Origin: Floccularia luteovirens
Lineage: Eukaryota; Basidiomycota; Agaricomycetes; Agaricales; Squamanitaceae
Assembly: GCA_009739215.1 (NCBI GenBank)
Contig: VSJF01000001.1
Span: 1,054,001 to 1,118,000 of the forward strand
Direction of reading: 5' to 3'
Length of the DNA: 64,000 nucleotides
The notes under the pieces: model-generated
The model's input: only the letters and a program-made list of their open reading frames with translations
The model's database searches: none
Told to the model about the DNA's origin: nothing
In this document: in pieces, positions 1 to 64,000 of the stretch
Numbering within the stretch: position 1 is the first letter of the stretch
How the letters are laid out: every line of letters begins with the position of its first letter
Program-made: the position numbers and the translations under genes

Positions 1-2088
1 TCCCGATTGTAGAGGCAATTGGGGAATGTTCTGCTTACTCAGATCTGGATATTGTTCCCATCACCTTCCCATTCTGGATGCGCCTCGCTCAAAACATTGG
101 GAAGAAATCATCAGTGTCACCCCTGTTCCTCAACGCATACAAGGCTCTGATGACCGTCATCATCAATCATCTTCACTTTCCGGCTGACATAACCACTCTA
201 ACTGGCCAGGAGGCTGATGACTTCCGATCTTTTAGACATGTTATGGGAGATACGTTGAAAGACTGTTGTTTTGTCTTACGGACGGACACTTGCCTTCTTG
301 CGACTCACCAAATGATTACCAATGCATTGGCACGTGGTCAAGACGTATCCTGGCAAGAAATTGAAGCACCACTTTTTGCAATGAGATCTATGGGAGCCGA
401 AATAGATTCAAATGACAACAACGCAGTCCCGAAGATAATGGATTTGATACCTTCTCTCCCTGATCACCCGCGAGTTCGTTACGCAGCGCTTCTGATCATT
501 TCACGTTATACGGAGTGGATCAACCTACACCCGGACTACATCACATTCCAACTTCAATACATTTCAGCAGGTTTCGAAAGTTCTGACCAAGAGGTATGTG
601 CCGCGGCAGGGCAGGCCTTGAAATTTCTATGCCAGGACTGTAAACAGGTATTTTTCATCAAATCACAATTTGCTACATTATAATTTACTAATTGAATGTC
701 CTTTTCTTCAGCACCTTGTCGATTTCCTTCCCACGTTACATACATTTTTGAGTACGACTGGTTCTAAACTTGTCCAAGACGATCGACAACAAGTCTATGA
801 AGCCATTGCGCATGTCATTTCAGCAATGCCTATGGAGAGAGCTGCGGAGTCGCTTCGAACATTTGCCCTCGATATACTGGCTAAAGTACACACTCTGGCG
901 AATAACCCTTCGCCTTCGAAAGGAGACATGGAGGCCGTTGGAGGTACTTCTGCTTCACACTCCTTCTATTGACTGTTTCCTAATAAATGCCCTGCAAGAT
1001 GGTCTCGAGAATCTAGAAGTTATGCTACATATCATTCGTGGTTTCGGTGACGAACTTCCATCCTCGTGCCAAAACACCTGCGACGAAGCATGGGCAGTGT
1101 TTGATAACTTTTTACTGAAGTACGAGTCAAATTTTGACCTCGCAGAACGAGCCACACGAGTCCTTCGGCACGGCATCAACCTATTTGGAGATACGACATT
1201 ACGCATAGCGCCCCCTGTGTTAACTAGGATGTCTCTTTCTTTCGAGCACACCGGCTTTCCGAGTTTCCTTTGGATAGCTGGCAAGATCATAGCAAGATTT
1301 GGAAATGGGGAAAATTTGAATTTGCGTCGAGTTTCCCAGGATCTCTATGAAAGATCTACCAACAAGACCATAGATCTTCTTCAAGTTAAGACGCCAGGGG
1401 AACTTCCAGATGGTACGTTGACGGTTATGTGCATAGAATTTAGTGGGGCTAATAAAATTCTTCTACCTCAGTCCTGGAAGATTATGTTCAGTTATTGATC
1501 CAGATGGTCAATTTTGCGCCTGATGTCTTCTTCACATCACCAGCATTCCCTTCTGCTTTTACAGTGTGTTTAGCTGCACTCACTGTAGTTCACACAGACA
1601 TTGTGTTTGCGGCGTTGGATCTGTTCCGGAGCATCTTGACACATGATTGTTTGGCACCCAACCCTACCAATACCCCACCTGAATTTCCTATTTATGCCGC
1701 TGCTATCCGTGGTGTTATTGATAAAGAGGGGTTTGCCCTCACAACATATCTACTTACTGGTCTTGTTGGGGATTTCCCGGAGGACGCAACAGCTATTGTT
1801 GTGTCCATATTCAGGGTTCTCGCATTTGGCTGGTCTGCCCAGCTTTTGGATTGGCTCCCCCCTGTATTGGAGCAATTACCAACAACAGTTGCTAATAACG
1901 AAGTGAAGGCTCTGTTCTTAACGGAAGTATCGAGGTGCGTACGGCCGAAGAAAAACTGACCACATTTTCTGATTTGATATATACATAGCGCTGTTAACCA
2001 AGCCCAATATGACAAGGTTAAATACGCAATCCTTTCTCTAAATCGTGCTTCGAGGAAGGCTCGTGATAGGCGTGGAATGGGGATATAA
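1..2088 (+). CDS. MTR10: Transportin-3/Mtr10-type importin beta (5' partial)
   Basis: Karyopherin of the TNPO3/Mtr10 family, which carries SR-type RNA-binding proteins into the nucleus. The reading frame is open from base 3, so the N-terminus lies outside the window; about 615 C-terminal residues are present. Introns that keep frame are 648-711, 944-998, 1413-1471 and one that starts near 1935 and ends at 1988. Recognisable blocks are MRSMGAE, HPRVRYAALLIISRYTEW, AAAGQALKFLCQDC and the basic end AILSLNRASRKARDRR, all typical of the HEAT-repeat C-terminal half of this family. The TAA stop is at 2086-2088. The next gene on the same strand begins 293 bp downstream. The family call is strong; the symbol is by orthology only. 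Confidence 0.92.
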
Positions 2089-2381
2089 TTTTGTTATTAG
2101 CTGTCACTCCACAGAATAGCAGAAGAAGTAGTCATTTGTGCGGAGACACTGTAATATTTTTGAATTGAAATAATAAATGATTCCTGTTTTGTCCGACTGG
2201 GGAATAGTAGGAGTCCCGTTAGGAATTCCGTCAAATGGCTTCCCTCCATACAACTACCCTTCTGCTAAAAGTCGGACGACCATTGCCGACAACAAAAGAC
2301 AGAACCAGCGGAAACAAACATGAATAAATAGCACTACTTTCCTATCACTCAATAACCGGTTCACTGGTTATACGCTATACA

Positions 2382-3853
2382 ATGTTCCGCCGTGCTGGAC
2401 AATCTCTGTTGGGTGGCAGTGAGTCTTTTGTTATAGTTTAATGAAAACTGCTTTCTCATGTCCATTTTAGCCGGACGCAGGACGTTCTCGCAGTCAGGCG
2501 CCAGGAAAAGTTATGCAGATACCATCCAGAATTTGTTGATACACAAGGATACCAAGGTTCTATGTCAAGGACTTACAGGAAAGACTGTACGAGCAGCTCT
2601 AACATCCTCCATGAATAATACTATAACGAACACTTTTCTGTCAGGGGACATTCCATGTAAAGGAAGCGTTAGAATACGGGACGAATATGGTTGGAGGTGT
2701 GTCTCCTAAGAAAGCTGGACAGACACACCTTGGTCTACCCGTTTTTGCCAGTGTGGAAGAGGTGGATATTTTCTTTTGTTCCTGAACTAATTTGCTAACT
2801 GCTCTCAATTTCTGCTAGGCAGTCCGACACACAAAACCTGACGCCTCAATTCTCTACGTGCCACCCCCGTCTGCGGCCGACGCCATTATAGAAGCCATTG
2901 AGAATGAAATTGGTCTCATCGTTTGCGTAACAGAAGGCATCCCCCAGGCAGATGAAATAAGAGTCTGTTGATTGGTTGTTTAAATGAATTAGGTTATAAT
3001 TGACATTTGGAATAGGTTATGAATGCGCTCAAATCCCAGTCTCGTTCTCGTCTAGTTGGTCCAAATTGTCCCGGTGGTATAGCTCGTATCTCTTCTTGTA
3101 TTGGTTTTATTGCTCAAAAGCATCAATGCAGTGATCAATCCTCTCGGGTGTAAAATGGGAATCCAACCTGGTCATATTCATAAACCTGGCAAGATAGGTA
3201 GGCGAACCTAGGCCTATTCTCGTCACGCTGCTCATGCTACACATAGGAATTGTCTCTCGTTCTGGAACACTGACCTATGAGGCTGTTGCCCAAACGACAG
3301 ATGTCGGTCTTGGACAGTCACTCTGCGTTGGTATCGGAGGTGACCCATTCCCTGGTACTCAGCATGTAGATGTGATCAAAGTGTTCCTCGAGGACCCTAA
3401 CACCGAGGGTGTGTATATTTTAGTCATATCCAAATACATGTATCTTAAACATAAATAGGTATTGTCATCATCGGGGAGATTGGTGGCTCAATGGAAGAAG
3501 AGGCTGCCGAATATCTAGAAAAATACAACAAAACTAGAAGCAAACCCAAACCTGTGGTTGGCTTTATCGCTGGACGCACTGCACCACCTGGTCGACGAAT
3601 GGGACATGCAGGAGCTATCATCTCTGGCGGAAAAGGTTAGTAAACACGACATATTCCAGAGATAGTCTTACCAAACTCTATGTAGGTGCTGCTTCGGACA
3701 AAGTAGCCGCTTTGGAAAGAGCTGGAGCTGTAGTGACTGACAGCCCTGCTAAGATTGGTGCAGAGATGCTAAAGGTGTGTAACATGTCTCCAGGATGATA
3801 TCTCAACGTCTGATCTTTTGAGCTAGGCAATGAAAGCGGCAGGCCTGGTTTAA
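2382..3853 (+). CDS. LSC1: Succinyl-CoA ligase alpha subunit, mitochondrial
   Basis: Alpha subunit of succinyl-CoA synthetase of the TCA cycle, which interconverts succinyl-CoA and succinate with NTP formation in the mitochondrial matrix. It starts [12 protein letters not shown], a basic presequence-like N-terminus, and is broken by many small introns (first 2419-2470). Spliced blocks include [57 protein letters not shown] and [10 protein letters not shown]. The segment RRMGHAGAI around 3600 carries the phospho-histidine, and the protein ends AMKAAGLV. All family motifs are present, so the gene looks intact. The beta subunit is not in this window. Confidence 0.95.
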
Positions 3854-4031
3854 GTACTATTATAATTATGATAATAGTTCAGATTGTCCCTTTAACTAAT
3901 CATAATAGAATGTTGGGTATACGCAACATAAAGGATTAAACAACTTATATTGAGATTTTAACCTTTTATTTATATAAGCACGTGAGTCATTGTGTTACGA
4001 CCTAAGAGGTTGATTGCTTTGTTTTCAAGTT

Positions 4032-4900
4032 ATGGCCAGCAATCTATCTTCAGACTTTCAGGAGGCCGTTAATTATCTCACTAACTCAAAATCGTTGCCC
4101 CCCGTCAGCTCTTCGGTGAAACTTGAGGTCCATATACACTCAGAGTTACTAAACTGCGAGGTCCTGACCAATCTCGACAGTTATATGGCCTATTCAAGTA
4201 CATAACCGTCTCGAAGGAACCGACGTCATCTCGGCCGTCCATCTTTGACTTGACGGGACGTGCAAAGTGGGATGCATGGGCAGCAGCTGGTAAAAAGTAC
4301 AAACGAGCTCGAGATGCAGAGAATCGTTATCTTGAGATCGCAAAGAGCATGGGATGGTCTAAAGGGGTCCGAGCAACACGAAAAGAACCAGAACTTGAAG
4401 TAAATGACGAACGATTCTGGGAAGATGATAACTTCGAACCCTCTCCAAACAGAAAAGGTGAGAATGCAGGCTTGGGAACATCTGTCAGTGCTATGCAGCT
4501 GCCATCTCCTGTCGAGGACAATAGCATACATGGATTAGCTGTTTCCAATGACGTTCGTGGTCTGAAATCACTATTGCGTCGAGAACCCAAGACAGACTTG
4601 AATGAAATAGATGAATATGTGCGTTATACAAGGTTAGATCAGATTTCATATCTAAAAGGATATAGGGTTATTCTGCGCTGCATCTTGCTTGTGATCGGGG
4701 AAACGCTGAATTCGTCCAAGCTTTGCTTGATAATGGAGCTGATAGTACAATCAAGGTGGGAGAAGAGAATATTTAAACCAGAGACAGTAAACCAACTCAT
4801 ATTTGTGTTATAGGATTCGGATGGTTTAACCGCATTGGAGCTAGCGAAAGAGGCTGGTCATGAACATATACAAGCTATTCTAATAGACCGTTCCAATTAA
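4032..4900 (+). CDS. Acyl-CoA-binding domain protein with ankyrin repeats (ACBD6-like)
   Basis: The N-terminal half is an acyl-CoA-binding domain: FQEAVNYL, then after an intron (4128-4180) LYGLFKYITVS, the diagnostic GRAKWDAWAAAGKKYKR and AKSMGW. The C-terminal half has two ankyrin-type units, GYSALHLACDRGNAEFVQAL and DGLTALELAKEAGHEHIQAI, recovered by splicing introns near 4619-4660 and 4761-4813. This architecture matches ACBD6-type proteins, which bind long-chain acyl-CoA esters in the cytosol. The linker between the domains is acidic and low in conservation. It ends at TAA 4898-4900. The family call is strong; the physiological partner is unknown. Confidence 0.9.
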
Positions 4901-5067
4901 TACGAGAATGTACCCTTGTCATAAAGTAGATGAGGAAAACCAACAGTGTTCCTCCGTCATGTACCCTCACCATATCGAACCCAAGCTGACCACATACCCG
5001 GGGCATGTACTTTTGTGTCGGAGAGATGTAATATAATCCCATGATTCGTAGTATTGAGAGTGAAACC

Positions 5068-5455
5068 TCAATTCTGTGTCACATCTGGTAAGGAGCCGGA
5101 CTGACTTGCTTCATTTTTCGCTTTCAAAGCAGGGTGAGTTATACCACCCTATATTAAATTTTATATTTGAGTTTGAGTGGATACCGAAGAGCAAGGACAT
5201 GAAGAGTTGGCTCACCAACTGTAAAAGCTTGACTACCGATCTGCTCGGCTGAGCACCAGCGTTCAACCAGTATCTTATCCTATCTACACTCCACTCCACC
5301 GTCTTCGTTTTCTCTCCGACTGACAAGTGCGGGTCATAGACTCCCAATAATTCTGCGGGTTTTGCATCGCGTCGGAATCGCCTATCAATTGCTACGAGAT
5401 GAAAGATACGGTGGTGCCTATGGCCATGCATAGATAGTCGCAAACGGATAGCCAT
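5068..5455 (-). CDS. MRPS16: Mitochondrial small ribosomal subunit protein bS16m
   Basis: Two-exon gene (5216-5455 and 5068-5148; intron of 67 bp) encoding 106 residues. The N-terminus MAIRLRLSMHGHRHHRIFH and the following DRRFRRD, LGVYDP and VDRIRYWLNAGAQPS are the signature of bacterial-type ribosomal protein S16. The second exon adds a short tail beginning GGITHPALKAKNEA. The only ATG start consistent with the family is at 5455; a TTG two codons upstream is not needed. It is divergent from the AP endonuclease gene, with start codons 143 bp apart, so they share a promoter region. Confidence 0.88.
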
Positions 5456-5598
5456 GGTCAACGCAGAATAGACAAAATTTGACTTCGTTCAAGCTGCATT
5501 TTTCGGAAGGTGCACTTTTTCACGTGACCACTACCAGACGCGTTTAAATGTCCCGGTGAGCAACACATTCAGCACACGAACACAACGTGAAAACTCTT
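5456..5598. promoter_or_regulatory. Bidirectional promoter region, MRPS16 / AP endonuclease
   Basis: 143 bp between two divergent start codons. It contains CACGTG at 5521-5526, the core of bHLH/Cbf1-type sites, and ACGCGT at 5538-5543, the MluI cell-cycle box core bound by MBF-type factors in other fungi. Both are exact matches in the sequence. Function here is inference, though an MBF site would fit a DNA repair gene. Confidence 0.45.
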
Positions 5599-6912
5599 AT
5601 GTCTCTCAAAAGAAAATCAACAAACTGCAGTCAAGACGCATCTACAAAAAGACCCAAAGCTAATTTTTTCGCTCCAAGAACTAAGAATGTCGACGCGACT
5701 TCAACTCTCAATTTCAAAGCCAAGGTCTCGAGTGACATAAGAATTGTTACCTGGAACATAAACGGTATCAAATCCGTCGACGAAAAGTTGTTGAAGAAAT
5801 ATCTAGAAGGAGAAGACCCCTCCATTCTTATCTTGACAGAGACCAAATATTCGAAAGGAAAGCCGGATATCATGTGCCTTAAAACGCGCTTCAAGGTATT
5901 TGGAGAACCATCATGATTTCACCCTCTTAATCAGGGTACTACAAATTAATTCTCGTAGTACCAATACTGGGGGACGGATCCTCGTCCAGGATATGGTACG
6001 TTTAATTCGATGTGGCGTCCATTAACGACTTAAGGTTTCCTCTCTATTTTAGCGGGTACAGCAGTGCTATCGAAATTCAAGCCAATCGAGGTTATTGAAG
6101 GTCTACCAACCTGGGGAGATTCGCCAGAAGAAACAGCAGGTCGTGCGTCACGCATTAACATAATTCCTTCAGGATTGTTTTAACAGTTATATTATACAGG
6201 TTATGTTCAGTTGGAATTCGCTGATGTATACGTCGTTGGAACCTATGTCCCGAATTCTGGAGAAAATTTCAAGGTTTCATTCCGCATCTTGTTGCTTGGA
6301 TTGGAATTTATACGTGTTATAGACAATGGATATGAAAACGAAATGGAACACAGCTTTCGCAGCTCATCTCCCAGAACTAGACAATAAAAAGCCCGTTATT
6401 TGGGCTGGAGACTTTAATTGCATCTTAAGCAAAGAGGGTAGGATCTGCCTAGGTGTCACGATGATAGACTGAAATTATTATTGAGACCTCGACCAGACAG
6501 CGCAAGGCTTTTGGGACCAGATTAGTGGATTATCCCAACAAGAAAGAGATGGCATGACAGCAATTCTCACTCCTGAAAATGAGAAAGATCCAAAATTTAT
6601 CGATGTCTGGAGAGAACTCCATCCCACAACAAAAGAGTATACGTGAGTTGGCATGTCGATTGAACTTCTTGGCTCTTCTCATCCTTGCCATTAGACATTC
6701 CAGCGGGAAATATGGAGCCTGGAGACTCGACTCTTTTATTGTGAGTACAATGATTTCAAACATTTCTGCGTTTTGTTCAATATCACTGTATGCATCAGTT
6801 GTCCAACCGTTTAGTGGAAAAGGCTAGATATTGCGAGATTAGAAATGAAGTCAAAGATTGGAAATTGTCGGACCATTGGCCCGTAGCTCTAGACATTACT
6901 TTACAAATGTAA
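5599..6912 (+). CDS. AP endonuclease, exonuclease III/APE1 family
   Basis: DNA base-excision repair enzyme that cuts the backbone 5' of abasic sites. After a basic N-terminus (MSLKRKSTN) the catalytic motifs appear in order: VTWNINGIKS, ILTETK (metal-binding Glu), YWTPRPGYGTAVLSK, GTYVPNSG (Tyr), WAGDFNC (Asp and Asn), WRLDSF and SDHWPVALDI (final Asp-His). They are spread over small exons separated by introns starting near 5896, 5998, 6146, 6275, 6437, 6642 and 6739. I take the ATG at 5599 as start; the in-frame codon at 5587 is GTG. All catalytic residues are present, so the enzyme should be active. It is convergent with LSM5. Confidence 0.92.
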
Positions 6913-7030
6913 CGGCTAGCGAAGGCATTACAGGCATGATATATGATCCGGGTAGTATGTGGATCTCGTACATCGCACCAATGAGAATCGCAGTATATGA
7001 GACTCATGTTTGCTTCCCTTGGCAAACCGT

Positions 7031-7496
7031 CTAAACACTGTCCGGCCCAGAACTACCAGGTATCAGCTGGTACAGCAGACTCAGAGCCGTGATAAAGTAC
7101 ATAATTATCCCAACGTACCATACAAATGTTGTTCCCATTCAGAAGTGTTTGGGCCAATTGCGTTGTCTTCCTGCCTTGTGGGGTGGTCTCGCTTGAAGGA
7201 AGACATCAAACATCAAGATGGCCTCAAGGAAGTGCATGAACATACTATTCTGTTACATCTTCCAAAACCATATCTTCGGCGGGGAAGTAAACTGTCTATG
7301 CGGATAACCAAACTACAAATAACTTACTGACGAAATCATCAAAACCAAGCAATGTCCCGGTAAATTCACGGTCGCCTTTCATGATTACCCAAATACGCGA
7401 ACCAATGCATCTGTCAATCAACTCTATCTTTCTAGTCAGTTAAGGCGCGTCGCATACGTTAAAAGTTTTACCGAGAGGAAGAATCTGTGAAGCCAT
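7031..7496 (-). CDS. LSM5: U6 snRNA-associated Sm-like protein LSm5
   Basis: 85-residue Sm-fold protein split over five tiny exons: 7472-7496, 7423-7328, 7273-7246, 7191-7119 and 7066-7031, which add to 258 nt in frame. Spliced sequence reads [17 protein letters not shown], then [29 protein letters not shown] and [13 protein letters not shown], which are the Sm1 and Sm2 motifs of LSm5. LSm5 sits in the LSm2-8 ring on U6 snRNA and in the LSm1-7 ring for mRNA decay. No exon exceeds 96 nt, so the gene does not show as a long reading frame on either strand. It is convergent with the AP endonuclease, 118 bp apart. Confidence 0.9.
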
Positions 7497-7876
7497 CGTA
7501 ACCTGTGCTAAAGAGAAGAGATAAGAATATCAATACAAATCCTGAGTGTTGTCTCGGTCACGTTACTAACCATCACTTTTGAGTAAAATTGTATTGATAA
7601 ATATTTTACAGAAGCCCAACGCGAAACGTAGATGAAATCAGAATACAGTTAAACATTTATAAGTTGTTGAAGTGCGAGGAACACCCCTCCCAGTACAGAG
7701 CTATACAATTTAGTTCAGTTGCAATTTTGGACAATCGCAAATCTTAAACCCCCCATCGCCATGAAACATCAAAATTGTAGCTGTGATAAAAGAACTATGA
7801 TAGTATTCGTGCTTTAGAGGACAATAAATTGAACAAGAAAAGAAGATCAATACAACGATTTTGGGAGATGAAATAT
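7497..7876. other. Intergenic, no gene seen
   Basis: 380 bp between the LSM5 start codon and the importin alpha stop codon, both minus strand. AT-rich, holding the LSM5 promoter and importin alpha 3' UTR. I see no further coding exon or RNA gene. Confidence 0.5.
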
Positions 7877-9777
7877 CTACTGCTCAAAGCTGAATCCACC
7901 CTGTGGAGCACTCATGTCTGCGTGGAACTGTTGTCACAAGTGATGAGTATACGCAGACCAATCGGCAGTGGAATGATGGAAACTTACAGCAAACGCGCCA
8001 GTAGAGTCGACGTTAGGAGCAGTGATTGCCGAATCAACTTCTTCTTCATCTGGGAAATATTTATCCATAATATTGAAAGCCTTTTTGTAGATTTCCAAGT
8101 TGTCATGGTGTTGCAAGTTGTGGATAGTCTTCATGCCTCCAGCTTCTTCAACATACAAAGCATATTGGTTAACAGCTCCGGGTCCTGAAGCTATTCTATC
8201 TGCTTCGCCAATCTTCAAGATGTTATCCAAGCCATCAAGAGCAACTTGGATGATCTTGTTGTCCATCATAGTCAGTAAATCACAAAGTGGTTTGATACAA
8301 CCTTGCGAGACGAGATAGCGAATTTGGGACGGTTCTTGAAGACCACCAGAGGTTGCATTGGAGATTGCCCAGCATGCTTCCTTCCTTGTTTTGAAATCCG
8401 CATTTTGAAGGATGTTGATAAGGGGCGGAATTATGTTAGCATCAATGACGGCCTGAATTTGAGCAGGGGAGCCTGCAGTAACGTTAGAGATAGTCCAACA
8501 GGCCTCTTTGCGGATACCATCCTTGGGGGAAGAAAGTAGGGCGAGTAGGGCAGGAAGAGCTCCTGATGCAATGACAACTTGGGTTTGAAGGTCATCTCCT
8601 GTGACGATATTACCAACAGAGCGCAGCGCTGGTGTTTGGACAGATGTCGAGTTATACATAAGAAGATCAACGAGACGTCTGCAAACACCAGATTCAATGA
8701 CAGCTTGTATCTTGTCATTGGATCCATCGGAGAGATAAGAAATTGCCCAACAAGCGTCAATCAAAATTTCATCGTCCAGTGAATATATTAGTTTGGTCAA
8801 CACTGTCAAGGCGGGGGAGATCTGGAATTCTCGTTAAAATTAGTTATGTTAAAGTAGTAACAAGACTTACCAACTCCCAGTCTGGTTGAGGAGACTTTCC
8901 TCTACAGAAGTTGCTCAAATGTCCAAGTGGCATTTCTAAGCATACTGAGCTTATGTTGTTCACTTAGAAGCGTTAACAGCGGCCTCAATGCACCCTGTTG
9001 GAGGACGTAATCTCTGCATTGGGGACTATCTCCAGCGATGTTCCCGAGTGCCCAGACCGCTTGTTCACGAACGTCAAGAACGGGAGAAGACAAGAGGTTT
9101 ATGAATTCTGGCACGGCTTGCGCATTTATGACGACTTGAGTATGATCAGCTGTTCCTGAGGCGATATTGGTAAGAGCCCAAGCTGCTTCAAACTATGGTT
9201 GTTATCAGTCAGTTCCCTCCAATACACAGTGATTATCGGTGGGATCAGATGCATACCTGAAGCATGGAATGCCCGTGTTTTAAAAACTCTACAAAACGAG
9301 GGACAACTCCGCATTCGATGACGCGTTCGATTGGAGGATTTTTCTCTTTTGAAAGGAGTTTGCGGAATTTGGTCGTCGCGTCGAGTTGGCGTTCAGGATC
9401 ATTTGAGAAAACACCCGATATCATCTCATCGGCCAACTAGATAACCACATATCAGACAACATGAAGCAAACGGTATGAAGAAGAGGTTAGCTACAGGAGG
9501 ATCCCAGTTGACGCCTCCAACTTCCTCATCTGAATCAACACCAGAAGATGGAAGGAAATTTCTCCTCTTCGAAATGTTCTCTTCCCGTTTCTGCCTCCTA
9601 ATTTCAACTTGTTGTTCCTCGCGACGACGCCTAAGATCATCCGGTTTAAGAGCACCCTTGCTTTTGTAGGCTAGATTAAACCCCAAGTTTGCGTCAATAC
9701 AAAGCATCGCGATAGGAACGATTATACGAACCATCCCTACGAGCCTTCATAGTGCGAGATTCTGAAGCATCATCCAT
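7877..9777 (-). CDS. SRP1: Importin subunit alpha (karyopherin alpha)
   Basis: Adaptor that binds classical NLS cargo and importin beta. The N-terminal IBB domain is recovered by splicing: [20 protein letters not shown], then [20 protein letters not shown] and ENISKRR. About ten armadillo repeats follow, with the NLS-binding tryptophan/asparagine pattern seen in [26 protein letters not shown] and [11 protein letters not shown]. The C-terminal part has the acidic PDEEEVD segment. A last intron (near 7926-7988) joins STGAFA to [13 protein letters not shown], giving the stop at 7877; reading through instead gives an unlikely tail. Start chosen at 9777, the first ATG in the spliced IBB exon. Intact. 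Confidence 0.95.
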
Positions 9778-10189
9778 GATTGCAAATCTGAAAGACCAAA
9801 GTTATGTGTTTCGCGAAAAAGAAAGACGACAGAAGAGAGTAAGAAAGTTAATTATCGATGTGTTCACAAAGGCGTGACTCGATATCGTGACCGAGTGGTT
9901 GTGGCGTTCGAGTCTGATAGCAAGTATTATAAGCACTTAAGTACTACATATATACAATATATACTCATTCACAGTTTTGTCTCTGCCTATGACACGATGC
10001 AACTTACTGGGAACACCGTTAGCCTTCCTACTATTGGATTTGTTCTCCGAGGATATCTAAAAACGAACGGAGTTGAGTGTAACACGAGACATTTCTCGAA
10101 GCATATTCTCTACTATCTGCGAACATTACTTACATATTCGTATTGTGCCAAAGAATGTTCAACTCACACAATGCATGTTTGCTCTAGAA
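9778..10189. other. Intergenic upstream of P450 pseudogene
   Basis: 412 bp with no recognisable gene. It holds the importin alpha promoter on the minus strand and degraded sequence in front of the P450 pseudogene. The last 25 bases or so before 10190 resemble those just before the intact P450 start at 13430. Confidence 0.5.
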
Positions 10190-12301
10190 ATGGGTTCTCT
10201 CCCCCTTCTCATCCTCTTCTCCACCCTGCTCTTTGTCCTTCATCGTTGGCGTGAACGAGTTTCCGAAAAGACTCCTTATCATCGGGAATGTATACGATAT
10301 ACCACATGAACAAGCATGGCTCACCTATACTGAGTGGAAGAAACAATTTGGCGATGTTATTCACATGGAAATATTCGGCACATCGACAGTTGTTCTACTC
10401 TGTGAAACCCTACCACTGAGACCTTCGAAAACAATCTTCAAATCATGCTGACTGTCCGAGAATGGTCAGCTTTCATTATTACATTGTTTGATGTTTAGCT
10501 CAATCGAACAGATCATGGCTAACACATGGGAGGTGGTGGGATTTTGGACACATGCAACATTCTGACTGGTGGAGGTAACCAGACCGAAATCATATTGAAA
10601 TCGTTCTGATAAGGCTCGCAGTGCCAAGGCGCCATATCAAAACTTTCCACCAGCATTTTCAGCCACGGAGTTTAACTGACTTCTACACAATTCAACAAAA
10701 GGCGACGGTAACTCTGCTGCAGCAATTATACCAATCGCCCCAGAACTATGCTCAACATATCCGCCAGTGTGTATAACAGTCATTTTAGAAGTTTATTCTG
10801 TACATTGCCCTAACGCTTATAGACACGTTGGGTCAGTGATATTACAAGTCGTCTACGGTTATGATGTCCAAACCGAAGACGATGATTACGTCGCACTTGC
10901 CAAAGAGGCTTTCGACGGTTTAATTATAGCAGTACATGCAGGCTCATACCTCGTTGAATACCTTCCTATCTTCAGACATGTCCCAAGCAAGTTTCCAGCT
11001 TAACCACAGCAATAATAACGTAGCTGATATCTGGCTACCAGGAGCACAATCTAAATGGCAGGCAAGACCTGGGCAAAGTCCAATTTTGCTATGAGAGAAC
11101 ACACCATTGAAACGAACAATCGTTAGTTTATTGGTCGATTAATATGTACCTCCTGACCACTATATATATATAACAGGCCGCTGGAACTGCAATTCCTTCA
11201 TATGTGTCAAGGAACATCGAAAATACGAACTCGAAAGGATATGATCACATTCAAGAAGAAGTGGTCGGGAACTGTGCGGGAGTTGCCTACCTTGGTAAGC
11301 TTTACACTTCGAAGTATCCAAAAAGTCCTGTTTATGGTGGTTTTAGCTGGGTCAGATACCGTAAGTGAACAGTTGCCTGGTGCATCCATCCCTGTTCAGG
11401 ATAGTCTAGACTGTCTCTATGGTCCAAACATGGGTGTTGGCTATGGCACATAATCCACATGTCGTAGCGCTTGCTCGTGCAGAATTAGACGCTGTCCTAG
11501 GACATTCCTTGACAAGATTACCTGATTTCAACGACAGAGCATCCTTGCCTTATATCGAAGCCATTTTGTCCGAGATGCTTAGGTATTTTCCTGTGACTCC
11601 CTTAGGTCTGTCCATCCGTGACAGTTCGTAAAAACTCTATACTTACCATAATCCCAGCTCTCCCACACTGAGCGTTGAAAGATGACGTTTATGAAGACTA
11701 TCACATCCCAGCGGGTAAACACAATACCGCTCTAATAATGACAAGGAAAATGGTAAAGTTCAGACAGGTGCAATGCTTGTTGGTAACACTTGGTAAAATA
11801 TTTCAACAATCTTTGTGAATGCTTCACAGCGGATACCAGGGCCCTGATAAAGACTTGTACCCAGAGCCTTTTCAGTTCAAACCAGAACGATTCCTCAAAA
11901 CACAAGGTAAAAGCCTCCCACCCGACCGTGTTACCATTGGTGCACTCGGATCTGGTGCAACTCTCATTGTAGCTAGCAGTATTTCTTGCTTGCTCACACT
12001 TCCAAAGAATTTGTGCTGGGCGTTATTTTGCATTGAACACTGCGTGGATCGCCATGGTTTCCATACTATCGTGCTTTGCAATCCTCAAACCATTGGAATT
12101 TGAAGGAAAAGAGTACGACCCTCCATTGGAATACACAGATGGAGCTGTCGTGAAAGTTTCACTTAAGCATGTCGAACGTTTGAAGCTCAAGATTGTATTA
12201 GGCATCCCAAGCCGTTCGAGGTGCGCCTAGTCCCACGGTCGAAAGAAGTACACAATCCGCTTCGCGTTGCAAAGGAAGAGCACCAAAGTGGTAGTACATA
12301 G
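10190..12301 (+). pseudogene. Cytochrome P450 pseudogene (decayed tandem copy 1)
   Basis: Exon-by-exon relic of the intact P450 at 13430-15619. The start MGSLPLLILFSTLLFVLHRW and the block IIGNVYDIPHEQAW are preserved, but a 27-nt deletion removes the proline-rich hinge and a nearby 1-nt insertion shifts the frame. The end of exon 1 carries further indels leading to a stop near 10449. The ALARAELDAVLGHSLTRLPD-like exon near 11460 is still readable, but the heme-binding loop FGFGRR is replaced by LGSGAT near 11945 with its intron damaged. Several small indels occur elsewhere. It cannot make a P450. The coding relic ends at the stop at 12299-12301 aligned with that of the intact copy. Confidence 0.85.
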
Positions 12302-12364
12302 TCATATCGTTCACAAGATTCTTTTGGATTTCCGTTTCAATGTGCCAGGATATTATTAATCGTT
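10190..12364 (+). repeat. Tandem duplication unit, copy 1
   Basis: About 2.2 kb duplicated segment matching 13430-15689, in the same orientation. Exons and introns both align. After the P450 stop, similarity continues through about 60 bp (12302-12364) that in copy 2 is the last exon of the convergent dehydrogenase gene, and then stops. A few dozen bases before the start codon also match weakly. Confidence 0.8.
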
Positions 12365-12580
12365 TAAAAAAAGAGTTCACATCCTATGAATATCTTCTTA
12401 TTTACGTCAAGTTCGTCAAAGTTGACAATAATCAATTCATGCTCAGTGGGGTCGAAACCCGGAGGATTCCAATTTGCTTCCAGCTGGATAAGTACATACA
12501 GATCTTCCTAGTCTCGTTCCCAGACGTTCGGTGCTTGCCGCGCGGAGTTGATATCTGAGAGTCAAAACTCAAGACCAAAT

Positions 12581-12603
12581 GTGCACCAGAACGTCTGGTG
12601 CAC
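12581..12603. repeat. Perfect 23-bp palindrome
   Basis: GTGCACCAGA, a 3-base centre ACG, then TCTGGTGCAC: two exactly complementary 10-base arms. It lies inside the outer TIR element near its left end and contains a reverse copy of the CCAGACGTTC core of that element's terminal repeat. It could be a sub-terminal transposase site or a hairpin. Confidence 0.7.
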
Positions 12604-12720
12604 TTCGTATAGAGAACCCCCCATCGGTGACAGTGTTACCGTGATTGTAACAAAAATATAACTCAACGTGATGTACACGTGATTGATCATCATAAACGTG
12701 ATCAACGCGAATGTGATATA

Positions 12721-13228
12721 TCACTACGGGCGCCCATACCTGTTTTGGTCGGAAACAGGTATTATGAAAAATGTTTACTGTTTCTCACACTCTTTTTCGA
12801 GAACAAGATTTCCTGTTTCTGCCAGAAAAAAAATACAAAAAAGGTCATCTTTTTTTGAACTATTTCTGATAGAAACAGGTATTCTTTTTCTTAACCCTCT
12901 TCTACTAGAAACAGAAATTCTATTTCTAGCAGAAAAAAAAAGGAAAAAGAATACCTGCTAACAAAGGAACATGCCTTTTTCTGCTAGAAATAGATGCCTT
13001 TTTCTTTTTTTTTTCATCAGAAATAATATTTCTGTTTCTAGTAGAAAAAGAATCAGATAAAGAATACCTATTTCTACCAGAAATAGCTCAGAAAAATATT
13101 ATCTTTTTCTCTATCTTTTTCACCCAGAAACAGATAACCTTTTTCTCATAAAAAAAGGCCACGAGAAACAGAAAACATTTTTCATAATACCTGTTTCCGA
13201 CTAAAACAGGTATGGGCGCCTGTAGTGA
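12721..13228. mobile_element. 508-bp foldback MITE (inner, nested)
   Basis: The left end TCACTACGGGCGCCCATACC matches the complement of the right end apart from one base, and near-identity continues for over 50 bp from each terminus. Beyond that, the left and right halves remain roughly complementary to the middle near 12975, so the element is close to a full-length palindrome. The interior is made of variants of TTTCTRSYAGAAA and poly-A/T runs. TA flanks both ends (12719-12720, 13229-13230). It carries no coding capacity; the 92-codon open frame across it is an accident of the low-complexity sequence. It sits inside the outer element. Confidence 0.75.
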
Positions 13229-13429
13229 TAAACAATAACCTCACCTGCCATTTCTAGCCCTTGTATGCTAATTCTGAATGCGCTCGCCACGAGGCGCAAC
13301 ACATCCGTTCGGTTTATGTTTTCAGTTTTGAATCTCCGCACGGTCCGTCAGGACCGCCCGCCCTGAACGTCTGGGTACGAGACTACATATAGCTAGGTTC
13401 TACTTACAAAATGTATCTCTGCTCCAGGA

Positions 13430-15619
13430 ATGGTTTCTCTCCCCCTTTTCATCCTCTTCTCCACCCTGCTCTTTGTCCTGCACCGCTGGCGTAAACGAAT
13501 TTCCCGTGTTGTTCCTCTACCACCTGGTCCTGAAAAACTCCCTATTATTGGGAATGTATACGATATACCACATGAACAAGCATGGCTCACCTATACTGAG
13601 TGGAAGAAACAATTTGGCGATGTTATTTACATGGAAATATTCGGCACATCCACAGTTATTCTAAATTCTGTTAAAGCTACCACTGAGATCTTCGAAAAAC
13701 GATCTTCAAACTATGCTGATCGTCCGAGAATGGTCAGCTTTCATTAATATATTGTTCGATGCCCAGCTCACTCAAAACAGATCATGGCTAATGAACTCAT
13801 GGGATGGGGGTGGGATTTCGCACATATGCAATATTCTGACTGGTGGAGGTAATCAGACCGAAATCATATTGAAATCATTCTGATGAGACTCTGCCAAGGC
13901 GCCATCGGAAAACTTTCCATCAGTATTTTCAGCCACGAAAGTTAACTGACCTCGAACCAATTCAAAAAGAAGCGACGGTAACTCTGCTGCAGCAATTATA
14001 TCAATCGCCCCAGAACTATGCTCAACATATCCGCCAGTGCGCACAATAGTCATTTCAGAGGTTTATTCTGTACATTGACCTAACTGCTTATAGACACGCT
14101 GGGTCAGTGATATTACAAGTCGTCTACGGTTATGAGGCCCAAACCGAAAACGATTATTACGTCGCACTTGCCAAAGAGGCTATCAACGGTTTAGTTACAG
14201 CAGTACATGCAGGGTCGTACTTCGTTGATTATCTTCCTATCCTCAAATATGTCCCAAGCAAGTTTTCAATATAGCCATAACTATGATAACATTATAACTA
14301 AATCTGTAACAGACTGGCTTCCAGGAGCACATTTCAAAAGGCAGGCCAAGATCTGGGCCAAATCCACTTTTGCTATGAGAGACACACCATTTGAACTGGT
14401 GAAACGAACAATCGTTAGTTTATTGATCGATTAATATTATCCTTTCTGACGACTGTAGATGAACAGGCCGCTGGAACTGCAATTCCATCATTCGTCTCGA
14501 GAAACATCGAAAATATGAACTCGAAAGGATATGATCATAGTCAAGAAGAAGTGATCAAAAACTGTGCAGGAATTTCCTACCTTGGTAAGCTTTACACTTC
14601 AAAGTAACCAGAAATTCTTGTTCATCTCGGTTTCAGCTGGGTCAGATACCGTAAGCGAATAGCTCTTGGTGCATCTATCAATGTTTATGATACATTAGAC
14701 TGTCTCCGTCGTCCAAACATGGGTGTTGGCTATGGCACGTAACCCACATGTCCAAGCACTTGCCCACGCAGAATTAGATGCCGTACTAGGACATTCCTTG
14801 ACAAGATTACCTGACTTCAACGACAGAGCTTCCTTGCCTTACATCGAAGCCATGTTGTCCGAGACGCTTAGGTGGTATCCTGTGACTCCCTTGGGTCTGT
14901 CTATCTGTAGCAGCACATAAAACCTCACATTTTTCTAACCATAATCCCAGCTCTTCCACACCGAGCATTGAAAGATGACATTTATGATGGCTATTACATC
15001 CCAGCGGGTAAATACAAATCCGTTATAAAAATGACAAGAGAAATGCTAATTAAATTTTGGATAGGTGCAACGGTTATCGGTAACGCTTGGTAAGATACAT
15101 ATTTCAATAATCTTTGTTAGATGATGCCTCACTAGGGATCCAGGGCAATCCTTCATGATGAGGACTTGTACCCAGAGCCTTTTCATTTCAAACCAGAACG
15201 ATTCCTCAAAACAGAAGGTAAAAGCCTTCCACCCGACCCTGCTAGTATCGGTGCATTCGGATTTGGTCGTAGGTATGCTAATTTTCCCTGTCGTTAGCAG
15301 TATTACTGGCTTACTTACACTTCCGAAGAATCTGTCCTGGGCGTTATTTTGCATTGAACACTGCATGGATCGTCATTGTTTCCATACTGTCGTGCTTTGA
15401 CATTCTCAAACCACTTGACTCTGAAGGAAAAGAGTATGACCCTCCAATGGAATACACAGATGGAGCTGTCGTGTAAGTTCACTTAAGCTTTCGAATGTTT
15501 GAAGCTCAAATTATTCTAGTCATCCTAAACCGTTCGAGGTGCGTTTGGTTCCGCGGTCGAAAGAAGTAAATAACTTGCTTCGCACTGCAAAGGAGGAGTA
15601 CAAAAGTGGTAGTACATAG
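13430..15619 (+). CDS. Cytochrome P450 monooxygenase (intact tandem copy 2)
   Basis: Thirteen short exons splice into a complete microsomal P450 of about 500 residues. In order: an N-terminal membrane anchor (VSLPLFILFSTLLFVLHRW), basic residues and hinge PLPPGP, the WWRRHRK helix C block, I-helix AGSDTT near 14640, ExxR as ETLRW near 14868, PERF near 15194 and the heme loop FGFGRRICPG spanning an intron near 15275. The end is HPKPFEVRLVPRSKE with stop at 15617-15619. One intron (14258-14312) uses a GC-AG boundary. The type resembles the many Agaricomycete P450s annotated as O-methylsterigmatocystin oxidoreductase-like; substrate unknown. A transposon ends 46 bp before its ATG, which may affect its promoter. 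Confidence 0.85.
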
Positions 15620-15689
15620 TCATATTGTGACATTCACAAGATTCTTTTTGGATTTCCGTTTAAATATGCCAGGATATTGTCAACCGTTT
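13430..15689 (+). repeat. Tandem duplication unit, copy 2
   Basis: Partner of 10190-12364. It runs past the P450 stop into the last exon of the convergent D-2-hydroxyacid dehydrogenase gene (15634 onward), to about 15689. The dehydrogenase is complete only here, so this is the source locus. Confidence 0.8.
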
Positions 15690-16802
15690 GCGAATAAAAT
15701 ATCTGAAAATTGGTTGACGCAACCATCAGGTTTTATCCCACTTATGAGCGCATCTTCCCACTTACTTCATAACCTGTATCAGAAACATAGGCGTTATGAG
15801 GACTTAGAGTTACATTTTTTAGCTTCCTGATGGGGTGATCGAGAGGCAGAGGCTCGATTTCGAACACGTCTAGTCCCGCTCCAGCGATTTTGCCGCTGGA
15901 TAAGGCGTTGATCAGGGCACCTTCGTCAACCAGAGGACCTCTAGATGTGTTTATAAAGAATGCGGTAGGTTTCATAACTGCAAAATCACTTTCAGTAATG
16001 ATGTGACGGGTGCTCTCTGATAGCACCAAATGAATGGATACGATGTCGCTCTGACGGAATAGTTCTTCTTTCGTTGCGATAAACTCCACACCGGCAGCTT
16101 CTGCTCTCTCTGGTGTCAAGTTTTTGGACCATCCAATAACCCTCATATTGAATGCTTTAGCTATCTTATCAGATCAAAAGTAAGTATAGAGATATCGTAG
16201 AGGCGTTGAGTAAAATCAAGAGTGTACTCACCTTAGCTGTCATCATCCCAAGGTTACCTACACCAACTAATCCAAGTGTGCGTCCAGCCAGACCCATTGG
16301 GATGACGGTCTGCCACTGCGGCTCACCCCTCTTCGTATTGGCATCTTCCAAGGAGATGTACCTCGCAACGGCTAGGATAATTGCCCAGATGTGCTCAAGG
16401 GTTGATCCACGGCCTTCGGTTCCTGAGACTATAATACCCTTCTTTCTTGCATGGTCTACGTCGATACCCAAGTTTCGGAGTCCCGTTGTCGCTATTAGTC
16501 TGTGTATTGTACGGCTGTATAAGCAAAAGTTATGCTTAAGATAAGAAACTAGAAGCAAACCGTAATTTTGGCAATTTGTCGAGAAGGCTGGCTGGGAATT
16601 TTGTTCGTTCTCTCATAGCACAAATGATTTCATATTTCTTCAGTCGTTCGACAAGGAGATTTTCGTCAGAGATGTTGTCTCTATAAACCTCAATATGAAC
16701 TTTATCTTTAACAGGAGACCAGTCGGCGCTGGTTAACGCGACGCCTTGATAATCATCTAGTATAGCAACACGGACAAGGTGCGGTTCACTTCCAACAGAC
16801 AT
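15634..16802 (-). CDS. D-isomer-specific 2-hydroxyacid dehydrogenase
   Basis: NAD(P)-dependent oxidoreductase of the D-2-hydroxyacid dehydrogenase superfamily. The N-terminal substrate domain begins MSVGSEPHLVRVAILDDYQG. The Rossmann domain has GLVGVGNLGM (GxGxxG). Catalytic residues are visible: Arg in NTSRGPLVDEGAL, Glu in GLDVFEIEPLP and His in LSPHNAYVS. A final intron after DTGYE leads to IFYSQTVDNILAYLNGNPK and a TGA at 15634-15636; reading through the intron gives a spurious end. Start chosen at 16802 rather than an upstream in-frame ATG because the family begins here. Its stop codon is only 14 bp from the stop codon of the convergent P450. Exact substrate unknown. Confidence 0.9.
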
Positions 16803-16950
16803 CGGCCGATTGGTTTGATTATTGGGGGCCAACAAACATACCAAACTGTTTTTATAAGTGTAGATGTGGGAGAGCTGACAAATGTGGAGAATAAATTCAC
16901 GATAACGCGATTAGTGTCTAAAACGAGACAAGAGCTAATTAATATACAGC

Positions 16951-19900
16951 TTATGTATTGTTGTCAAATGGATACTGCAGAGGAAAATTAGTTCACAAAC
17001 ATATGAATTATCAAAGTGTAGAGAATACTGACCTCGAACGGTTCGGGAGGATCGGCCTCAGGACTATTTTCGTCCAACGAAATATGAGGTCCTGACGGCT
17101 GAGAACCAACAACATGTCCGCTGCCACCACTAGGAGCAGGCTCGGAACCAGGCTCAGCTGCTGGTTGGGCGGTAGGTTGCTCGAATTCTATGAATTCACC
17201 ATCCTCGTCTGGTCGAGAATCGGAAAGAATTAGGATCCCTCCACCTCCGCCATATTTCTCCGATCCCAGACCTGTGCTCATAGCCTTACCCACGGAAGTT
17301 GTGGGTGCTTTGCCTACTTTCGCAGGATTAGTTGATACTGATCGGACTGGCTGATAGCGATTGTCAGCTTGGAAAGATATGTATGGTAGTTGTGCAGGGG
17401 TAACACGCGAGAAATTAGGTCGTAGCTCGAAGTTCTCCACTTTCTTCGGCTGTTTTCCACTTGTTGATGCTGATACCTTGCCCTCTTCTGCGAGATTCAA
17501 GCTTGATCTGTTAATTGGGGATACATCGCCATCTTTTGGTGATGAAGAATCATCAGCCTTCATCTCCACGTCGGTTTCAACCTTTACATCAGGTTTTTCG
17601 TCCTAGAAGCAAATTATTTTACATAGTCGACGGTGATAAAACTATGATCACCCACAAGGTCCATAGTATCACCCTCAGCAGCAGCCTTTTTCTTCTCTCT
17701 TGCCTTGACCTTATTGGTTGTTGAGAGGACTGCTGTAACAACCTTAGTTACCGTTTCCTTCTTTGGAGGTTTTGTCGATGACGGGTATGCAAATAGGCTC
17801 GGTTTTGCATTTGACAGATACTCAAATTTGGGGACCTATAGAAACGTCAATCAAAGTGACCTTGTCTTCATAACTCTTTTCGACATCACCTTTAAGTCCC
17901 CGTTCAGTCCAATGATACCAGTTGGGGAAAATGCAAGGCAAGCACAGTGTGCTAGTGGGTACCAATACCAGAACTGGCAGAATAGCACCATACCAACGAT
18001 GGCACTGGTGTTTGCGCTCCCGGCACGACTCTGTAGACTAATAGTGACATTTCGTCCTCCAGCATCAATGAATCCCTGGCCAATAGCAGCTCCGAAACGA
18101 GCCATTGGATCTTCATGTTTATCTGTGATAACTTTATGATACTTCGACCGAGTTGAGGCCAGCGATGGTGAAGACGCTTCTGACTGTTCAACAAGTATCA
18201 TACCCAATGCAATATATGCGCCCTGTCGCACGAAGTCTACACTATCTTTCGTCATTGGTTCCAGAATTTCAACGGCATCCTGAAGAAAATCAGTTATTAT
18301 CAGGAGCTGTTCCTCTGAAGGAAAAGCTAACCTCAAGGCCAGTACCAGCGCATGCAATACCCAAGGCAAGGGTGGCACCACAGCGTACATGAGCGTTATA
18401 ACTCTCACTCAGAAGCTGGACAATCCGTGGTACTTGTCCAGGGTTCTTGAAAAGCAGGAATGCAATAGCAGTGACGGCCGCTCTGCGAACATCATCAGAT
18501 GTGTCAGAAACAGCTATGTGCAGAAGTTTGCGGACGGCATCGTTGTTCGAAGTGCCAGCATACGCCAGCGCTAATGTATACACGCCTCCATATCGTAATA
18601 TGGGGTCCTGCGTCAATGTCAGCTAGCAAATGGTCTGATTCCAGATATCGACTCACTTTCTCCGCCAATAATAATTTTATGGTTTCATCGGCCTCTTCTT
18701 GTCTACTGTAATAGACCAGTGCGGTTCCCACAGCTAGTCCACGGATGATCTTTTCATGTTGTGTCTCACGCGCATATTGTAACATTTCATTTACAGGTTC
18801 TGAGGCGGCCGTTCCCAACATGACGAGTCCCATCGCATATCCGGAGGCTTCGCCTGCAACTGCTGAGTCCATGAATAATACATTCTTAAGGTCTTCAAAC
18901 GTTTCTGGATTTTTTGAACCCATTGCAGCTACACCAAGCCCTAGTGCCGCACCATGTTGCACAACTTCACCTTGAGATGCTTTGAGTGTATCACGCAGGT
19001 AGGTTATAACGCTACTGCCACAACCAGCGTTCATCAAGCCCAGCGCATACAAAGCACCGCCTTCAGAGTATGATGCACCCTGCACATTGCTCTCTCCACC
19101 ACTTTGTGGGAGGTAAGGGCCAAGAATAGTCATGCCTTGTTCAAAGTAACCTTTGTGGATGACCCCCAAGCCTGCTGTTGCAGAGAATTTGGACCAATTT
19201 GATGCTAATCCAAGCCATTCAAGGTTTTCTCGCAGGAAAACGTCCGACGTTGTCCCTGCGTGCATAAAGGCATTTTGGAGTGTCAAAGCAGTGTGATAGA
19301 CAGAGGAACGCGGTTCAAGAGCATCCTAGAGACAACTAATCAGCGAAGTCAAAAAGCGGAGTTCGGGGGAAGTACTTTTGTAGTTTTCAATATCAGTAGG
19401 TCTGTTTGGTTGTTACGTTTGAGGAATTCAAGATAGAGTTTAACGGATTCCCTTCCGGTAAGTATATTCCGCAGTTTGTCATAGATATCCTTTGTTTTCT
19501 AGCATATATAGTTTAAGGTCTAAACCAATGGACAGAAATTGGTTACTTACATCACCTTCTGGAAGATTGTTACCTACAGCATCCAAGAAGTCTTGAGCAC
19601 CACCTTCAACCAAATCAAACGCAAACTGATACGCAAGCAACTTTTCAGTTGTCACAAGTGACGTCAGAAGTGGTACGGTTAATGCGGGGTCGCTGAGGGT
19701 AACAAGAAGACGGGTAAGAGAGTGTACATGAGATGACCTAGCACCGATTGTTGGTTTCGGGAAGAGGGGGAATAGATGGCGAAGAACTTCGTTACGGTAA
19801 GAAAGTGAGAAACCAGTGTCAAGGGCAGCTTCCATGGCGTATGATAAGAGTAGGGTATCCTGGGTCTGTGAGTATATTACAGAAATAATATCGAGACGAT

Positions 19901-20556
19901 GGGACTCCAAAGCAATGCCAATAGCCTATGGAAATAAAGGGTCTGTGGATCGTCAAGGGAAGGATGAAGTTTGACAATACCTGCTTGTATTCGCCCTGTG
20001 ATATACATCGCTCGAAAATACCTTCAATTATACCTTGTAGACGGGGGTCGATTTTTGTTTTACTCCCTGATACATCTTCAGAGCGTGCCTGGATATATTG
20101 GTCAATGGCTTTAGCTGTATGCGTAACACAAATATGAGGTACTTTCGAAAGAATGCGCGTAAAATTACTGACATAACATTGTTTCCATGTACTCTTCAGA
20201 CCCAAATGTACGAGCCTCTTCTTGGAACGCGTCACCAGCGCCGAGAGCGAAGGAGAGTGCTTCATCGTATTCGCCAAGGAAGTAATAAACTTTACTCGCG
20301 AGCAATGCAGCGAGATCGCGGGCTGACTTGGGCATTTTATCTGTGTGGTGCAAGGTTTCACTGAAATGAGGGTTGAATTTATTTGCGCAATGAAATTAGA
20401 TAAAATAAGCTACATTACTGCAATATGCTCTGAAATTTCGGCCCAGAATTGGGGAACAAGAGGGGTGAGTGCCTTGAGAGCATGCTGTTTGAACAATGGG
20501 TCTGGTTCTGATAGCAAAGCGAGTACGCCAGCGGCAGAGGACTGTTGGCGGAACAT
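16951..20556 (-). CDS. RPN2: 26S proteasome regulatory subunit Rpn2
   Basis: Largest base subunit of the 19S proteasome cap (PSMD1/Rpn2), scaffold for ubiquitin receptors. Begins [19 protein letters not shown] at 20556. The central PC repeats are evident ([46 protein letters not shown]). A charged region with [16 protein letters not shown] follows. The C-terminus is PPEPFE joined across a last intron (near 17029 to 16975) to YPFDNNT, the hydrophobic-acidic tail expected for this family. Intact over several exons. It shares a 165-bp divergent promoter with COX13. Confidence 0.93.
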
Positions 20557-20721
20557 GGGGAATAGAGGGAGAGAGAGACTGTATAGTACTTAAGAGGTGA
20601 CGCGTCCCCTTTGCGCTCTTGCCAGTATCACCCTGCGATCCAAACAAAGCCAAACGTACCTCCGGGATATTCCTTCGAACAACTCTTCACTCCGTTTCTT
20701 TTTGCTAAATCACTTTCAACA
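20557..20721. promoter_or_regulatory. Bidirectional promoter region, RPN2 / COX13
   Basis: 165 bp between divergent start codons. Contains ACGCGT at 20600-20605 (MCB-type core). I see no obvious Rpn4-type PACE element (GGTGGCAAA) here. Shared control is inferred from the spacing only. Confidence 0.4.
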
Positions 20722-21315
20722 ATGTCTTTCCTTCCTCGCTCTTCTCTAAGAGCAATTGCACGCGCAGTGCCGCGTACTCAAGTTCGCCGCCTTGCCACAG
20801 AGGAGAACTCTGCTATGCAGACGTATCTTGCACATGAGGCTGCGAAGAAGGCCCACGCAAAAGGTCAGCTTTCTTTTTCTGTTAATGTATACCATACCTT
20901 AACCTCCTATAGAAACCACGGATCTATGGAGGAAAATCAGGTTTGGAGTTAAATTCTGAATATGTTTATATGCTAAATGGAATCCTCAAGTTACTACGTC
21001 TGCATACCTGCCAGTTCGTGCATGGATTCATAAGGTCCAATTGCCCATCTGACGATATCTGTACAGTCATTGTGTGCTCTGCATGGGTGTACAACGCCGA
21101 GAAGGAGCATGCAGCCCATATGGAACATCTCATTCACGAGAACGGTGGTATTCTTCCACAACCTCCGGCTTACGAATATTTGAACAAGAGAGGCAAACCT
21201 TTCCCGTGGGGAAATAACTCCTTATTTTTCAACAAGGAGGTATGTATATTTCTGCTTTGATATTGTGTTCTACTCACCTTTTTGTCAGGTCAATAAGGAT
21301 ATGGAGGAAGCTTGA
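20722..21315 (+). CDS. COX13: Cytochrome c oxidase subunit VIa (Cox13)
   Basis: Small accessory subunit of complex IV in the mitochondrial inner membrane. It starts MSFLPRSSLRAIARAV, a basic mitochondrial presequence with RRLATEE near the cleavage region. A single membrane helix follows (YYVCIPAIIVCSAWVYNAE), recovered by splicing a 28-nt exon (20913-20940) and a 23-nt exon (20991-21013). The intermembrane domain holds HMEHLIHENGG, YEYLNKRGKPFPWG and NNSLFFN, all typical of Cox6a. Ends VNKDMEEA at 21315. Two unusually short exons make it easy to mis-annotate. Confidence 0.9.
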
Positions 21316-21983
21316 ACTTAGAAACCTGTCAATTTTGTAGACGAACTCGGCAAAAATATATCTTATTCTCCTCAAGATATATCTTGCTGTTCTAACAATA
21401 ACTTCTGCTTGAATTGCGGAGCCATGGTGATTCGTACCCTTAAAATGGTATTTCTGGTTCTCTATGCGTCATTTGGCGTCCTGAAAATATACCTGCTATC
21501 CATGAATTGGGAATTAGTTTGCCTGATGTGTAACAGACTGAACGGATCAACTCAACGTTTCGTGGCCGTATTAATGAAACATACTTATCGAGTCTTTGGC
21601 GCGTTGTCATGAATAGAGCTAACACCATGACAGGCTCCAAAACATCTGATTTTCCGCAATTCTGCTGCACTACAAGATTGAATTTTAAGCCTGACATTAC
21701 GAAGCTGATAGAATACTAACCATGGCAACGCCCTCTATGTGTGAACCGATTGACCAATCAGACTCACAAGATCTTGATAAAAATGTATACATTCAGGATA
21801 AAATTACCACTGTAAAGAACGAACGGTAAATACGTATAGGAAGTAGGCTACGAGAGTTCAAAAGTCCAATAGTTCAATGCGAAAATATGAAGGAGATTGT
21901 AGGGTACATGTAGTGCCTATTAACAAAAATGGCATTACATCGGCGTCACTTTTTTCAGATCTGAGACAGAAATCACAATGTGA
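21316..21983. other. Intergenic, no gene seen
   Basis: 668 bp between convergent COX13 and the GPI-type protein gene. Only short accidental frames; no tRNA cloverleaf, no repeat and no conserved coding segment that I can see. Confidence 0.5.
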
Positions 21984-22730
21984 TCAGAGAGTGATCGCGG
22001 CGCCGAGAAGTGTGCTGAGGATAACTGCTCCAGTACCAACCATCAAGGAAGAGTTGATTACGAATGGTTTTACTGAGCCAGCTGCATTGGGGACGGCAGT
22101 GGCAGACGAGGCGATTGACGAAGCAGCTGAACCGGCCGCAGCTGTTGCCTTAGTGAATACGCTCCCAAATGTGGAGACAACAGCACCAGCGCCGGACGTC
22201 GCAAGGGTGAAACCTTCACCGCCTTCTGAGGTGACAACGGTAAACACCGAAGCACCAATTGCTGCAAAATTTGAAATTGAGTGAGCCAAAGTAGATTTTG
22301 TCAACATGCAATCTTTGCGTACATTCAACGGAGGTTAAGATTTGTCCCCCTTTGCTTGTCACCTGGCTGGCTACGCTAGCACCCACACTTGTCACCTCGC
22401 TGGCTACACTGCCAACTACACTTGTTGCCTCACTGGCAATACTGGCTCCAATGCTTGTCGCATCGCTGAAGATAGAAGGTACTGGAGAGTATGTCAGTCG
22501 CAATGATTGTCTGCAAAATAAAACACGTACTGTCTTGTGTTGCAATGGATGCAACAGCAGATGTTACCGAATTGAAGACACTGTCGACTATGATATAATA
22601 GCATGATTAACACTGCATAAAAAACACAGGGGAAAGGACAAGACTAACTTTGTCTATTTTCCAACTCTGGTGCAGCACTGACAGATGCGAAAACAGCAAA
22701 AAGAGCAAAGAAAACGAAGTTGGCACGCAT
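21984..22730 (-). CDS. Small secreted Ser/Ala/Val-rich protein, GPI-anchor type
   Basis: No named family recognised. The first exon gives a clear signal peptide (MRANFVFFALFAVFASVSAA) followed by PELENRQ. After introns near 22647-22587, 22529-22481 and 22322-22262 the mature part is low-complexity Ser/Ala/Val/Thr, with a degenerate repeat of about 11 residues (ASIASEATSVV, GSVASEVTSVG, ASVASQVTSKG). The C-terminus is a small-residue and hydrophobic stretch (SSLMVGTGAVILSTLLGAA) ending in ITL without a basic tail, as in GPI attachment signals. A cell-wall or surface protein is the likely role. Splice sites are by eye; the unspliced frames agree with the exons chosen. Confidence 0.7.
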
Positions 22731-22923
22731 TGTCAGTGAGGAGAGAAAAGAAAGTGGAGAAATTAAGGGACAGCAAAAGGAAGAAAGAATTTATATGAAA
22801 AAGTGATCACGGGCTGTCAACAAATGAATAGATTAGATAATACTAAATAGATAAGATCAAATTGACAGCACTTTGCACCCAGTGTGCCAAGTAACTGCTG
22901 CGTCCTGTGTAAGATCATTATCT

Positions 22924-23928
22924 ATGCCCGCCGCAATCATCTCCCCATCCGTCCTTGCCTCTGACTTCGGTAAGCTAACAGCAGAATGCAAACGCATGAT
23001 TAAGGGTGGAGCACAATGGTTACACATGGGTTCGTCCCCTCTTCTTCGGACGTTGCATCAGCTAACCCTTTGAAGATGTTATGGATGGGTGATTTGTCCT
23101 GTTCCGTTCCGCTCTGGACGTACTTACACTACCACAGGCATTTCGTCCCCAATATCACTATGGGTTATTCACCTGCACCTGCCTAACCCTTAATAGTACT
23201 TATTATGAATCACAGGTGCACCAATTCTAACTTGTGTCAAGAAAGGTATTCCGGATATATTCATGGACTGCCATATGATGGTTGCACAGCCAGAGAAGGT
23301 ATATCGCCGCATCCCAAGACTTATACCTGTGCAGCTGTTGATCTTCGCGTAACAGTGGGTTGACGATATCGCGGACGCAGGAGGGGCCCTTTACTGCTTT
23401 CATTTAGAGGCAACATGCATGCTTCCGTTTCCTTGATGTCCCTATTCCATAACTTACCAATCCTGAACTCTAGCCACGCCCCTTGAACTTATTACTGCTA
23501 TACATAATCGTGGTATGAAAGCCGGTGTTGCTATTTCTCCGGATACACCTGCAAGCGCAATAGAAGATTCCGTCGCCCATGCAGCAGATATGCTCCTAGT
23601 TATGACCGTATATCCAGGTCGTGGTGGTCAGAAATTCCTTGATCGTTGTGTCCCGAAGGTGGCGGAACTTCGCGCACGATTCCCAGACAAGGACATCGAA
23701 GTTGACGGCGGAGTAGGCCCTAAAACTATTGGTGCGTGTGCTGATGCAGGTCGGTAACGTGGCACAGCCCTCCGTGATTGCAATCAACTCATCGCTTCTT
23801 CCGACCTTGAATTAGGGAGTAATGTGATTGTCGCAGGAACAGCTATTTTTGGTGCTACCAATCCAGAAGAGGTCATCGCTACCCTTAAGGATACAGTCAA
23901 CACAGCCCAGGCAAGGTTTGCAAAATGA
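22924..23928 (+). CDS. RPE1: Ribulose-phosphate 3-epimerase
   Basis: Pentose phosphate pathway enzyme interconverting ribulose-5-phosphate and xylulose-5-phosphate. Spliced blocks: AAIISPSVLASDFGKL, the metal-binding MDVMDGHFVPNITMG, DCHMMVAQPEKWVDDIADAG, CFHLEAT, AGVAISPDTP, VMTVYPGRGGQKF, IEVDGGVG and NVIVAGTAIFGA. The exon chain is fragmented into pieces of 15 to 60 nt around 23020-23220. One intron (23417-23473) is best fitted as GC-AG, giving EATSTPLELI. The TIM-barrel metal ligands (His, Asp pairs) are present. Ends at TGA 23926-23928. Confidence 0.93.
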
Positions 23929-24220
23929 TCAAGATCTGTCTTGTGCCATTCAAACTTGATGTCAAAATACAATGTACAAATAGTAAAGAATAGATGCGCA
24001 GCTACTGCGGATAGGAATTCAATCAGTAAAATATGCAAGGTCCCGGTCAGCTAATCTATGGCTATGCTAACACAAGTTTCATATTATACCCATAAAATCA
24101 TTCAAATATAGAACGAAAATTCAGTGCATTGTTTATTAGTGAGAATTTAACAGAATATTGAATATCGAATACTGATGGATAAATTACAATAAGTAATGAA
24201 TTAAAGCACTGCAGTTACCT

Positions 24221-26644
24221 TTACCACTCTAACCACTCTCCATACATATTAGGTTGCTCCCCTCGGATGTATGCTTCAAATGTCCTCTTGAGGACCGTTG
24301 CCCAGTCAAGGTCACGACGATCGTCATAAACATCCTCTTCTTCTGTGTCCTGGACTGTGAATTCCTTCCCTTCACTGTCACGTAGCGCCCGTTTTGCCTG
24401 TCTCTCTCCTGCTTCGAAACGTGGCCCAAGATCTGGCCAATTTCGCACGGGATCGAAGGGCTTCCACCTTTTGAAATGTATGACACCTCAATCAAAATTC
24501 ATCTACCCCTTAGAAAGCTTCGACTCACCAGAAGTTGTGAAAGTGATATGAATATGCACCTCTAAAAAATCCTTCGAATCCAAGTGCTTGAGGCGCTGCA
24601 CTTTCCATTGGTGGAGAGTCAAAAAATTGTTCGAAGCTGAGCCACCTAAATCAGCATGCTCGAACAAAGGACGGTTCAGCTCACCTAGTAAAGAATGGTT
24701 GAGGTGGCCTTGAACGTTGATAATCTTCTACACTAAGCCATGCAGAATCAAAAAGCGCATCGGGGAGACGCAGCAAGAGTTCTTCAGCATACGCGTCACG
24801 CGTATACCGCGATACTGTCATCGGATGAAAATCAAAGCCGTTGTTCAGTGCAGTACGGAATAGGAAACTTCCAAGCGCGGATCCACGATTCATCCGTAGG
24901 ACTGCAGTGTTGTACCTCGGTAGTCGCGACCAGCGGTATGCGAACGCGCCCTTCCATCCCCACAGCTCCTCCCAATCACGCAAAAATATAGTATCTGCAT
25001 CAAGATACACTCCCCCAAACCGGTGGCACAGAATGAAACGAGCCATATCCGAAAGAACCACCGATAGCCGGTCGTAAGTGGAAGATGACTTTGATCCAGT
25101 ACGGTTCAACAGATCTTCACCCCCCTTATCACTCTGTGCGCTCCCATTTTTTACTGGTGGAACCTCGTATGTTACGCCTCCAGAATTGAAAATTTTCTTC
25201 GAGCGCCACTCGTCACGGAGTTCTGGAATACCATCCAACTGCTCTGTGGTATTCCACAACTTGAACTGGATGATGTTTCGGAATCGTGGGTGGAGGAACG
25301 GTGCTGACCACGGATTGGACTCCAAACCTTTCATCATATCGCCCAGCGCAGATGGATTCGGAACAGATGCAGCAGGTCCTGGGTTGATCCACAGCCAGAA
25401 TTGTGGGCGACACGCACCGTCAGCAGGGTATGTCGATAAGTGAAGCCCTGTGTTTTGGGTATACAAAAAAGAGAGGATAGCGAGATATGGCTTGTCCGTG
25501 AAAGGCCCAGTCCAAAACATATGAAATATTCGAGGGTTATCTGTGTCGCATGCAGTTTCAAGGAGCGCATGCGCTTTGTGACCGAGAGGTGGTGGTAAAT
25601 GAAGTGGTGCTTCCCAGTCGGCTCTATGCTTTCGTACCAGGCCAGCATCTGGGTTCTTTTTGTCGTAGATTGTTGCTTCATGATTCAGCTCGAACTGGCT
25701 TCTCTCGTAGGTATTAGTGTTGTTTTCCGGTAGCTCTACATAAATATATTTCCAATCGTCCATTTTACCTCTCCTCATGCGTTTGCCATTATCTAACCCT
25801 GCGCCCACTCTTAAGACTTCTAAACAGTCTCGGACAAACTATGACAAGAATTTGAACACACCAGCTCCAGATGAGATTTTGTAACGCACCTTATCCTGGG
25901 AGAAATCGCAATGTTCCATAACAACATCCAAGTCAGCGACACTACCAGGCACAGGTCGTGGTGGGTAAGCAGTATCCGGAGGTTGACTTTGAATGTCCAA
26001 GTATATACGCCTTGGACCTGTTCCTTGCGTGGTGGTTTTGAAAAGGCCTTCCTGAGGATGAAGAGAAGTGCCTCTTGGCGGCAAAGCTGGATTAGGTATC
26101 CTGTTCCTCATTCGTATCTGCTCTGAAACTTAACAGACCTGTCAATACAGATATTCTCAAGTAGAAAACGTGACCTACTAGGTCTCCTACTAGGATAATG
26201 TCCACTCTCGATTTCCCACTGCCAAATACGTTGAAGCTCTTCCCTCTTGAACACAAGCGTAGGCTGCTCCCCGATGAAAGGTATTACCCAAGACTTCTCC
26301 TGCCAGACACACCGTCTTACTATACCCAAAATAACAAAGACAAATGACAAAAGCCCAATAAGTAGAAAGAGTAAACCACGCCTAGGACCAAAGCGCGTAG
26401 CACAGTATGTATGCAGTCGGATTGGATTGGGAAGGACTAGACGTATACGACGCGTCCGGGCAAAGGGTATGGGTATCGACATTGGAATCCATCGTGGTGC
26501 ATGATACATACGCAATGCTCGCTTTTCTTGGACCGCAGAGGAGGAATCTGAACCAGAATAGACGGGTAGAGTAAGACGACCTCTGGAGGACTTGGTGGGG
26601 CTACTCTGACGAGACAGCCTAGGGAAGTAGGCTGAGGTGACCAT
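24221..26644 (-). CDS. Golgi-type DXD glycosyltransferase (sugar-binding region family)
   Basis: Type II membrane protein: a basic cytosolic N-terminus, one transmembrane segment (GLLFLLIGLLSFVFVILGIV) near residue 100, then a large luminal domain. Key features are NPRIFHMFWTGPF, MARFILCHRFGGVYLDAD and TIFLRDWEELWGW; the DAD forms the DXD nucleotide-sugar and metal site, as in glycosyltransferases of the family 32/Gly_transf_sug type. The C-terminus is acidic and ends MYGEWLEW. Start is uncertain: 26644 (MVTSAYF) is preferred, but an in-frame ATG at 26695 exists. An intron around 26189 joins the stem region as RRPISEQIRM. Donor and acceptor sugars cannot be told from sequence. Confidence 0.8.
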
Positions 26645-26830
26645 GAATGAGCACCGAGTACAGGGAACAGAGATTGCTGCGAGCTTGTATATCAAATGTA
26701 TAATTTCATGTACGATATGATATGCACACGAAATAACTTAATGACAAGAAAAGTTATCGTGGGAATACATCGTGCAAGCTTTCTATTGGCAGACTATGTG
26801 ATGTTACATGTAATCATAGCAACTCTTTTT

Positions 26831-29065
26831 TTAAGAATCTAGACCGAATGGTTGCAACTCAAGATCAGCACTGTCTGTCGGCACAGTCAGGATACGGAGA
26901 GTGTTGGTGTGCCCAAGGCCACCCTTCCACCCTTGCACTGCGATGACAGTACTACCAGGTGTGATAAGTTTCAAGTCAATAGCATGACGCAATCCAAAGC
27001 GAATGCGGTTGTCAACCTATCCCAGGCATATCGGTCAAAACTAAACGAGCAAAAAAATATAAAGCTACTGACATCCTTCTGCCATTGGTGGTCCGGAATT
27101 CCTCGAGGCTCCGGGTACCAGAAAGGATAGCATCCACGGTGCAAATGGATTTGACGTGCCGTTTGCTGGTTGCGAGTGACTGTCGTAGATGACATTTTAA
27201 CTCAGTTAATAAAATTAGGTCTTAAAGGTTTTACCTGTCAAGATTGGGACACGAGGTCGGTATTTAGAAATGAGACGAGCAGTATTTCCACTGGTAGAGA
27301 GAACAAAGATTGCAGAAGCATTCTGTTCAGACGAGGCTGTTACAGCAGCAATTGCAACAGTCTCTGGCGTCTCAGTTGGGCGAGGCTGCATCATGCGAAG
27401 ATCATCAAATATGGGAGGGTAGCAGAGAGCGGATTCTGCGAGCAGGCATGTTTCTGCCATCATGAGGACTAGAGGAATTCATCAGTGACAATAAAATTTC
27501 AGAGAAAATGATTTTACCGGATTGAATGGGATATGATCCTTTAGCAGTTTCACCAGATAACATCACGCAGTCGGCTCCATCAAGGACGGCATTAGCAACA
27601 TCACTGACTTCCGCACGAGTAGGACGAGGGTTGTACTGAGAACTAATCAACAGATGTAAAATGACTTAATAGACAGGAAAATATTACCGTCATCGACTAT
27701 AAAACATGTAAGCATATTATTTAATAAGAGAAGTTATGTTTCGCATACCTCCAACATTTGTGTTGCAACAATGACTGGCTTTCCAGCAATGTTACATTTT
27801 GCGATCATCATTTTTTGAGCCAAGAAAACTTGGCTAGCTGGGATCTCGATACCCAAGTCGCCACGAGCCACCATGACACCATCAGTCTCTTTCAAAATCT
27901 CGTCGAAATTAGCAACTCCCTGCTCGTTTTCGATTTTAACAATGATTTTGATGTTCGCGCCATCAGGGCCTAGCACAGCTCGAATGTCCCTGACGTCTTG
28001 ACCACGGCGGATAAAAGATGCAAAGACCATATCAACACCGTTTTTGACACCAAATTGCAGGTCCTTCTTATCTTTCTCTGATAAGGCAGGGAGGTCGACG
28101 TCGGTTTGGGGAAGGTTGACGCCTTTGCGAGACGAGATTGTACCACCATTCACAGCGCGCACTCTCACATTAGAGCCTTCAATAGACAACACAAGGAGAG
28201 AAAGGATTCCATCATCAACATATATAAGCTTTCCTGGAGCAGTGACTTTTGGAAGGTTTGGCTACCAAATGATAAGAAATTCACCCCAACAAAAAACATG
28301 ATTTTCACGCACATAATCAACAAACATTATCTGATCATCACAGACCTCGCTATACTTTGTATCGGTTGTGATAATGAAATCATGGCCAGGAGAGATTTTA
28401 TACTGGTGGGGAGTTAGCACAAAATAATATAACCATAACTTATAACGTACATCCAATCCATCCCTAGTCGCACCCGTACGAATTTCGGGTCCTTTCTGTT
28501 AAAATTTGAGTTTTTTATATCACACAGAGAAGTATAGGTCTGGCACGCACTGTGTCCAGCGCGATGGCCATTGGTCGTCCAGACGGCTCAGCTGATAAGA
28601 TAATCAGTACATCTTGAAGCTAATCTCGTAATAGCCTATAGAGTACCTGCCACCACTTTACGTGTGTTGTCAATGACGCTTTGGTGAAACTCATAAGACC
28701 CATGCGAAAAGTTCATCCGTACTACATCGAATGTTATGAAGGTTTACAATATAGTTGCTTCGCTCACGTACCAACATTGACACCAGCCTGTCTCAACTGA
28801 CCAATCATTTCTACAGAGTTGACCTTTGGACCTAATCGGATCCATCAGATTGGGATCACAAAAAAAAAAGTAGATCAACGAACCGATGGTAGCAATAATT
28901 GAAGTCTTTCAGAACATGATGTGTCAAAAACGATGCGACGCTTGGATAAACTAAAGGCAATACCTTGCGGGTAAATCTATACTCGCCATTGGGAGCTGGT
29001 GCACTGGAAGTATTGAGAGACGCATTCCACTCGAGCTGGGATCTGATTCCATCGACGGGGAACAT
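26831..29065 (-). CDS. PYK1: Pyruvate kinase
   Basis: Last enzyme of glycolysis, phosphoenolpyruvate plus ADP to pyruvate plus ATP. Starts [17 protein letters not shown]. Family blocks: [11 protein letters not shown] near 28710, [40 protein letters not shown], the active-site region [48 protein letters not shown], and the C-terminal regulatory domain ending [10 protein letters not shown]. The gene is cut by many introns; one exon, 27688-27696, is only 9 nt and supplies Ser-Met-Thr. Stop at 26831-26833. Intact. Confidence 0.96.
27688..27696 (-). other. 9-nt microexon of pyruvate kinase
   Basis: The exon TCGATGACG (minus strand) is bounded by tag and gtaat and joins QMLE to YNPRPTR, restoring the QMLESMTYNPRPTR block that is nearly invariant in fungal pyruvate kinases. 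Without it the protein would lack three residues or shift into stops. Confidence 0.85.
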
Positions 29066-30069
29066 TTTGTGAGATGAGTGGTTATTGGATGAAGCTGAGG
29101 AACAAGAAAAAGTTTTGCAGGTGTTTTAATACAAGAAACTGGCGGAGCTAGAGGGGGATGAGGATGCCGAGGAAAATTGTAGATGGCTGGGCAGGATAAT
29201 CAGTTGCAAAGCTTATCGATTGTTATAGTAAGGGAGTGACAAGACACGTTTATGCAGACTGCACCACTTCTTATATTTTATATATGCCGATCTTCCGTGC
29301 GCATCTTTTACACCGTCACGTTTACCATTACAAAAAGGTATGTACAATAATGATATAAAACACGTCAAGCATTCACGAATTTCAATTCTGAGGTATTTTA
29401 TGTGGACCGACCCATCAAAACAGTATGATATCTTCTTTTTTTAGCCGAGGGAGTATGATTGCTACACGAAGCAAGCCCGACGCCGGTATCGAACGTTTAT
29501 TACCTGATCAGCAGGGGTGCTACACTTGCTTCTCGCCGTCCTTGAACTCGAATTTGTCGCCGAATGATGGTATAAATCTCGCTTGCCCCTGACATGAATG
29601 ATACTGATGATTTGAAACGCCTGCTTAGAACGAACTCCCTCGAACCCCCGCATCTATTTTCTAACAATGCTGATACACGGTTTCATTAATTTGATGTAAC
29701 TTATAATAAACTCCTTTGTTAAAACGTTGCAGACATTACAAACAGGTGAAAGTCAAATGGGTGATATCAAGCTCAAACACTATAACACCACACTATATCC
29801 ACCAAGCAAAGAAAATGGTGCCTTTTATGTTTTATCCAGACCGTCAATTACTCATAGTGTATCACGCGTCATCAAAAGTTAGCGAGATTGGCCTGAAAAC
29901 ATAATAACTTCCTTGAGTAGGTGACTTATACGGAAACAAGTGGGGCTACGAAGAAAGTATGGTCATATAAGGTCAATTAATCAATCCTGATCCCATATAT
30001 CTGATTATAATTACCAATGTACACAAGTCAAGTACAGGACATACATTACAAATACCATTCCTATAGGGT
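29066..30069. other. Pyruvate kinase upstream region, no gene seen
   Basis: About 1 kb between pyruvate kinase start and MCM3 stop. It includes the pyruvate kinase promoter, with CT-rich stretches. A tRNA-like T-loop string near 29500 does not fold into a cloverleaf. No coding exon recognised. Confidence 0.5.
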
Positions 30070-32779
<2,710 letters not shown>

Positions 32780-33825
32780 GTTGGTGTGATATTTCGTTGT
32801 AAGTAGAGATGGAGGCACAATGAATGAGGACGCGATAAAATTAATTTAACGCGTCAACAGCTACAAATAAATGTAAATCAATCAATCTTGCTTGTACATA
32901 TTTACCGGTTCCTGCCGACACGGCTTGTGCCGTAAGCTAATTATATTTTATATTATATACATATACGTATATATACCCTTGTGTTTTGACTTCTTTACCC
33001 TAGTTAGTGACAACACCCATGAATATCACTTCGCTGGCAATCAGATCGCGCTTCTATCCAATCATCAACAGGATACTCACAAAGGTATAACGTCCGGAGT
33101 AACTTTCAAGCTTCATTGGTGGCCCTCGCCACAAGCCGGGCTTCACGGCATGTTGCCAATTTATGACCGTTGGTGGCGGAATCTCAAGAGTCGACCTGTG
33201 CACCTCTTTTGATATATCCGCATGCAAGCAGTTTACTAGGCTCCAGACAGCCGAATTCAATCCCATCTGGGGCTGACCGTGGACATGGCCACTGTATCCG
33301 TATACAGTATCTGGGGTTCCAACCATATTCGGCACGGCTATGTCATGATTATCTAGCCGGTTTCCACCACAGTACTTCTTTTGACCGGCACAAGTGCATA
33401 TCCCGACGTTAACAAGACGCTATTGTTATTGGATAGAAACAACAATACAAGTGACGTAGTACAATCTGCGTAAAGAATGTAGGCAATTCCTCCAGGCTAG
33501 GCTAGAGTGAATCAGAAAACGATATTACTGCAAAAGAATGTCGCCCAATTTATGTTGGTTTGGAATAAAGGAAATAAAAAGTCCACGCAAGGAACTGTAT
33601 CGGTTTTATGGATAGATAAAAGGTACCGCTGACTGGTGGAACTCGGATTAGATATGTATGTTGGCCTGCAATAACCATACGTACCATTCAAGCATGATAT
33701 TGAATCAATCTTGCAAGTCTCATCGACAGAGAGCATCATCCCTAAGGTCCCAAGCGAGTCCCCGCGGACTTCTTTGACTTTTAAGCCAAGTCTTTGCTCT
33801 CAGTCGATACTAACACTCCCCTCGG
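32780..33825. other. Intergenic between MCM3 and the peptide precursor gene
   Basis: About 1 kb. It holds the MCM3 promoter and, on the minus strand at about 33084-33335, an open stretch that begins MVGTPDTVYGYSGHVHG, contains PPPTVINWQHAVKPGLW and runs to a good donor-like gtgagt. I cannot match that stretch to a family or build a full gene around it. Confidence 0.4.
32849..32854. promoter_or_regulatory. MCB-type site upstream of MCM3
   Basis: ACGCGT, the MluI cell-cycle box core, 70 bp upstream of the MCM3 start codon. MBF-type factors drive G1/S genes, including MCM genes, through this core in other fungi. A related GACGCGA lies about 20 bp closer to the gene. Function here is inferred. 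Confidence 0.5.
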
Positions 33826-34208
33826 TCAGTCTAGAGCAGCTGCAGATCTCTTCCAGTCTCTACCGTCGGCCTCAGCCTCTCTCTTCCAGTCTCGCCCGTC
33901 GGCCTCCCTTTTCCAGTCTCTCCCGTCGGCCTCAGCCTCCCTCCTCCAATCACGTCCGTCAGCTTCCCTCTTCCAATCACGCCCATCAGCGACCCTCTTC
34001 CAGTCGCGTCCGTCAGCAGCTCTCTTCCAGTCGCGCCCATCGGCAACTCTCTTCCAGTCCCTCCCGTCAGGCTCCGCCACCTAGATACCATAAAGGTTAA
34101 TAAGAAGGACATTCCAACATTATAAGAAAATAAACTAACAGGGGCGGCCACCACTAGGGAGGTAAGGATCAACATAACGAATGAGAGATAGCGCAAGCTA
34201 GGTGACAT
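33826..34208 (-). CDS. Secreted repeat-peptide precursor with Kex2 sites (8 x DGRDW)
   Basis: Two exons (34140-34208 and 33826-34080; 59-bp intron) encode 107 residues. Exon 1 is a signal peptide, MSPSLRYLSFVMLILTSLVV followed by AAP. Exon 2 consists of eight copies of DGRDW, each followed by KR (RR once). The spacers before the copies are VAEP, VA, AA, VA, EA, EAEA, EA and EAEA, and the end is SAAALD. Every spacer is a string of X-Ala or X-Pro dipeptides. This is the plan of yeast alpha-factor: Kex2 cuts after KR, a carboxypeptidase trims KR, and a Ste13-type dipeptidyl aminopeptidase trims the N-terminus, leaving DGRDW. No CaaX box, so it is not a classical basidiomycete pheromone. A linear signal or a cyclised RiPP are both possible; no tailoring enzyme is adjacent. 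Confidence 0.82.
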
Positions 34209-35240
34209 TTTGGATTGTGGTAAGGATGTGGAGTTTAGATTCGGATGTGCCTTGGATAGCTTGCATTTATGCGTTTTGAATAATTAGAAGATCAATTGAT
34301 GAGCCCATGTTTAGGCACTGGGAAGAAACCTTGTCGATCAGTGTTTCCGTGTGTTTCCGTGTGTGGTGGATTGTGTATGCTACATATGTCACCCGGAACT
34401 TTCAAATGATCTTCTATAACATTTTTGACTACCTATCATCAGTCTACAGACATGTGTTACACCCGGATCCATCGCAATCATGTACTGGATGTCAGTCCAC
34501 GCAGTAGTTTCATCACTTGCTACAGATCATAACCAGACCACTCCTATAATACTTGGACGAGTGACTTGAGTACTTGTGTGAAATCTACAACAAATGAGCC
34601 TTGATTTTGTGAGAACCATGTGCAACCGTTTAAAATAGATTGAAGAGCCACAAGCACACACAAGCATACAACCCACGATCGTCAGTCAGATTGATGTGTA
34701 TTTATCTATAGCTATCTCTAATAAAAAACAAGGAAAGTTACTTAGATATATATTCTTTGGCTCGGGTGCAACCATATACAGTTACTAGGCTAGTCCAGCT
34801 GATGTCTCTTGTTCAAGATCCTTGAATTGTGATGTTGATAATATGGGATACCTGCCGCATGTTTGCTTCCTTTCAGAGTTAATTATATACCATGATTCTT
34901 GTGTCTGATTTGTCAAATCATTCTCTCCATGCCCGGCAGATGGCCATCAGCTGCGCTGAGCTTAAAGATTCCGTACGTGATGTGATGGGAGCATGGGAGG
35001 ATTGGAAACCATGACGAATGTCAATATATCACTGCAATTTTACGGCTGAGAAACATGGATTATGTATTTGCCAACTGTGAATTACTCGATATAGATATAC
35101 AAATCACTGAACTACTAAATGGATCCACAAGGGATACGACAGTAATAGAGCTGTACACGGTGAAATTTTCTAGGGGCTACATATGAAAATTTAATCCTTC
35201 ATAGTTTCCTGTCAGACAATCAACAACTAAAGATAAATGG
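34209..35240. other. Intergenic, no gene seen
   Basis: About 1 kb, AT-rich, between the peptide precursor start and the PRP17 stop. It contains the upstream region of the precursor gene. Only short accidental frames are seen, and no repeat. Confidence 0.5.
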
Positions 35241-37282
35241 TTAATCACGTACCCAAAGCTTGATAAGGCCATCCCAAGATGCAGTGATCACCTTTGACTA
35301 GATGAAATAGATTCTTCAGCATATGGTTAATGCGGCGATTATGTAGAAATTACTTACTGTCTCATGGGGAAGCCACTCGTGAGCAATAACTACTTTTGAG
35401 TGGGCTTTCAAGCGAGATTTAATACGTCCAGTCTTCCAATCCCAGAACACAACGTTTCCTTCACCATCTCCGCTACTTATCCACTTGCCGTCGGGAGAAA
35501 AGCCAACCTGGCAAGCATAACCAGCAACCGAATGACCGGCGAATCTCTTTTTACGGTTTTGCCGGAAATTGTCAGTGCTATAAATGAGGATTTGATTATC
35601 TAGTGATTGGGCGGCGAAATATTTTTCTGTAAAGATCAAATGTATCAGGCTGCGAAAAATATCAGCTAATCAATAACATGAACGAACTTGATGGATGAAG
35701 GGTGACAGCCGGCATCGAGTGCATATGTGGTTCTGCGATATATTTAATAACCACTGGGATGTCGAAATCCCAAGCTCGTATTGTTTTGTCATCAGATGTT
35801 GTTACAAATCGTCGATTTTCGTCTACGAAAGTAATCGTGTTTACAGGACCCAGATGTTGATCATACTCTTGAGTTATCTCCCCAGAATTCATATCGTACT
35901 AGTGTAAATATTGTCTTAGTATGAACTGGGTACGAGGCATAAGAAACTTACCTGGATGATTTTTTTGTCCGACATTCCCGCCAAAAAAATATGTTGTTTG
36001 TCTTGATCAGGATGGAAGCGCACTACATAGGGTATCTTCCCGTTACTAAAACGCTTAAGACATTGGCCAGTTTCTGTATCCCATAGTTTCATCGCACGAT
36101 CATATCCGCAAGACAGGAATTGACGACCATCATTCGAAAACGACAAATCTTTGACTGCTTTAACATGTCCATGGAATGTCCTTAAACAGTTTCCATGTGT
36201 GTATATGTCCCAAAGCTAGGACGGAGAAATTTTGAACGAGTAAGAGGAGTACGAGCAAATATCAGTTGTTGACTAACCTTGATTTTTGTATCCATTGAAC
36301 CACTGAGAAAGAGATGGCCAGTTTCGGGGAATGTGCGAATAACAGAAACTCCTTGAGTATGACCTGTCCATGTATGTACACAGACTTTTGGGATAAAACA
36401 ATCCTGAGATCCAGACTCTTGAAGAAGATTGGGCGCTTCAGCAATTGGTGGTGACATATATGTCCGGCCTTGGTAATCTGTCATAGATGTGCCATGAAAT
36501 ACAGATGTCTCTTGACCGTGAGCTCCTCGTTTTGGTTTAGCCTTCTTTCCAACGACAGCAGGTTCGGGCTCTTCTTCTTCTTCCTCTTCGGAGCCATCAC
36601 CTCCTTCTACGCCTGTCAAGAAATTGTGTTGAGGTTCTTCTCCTTCCCAAGCAGCCCAAGGCCCAACATAAGCCCCTTCGCCATCAACAATGTCCAAGTC
36701 ACCAGCTTGTTTTCTTTTTCTCTTTAATTCTTTCCGTTGACTTTTAGGAGCACGCAACATGTCAATTGTTGCAAAGTTGTTTTTCTCTGCATTCTCCTTT
36801 GAACCTAGAATTGCGGGCCCATTTGGGTCAATTGACGGATTTGCCGAATATCCAAGAATTGAGTGAGTGAGATATTGTGACCGAAATGCGTGATCAGACA
36901 TGGATTGTTCTTCAACATGACCTGCCAGAGCATTTTGATTAAGGAAGCGATTTCGGTCGCCAAAAGGGTTTTCTGGCCCTTGCAAAGGCAATATCATTTC
37001 ATTATAAGGTATGTTGACGTTCATTTGAGTATCAGTTGGCCTTGTCACCAATGAAGTTTGGTGAAGGGGATCCTATGTTATTGTTAGTGAAGTACAGTAA
37101 CAAGGAGGTGGACATACTTCTGCCAAGACATGTGGTGCAGAATCTGCTAAAGTTTTCGTTGTGCTGGTTGGCGAGTCAACCCGTAACTTTTTGTTGGAAG
37201 ACAGAGAAGAGATACCAAAGGCATCATGGGTAGTGGTATCAAGCCCTTCCTCTTCTGAAGAATACGTGATGGCCAGCGACAT
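35241..37282 (-). CDS. PRP17: Pre-mRNA splicing factor Prp17/Cdc40
   Basis: WD40 protein required for the second step of splicing. Starts [15 protein letters not shown]. The N-terminal region has [17 protein letters not shown] and [11 protein letters not shown], then an acidic run and [11 protein letters not shown]. The C-terminal half has seven WD-type repeats: [90 protein letters not shown] and others, ending [13 protein letters not shown] at 35241. The domain order and N-terminal block are specific for Prp17. It is divergent from the Myb/zinc-finger gene with 197 bp between starts. Confidence 0.94.
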
Positions 37283-37479
37283 TGTATATGAGGTACAGCC
37301 GTCCAGAAAAATACAAAGTTACTTAGCTACAGCACAAAGTGAAATGTTGAGCACCCAAATTTGGCACGAATTACAAGGGCCGTGACAAGCTGTGACTCAC
37401 GTGCGGTCGCGGGACTACAGCCTTCTCGGTCTCACCAACTTACTTCAAGTTCTACCTTTTATGATTCTATGATTATACC
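37283..37479. promoter_or_regulatory. Bidirectional promoter region, PRP17 / Myb-C2H2 gene
   Basis: 197 bp between divergent start codons, with CACGTG at 37398-37403 (bHLH/Cbf1-type core). Shared control is inferred from spacing. Confidence 0.4.
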
Positions 37480-39918
37480 ATGACTGAAAGAAACATAGGT
37501 CGACCATGGACAGAGGAAGAAGGTGCTTCTCATTATTACTTTCATCCTTGATAATAACTTATTTTTTGTTTTGTCTTACAGACAGATTACTAACTGAGGC
37601 AGTTGCTATTCATGGCGAGCATGATAATTGGAAAACCATTGCTCTTTCAGTCCAAGGGAGGACCAATAAGGCGTGCAGGAAGGTACGCTAAGTTTTAATC
37701 AGGAAATTATATGATCATAATATCACCCCAAGCGCTGGCTTCACTCCCTTTCGCCTGATGTGAAAAAAACTGCATGGACACCAGATGAGGACAAGCACCT
37801 ATTACAACTATACAGTCAACATGGTCCAAAGTGGTCAACCATCGCTCGCGACATACCTGGAAGGACTGATGACGCTTGCTCGAAACGATATCGAGAAGCA
37901 CTAGATCCGAGCCTCAAGAAAGACGAATGGACGCCTGAAGAAGATGTCAAATTATTACAAGAATATGCCCGTATTGGAGGCAAGTGGGGTCAAGTTGGTC
38001 AAGAACTACAACGTAGTGGACTTGCTTGTAGAAACCGGTAAATCCATCTGCTTATTAATATTTTCTATTTTATAATCGTCTATTAGGTGGCGGTTGCTTG
38101 AGCGGAAGAAAGCCTCTGAAGCGAGGGCGGCTCAGGGTGCTAAATCAATCAACATATCAAACCCAGTCGACGACGACACCCGTACAGAAATTGAGAACTT
38201 AGCGCCATCAAACTCTGCTGACTATTCCCCACAATCTGGATTATCGCATAAAGATCCTATTCCAATCGAGTCCCATTGGCCTCCTTATTACCCACCAGAA
38301 GCATATCCTACGTTCCCTACAGAAGGAAGCTCTCGTGAACAAGCATCGCTTTGCCCACCTACTCCAGAAGCTTTAGTCACAGTCTCTCCCCATGTTGCAC
38401 CTTTCCAATTTTCCTCGTCGTCTTTGAGTGCTGCACTCTCTGATCCCCCTCGGTTGCCCAGACCACTACCTCCAATAACTGTGCAGAACGATATGCATGA
38501 TTACCATTACGAGTTCGAGCCACTACCATCTTTGTCGCCATTACCTTTACAACACGTGGTGCAAGATTTTAGCCAGGATGACTCTGAATCCATGTCCCTG
38601 GACGACCTTGCAGGTAGTTTTGAGGACCAGAACGACTTCACTGGCATCCTCACAGCAACGAATTATACCCCACAACATGTCCACTACTTCCATAACAATA
38701 ATACTACTAATATCCACGATTCTGCCATGTACAGCTCGGTATCTCCCATTTCCCTTCCACCAGAGATGTCCCAAACGGACCCGCTTTTGTTTGATGGTTC
38801 CTGGAAATCTCCTAATCCCCTGTCAGACCTTCTGCTTATGTCTCTTTTCGAACAATCCCCCTCTCCATTGCATCACTTTGTAGGCATGCCATCTTTACAA
38901 GAGTCACAGGATGATCTCTCCTCTGCATCATCGACCCCATTTGCGTTCTCCTCCTCTCTTTCACCGACATCTAGTCCAAGTGTGGCGTCGCCCAAAGAAT
39001 TACCTTTGAACGACGGTCTTGCACCAGGATCCTTGCTATTTTCTTCTCCAAACGGATCTACGTTACAGTTATCAGGGAGACCAAAGAGGACTTCTTCAGC
39101 TAAAAGAACTAATCGAGCCCACACGAAGTCTCAAGCATTGACCAGACTATCTTCTATGTTACCGCTTACCTCCGAGTCTGTCTTCTACTATTCTCACTAG
39201 AGATGATTTTTAACTCTAATTTTACCAGCCCTTCCGTGCGACCGTATGCATGTGGTCGAGAAATGTGTTGGCCCGCAACCTCAGCAACAAGTTCATCTTG
39301 CTTTGCAACATCCAAAGAGTTGTTTGACCACAGTAAAGATAGCCATGCGGATGATTTACCCGGAGAAAAACCTTTTAGGTGCGCTTTGTCTGGGTGTGGG
39401 AAATCCTGGAAGGTTTGTTGTTCTTACCCGATCTTAATACCATTCTGATTTTTTGGTGAAAGTCTATAAATGGCCTACAGTATCATTTACAGATGTGAGC
39501 TTTTAGTGGTTGGCAATGCAAAAAAAGTTTACATAGCTTTCCTGAAGTTCTACAGCACATTTTAAGCATGCTCTATCAACCCGATTTTCTTCACAAATAA
39601 CAAAGACAATTGACGAAGAACAATCATCTCCTGGTGATGGCAAAGAAATTGAGATTGAAGACCCTGATCGTACATGTGTATGTCCGCATCCTCAGTGTTT
39701 CAAGGCATATCGACAGCCTAGTGGGTTGCGATACCACCTTAAACATGTTTGTGCTGTTCCACAACCTCCTTGAGCCCATAAACTCATGCACTTTACAGGG
39801 CCACCCTGAGCAGATGCCCGCACAATTACTTGAAGTTCCTCCTGCTTTGGCGCGGCAACTGCCCACCAAGACGAAGAGGATGCGGTCCAAGTCATCCCCC
39901 GATTCAAATGACTCATAG
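37480..39918 (+). CDS. Transcription factor with three Myb repeats and C-terminal C2H2 zinc fingers
   Basis: Starts MTERNIGRPWTEEE at 37480. Three Myb/SANT repeats follow across small exons (WTEEEDRLLTEAVAIHG, WTPDEDKHLLQLYSQHG, WTPEEDVKLLQEYARIG, each with the spaced tryptophans and an RW/RYRE/NRWR end). A long Ser/Pro-rich region with glutamine- and leucine-poor disorder spans about 38100-39170. Three zinc-finger-like units come last: a degenerate one near 39246, then FRCALSGCGKSWK continued as INGLQYHLQIS, and CPHPQCFKAYRQPSGLRYH with LKHGH. The last two resemble Sfp1-type fingers. The link between Myb and finger parts relies on an intron (near 39178-39230) joining LTSD to PSVRPYACG. If that splice is wrong, two genes are present. 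Confidence 0.75.
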
Positions 39919-40345
39919 CCCATGCAACTCTGGAACCAAGAGCACATTGCTTTCGATGAAATGTCTTACTGTTTGTAATTGTTTTTAAACCCGTGGGAGA
40001 TACCTCAATATGTTGCCTTTGGCCGAAGAATTTTGCTTAGATGTTCTTTTCTTTTTCTTTTCTTGCTAATCTCTTTTCCAATCTATGACTTGGTTATGAT
40101 ATACCTACAATATTAATCTTGGAGCAATATAAAAGGCTATTCATTATGACCTGATGCAAGGATCTGAAGACTCTAATATCATTACTTCCATCTTGAAACT
40201 TGATGGGGAGTATTTATGCCTTCGATAATTGCATACATCCAATTGAATTCGAACGCACGGAAAATTGAGCTGAAGTCATGCGTCATATTATCATTTCATC
40301 TGTATCGCTACATTATATTTGGATCTACCTCTCAGAATCGCCATG
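39919..40345. other. 3' intergenic, no gene seen
   Basis: 427 bp between two convergent stop codons. T-rich runs near 40045-40080 suit 3' UTR signals. No coding exon seen. Confidence 0.5.
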
Positions 40346-41566
40346 CTAAGATGAACCAGAAGCACCGGGACGGAATTGACTTGCACTGATTGTGATGTTA
40401 GACTGGCGCATCAGAAATTTTTAGTGTACTCACAGCTGTCGCAAAGCAGGATCTGCCATTAGTTCATCCATAGATGGCATATTACCACCTTGCACTCTGT
40501 TCATCTGCAAAATGGTTTTAAGAAACCTTCATAGTTTTTTCCTGAAATAAACTCTCACCATATTGGCGACAGCGGGGTTCTGCATGAGATTCGCCAATCC
40601 TCCATTAGAAGCTAGTTGCTGGGCCATGGACATTAATTGAGGATTGTTCATAAGGCTAGCTATATCAGGCATCCCTCCTCCCTCTGCCCCCGCTCCCCCC
40701 ATATTTCTAAGCATATCTGCCATACCACCAAGACCAGGTGCAGAATCAGCGGTAGATACTTCCGGAGGATCTGATGCATTTCCTGTGTCCGACGTTATTT
40801 TGGACTTGGCATTTTGTAATGCAGACTTTAGGCTTGCATTATTGGGATCAAGTTGAAGTCCTCGTTCGAAAGCACTGGCCGCTGCCTTGAAATCAGAAAG
40901 GGAATATTGGGCATGGCTAAAAAAGAGTATCGGAAAAGGTTCTTTCACAGAATTATATAGCCTACGTACCCAAGCCTGTGGTAGGCTTTAATGAATTTAG
41001 GATCGACGGAGATGGCTTGTTCAGCATCGCCGACTGCGCCAAGATGGTCACCTTTGCTGGAGTATGCGGCTGCCCTATTTGAGTAGTAGACTGGATTGGT
41101 TGGGTCAAGTTCAACAGCTTGTGTATAAGACTCGATAGCTTCATCATATTTTTTGCTGGACATGAATGCATTTCCGCTTTGTTTGAGTTTCTCTGCTTGC
41201 GCTTTATCAGCTGCAGATGGCAAACGCGGCTGTGAAGATGCGGTTGATGTAGATGGCTGTGAACTCGCTCCAAGCTTGCTTTTTGTCTTGATAAACACAT
41301 CGAAAATAGTCTGGAGTGTGGCAGGCTTTATGGTCAGTTTGTCTGCCTGCTCTTGGTTGGAGGGATCGACACCAAAAGCTTCTCCAATACATTGTACTGT
41401 AAGGCGGATTGATCACGATCAACCGGGGTTATCAACGTCGAAGAAAAAGTAACATACTGGCAACTTCCAGGCCTTCCTTATCGTCTGCTTTAACAGTTCC
41501 ATCTTGAATAGATTGGTTAAGAAATTCTATGATGGAATATACGAGACGCTGCTGCTTTTCGGACAT
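40346..41566 (-). CDS. SGT2: Small glutamine-rich TPR protein Sgt2/SGTA
   Basis: Co-chaperone that hands tail-anchored membrane proteins to the GET pathway. The N-terminal dimerisation domain starts MSEKQQRLVYSIIEFLNQS and continues IQCIGEAFGVDP. Three TPRs follow: AEKLKQSGNAFMSSKKYDEA, NPVYYSNRAAAYSSKGDHL and KAYHRLG continued by AQYSLSDFKAAASAFERG. A Gly/Met-rich region with MADMLRNMGG and NNPQLMSMAQQL, and the NPAVANM motif, form the substrate-binding end, finishing GASGSS. An upstream in-frame ATG at 41614 exists but 41566 fits the family. Divergent from PRP19. Confidence 0.93.
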
Positions 41567-41715
41567 GGTGTCTAAATGCTGTATTGGGCAAACAAACGAA
41601 AATAAGGCGAGCACAGAAGTCTGCGCGTCTTGTTATTTTCTTTTTTGTCGTCCAGAGCGTCGTCTGTCGCGCTCTTCTCTTCATACTCACAAACACCACA
41701 ACTTCTACGACGAGA
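41567..41715. promoter_or_regulatory. Bidirectional promoter region, SGT2 / PRP19
   Basis: 149 bp between divergent start codons. No CACGTG or ACGCGT core here. Shared promoter inferred from the spacing only. Confidence 0.35.
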
Positions 41716-43355
41716 ATGTTCTTCTGTGCAATATCAGGTGAAACTCCACAGGAACCAGTGGTCTCAAAAATATCTGGAAAAGTATACGAAAAACGTCTGA
41801 TTGTCAAATATATCAACGAAAATGGCACAGACCCAATTACAGGCGAGAAACTCGAGGAATCAGATCTTATAACAATAAAAGCTTGTAAGCCGGGTCTTAT
41901 ACGCGTGTTTACTTAGACGTCATCGTTTGACTATAATATCTATCTGCCTCTTTTGACAGCTCCAGAGACTGCAACCCCAAGACCAGCTTCACATGCATCT
42001 ATCCCTGCTCTTCTTCATACATTACAGAATGAGTGGGATGCTATCGTTCTGGAAACCTTTGCCCTCAAACAAAAATACAATTCAACCCGTCAAGAGTTGA
42101 GTTATGCGTTATATGCGCAGGACGCGGCACAACGCGTCGTTGCAAGATTGATTCGGGAACGTGATGCCGCCAGAGAGTGAGTGTTGGTTGAAGAGTCATA
42201 CCTAAAGACTAATATGTACTTCATAGGGCCCTGGCGAACGTCCAAGCTACTATGGGGATCGGGTCGTCTGCTCAGACTGCTGATGATGTCGACATGACTG
42301 AAAATGGTGCAGCAGAAGGACTTCCAGCTGCAATAGTATCTCAGATTGAGGAGACACATCAAGCCTTGTCAGCAGCTCGCAAGAAACGCAAGCCGCCTGC
42401 AGGGTACTCCACGGTTGCTGAAATCAAAACATTTACGGCAACACATGCTATTCCTTCCCTTCACTCAGCTTCACCTGCGGGAATCACCTGTCTTGCATTA
42501 TCTCATGCAAACCCCTCCCAATTCTTGACCGGGGGGAACGACAAGGTAGTACAACTTTATGACCGAAGCACGGACAAGGTTCTTGCTTCGCTGAAGGGGC
42601 ATACCAAAAGGGTCAATCATGTCGCGCTTCGTGAGCGAACAGGCGAGTCTACCTTGCTACTCTCAGCTGGAGCAGATAAAATTGCAAAAGTCTGGGCCCA
42701 TGACACCGCATCTGGGGAGTACATTCCGAAATCGACCGTCCGGTTACATACAGGGGAATTGACAGGATTGGCTGTTCACCCCACTTCAACTATCTTTGCA
42801 CTCTCTTCGACTGACAAGAGCTACTCTTTACACGATTTAACCAACTTTACTCAGGTTTTTCGTTCGGCGCCTACTGATGAAGCGTACACGGCACTGTCTA
42901 TCCACCCAGATGGTACATTACTTGCGCTTGGGACACCATCTTCAACCATCCAAATATACGATGTTCGTGTTGGAGGAATCGCCGCGACTCTTTCCCCTGC
43001 AGACACTACACCATTTACTGTCAACACCCTTTCATTTTCCGAGAATGGATACCACCTTCTAGCTCCCAGTTCTCTGTCTTCAGTAGCTATCTGGGACTTA
43101 CGCAAACAGAAAACTACACATTCCATTCCTTTGGGTGACGATTACAAAGTCAACAAGGTGGTGTATGACCCTAGCGCTCAATTCTTTGGAGTGGCTGGTA
43201 GTAATGGTGTCCGGGTATATGCCCATAAAACATGGGAAGAGCTTCTTCGACTCGATGAAGGAGGTGAGGCTTCAGATGTCGCCTTTGGGGATCAAGGAAA
43301 AGAAATCTGGGCTACAACAGGAAGAGAAGTGAGGATCTGGGGAGTAGCTGCCTAG
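41716..43355 (+). CDS. PRP19: Pre-mRNA-processing factor 19 (U-box E3, NTC core)
   Basis: Core of the nineteen complex of the spliceosome and a ubiquitin ligase. The first exon is the U-box: [30 protein letters not shown] and [15 protein letters not shown]. Next come the coiled-coil tetramer region ([38 protein letters not shown]) and a C-terminal WD40 propeller in one long exon from about 42230, with [32 protein letters not shown] and ending EVRIWGVAA at 43355. All hallmark parts present in order. PRP17, another second-step/NTC-related splicing gene, lies 4.4 kb away. Confidence 0.96.
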
Positions 43356-43805
43356 AATATATTCCCTGTTTTTAGTACAGTAAATCTATAATTATGTATG
43401 TTTTCTCAAAACTGTTGTCGAAAGGTTACTGCAAGCTAGAGAAACCGGCCCTTAGGCCTTAAAGCTTGTCGACATTTCTGAAACACCAGAACGATATCTG
43501 ATTCAGTTGAGAACATATGTACATAGGTATTGCGTTGCTGAACCGTTAACTATCAGATTGGTCAATCTCCATGGTTCGGGTTTAAGTAGATTATCATTGA
43601 TGTTGTTTTATACATGGTATAACTCCTCCTTGCGAGTAGTATTTATGTAAAGAGGTTGTGGATTGTAGAAAGGTGTCAGTGGATAAATGGTACGTAAAAA
43701 TAAAAAAAATGCAACAATGTTGGAAAGTTCAATTGAAATTATACTACAGAATGCATGAGGTCATCATTATAATATAGCCTCTAAAACGAATATGCAAATA
43801 AGGGC
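43356..43805. other. 3' intergenic, no gene seen
   Basis: 450 bp between convergent PRP19 and the OPT transporter. AT-rich 3' UTR-like sequence, no coding exon seen. Confidence 0.5.
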
Positions 43806-46700
43806 TTATGACCATGTTGTCGGACCAATTGTTGTCCCTGGAGGTATTGAGCGAATTCCAAGGCCTTGACCATCTGCTGTGTTTACCCATACGCTGAGTA
43901 GTGCATCGTGAGCATTATTTCTGTTTGCAAGAAAACCGGATTCGCTTACCTATTTCCCCACCAGTCGAGGCTACCACCATTTTTTGAGAATTGTAACACA
44001 AAGAATATTGCGATGGCTGCCAGGGCTACTCCCGCATCCAACCCAGCAGAAAGAATATAATTGTATCTCATCCACCACCTCAAGTGGAAACGACGGATAA
44101 CAAAGTTGAAAATGAAACCAACCAAAACCCAGGAAATGAAGTTCATGCCAGTGGCGGTGCCTAACGCAGCGAGACCGGCGAAGAAAACTGGGATGTTGGC
44201 GTATCGCCATAAAGACAATGGGAAGCGGCGTGCAAGGAAATAGCATGGAATGGGCAGAGCAGCACCAATTAAGAAGAACCATAACAAGGAAGAATATCTG
44301 AACGAATGAGATAAGAATGTTTGCAAAGTTTTGGATATTTTTTAAGACTTACGGAGCACCAGGGCTAAACATGCGCTGAGGACCAATGCCTCCCCAAATC
44401 ACAGAAACTGAAGCAAAAACGGTTGAACCTGGACAAACAAAACCATCCTTCTGGTCTGGTGAGCAAATATCCTCAACATTAGCCAACAGCCAATCTTGAA
44501 CAAGAATAGCAACGAAGCAGGCTATCACAGAAGAGACTGTTTGGACAGCGAACATGATACGGGGAGGGATTTTCATGTAATGGCCAAGTTTGAGGTAACC
44601 TGTGAAAGCAACGGCTTGATCACCAACGTTGGAGCCAATAGCTTTGTAGACAATGTTGGCGATCGGACGTCCAGGTATCATATAGCCAGCGACAAGTTCA
44701 TGGAAAACTTGCGTTGGGATTTGTTGATTCGTAATGGCCTGGAGAGTAGCAAGGGGGAGAGATAGTATCGCAGAAGTTAAGCAGGCAATCAAAGCTGCCC
44801 AGATAGGTAATTTAGTGTCTCCAATTTCTATCGAAACTAAGAGGAGGACAAGAGCGATGACTCCAACAATAAGGTACCACCATATGGGAACTTCAGGGTA
44901 TGCCTGCATCAATCTTGAGTGAACATCTTGTTCGTCCTTCAAGCTCCTTTTGAATCTTCGAACGATATCTTTGCGGAACCAAACTGTCGTCGAACCCACT
45001 TAGTTGAAAAGAAAACGAAATGCAATAGAGACGACATACGACAGGTGTGGACAAGAACGGCCGGAATGGTGGCGAACGACACACCATAAGCCAATGCAAG
45101 CATGGTAGGCATAAAAATGGGCGAATAAGCCTCGTATTTCGCCTGGTCGAAGATGCCGTCCGTGATAATGCTTTTTCCATCGTACGGATTCCCTGTGTTG
45201 TCGAATGATACAAAAGAAGTTATGGGGAAGTAAGCTGCGTTGAATGTATTCGTGACTGCCCAAATGCATTTAGCCCCGGATTTGAAGCAAAATAAAATAT
45301 ATAAGAACTTACAGTACATAATGGGTGCGAGGACCCAAGCAAAAAGGACGAAGGCAATACCAGTGTTCATTTGGGACCACCACTAAGTTCGAAAGTCAGA
45401 TATGGACGCAAGACGAAGACAGCGGCTGATATAACGTACAGGGGTGACCAAGGGGCTTCCAATATAACTAACCATCGCCCAATCGAATGTCAGAACGCTC
45501 ATGCCCAGGCCAGAGCTCACGCCGAACAGCGTGTTTAATGTAAGGTTGTTGGGAGCGATCCAACATACCCAGTTGAAAAAGCTTAATGCAGTAAACAAAT
45601 AACCAGGTACCCAGTACCAAACAAAGCTGCCAGCAAGGATGATAGTGAAGAAACGAACGCGAGACATATGATTTCGCTCTAGCTTGCCGGAGCTATTATG
45701 AAGAGCGTTGAAAAGAGCGCAATTGACCAGGGAACCAGGCCAAATCATGGCAGCTGGCCAGACGGCGTATCGTCGGAGGAATCCTGCTAGAGAAAACCCA
45801 AGAACCTGTGTTGAAAGTAGGAGGAGAATCTTGAACGAGAATTTCGGATTCTGCTTGTAGTAAACCTGCTGTGTGAATGGAACGTCGGATGCGTATGCAC
45901 CAAATACGACGAGATTGCCCATGACAGATATGCAGACGTGTTCTTTGACGGAGAAAGGGCCTGGATTGAATGACCAGATGTATCCGAAAGTATTGAACCG
46001 TGTTGTAGGAAGGATTTTGGCCAAAAGCCTACCCAATGGCAATGACAACACAGTTACGACAATACCGCTGATAAATATTGAAGGATCTAAAATAATGGTC
46101 ACCTTGGGTGAAAAAAGGAAAATTTACAACACACAGTCAACTTACAACGTATACTGAATACTTGATTCATGCCAGAGACGAAGATGGTGGTGAGAACACC
46201 CAAAAACCACCTACGATAGATTAGCACACTATAAATTTGTTTGAAGTTATATAGCTTACATTCGAAATGTGTTGACAGGCATCAACGGATCATCGATACT
46301 AGACACTGCAGACCGCACTTCAGGATAAGGTGATTCACTAGATCGAAGTGCTCAATAACATGACGAGACAGCAGCTAGATAAAACGTACTCGTCGAATTC
46401 AATCAATTCTGAATTCCTGGATTCGGCTCTCGACGTTGAGCGTCGATCATATTCAAACTGTGATTCAGAATCGAGTTCAGATGCATCATAAGAGAAACGC
46501 TTCTTCTTAATTTGTGTACGATGACCAGAGCTAGAGTAGGAGGAGCGGTGTCTGGGTGCTTTCAAATCAAAGTTGGGGTCATTCAAATGTTCCATGAGGA
46601 AGTCGACGTCTTCCGGAACATCGGGAACATGGCGAGGACGAAGCATGCTAGGAAGCTCCACATGCTCAGCAGAGGTGGTAATCGCCTTGTTTTCCTCCAT
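43806..46700 (-). CDS. Oligopeptide transporter, OPT family
   Basis: Multi-pass proton-coupled transporter of small peptides at the plasma membrane. Starts MEENKAITTSAEHVELPSML; a hydrophilic N-terminus with a Ser-rich segment (HRSSYSSSGHRTQIKKKR) precedes about a dozen membrane helices. Family blocks include PVNTFRMWFLGV, SFNPGPFSVKEH, YAVWPAAMIWPGSLVNCALF, NWVCWIAPNN, TNQQIPTQVFHELVAGYMIPGRP (shortened here: QVFHELVAGYMIPGRP), NVGDQAVAFTGYLKLGHYMK, and the end WWGNSVWVNTADG, reached by splicing the last intron. SPFKEH-type SFNPGPFSVKEH and the YMIPGRP region are signatures of fungal OPTs. Substrate range cannot be deduced. Confidence 0.92.
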
Positions 46701-48313
46701 GGGGTGTGCGATAAACGAGGAGCAAGATGAGATGGGAGGTGTCCAGTTGTTCCGGAGGGGGGGGGGGGATGGCGGTTTAAACCAGCCGAAGTAACTGATG
46801 TTCTTATGAAGGTGGAAGATGACTATATAGAAATCTAGATGGAAGACTTTCGCAGGACCAAGATGGGCGGAGACAATTAGACAATTAAAATGATCAGGAC
46901 TATCTTATTAGTGTCAAACTCTGATATCAGTTTCTATACATCCCTCTTTCTCTTTCATATCGGAAAGTATGTTAGATCCTGCATTGTTTTTGCTTCTCAC
47001 GCAAGCTACACCATCGGTTCAAGAAATGGAGAAAAAGAGCAAAGATATTGAAGGATTGAAGCAGGACATGAAGATGAGGCGTGAGTATGATACGGAGATA
47101 CCTGAAAGAAGTAAAGGGTTGATGCATGATGAGTTCTTATTGTTCTTATTGTCTTTCGCTTCCATAAATAGCACCTGACGTGATCACATGTCATTCTAAT
47201 TGTTACTTTGAATTCAATTTCAAGTAGAATTCACAGCAATGCAGTGGCACTGGTCATGGTACCGGTTACATATCTGTTCGGAAACAAAAATTTTATCACT
47301 CATACACATATCCGATTAAGAGAATGAGATATCTCTACACGGCCATAAGTACCGTTCACATAGGTTGATTCTAAAATGATCACAATTCACTGAATTAGAG
47401 ATCAAGTTGAACATACAATGAGCACAAGTTCATCTTTAAGCTGATGACATTATGTAACTACTAGCCTCATTTGGTATGCTGTCATATCTCCACATACCAC
47501 GGCAATTGTCTTTTTTCTTCAATACAATTGTACCTAGCAGATTCGAAAGGTTCAAACTATGTACATCGTGAAATTATTGCGCCGAAATTCATATGAGGCC
47601 CCTGAGCATTTCTGCAAGACCATTTTCAGCCCAGGTAATACTATAACAAACCGAGTTATTAAAGGACTAAACCTCATGAGGCATGTTTTCTACAGAGCGA
47701 GTAAATATCGCAACAGTCAGATCAGACCCCACGGCGACAACTTTGCAACTTTTTCAACCGAATCTATACCTCAACGACTGTATAACTGTTGACAAAAATC
47801 TACGTACTGGACCCGCGGATAGCTGCACAGATAACATTGCAGAAATGTCACTGCGCCGCCCAAGTGCCGTGTGCCAAGTAAGTAGGGTCATGTGATGAAA
47901 ATAGTTGCCGGATGCTCGGGACGCCATCCCCAATGCTGCTTGGAAACAATATCCATAAGTACACTATTGTGACTGATATACACACAATAACTCTTCAGGA
48001 ACCCCAATAATGTAGTAACCAACTGGTTACAATATAAGTGCGTATCGCGCTTCAGTAGGCACAAATGCAGCCCTCAAAGTTTGGTACTATACAAGGCTGT
48101 AGTACTGTAGGTATGTCATCGGACACCCGCTTATTTATATTTAGATCGATACCACCTGGCTTTGGAGAGGAAATAGCAAATCCATGTCTAATGATGGCGT
48201 CTTTAGAAGCTGAAATGACGAGATTCAGTCCTCTGTGTCATTCATTTAGGACAGTACCTTTGACAATTTGACCTAGACGAATTGGATATCATACGAAAAG
48301 AAATTCTTGCAAG
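46701..48313. other. 1.6-kb intergenic gap with no confident gene
   Basis: Contains the OPT promoter on the minus side and the upstream region of the dioxygenase on the plus side. A run of 12 G is at 46757-46768. An ATG frame at 46969-47178 begins MLDPALFLLLTQATPSVQEM and has a charged helix-like middle (EKKSKDIEGLKQDMKMRREY), but I find no partner exon or family. Remaining sequence looks non-coding. Confidence 0.4.
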
Positions 48314-49701
48314 ATGGCAACTACCACAGTTACTCAAGTTGCAGAAGCTGTAACATCTACCCTCACTCTTCGTCCCAAGACCTCAGAAAATGAATCTCGG
48401 ACCGAAGACAATTACCGCTACACTCACCTCCTGCCGCATTTTTCGACTGACACTTATCCACCATTGACACCGTTCGATCATGTCGATCCCGGTTACCGTG
48501 CTTTATCCCTACCGAACCCCCGCTCCTTCTTGGATGCAGCGACAAGTGTCACGGAGATGACCCCCAATTTGGGCACCGAGGTATCCGGATTAAACCTAGC
48601 TGATTTAGACAGCACAGGACGCGATCAACTGGCTCTTGAAGTAAGCATTTATCGAGATATTTTTTAGGCTAGTCCTGATCAATATGTCCGGTCGGTAGGT
48701 CGCTCGCAGAGGATTGGTTGTTTTCAGAGACCAGCAAGACTTCATTGACAGGGGGCCAGAATTCTACCGGCAATGGGGTAGCCACTTTGGCCGGTTAGTA
48801 ATCTACGGAATCGTATTCTGAGTATTCTTAATAGATCTCATAGACTTCATATCCACCCTACATCCGGACACCCTGCAGGGTATCCAGAAATACATCTGGT
48901 ATATAGGTGTGCCAGGATTCCCATCTATCTGAGATATAGACATACTCACACCTTTATATCAGGGACCGAAACTCGACTTACAATTTCGAGATAGACGATA
49001 GCATCACCACGACAGTTTGGCATTCTGATGTTTCTTACGAACTTCAGCCACCAGGTCTGACGACCTTCTTCCTTCTTGCACAACCCGATACAGGAGGCGA
49101 TACTCTTTTCACCTCACAAGTGTCTGTATTGAAAAAGCTATCGCCTCAGTTCGTGGCCTTCCTGAAAACCTTGAAAGCAGTCCATTCGGGTGCTGAGCAA
49201 GCAGACTTCTCGCGTTCAGGAAGACGCGGCGGGATTGTGCGTAGAGAGCCTGTGGAACATGTGCATCCCGTTGTCAGAAAACATCCCGTAACTGGGGAAG
49301 AGGCATTGTATGTTAACAGGCAGTTTACTCGACGAATTGTCGGGCTCAAACGGGAAGAATCAGGTATGTTATAGTCTCAACAGTTGTGTTCTTCAGCTCA
49401 AATACTATCTTGCAGAAAACATTCTGAGGTTCCTTTATGACCATATAGATAAAAGCGCAGATAACCAGGCGCGGGTGAAATGGCGACCTAACACCGTCGT
49501 CTTATGGGACAATAGAATTACCGCACATGTAAGAATTTCATTCTAATCCACCTGATATCTGAGAGCTAATATTGCTTTCGATATACTTAGTCAGCTATCG
49601 TTGACTTCAAAGATCGTGGAGAGCGTCGACATGGAGCTCGTATCACCCCACAAGCTGAGCGTCCGATCCCGGCTTTAGAAAGTCTTGATCTCTCTGCCTA
49701 G
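48314..49701 (+). CDS. TauD/TfdA-type Fe(II)/2-oxoglutarate dioxygenase
   Basis: Non-heme iron oxygenase of the taurine/sulfonate dioxygenase type. Spliced blocks: VTEMTPNLGTEVSGLNLADL, RRGLVVFRDQQDF, QWGSHFGRLHIHPTSGHP, the iron-binding HxD in TVWHSDVSYELQPPG near 49017, the FLLAQPDTGGDTLFTSQ block, and the distal segment RWRPNTVVLWDNR-like (KWRPNTVVLWDNRITAH). The last exon has ERRHGARITPQAERP with the 2-oxoglutarate-binding Arg. It ends SLDLSA at 49701. In fungi such enzymes often release sulfite from sulfonates; the actual substrate is unknown. Convergent with the F-box gene, 120 bp apart. Confidence 0.88.
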
Positions 49702-49821
49702 AATTCAGTGATGAGGAAAATAAACAGGTAGAGGGGATATTAAGAATCCACATTGCGTGTAAGTAAAATTTGTAAAGATGTCGTAGATATAAATGCAAAG
49801 CTGTAAAGATGGAGGGTATAT

Positions 49822-51421
49822 CTAATCCGTAGTACCGGTTGAAGCCAGTGCATCAATTCTATCATCCAAGATTTCCAAGTTCAATCCGTTTGCGATCAAA
49901 TTTCTTAGGTAAATTTTCTGTGTTTCGTCCATCTCGAAGTGTAAATCATCGCTGTAAAAGTTGATGGAGACAGATTCCAGCTTGTGCGATAGGAATGGAT
50001 AGCTTTTCACTTGATTCCTCCGCACTGTCATATGCGGCCTTTCGAGAGTCTAGCATATCTTGTAATGCCAGCGCAGAGAAAGAGTGAGGCCCAGAATACC
50101 GCAAAGTCTTGAGTTTGGGAAGTAAACATATCTCATCACTAGCAACATTATTTGGTGTGAGGAGGTGCCAGACTGTATCATTGAAGGGGGGTGGATCAGC
50201 CTCGGTCGCTGCCTCCCATTCTATGTCTAGGGAGAATTCTACAACTGATGGCACCAATCGCAATATATTGATCAGAGGAGTTTCTGCGATTTCGATATGG
50301 AGCAGCGAAAGTGATGTCAAGGTGCAGGAAGATCGAGTCAGGAAAGACTGTACATTTGCATGAGGTATGGAGATTCTGCCTGCATCATACACGAATTTTT
50401 GCATAGCTGGTGCGGTAAGAAGATCAAAGAATGACGACATTTCGACGCCCCTTCCCACCTCCAACTCGAGAGTTTTGACACAAGGGAGGAGATGAGGCTG
50501 ACTGGGAAGACCATAGCCGTCATCTCCGCTAACAATGCCGTCCAGGATGCAGTGCACAAGTTTTGGGGTTTGACGTAAAACTTCTAGCGATTCGTCCATA
50601 AAAAATGACCTAGCTCGGAGTTGGGTTACATTACACCAAGGGATACTGAATGATGACAGGTATACGCCAGAAAGGCTAACCCGCTTTAGTGCAGGTGCCG
50701 TGTTAAAGGCCCTGATTTTCTGGTGTCGATTTGATTGTCCTCCTGGGGGTTCAACGAAGAGTGAGGTGAGGGATGGTAGATTACTTGTGGCTGCATTTGA
50801 TGATATACCATCAAAGCATGACGTTGGGAGATTTATGTCAACTGTGTGCCATTGTTCAGAGTAACGAGCGAGAGTTGCCAGGTATTTAACAGGGGGACTT
50901 TCTTCCCAATGTCGTAGATCGGAAGCGGAACACGACACACGAATACAGAGCGGTAATTGACCCGCACGTTGTAACCACTCCTCAAGCAGTTGTTCTTGGG
51001 ATTCAAGTCGTCTGCGCGATAGTCGCACATTGACGACACACCAAAGTTCGGGCATTGACCATGCGATATTCCTCCATGAGCTACAGATCGCACCTAAAAA
51101 AAGTGGCGTTCGTATAACTGCTTCTTCGGTGGTATGATACCAGGAGCTGGTAAACGTAGAAATGCACTGTGTAAACACCTGCGCTGTTACTTCTGATGGG
51201 AGGAGGTTGATAATGGGTGTGTCTAACGCATTAATTTTTTTCTTAAATGGCGAGCGCAAATCTACGAGACGCTTCAGAAATTTCTCCACATGAGCAATCT
51301 GGGTATCGAGCTCTTCTAAATGTACGCGCAAGAGTTTCGTGTCCAGTAATAATGTTGCTTCTGCGAAGTAATTGAGAATGGCTTCGTCGACTGAGGTTCC
51401 GCAACTGATACACGAGGCCAT
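49822..51421 (-). CDS. F-box-like protein with probable frameshift near its 3' end
   Basis: Begins MASCISCGTSVDEAILNYF. After a coiled region (HLEELDTQIAHVEKFLKRLV) comes an F-box-like segment, INLLPSEVTAQVFTQCI, then ICSSWRNIAWSMPELWCVV, the form common in large Agaricomycete F-box families; the rest is leucine-rich-repeat-like. The main frame stops at 49946 with an atypical tail, while another frame from about 50031 to 49822 continues in family style (LSHKLESVSINFYSDDLHFE). A single-base shift between about 50050 and 50030 would join them; no intron of normal size fits. So this is either a decaying member, a true shorter protein, or a sequence error. Expected role: substrate receptor of an SCF ubiquitin ligase. 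Confidence 0.7.
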
Positions 51422-51741
51422 ACGTAGTAAGTAGATCGAAAGTGTGGATGAAGGCCCGATTATGTATTGACGGTATTAAGCAGCCGTAGTTTGGTCTCTA
51501 CTAAATTAAATTAGCTGTCAACGTATGTATACTATATAGGTCAACCACGTACTTACAAGCAGTCGACAGGTATCATAGCTGGATATATTTATGTAATGTA
51601 TTTTCGTGTATTGATTGTTTTCTTTGACAGATTTCCGAAACTTCTTCAACTTCCACATATCATCAAGGTTACCTACCAGTGGCAAGTGGGACTGTCTATT
51701 GCTGGCCACTAAAATCTCTATCTTTATCCTCGGATCACCTT
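51422..51741. other. Divergent gap, F-box gene / ALG10
   Basis: 320 bp holding both upstream regions. Part of it (51679-51741) may belong to ALG10 if the earlier in-frame ATG is used. No other feature seen. Confidence 0.4.
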
Positions 51742-53546
51742 ATGTCTGTACCCTATGTGGTCTTCTGTGGAGTCTGCGTGTCAGTCCTCAAGGAGCTCAA
51801 TTCGATTGTCAACGAGCCTTACATGGTATCTATCTCTTCATGGCGCGGCCTTGCTCTTGCCACATTCACTTACTTGCTGGCAACCTTAAGGATGAACCTT
51901 TCCATGTTCCACAAGCCCAGGCCTATTGTAGAGGGGACTTTGGAACTTGGGATCCTAAAATCACAACCCCCCCTGGATTGTGAGTTCTCAGTATTGCCTC
52001 ACAATTGTGATTCTGATATATTTATCTAGGTATATCATGTCGTTGGCCTTGAAGCAACTGTTCCTATTCAAATGCACTCTGCCTATGCTGCGGCTCACCA
52101 CGGCTTTAGCTCTGATGTCATTGCCAATCATACTCACCCGTTTACTATGCTATCACAAGCGAGTACGTCCTCCCCCACTCCTCTCTCCATCACCGGAAGC
52201 AATCGTACTTTCTGCATTTCCAATCTCCTGGTTCTTCGGCTTTCTCTACTATACAGAGGTCCCTAGTTTGGCATTTGTTGCATGGACGGTAGTAGCCGCC
52301 TCTGAAGGACATCACTGGATCGCAGCTCTTGTGGGTGGATTGTGATATCTGAAAGTAAAATTAAGCGCTGAAAATGGATATCAGTTAGGTTTAATCAGCT
52401 GTACCTTCCGTCAAACTAATGTTGTATGGGTTTTCTATGCATTTGCATCAAGCCAGCTCACTTGGCTGCGGTTCAGGCGCGTTTCGCCTGGGGAACAACC
52501 CATGGCCAGGTTCCACGATCCACAAGCTATTTCCGCAGGTTTAGGTGGGTGTCACCCTTATTTCCGGGAATTTCTCTTGTTGATCAATTAAAATGTAGGT
52601 GACGTATGGAGAGCAGTTTCAACGTTCCCAAGTCTCCTTCGGGCCATCCTTCCTGCTTTTCTTCCATACACGTTGGTCCTCATCACGTTCGGCTGTTTTA
52701 TCGTCTGGAACGATGGGATTGTTTTAGGTAAAGCAGGGTTATCATCAACACATTAATCAAGTACTTAATTGAATATTCCAGGTGACAAGTCTAATCATAT
52801 ACCTTCTCTCCATATTCCCCAGCTCTACTACTTAGTTGTCACTGTGACATTTTTTGGATGGCCAGTGCTTATCAGTGTCCCTGGAGGCTTCCAATCACTT
52901 GCCTGTGGCGTCTGGAAACGCATGTTTGGAACTAAGATGTGAGACGGCATCTCCTGATATGTTACGACACTGACTATCTACCGCCAGACGTGTTTTAATA
53001 CATGGAATTTTATCAGCGGTGATGGCTCTCACTGTGAAGCTCTTCACGTAAGTGATTTGGTGCCAAGATCCGCTGTCGCAGAATTCACACCTCGGATTGC
53101 AGAATCCACCATCCGTTCCTCCTTTCCGATAACCGGCACTATACGTTCTACATTTGGCGGAGAATTTACATGTTTCATCCAGTAGTTCCATATGCACTTA
53201 TCCCTGTGTATATTGCTTGTTCATGGGCGTGGTTTTTGCGTGTTGGTAAGTACACCAAACTTTTCGGGGCGATCGTCTGCAGGCTTACACGAGAAATGCA
53301 GGCCGTGGACAAACGCTATTTCAAACGCTGATTTTACCGGTATTTGTGGTTCCAACATTATTACCGACCCCCTTACTGGAGCCACGCTACTTTCTGATAC
53401 CATATATATTGCTAAGAGCGCAAGTTAGTGATGGAGCAGTATGGGGGATTATTCTTGAGGGGATATGGTACTGTATGATAAATGTAGTAACGATGGGTGT
53501 ATTTCTGTACATGCCTCGAGAGGGAGTAGGTAGATTTATGTGGTAG
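51742..53546 (+). CDS. ALG10: Dolichyl-P-Glc alpha-1,2-glucosyltransferase Alg10
   Basis: ER membrane enzyme adding the last glucose to the lipid-linked N-glycan precursor. The first exon ends LKELNSIVNEPYM and splices to DEPFHVPQAQAYCRGDFG, followed by TWDPKITTPPGLYI, which together are the conserved luminal Alg10 motif. Multiple hydrophobic helices follow (LRLTTALALMSLPIILTRL, SPSPEAIVLSAFPISWFFGF), then NVVWVFYAFASSQL and a block near 53140 with HPFLLSDNRHYTFYIWRR, also typical of Alg10. The C-terminus is hydrophobic, ending GVGRFMW. Start 51742 is preferred; ATG 51679 is in frame and possible. Confidence 0.9.
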
Positions 53547-53695
53547 CGAGTAGTGTGACCCGTTGGGAAGGCCACGGGACCAAACAGAGACAAAGGGACG
53601 CGACGTGACAGCCAATGAGAGAACATAACATTCAACACAACACAACCTCTTCATTTCAATCACGAACTATTACGATCTCATTCACTATTCCAACT

Positions 53696-55789
53696 ATGTT
53701 TGAAGACCAAATTATATCTGGCACTCCCAGATCAAAGTCAACCATGAGGACCTCCATTCGACACTCCTTGAATCTCGCCTCTGTCGGCAAGGCTTTCGCG
53801 GATGTAATTAACAAGGACAGTAGGGATTCTAGTAAAAGTGTAAAGAAGCCAAAGGATTCTTCTTCTCGCCGTTCTAGCGCTGTCAATCCCAAGCCAGCTG
53901 CACCACGCACTTCCATGACCATGACCATGACAGATACTAAACCCCAACTTCAAACCGCAAAGAGAGCAGGGACACCTGATTCGAAGACCATTACTCGCCG
54001 GCGAGTATCTGGTACCACTCAGCGATGTTCTGTAGACGAACAACCGTCTTCTAAACCAACTGATCCTCCTACACCGCAAGGCGGTGGTAATACGAGGACT
54101 TCAACCCTTCGTCCTCGAAATCTGAACAGTGTTGCATCATCCTTACCAAAGTACCGCCCCAAATCAACTGTGATTGAGGCCCAGAAACAACCACCCTCAC
54201 CTGTAAGGGTAGGCACGAGACGTCGTTTCAGTAGTTCTGACGACGACGAGAAAGATGATAAAAAGGAACAAGTTAAACCCTCCTCATCTATCGAAAAGGC
54301 AACTAGGCCTATCAGTCCATTACCCCTCAGAGCTACTCTTAAAACTAATCTGGGAAACCATAACAATGCTACGCCCCCAACGACTCCAACGAAAACAAAA
54401 ATTGCTACACCCACTAGTAAAACATCACCTCATCGGCCCACCAAGTTTGTTAAAACGACAGCGACATCGACAGCAGTGGGCTCTAACATTACTCGTCCTT
54501 CCTCATCCAATTCCTCATCCAGTTCGTTTACCCCACATACCCCCAAAACTCCTGTGATCAAATCTGCTTCAGGACTTCGACGTCCTGCAACTGGTAACAC
54601 CAATTCGTCAAGGAATTCACAATCAACTGCATCGCCACACAGCCCTTCTCGTAATTCACCATCACCGCTTGCACATCGTTCCCGTAATGGTATCAAGCCC
54701 AAAAGTCCGAATCATGACTCTTCGGGAAACATGTCACACATCTCTGAAGGGAACAGCGAAGATAGTGAAGCCGAAGATGTTGAGCTTTTGTTAGCCCCAG
54801 TCGCTGCCCTTGGTGCACCCACACCAGCAATGCCAAGGATTCAAGCTTTTCGTCCACGAAAAGAGGCTATGCCTCCTCAGACACCATCTCGCGGTGCAAG
54901 TCTTTTGCCTACTCGTGCCAATCTATCGTATCTTTCACCTCTTCCACCTGGTCCAGATAAGTCATCACCTGCTCTTCGTCCGCAACAACCGAATAGCGGC
55001 GAGCGAGCTGGTCGTGGTTCCATTTTGTCATGGGAGCAACTTGCCACTGAGGCTTCGAAGACTCTCGGTGAAGATGAACTTGGCTATATGCTCTCTGACA
55101 TCCCTGCGCCATTCCAATCAGGCGCCGTTTCGCCAAGTCCTAGTACTCATTTAGAAATTCCAGATAGTCCTTGTTTATTCCCTACCGATTCTCCAGGAGG
55201 TTATGGATCAATCTCTCAGGTTTTACTACCCGATGTTACACCTTCCCCTGCCGTCTATCATAATAACAACAGGTATAATATATCGCCAGAAGCTTCATCC
55301 GTGGATTCGGCTGCTGCCACCCTCCTTCGCCTCCAACTAGCCTCAGCGGAGAACATGGCAAAGGAACGCTTATATCAGATTCAAGCAATGGAAGAAGAAA
55401 TTCATAACTTGAAGGAAGTACACGCACGTCAACTGCAGGAGTCGGCACGTCAGCTGTCATATATGGAAAGGCATGATCGCAAGTCTGTGGATGAACGGGA
55501 AGCATATATTACATCACTAGAAGATCAATTAAGAAACGTTCAAGCCCTCCATGAAACTGCAATTCAGGACGCTGTCTTCCAGAATCAGGACAAACTTAAG
55601 CGTGCACAAGAGAAAGCGGCCATGAGACAGAGACATCTCGGCAACCTCAGCTGTTCAGCTCGTGTCGCAATTTCTGAATGGGCATCAGTTCGAGACATAT
55701 CTGAAATCGAGCTTGACATTATTCGAAGTGATCGGGAGGTCTTAGCCGTTTTACTAGGGGAACTCAACCACATGTGTTCCTCATTATGA
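53696..55789 (+). CDS. Unknown protein: long disordered region plus C-terminal coiled coil
   Basis: No family recognised. A single open exon of about 697 residues from the ATG at 53696 (an in-frame ATG at 53615 is possible but gives a longer unconserved lead). The N-terminus MFEDQIISGTPRSK and SIRHSLNLASVGKAFADVIN look ordered; then about 500 residues rich in Ser, Pro, Thr and Arg with many SP/TP sites (TPTKTKIATPTSK, SPHSPSRNSPSPL), suggesting phosphorylation by proline-directed kinases. From about 55300 a coiled coil (RLQLASAENMAKERLYQIQA, EEIHNLKEVHARQLQESARQ) runs nearly to the end, NHMCSSL. A cytoskeletal or scaffold role is possible but only a guess. Confidence 0.75.
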   Translation: MFEDQIISGTPRSKSTMRTSIRHSLNLASVGKAFADVINKDSRDSSKSVKKPKDSSSRRSSAVNPKPAAPRTSMTMTMTDTKPQLQTAKRAGTPDSKTITRRRVSGTTQRCSVDEQPSSKPTDPPTPQGGGNTRTSTLRPRNLNSVASSLPKYRPKSTVIEAQKQPPSPVRVGTRRRFSSSDDDEKDDKKEQVKPSSSIEKATRPISPLPLRATLKTNLGNHNNATPPTTPTKTKIATPTSKTSPHRPTKFVKTTATSTAVGSNITRPSSSNSSSSSFTPHTPKTPVIKSASGLRRPATGNTNSSRNSQSTASPHSPSRNSPSPLAHRSRNGIKPKSPNHDSSGNMSHISEGNSEDSEAEDVELLLAPVAALGAPTPAMPRIQAFRPRKEAMPPQTPSRGASLLPTRANLSYLSPLPPGPDKSSPALRPQQPNSGERAGRGSILSWEQLATEASKTLGEDELGYMLSDIPAPFQSGAVSPSPSTHLEIPDSPCLFPTDSPGGYGSISQVLLPDVTPSPAVYHNNNRYNISPEASSVDSAAATLLRLQLASAENMAKERLYQIQAMEEEIHNLKEVHARQLQESARQLSYMERHDRKSVDEREAYITSLEDQLRNVQALHETAIQDAVFQNQDKLKRAQEKAAMRQRHLGNLSCSARVAISEWASVRDISEIELDIIRSDREVLAVLLGELNHMCSSL

Positions 55790-56249
55790 TTACGCAGTAA
55801 GTTGTTGATGTTTTCAAAAGTTATTCAGTATTAACCATTCATTGCCAGTTTATATTGTATCTTTGCTTGTTATTTCCTATGTACCCGTGTATTTAACCAA
55901 TTATGTTGATTTGTCCCTCTCTCTATGTTACCCAAATGATATACACAATTGTCATATATCACATATCATATATATCTGTCTGCTGCATTACACTAAAATC
56001 GGAACAACAAAAGTGATGGAACGCTGGAATCAAAAAATATTCAAATATACGTACAACGACTATCCAGATCATAAGCTAGGCATGATAATAAACAAAGTAT
56101 CAACGATATATATCCTGGGCTTCTATACATGCATCCAAAAGACAAGCATGATTCTCTGAAGCACTTGCTTGATTCAAGCGCTCCGTGACAGATTTCAAGA
56201 TTTTCGATTGGCTGTGCGTTACCGTCAGTGATGAGAACACAGTTAATTT
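55790..56249. other. 3' intergenic, no gene seen
   Basis: 460 bp of AT-rich sequence between convergent stop codons of the coiled-coil protein and SPC105. No coding exon seen. Confidence 0.5.
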
Positions 56250-59200
56250 TTAAAAAGCACCATACTCAAGAGCCCCGTATTTTACTACTACTTCACAACT
56301 CAGATTGTCAATTGATGTTGGCCAACGTGCAAAAGTTTCTGCAGAAAATGTAAAAGATATATGTGCCTTGCCCCTAACTGAAGGGAACATGACCATCGCA
56401 TTCGCCTTGAAGCCAGGCTGTCCGCTTTCACTTCCGAAGGTGTCAAGTGTGATAGGGTATTTTATATTCAGGAGTTTTAGTTGCGACCGAACATGTGTAC
56501 ATGAGGACCAATAATCTGCCAGCCGATGTACGATCTGAAAAATGTTGTAAATTTATGTAAACGGGCTTACACAACTTGTCTGCATACCTCTCGAACGGTT
56601 GTATATCTTCCGCTTGTGATAAGTTGGTTTGCGTGGTTCAGTAAGAAATTGCTTAGTTGTGGGAAGTCATCTTTATACCGCGTTCTCACTTTCTCCAGCC
56701 TAGCGATTTTCACCTTCGAAGGAATCGGAGCAAATGATTTGCAAGGAATCGAGACCAGGAATTGTGAATTGTGAACATATTCGAACGAGTCCATGTTGAC
56801 TCTAGTAGCTCGGAACATATGTAGATCCTCAAGTGCTTCCAATTCATCTATGTATATCTCTTAGCGTTCGCATAATTAAGCAAAAGAGAGATCATGAACC
56901 TTTAAGTCTGAAAACTTCAGTTTGAGTGCTGTTTGCTTGGATACGAAGAACATTTTCAGCATATGAAATCGCAGCCCTAGTTTCCTGCTTCTGGCCATCG
57001 ATTTCCTTCCAGCGTTCGTCTAGCCGCTTTAGCTTATCGTTACCCTCTGCGACCTCCGCTTTTAGGGCCTCAACTTCGATGCTATTAGAATAATTGTAAG
57101 GAACCAATACATTAGAAGGCAAACTAAGACAAACTTCTGTTCAGCGATGGTGGCTTTTAATTCATTGAGATAGTCTTGATTGCTCGCTTCTATCTCGGCA
57201 ATTTCTTGTTGTTCCTGCGCTAGCTCCTTCATAAGGTCCTCATATTGTTGTTCCAGGGCTGGGACAAGTTCATTAAATTTTGCTCGGAGTTCCTCAAGTG
57301 CTCTGGCGTCCTATTTATGGCTCGGAGTCACTTGTTAGTATTTAATGTCTCTTAATCCGGGTACTTACGGTCTCAAGGTCATGGAAACCTTTATCTGCCG
57401 GAACGCGAAGACCTTCTACCCACTGTAACTTCCAATCGTACCAATCTGATTTTGCTAGTCCCCTTGTATTCGTTCTGATCAAGTTCAGTTGATGCTACGC
57501 AATGATACATTTCGAAGTGCAAATTGACAATTAAGAATAATATTCGTACCAGAAGTTCGGCCTGTCCATCTTCATCGGCTCTAGAGTATTCAACGAATAA
57601 CTCAGGTGTAACCTTGGCAGCTTCAATTTCAGCTTCCGCAAACACCTCCTTACTCTTTTCCATCCAAGCTTGAAGGTCCTTAGATATTCTAGAATATAAC
57701 GCCAACTGGGGCAGCTCGATACCGATGGCAGTCACGTATTCGCTAAGTTTTATCTCTTCAGGATGTCTAGATTGACGGGAAGGTTGGTGAATAGAACGTC
57801 TCGGTGCTGTCAATTCATCCATAAACTTGATTCCGGTCATAGAGAAGAATTGATCAATAGAAATGCCAGGCTGTGGTGTATAGTGCATTAGCATACAGAT
57901 TAGGCAAAAGTTTGCATATTTACCACCTCCCCATCGTCATATCCTTTCTGATGGACACTTTCTCTCCATTGTTGTGTGGCATCTGTAGCATCGATATCCA
58001 TCCCTGTTTCTGTTGCGCTTTCTTCAATATCTCCCGGATTGAACATATTGGATAAATCCACCATATTATTATCTGCAACTGGTGGGGGTAATGGAGTAGT
58101 CGGACTATGTTGCTCACCGAGCAGGTGTTGGGGATGCGGTGGAGATGGTTCTGTGACCAGACTTATGAACTGGTTTTCAGCTGCTTGGACGAGTTGCGGA
58201 ATAGCGTTGTTTTCCGATGAATCCCTTCCTTTATCGCCCAAACGTGCGTGGTCGTGGCCTTCAAACCGTGTCGAGGTATCTTGTGGCGTAGAGCCCAGAC
58301 TCGCTCGTCCTGGCCCTTTCACGGGTAACTTCCTCGGTGAAAGTTTTGATGAATCCGTAGCATTCTCAGATGTACCCGGTACTAAGCCGACATTGAAGCT
58401 TTTCCTCCTAGCAAGATACCCTGAAGGCCGCCTTAATGTCGAAGATAAACGTGAGGACGCATTTGCTGAAGATGGCCGAGGAATATTTTTAATAGGGGAA
58501 CGAGAGCTTGGAGCAGTTGTGCTGATTGAAGGGTGAGCGACGCTGCCCTCCACTGTTGGTAGTGCTGTGGTATTTACTTGCGTCGTGGACAATGCTCGAC
58601 GCCTAACAGGCGTAGATTGTACCGATTCCTGATCTACACCCCCCTCGATCTCCAGGTGGGGTAGTTTCGACGGGTTCGATTGTCCATTATTCTGGGATTG
58701 TGTGATTTTTTTTGGAGATTTGCTGACTGGTGGGGCGAATGCTGCGGAGAAGGTTGGCCTTGCTTTCGCTTTGGATGGAGAGGTAGCACCAACTGATCTT
58801 GACTCTGATGATTGCTTCGGAATGAAAGTCGGTGCTGGGCGTTTGTTCTGATCCATCGGAGCTGGAACAGTAGGGTTCGATGAAGTATTGGTAGGCGGGG
58901 GCTGGAATACCGTTGTTTTGAGCAATTGTTCCGGAAGTTTCAACAACGGGCTGGGTTCCGGTTGTGCTAAAGACTGACGTGGGGTAGAGTGTGTAGGGGG
59001 CATGGCCGCGTCATACAATTCTGATTCGTCCATTGTGGATTCTTGATATCCTAGGCTTTCCCGTCCAATTGTAGGACTTGCTAAGCTAAATCGCCCCAAT
59101 ACTTTGCTAACATTGACGGTCTGATTATCGTCATAGTTATCAATGTCGTAACTGTCGTCCATACTCATAGTAGAATCCTCTTGTGGCTGTGTGAAAACAG

Positions 59201-60288
59201 GCTGCTGGTCACCACTCCGGGCCAAAGGAAGTGAATCCCTGGCGCGCATGAGACGTGTCACAGCATCATCCAAACCCATATTTACACCCTCGTTGTCATC
59301 ATCAGAGTAAGGTTCTGGTTCTGATATAGTATGTCCAGGAATGTGTAGCTTTTCGAAGAGCCACCCATACTTCATCTTCATGAGCTGGGGGTCGAAGTGA
59401 TTGATTTAGCGGGATTGTAAAGTCCATGACTTGTGATTGATCGGACATATCTGACTGTGATAGTGATTCGTTTCCAGTGATATCAGCATCTTCAGAAAAG
59501 GGTTGTTCTTGAGTTGTTCTGCTCGAAGCAGAATGAATTTGGGAGAGGGGCTGACGACCCTTGGTCGACAGAGAGCGCTTGCGAAAGAAATCACCGTGAA
59601 TGACTTCTGTGACTTCCATAGATTCATCGCAGTTGTCCAACTGAGAATTGTCATCAATATCAACGGACTCATTCCCTCCTGATCCTACCATAACTTTCGA
59701 AGGTCCTATAGTGGTAAGATCCATATCCTCACTCCCCATGGACTGTCGGACAGAACTTCGTCGACGATTGGAAGCCGAGGCAGCAGGATAGACGTTTTCA
59801 TTAGTTACTCGTTGCTGTTGGACGCCTGGTTGGTCATTTAATGCGGCGGCAGCGGAAGACTGGGGGGACCCAGTACTATTGGCGTGGTTATTCTTTTTTT
59901 TGTTAAAGAATCGTACTTGCGCATCTCGTGCAAAGCTAACCCTACGCCCGAATGATTTAGGACCATTGTAGTCGCTGATTCTGGCGCTGTAATCTATAGT
60001 CAAGTCCATGGATTGACTATCTTCTTGAGGTGGTTCATCGGCGTCCAAAGCATTTATAGAGGCTTTCAAGATACTCTTACGAGGCGCCTACGCTCAAAGT
60101 CAGAGGTTTGGAGCTAATATTCTAAGATGCGCACGTACCAGAGAGCGTCTTGCCTTTGCTCGAGGACTTAGTTTGTCGCCGGGAACGATACTATGTGCTC
60201 GTCGCCTTCCTTTAGGAACAGTAGGCTTATGGCTTGTCACTGCTATCGACTTGCGACGGTTTGGTGAGTCCTTCTTAGAGACTGCCAT
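56250..60288 (-). CDS. SPC105: Kinetochore protein Spc105/Spc7/KNL1
   Basis: Scaffold of the outer kinetochore (KMN network). Starts MAVSKKDSPNRRKSIAV. PP1-docking motifs are both visible: SILK in APRKSILKA near 60080 and RVSF in FGRRVSFARD near 59945. MELT-like repeats for Bub1/Bub3 follow, in fungal form MDLT (SMDLTIDYS, DMDLTTIG) with weaker copies (SMEVTEV, VMDFTIP). A long disordered region leads to the conserved Spc7 domain (FFSMTGIKFMDELTAPRR near 57830), a coiled coil (EQQYEDLMKELAQEQQEI), and an RWD-type C-terminal domain with YWSSCTHVRSQLKLLNIKYP and RWPTSIDNLSCEV, ending at 56250. Strong identification by domain order. Confidence 0.92.
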
Positions 60289-60643
60289 GGTGAACTGATT
60301 AAAAGTACCAAGAAGTTGAGATTGCGCGACGCGTCTGTAGTTGACTATCACGTGCACTTTGATAAACATGGCCACTGAGAGCCACTGAGTGGGCTGCAAG
60401 ATAATTCCGCATACACACTGACACTTATCATATATATGTAATATATATTTATTAACACTGGACTACATGGCAAGAAACCCGAGAAATAGAGCACTGTGGC
60501 CGAATAGCCCTAGCTTGAAGCCTGTAGTTTACGCGATCTCGTGACCAACATTGTCGTTCGGTCACGTGGAAAATGTTCGCGACCGCTAACTTATAAATTG
60601 TAATTTATTCCTGTCTCATCCCATCGACATACTTATCCACGAT
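60289..60643. promoter_or_regulatory. Bidirectional promoter region, SPC105 / kinesin-6
   Basis: 355 bp between two divergent genes for mitotic proteins. ACGCGT (MCB core) lies at 60329-60334, 41 bp upstream of SPC105, and CACGTG occurs at 60349-60354 and 60563-60568. Motifs are exact; joint cell-cycle control is inferred from the gene pair. Confidence 0.5.
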
Positions 60644-63600
60644 ATGGCAGAACGTACGGTTACAAGAGCATCCTCTCGTACAAAAATACAAGCCCAACCG
60701 ACCGAGTTGGCAATAAGGTCAACCAGAACCCGTGCTCCAACCTCAAAAACCCCTGCTCCTACCCCTGGACCAGATACCCAACCAGCCAAAGTAGTAAAGA
60801 AACCTGCCTCAAGGAAACCTTTAGTGAACAGAGATAATGCCGTCGATCCTCCTCCACTTCCAGTTAAATCAAAAGCAAAGCCAGCCGCACGCAAAGCGAC
60901 CAAAGCCATGGGGCCTATCAGACGTGGACCGCGAACCAATCATGGTGAGTGTTATCCAAGTTAGCTAGGGTGAAGACGCTTCCTGATTTACTTTATAGGC
61001 ATATCTTCGGATAAGACCCCAACTAAGTGATGAAGGATCGTCATCAACGCCATATTTGACTCCCCTTTCAGACACACTAGTTAGAATGTCCGAACCACAA
61101 AGCCTTCAGAACAATAGGGCTAGATTTCGACCTTCAAATATAACCCCGTCCTCTACTTATACCTTCTCCCACATATTTGGGCCTAACACTACCCAAGCTG
61201 ATTTCTTCTCTAAAACTACATTACCACTGGTGAAAGATGCGCTTCATGGCCAAAATGGCTTAATCTTCACATATGGCGTGACAAATTCGGGAAAAACGTA
61301 CACAATTCAGGGCGGAACTAAAGAAGGTACCTCTGGCATTCTACCAAGGACTTTGGATGTTATCTTCAATAGTATTGAAGGCCTCCATGGAGAAGGAAGG
61401 GTGAGCATTGCCTTGCTCTCAATTGATCATGCCTCTGACCAAACTACCACATAGTTCCGTCCAGTAAGACTTCATGGTGTTGAGCAGGCGGATCCCACGG
61501 ACCTGACACCTTCGCAAATCCTTCCGGAGCCCACACTGGCTGCAGTCCTTGGCCAGCATCTCGAAAACACGCAAGATGTGGATCATGCTATTGACCCCAC
61601 CAGCGTGAAAGTTGATCGTAATTACGAGTATACAATGTGGCTTTCCTATGTGGAAGTATATAACGAGAAGGTTTACGATCTTCTGGCCTCGGTCAAGGGC
61701 GAATCGGACATTAATTATGAAACAACTGCAGCCCGTGCGCCTAATGGCAAAACGATTCTGTTGACCCGCCAAGCATTACCCCTTAAACCTTCTCCGACTT
61801 GCGACAACGCCGATTCTGAAATAAACGGCAAATATATTTCTGGTCTTAAGCAATTCCGTGTGCAGAGCTCTTCACAAGCTAAAGCACTTGTCAAACTTGG
61901 GCAGCTACACCGCCGCGTTTTTGGTACTCTAGCTAACAAAGAGAGTAGCCGAAGTCATGGTATGGTCATTATTAAAATTGTTAGAGGCCACCGTGGTGAA
62001 AGAAATGCAAGTATCCGCATGCTCTGATCGTGATGGAATGAAATGCTCACACCCTGATCTTAGGATCCAACATCCCTTCAGATATCTCGTCTTACTCTCG
62101 TCGACCTTGCGGGTTCCGAACGGACAAAACACACTCATACCACGGGTGACAGACTAAAAGAAGCAGGGAATATCAACAAATCCCTAATGGTCCTCGGACA
62201 ATGTATGGAAGTTATGCGTTCAAATCAGCGCAAAATTGCGATGAGCCTTTCACAGGAAGGAATTGGTGAAGAGGGGCGCATGGATACTCGAGATATTAAG
62301 AGAACCTTGGCCATTGTGCCTTTTAGGCATAGTAAACTTACGGAAGCTCTTATGGACTATTTTACTGGCGATGGAAGAGTGGTTAGTCATTTCGTAGGAC
62401 CAGAGAGGAAACTCAGCTCACCTTACTAAGGTTATGATCGTAAACGTTAACCCATTCGACACGGGTTATGATGAAAATTCGCATGTTATGAAATTCGCAG
62501 CACTGGCAAGAGAAGTTTACGTGACTCCCGCTCCTGTCCCCCAACAGAGGGTACCTGGACTAACTGGTCCCGGTAAAACACAAGGGACCAAAATCAAAGC
62601 GCTAGGACCTATGTCACTGAACGACCCAGATATTAATCCCCATCCATACAGAAGGAAAGTTACCATTTCCATGGGAGGTCCCGCAGGCAGTAAAAAAGGT
62701 GCCGAAGCCGTCCTAGAGGTTTTAGAAGGTATGTCTTAGAGTTGTAACGTTACTCATTATAAACGATTTATATACAGAGGATGAGCCGAAAGATGAACAA
62801 GAAACAAATGGTGACGATGATGACCCCGGTAACAACCTCATAGAGACTTTATTCGATGAAGTGGAGAGCTTGCGTATGCAGGTAATGTACATTGTGGTCT
62901 CATGCCTTAGATATACTAACCATATACTAGTTGTTCGAGTCAGAGATGAGATGCGCTGTAATAGAAGCGGAAACAAGGGAAGAAGTCATGCGCGAGATGG
63001 AAGATCGTATGAGGAGCATGGAACTAATGTACTCAAGACGCTTGATGAGCGAGGTGATTTCATAAGTGCTTTCATTTAGATCGTGAAAGCTAATGTATAA
63101 TTCCAGCTAGGAACGAAACGAAATGAAGACGGATGCTAAGATCGATTTACTGCATCACTCTGGAATGTTTGCGAGCCCAAGAAAGGCCACAGCAACATCT
63201 TTCCAGGGGGATAGTATTTCGGAGGAAGAAGATGTCGAGAAAAGCTTGGTGTGTTCATCTTGGTTCTCAGGTATATTTGTCTACAACTCATTTACCACTA
63301 AGGTTCATTATGATGAGGAGGGTGAATCATCTGTGGAAAACGATGCAACTAGCATGGAATGGAGGTCGGAATATGAGTCGCCTCTGGCTAAGAAAGGTAA
63401 TTCAAGCTTTTCTGGGACTTTTCTATCCTATATAAACGAGGGCTCAGAGTCTAGCCGGGCAAGAAGTGCAGCAGACAACGCGTCTAGTCGCAATTATACC
63501 GACGATAGCGAGGAATCGGATGTTCAGTATTTATCATCTAGCAACCAGCGCAAGCGCAAAACCCCCTCTGGAAACAAACCAGCGAAACCTCCCCAAGCGA

Positions 63601-63968
63601 CATCTTCCAAGCCTGTGACCATTTCCCATGTTTCACAACTTGCTCAAAGTGTTAAAGACCTGTCAATCCAGAACAGTCCAGCTGATTCCGTCGTTGTTCT
63701 CCCATCCAGAAAGTTCAATCCCGGCCAAGCTTCTGGGGATATTGATGAGGATGACTACGAGTATGAATATACTGCTGTGAAGAAGAAAAAGCGGTATGTT
63801 TCCGAAGCACTTGTATTTTCAAATTGTCGAATTAATAACTTTGCGCCTACCAGACAACTCGGAAAGAAACCTGTGGTGACAGAGGAGGATATCGAGAGAG
63901 TTACGTATACTGTAGAGAAAGCTGTTACTAAAAAGGACGGAACGATAAGAAGAATGCGCGGAAGTTAG
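60644..63968 (+). CDS. Kinesin-6 family motor protein (KIF20/KIF23-like)
   Basis: N-terminal motor with a basic Pro/Ala-rich lead, starting MAERTVTRASSRTKIQAQ. The motor core begins YLRIRP; ATP-binding loop GLIFTYGVTNSGKTYT near 61275 is the kinesin-6 form (GVTNSGKT). YVEVYNEKVYDLL near 61650, switch I NKESSRSHG near 61943 and switch II LVDLAGSERT near 62100 follow, with an insertion between switch elements and HSKLTEAL. One intron (62007-62063) is GC-AG. A neck/coiled-coil part (LFESEMRCAVIEAETREE) and an acidic and Ser-rich tail with KRKTPSG end in RRMRGS. Such motors act at the central spindle and in cytokinesis. Motor residues are intact. Confidence 0.9.
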
Positions 63969-64000
63969 AAGTATACATATAAAGTCGTTGTAGTTCAGAA

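Follow-up and report, generated by a model that had tools for sequence, protein, structure and literature searches.

A predicted KEX2-processed repeat protein with eight DGRDW pentapeptides, and look-alike loci, in Floccularia luteovirens

In the stretch of Floccularia luteovirens DNA that was analysed (64,000 nucleotides of contig C1, referred to as the window), we found a gene on the minus strand (34208-33826) that most likely encodes a precursor from which a linear pentapeptide, DGRDW, is released and secreted. Since eight copies of the pentapeptide core stand at dibasic sites and are separated by XA spacers, we assigned the gene to the STE13-type KEX2-processed repeat proteins (KEPs). KEPs are widespread: 1345 of the 1461 fungal strains surveyed carry a total of 7878 (PMC7329392). 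Their functions are described as largely unknown in PMC9769878. The KEPs, their STE13 subtype and the Trp-ended cores of Basidiomycota are already known; what is new here is the DGRDW sequence, together with two other KEP genes and a KEP-like locus elsewhere in the genome.

Structure of the gene and its repeats

The window gene has two predicted exons:

34140..34208, minus strand: exon 1, 69 nt, 23 codons, hydrophobic leader MSPSLRYLSFVMLILTSLVVAAP by translation (best 12-residue Kyte-Doolittle mean 2.79)
34081..34139, minus strand: predicted phase-0 intron, 59 nt, GTTAGT...CTAG
33826..34080, minus strand: exon 2 by translation, VAEP, eight DGRDW with KR or RR sites and XA spacers, tail SAAALD, TGA stop

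The spliced product was predicted to have 107 aa, with a leader that ends in VVAAP and is followed by VAEP. A KEP carries a secretory signal, and the leader, judged by hydropathy, would provide one for the window gene. The predicted intron contains a branch-like TTAAC 15 nt upstream of its 3' end, and without splicing the first ATG enters another frame to give a 125-aa ORF. Although the intron was predicted from the sequence, it is supported by the KEP genes found on contigs C2 and C3, which have in common with the window gene a 69-nt first exon and a phase-0 intron (C3 by eye).

A DNA-pattern search placed the eight cores as follows:

34054..34068, minus strand: DGRDW core 1
34027..34041, minus strand: DGRDW core 2
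34000..34014, minus strand: DGRDW core 3
33973..33987, minus strand: DGRDW core 4
33946..33960, minus strand: DGRDW core 5, then RR
33913..33927, minus strand: DGRDW core 6
33886..33900, minus strand: DGRDW core 7
33853..33867, minus strand: DGRDW core 8

A KEP has at least three repeats with dibasic sites, and the STE13 type has XA or XP dipeptides after the dibasic site. In the window gene, all eight DGRDW cores are followed by a dibasic site (KR seven times and RR once, after the fifth), and the spacers between the cores are VA, AA, VA, EA, EAEA, EA and EAEA, with XA dipeptides in 7 of 7. The original prediction of a two-exon gene giving a leader and eight copies of DGRDW, each followed by KR or RR, was borne out by translation, with the intron as a prediction; the proposed Kex2-processed, alpha-factor-like plan agreed with the dibasic sites and with the XA spacers, which the original prediction had left unmentioned. 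When the exon-2 protein was shuffled 20,000 times, the maximum 5-mer count was 4, compared with 8 for DGRDW. Figures for the genome (27 Mb, 22 contigs) were obtained with DNA patterns whose counts are lower bounds; the pattern used for DGRDW (DGSDW fits it as well) matched at least 18 places, eight in the window gene and 10 isolated, while the reversed pattern matched none. When the window ORFs were screened in a simple way for residues that recur ahead of dibasic sites, the DGRDW gene was the only hit.

The DNAs of the eight cores are all distinct, with 1 to 5 differences per pair out of 15 nt. At least eight substitutions separate them, and every one is synonymous (P about 2e-6, using a simple model of independent changes with a transition bias of 2 and a mean synonymous fraction of 0.196). 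Such synonymous-only variation would be expected if the peptide is under selection, and it argues against a repeat that was copied recently or is decaying. The window gene could nevertheless be non-functional, with a repeat that arose by chance or is in decay: none of the 934 candidates from the protein database matched the window precursor at E up to 10. Against this stand the synonymous-only variation of the cores and the look-alike genes of the same plan on C2 and C3, and we consider a non-functional gene extremely unlikely.

Proposed processing and known precursors

Based on the sites seen in the window gene and on the published peptides from like precursors of Pleurotus and Lentinula (PMC9769878), we propose that the leader would direct the precursor into the secretory pathway and that kexin (KEX2) would cut the precursor after every KR or RR. 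The KEX1 carboxypeptidase would then trim the basic pair off each DGRDW C-terminus, and a DPP4/STE13-type dipeptidyl aminopeptidase would strip the XA dipeptides from each N-terminus, with export of up to eight DGRDW molecules per precursor.

The kexin P domain had one match in the genome, and the neighbouring exon matched kexin in the PDB (E 3e-70). Compared with the three kex2 genes reported for agaricomycetes in PMC9769878, one kexin gene was found by our exon-by-exon search, which others may escape. The STE13 type of KEP also calls for a dipeptidyl aminopeptidase in the genome; on C19, a DPPIV_N match (2.1e-48) together with a DPP4 match in the PDB (E 8e-18) revealed a DPP4-like dipeptidyl aminopeptidase gene.

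KEPs that carry STE13 signatures and whose cores end in -SDW, -AADW or -W have been published for Basidiomycota (PMC6339444, PMC9769878), and linear -AADW peptides from like precursors were detected in Pleurotus and Lentinula (PMC9769878). Pichia pastoris served in that study as a host for the expression of KEPs. As described there, Pleurotus ostreatus KEP 1091723 (SGVAADW) and Lentinula edodes KEP 2599 (SGTGEASAADW) resemble the window gene in having KEX2-site repeats and a C-terminal DW, and the XA/XP spacers of the Pleurotus precursors resemble those between the DGRDW cores. In contrast to the cores of these KEPs, the window core is a strict, charged pentapeptide without the -AADW end, and it is predicted from the gene. 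The XSDW-motif KEPs (PMC6339444) and the reported Coprinopsis cinerea KEP 490115 (QYKAPSW), the latter with STE13 motifs like the window gene, also combine KEX2 repeats with a C-terminal Trp; their cores differ from DGRDW, and the likeness is one of plan, without a scored alignment. The original prediction named no described peptide with this sequence, and DGRDW was not found in the literature searched either. The kind of precursor is known, however, since W-ended STE13-type KEPs of Basidiomycota are in print (PMC6339444, PMC9769878). With a single invariant product of five residues, the window gene would be an easy KEP test case, with one synthetic peptide, one mass and one gene.

It was also suggested originally that DGRDW may be the core of a cyclic RiPP. 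In the dikaritin-like form of this idea, the KEX2-released core would be cross-linked by UstYa (DUF3328) oxidases. The precursor plan is identical, as dikaritin (ustiloxin-type) precursors likewise have a leader followed by KEX2 repeats, and the UstYa profile had three matches in the genome. According to PMC7329392, 22% of KEPs have a DUF3328 gene nearby, and the same holds for 17 of the 76 KEPs with homology to six STE13-type precursors from Basidiomycota; given the latter result, STE13 spacers do not exclude UstYa enzymes. On the other hand, a dikaritin precursor has a UstYa gene near it, whereas the three UstYa matches are on C3 and C21 only, with none on C1, and the window precursor is flanked by MCM and WD40 genes. 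The 30 window ORFs covered by the Pfam scan (out of 212 stop-to-stop ORFs of at least 80 aa) contained neither a UstYa nor a tyrosinase family. The families in the scanned ORFs include pyruvate kinase, MCM, WD40/Prp19, Myb, OPT transporter, TauD, RPN2 and kinesin; a P450 match was under its cut-off, and 7 of the 30 or so ORFs had no family. Among the best 120 of 424 matches to a Prp19 exon of the window, Agaricales proteins came closest, led by Crassisporium funariophilum at 80%; by this one gene the host is probably a member of the Agaricales, with no close named relative among those matches. Furthermore, DGRDW contains no Tyr, and the STE13 signature present in the window spacers is absent from the cyclic-peptide precursors cited in PMC6339444, according to that paper. 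The cyclic option was left unsupported, and we regard it as quite improbable.

Two divergent UstYa (DUF3328) matches lie about 1.2 kb apart at C21:1114073-1115754. A simple scan of 9.9 kb around this pair, which a split gene could escape, found no KEP-like ORF.

Possible uses of the peptide

The alpha-factor layout and the XA spacers of the window gene raise the question of an alpha-type mating pheromone. Ascomycete alpha-pheromone precursors have a leader and KR-(XA)n-core repeats, as the window gene does, with an unrelated core. However, Basidiomycota are reported to use a-type pheromones only (PMC6339444), and a search for STE2, the receptor that goes with ascomycete alpha-pheromones, gave no match in this genome or in the control genomes, and was thus without a positive control. 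Exon matches to STE3 numbered 24 in the genome, on C22, C21 and C14, and a weak PF08015 match was found at C22:383348 between two STE3 genes (21.2 bits, or 22.6 bits with neighbours, at a cut-off of 22), apart from the window gene. The product of the window gene ends in SAAALD and not in the CaaX C-terminus of basidiomycete lipopeptide pheromones; the original prediction was correct in noting that a CaaX box is missing. Since the CaaX box is absent and the weak pheromone match lies among STE3 genes on another contig, a mating role of the window gene is unlikely, and DGRDW as an alpha-type pheromone appears very improbable.

At C22:381305-415774, the STE3 matches form about four receptor genes, the first two of which flank the weak lipopeptide-pheromone match. 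This region is a probable pheromone/receptor mating locus.

For the use of DGRDW, our tentative choice, held at somewhat short of even confidence, is an extracellular self-signal in the mycelium or fruiting body, distinct from a mating pheromone; a secreted signal was among the options of the original prediction. Hormone-like roles were proposed for STE13-type KEPs (PMC6339444). The self-signalling role is weakened by Coprinopsis cinerea, in which six kep knockouts gave no phenotype according to PMC9769878. The knockouts were phenotype-free in pure culture, and the authors of that paper favour biotic interaction. DGRDW may accordingly be a secreted peptide directed at other organisms, be they competitors, prey or partners among plants and animals, with the precursor biochemistry unchanged. 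Synthetic Coprinopsis cinerea KEP peptides are reported to be without antibacterial activity in the same paper, and the present analysis identified no target; we consider a role toward other organisms possible, but somewhat less likely than a self-signal. Many copies of DGRDW per precursor would also suit a peptide that works in bulk at the cell surface or wall, comparable to Rep1 of Ustilago maydis, but the core is very short and charged, and Rep1 is without the STE13 signature as presented in PMC6339444. It is very unlikely that DGRDW acts in this way.

Look-alike loci in the same genome

Closely spaced pairs of DWKR sites were matched by a DNA pattern at least 11 times in the genome, at three places (five matches in the window, four on C2 and two on C16), while the reversed pattern had no match. 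Together with a locus on C3, the look-alikes are as follows:

C2:507785-509018: KEP gene, sixteen G[SG]PDW cores (12 GSPDW, 4 GGPDW), tail TIAQLD
C3:982085-982667: KEP gene, EP/VA-type spacers, cores such as GSPGDQDW, GSPSDQDW and GSQGNQNW, core ends QDW, QNW and VNW
C16:2459058-2459643: KEP-like locus, five DWKR sites, tail LDTNLD

The pattern CNGAYTGGAARMG, which admits DWKS too, matched at least 49 places (16 on C2, five on C16, one on C3 and 27 others), and its reverse matched 16. All 27 other places were inspected, and a second DWKR within 700 nt was present at none of them. WKRE[AP] matched at least 26 places (three in the window gene, 12 on C2, four on C3 and seven isolated), with 14 for the reversed pattern.

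The model of the C2 gene has 14 predicted exons, separated by 13 introns that are 51-59 nt long. Eight of the exons are 27 nt long, and each is predicted to code for a single unit, GSPDWKREA or GGPDWKREA. A pattern of whole codons and a GT donor fits all 12 repeat exons as well as the preceding exon; the exons were chosen by this pattern, and phase 0 was thus a precondition. The mean pair identity of the introns was 0.596 compared with 0.555 after shuffling, and that of the repeat units was 0.82. Since the units reach this identity and the introns are barely above the shuffled level, the C2 repeat units appear to be under constraint, unlike the introns, which seem to have diverged. Compared with the window gene, the modelled C2 layout, with mostly one repeat unit per tiny predicted exon, is the more unusual observation. 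In the literature searched, no title describes a KEP with one repeat unit per exon, though one may still occur in print. Should the C2 model hold, surveys that start from predicted proteins could overlook a repeat gene of such tiny exons.

One could speculate further that the xxxDW pentapeptides (DGRDW, GSPDW and GGPDW) form a small hormone family with which mushroom-forming fungi signal between cells outside mating, via some receptor. The dose from C2 would be set by the tiny phase-0 exons, as their skipping or duplication would alter the copy number with the frame intact. We consider this proposal unlikely.

The KEP-like locus on C16 may be degenerate. Enumeration of its exons did not bring the five DWKR sites together in one reading, and in a provisional exon model the first exon is apparently 72 nt. 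The products of C1, C2 and C16 have a C-terminal -LD in common, and the C3 product is without it. From their plan and gene structure, without a scored alignment to the window gene, we infer that the C1, C2, C3 and C16 loci may be of common descent.

In the protein database, nine of 2583 candidates matched the C2 precursor at E up to 10, three of them below 1e-3. The best matches, with W-ended cores, were from Sanghuangporus vaninii (3.9e-7), another protein (1.4e-5) and Panaeolus papilionaceus (2.0e-5). Since chance or convergence can also yield scores between repetitive sequences, these matches point to a similar plan more than to shared ancestry. The weak matches were from Volvariella and Lentinula, again with W-ended cores, three further proteins and Westerdykella, an ascomycete, in which the matching protein is longer and contains Cys.
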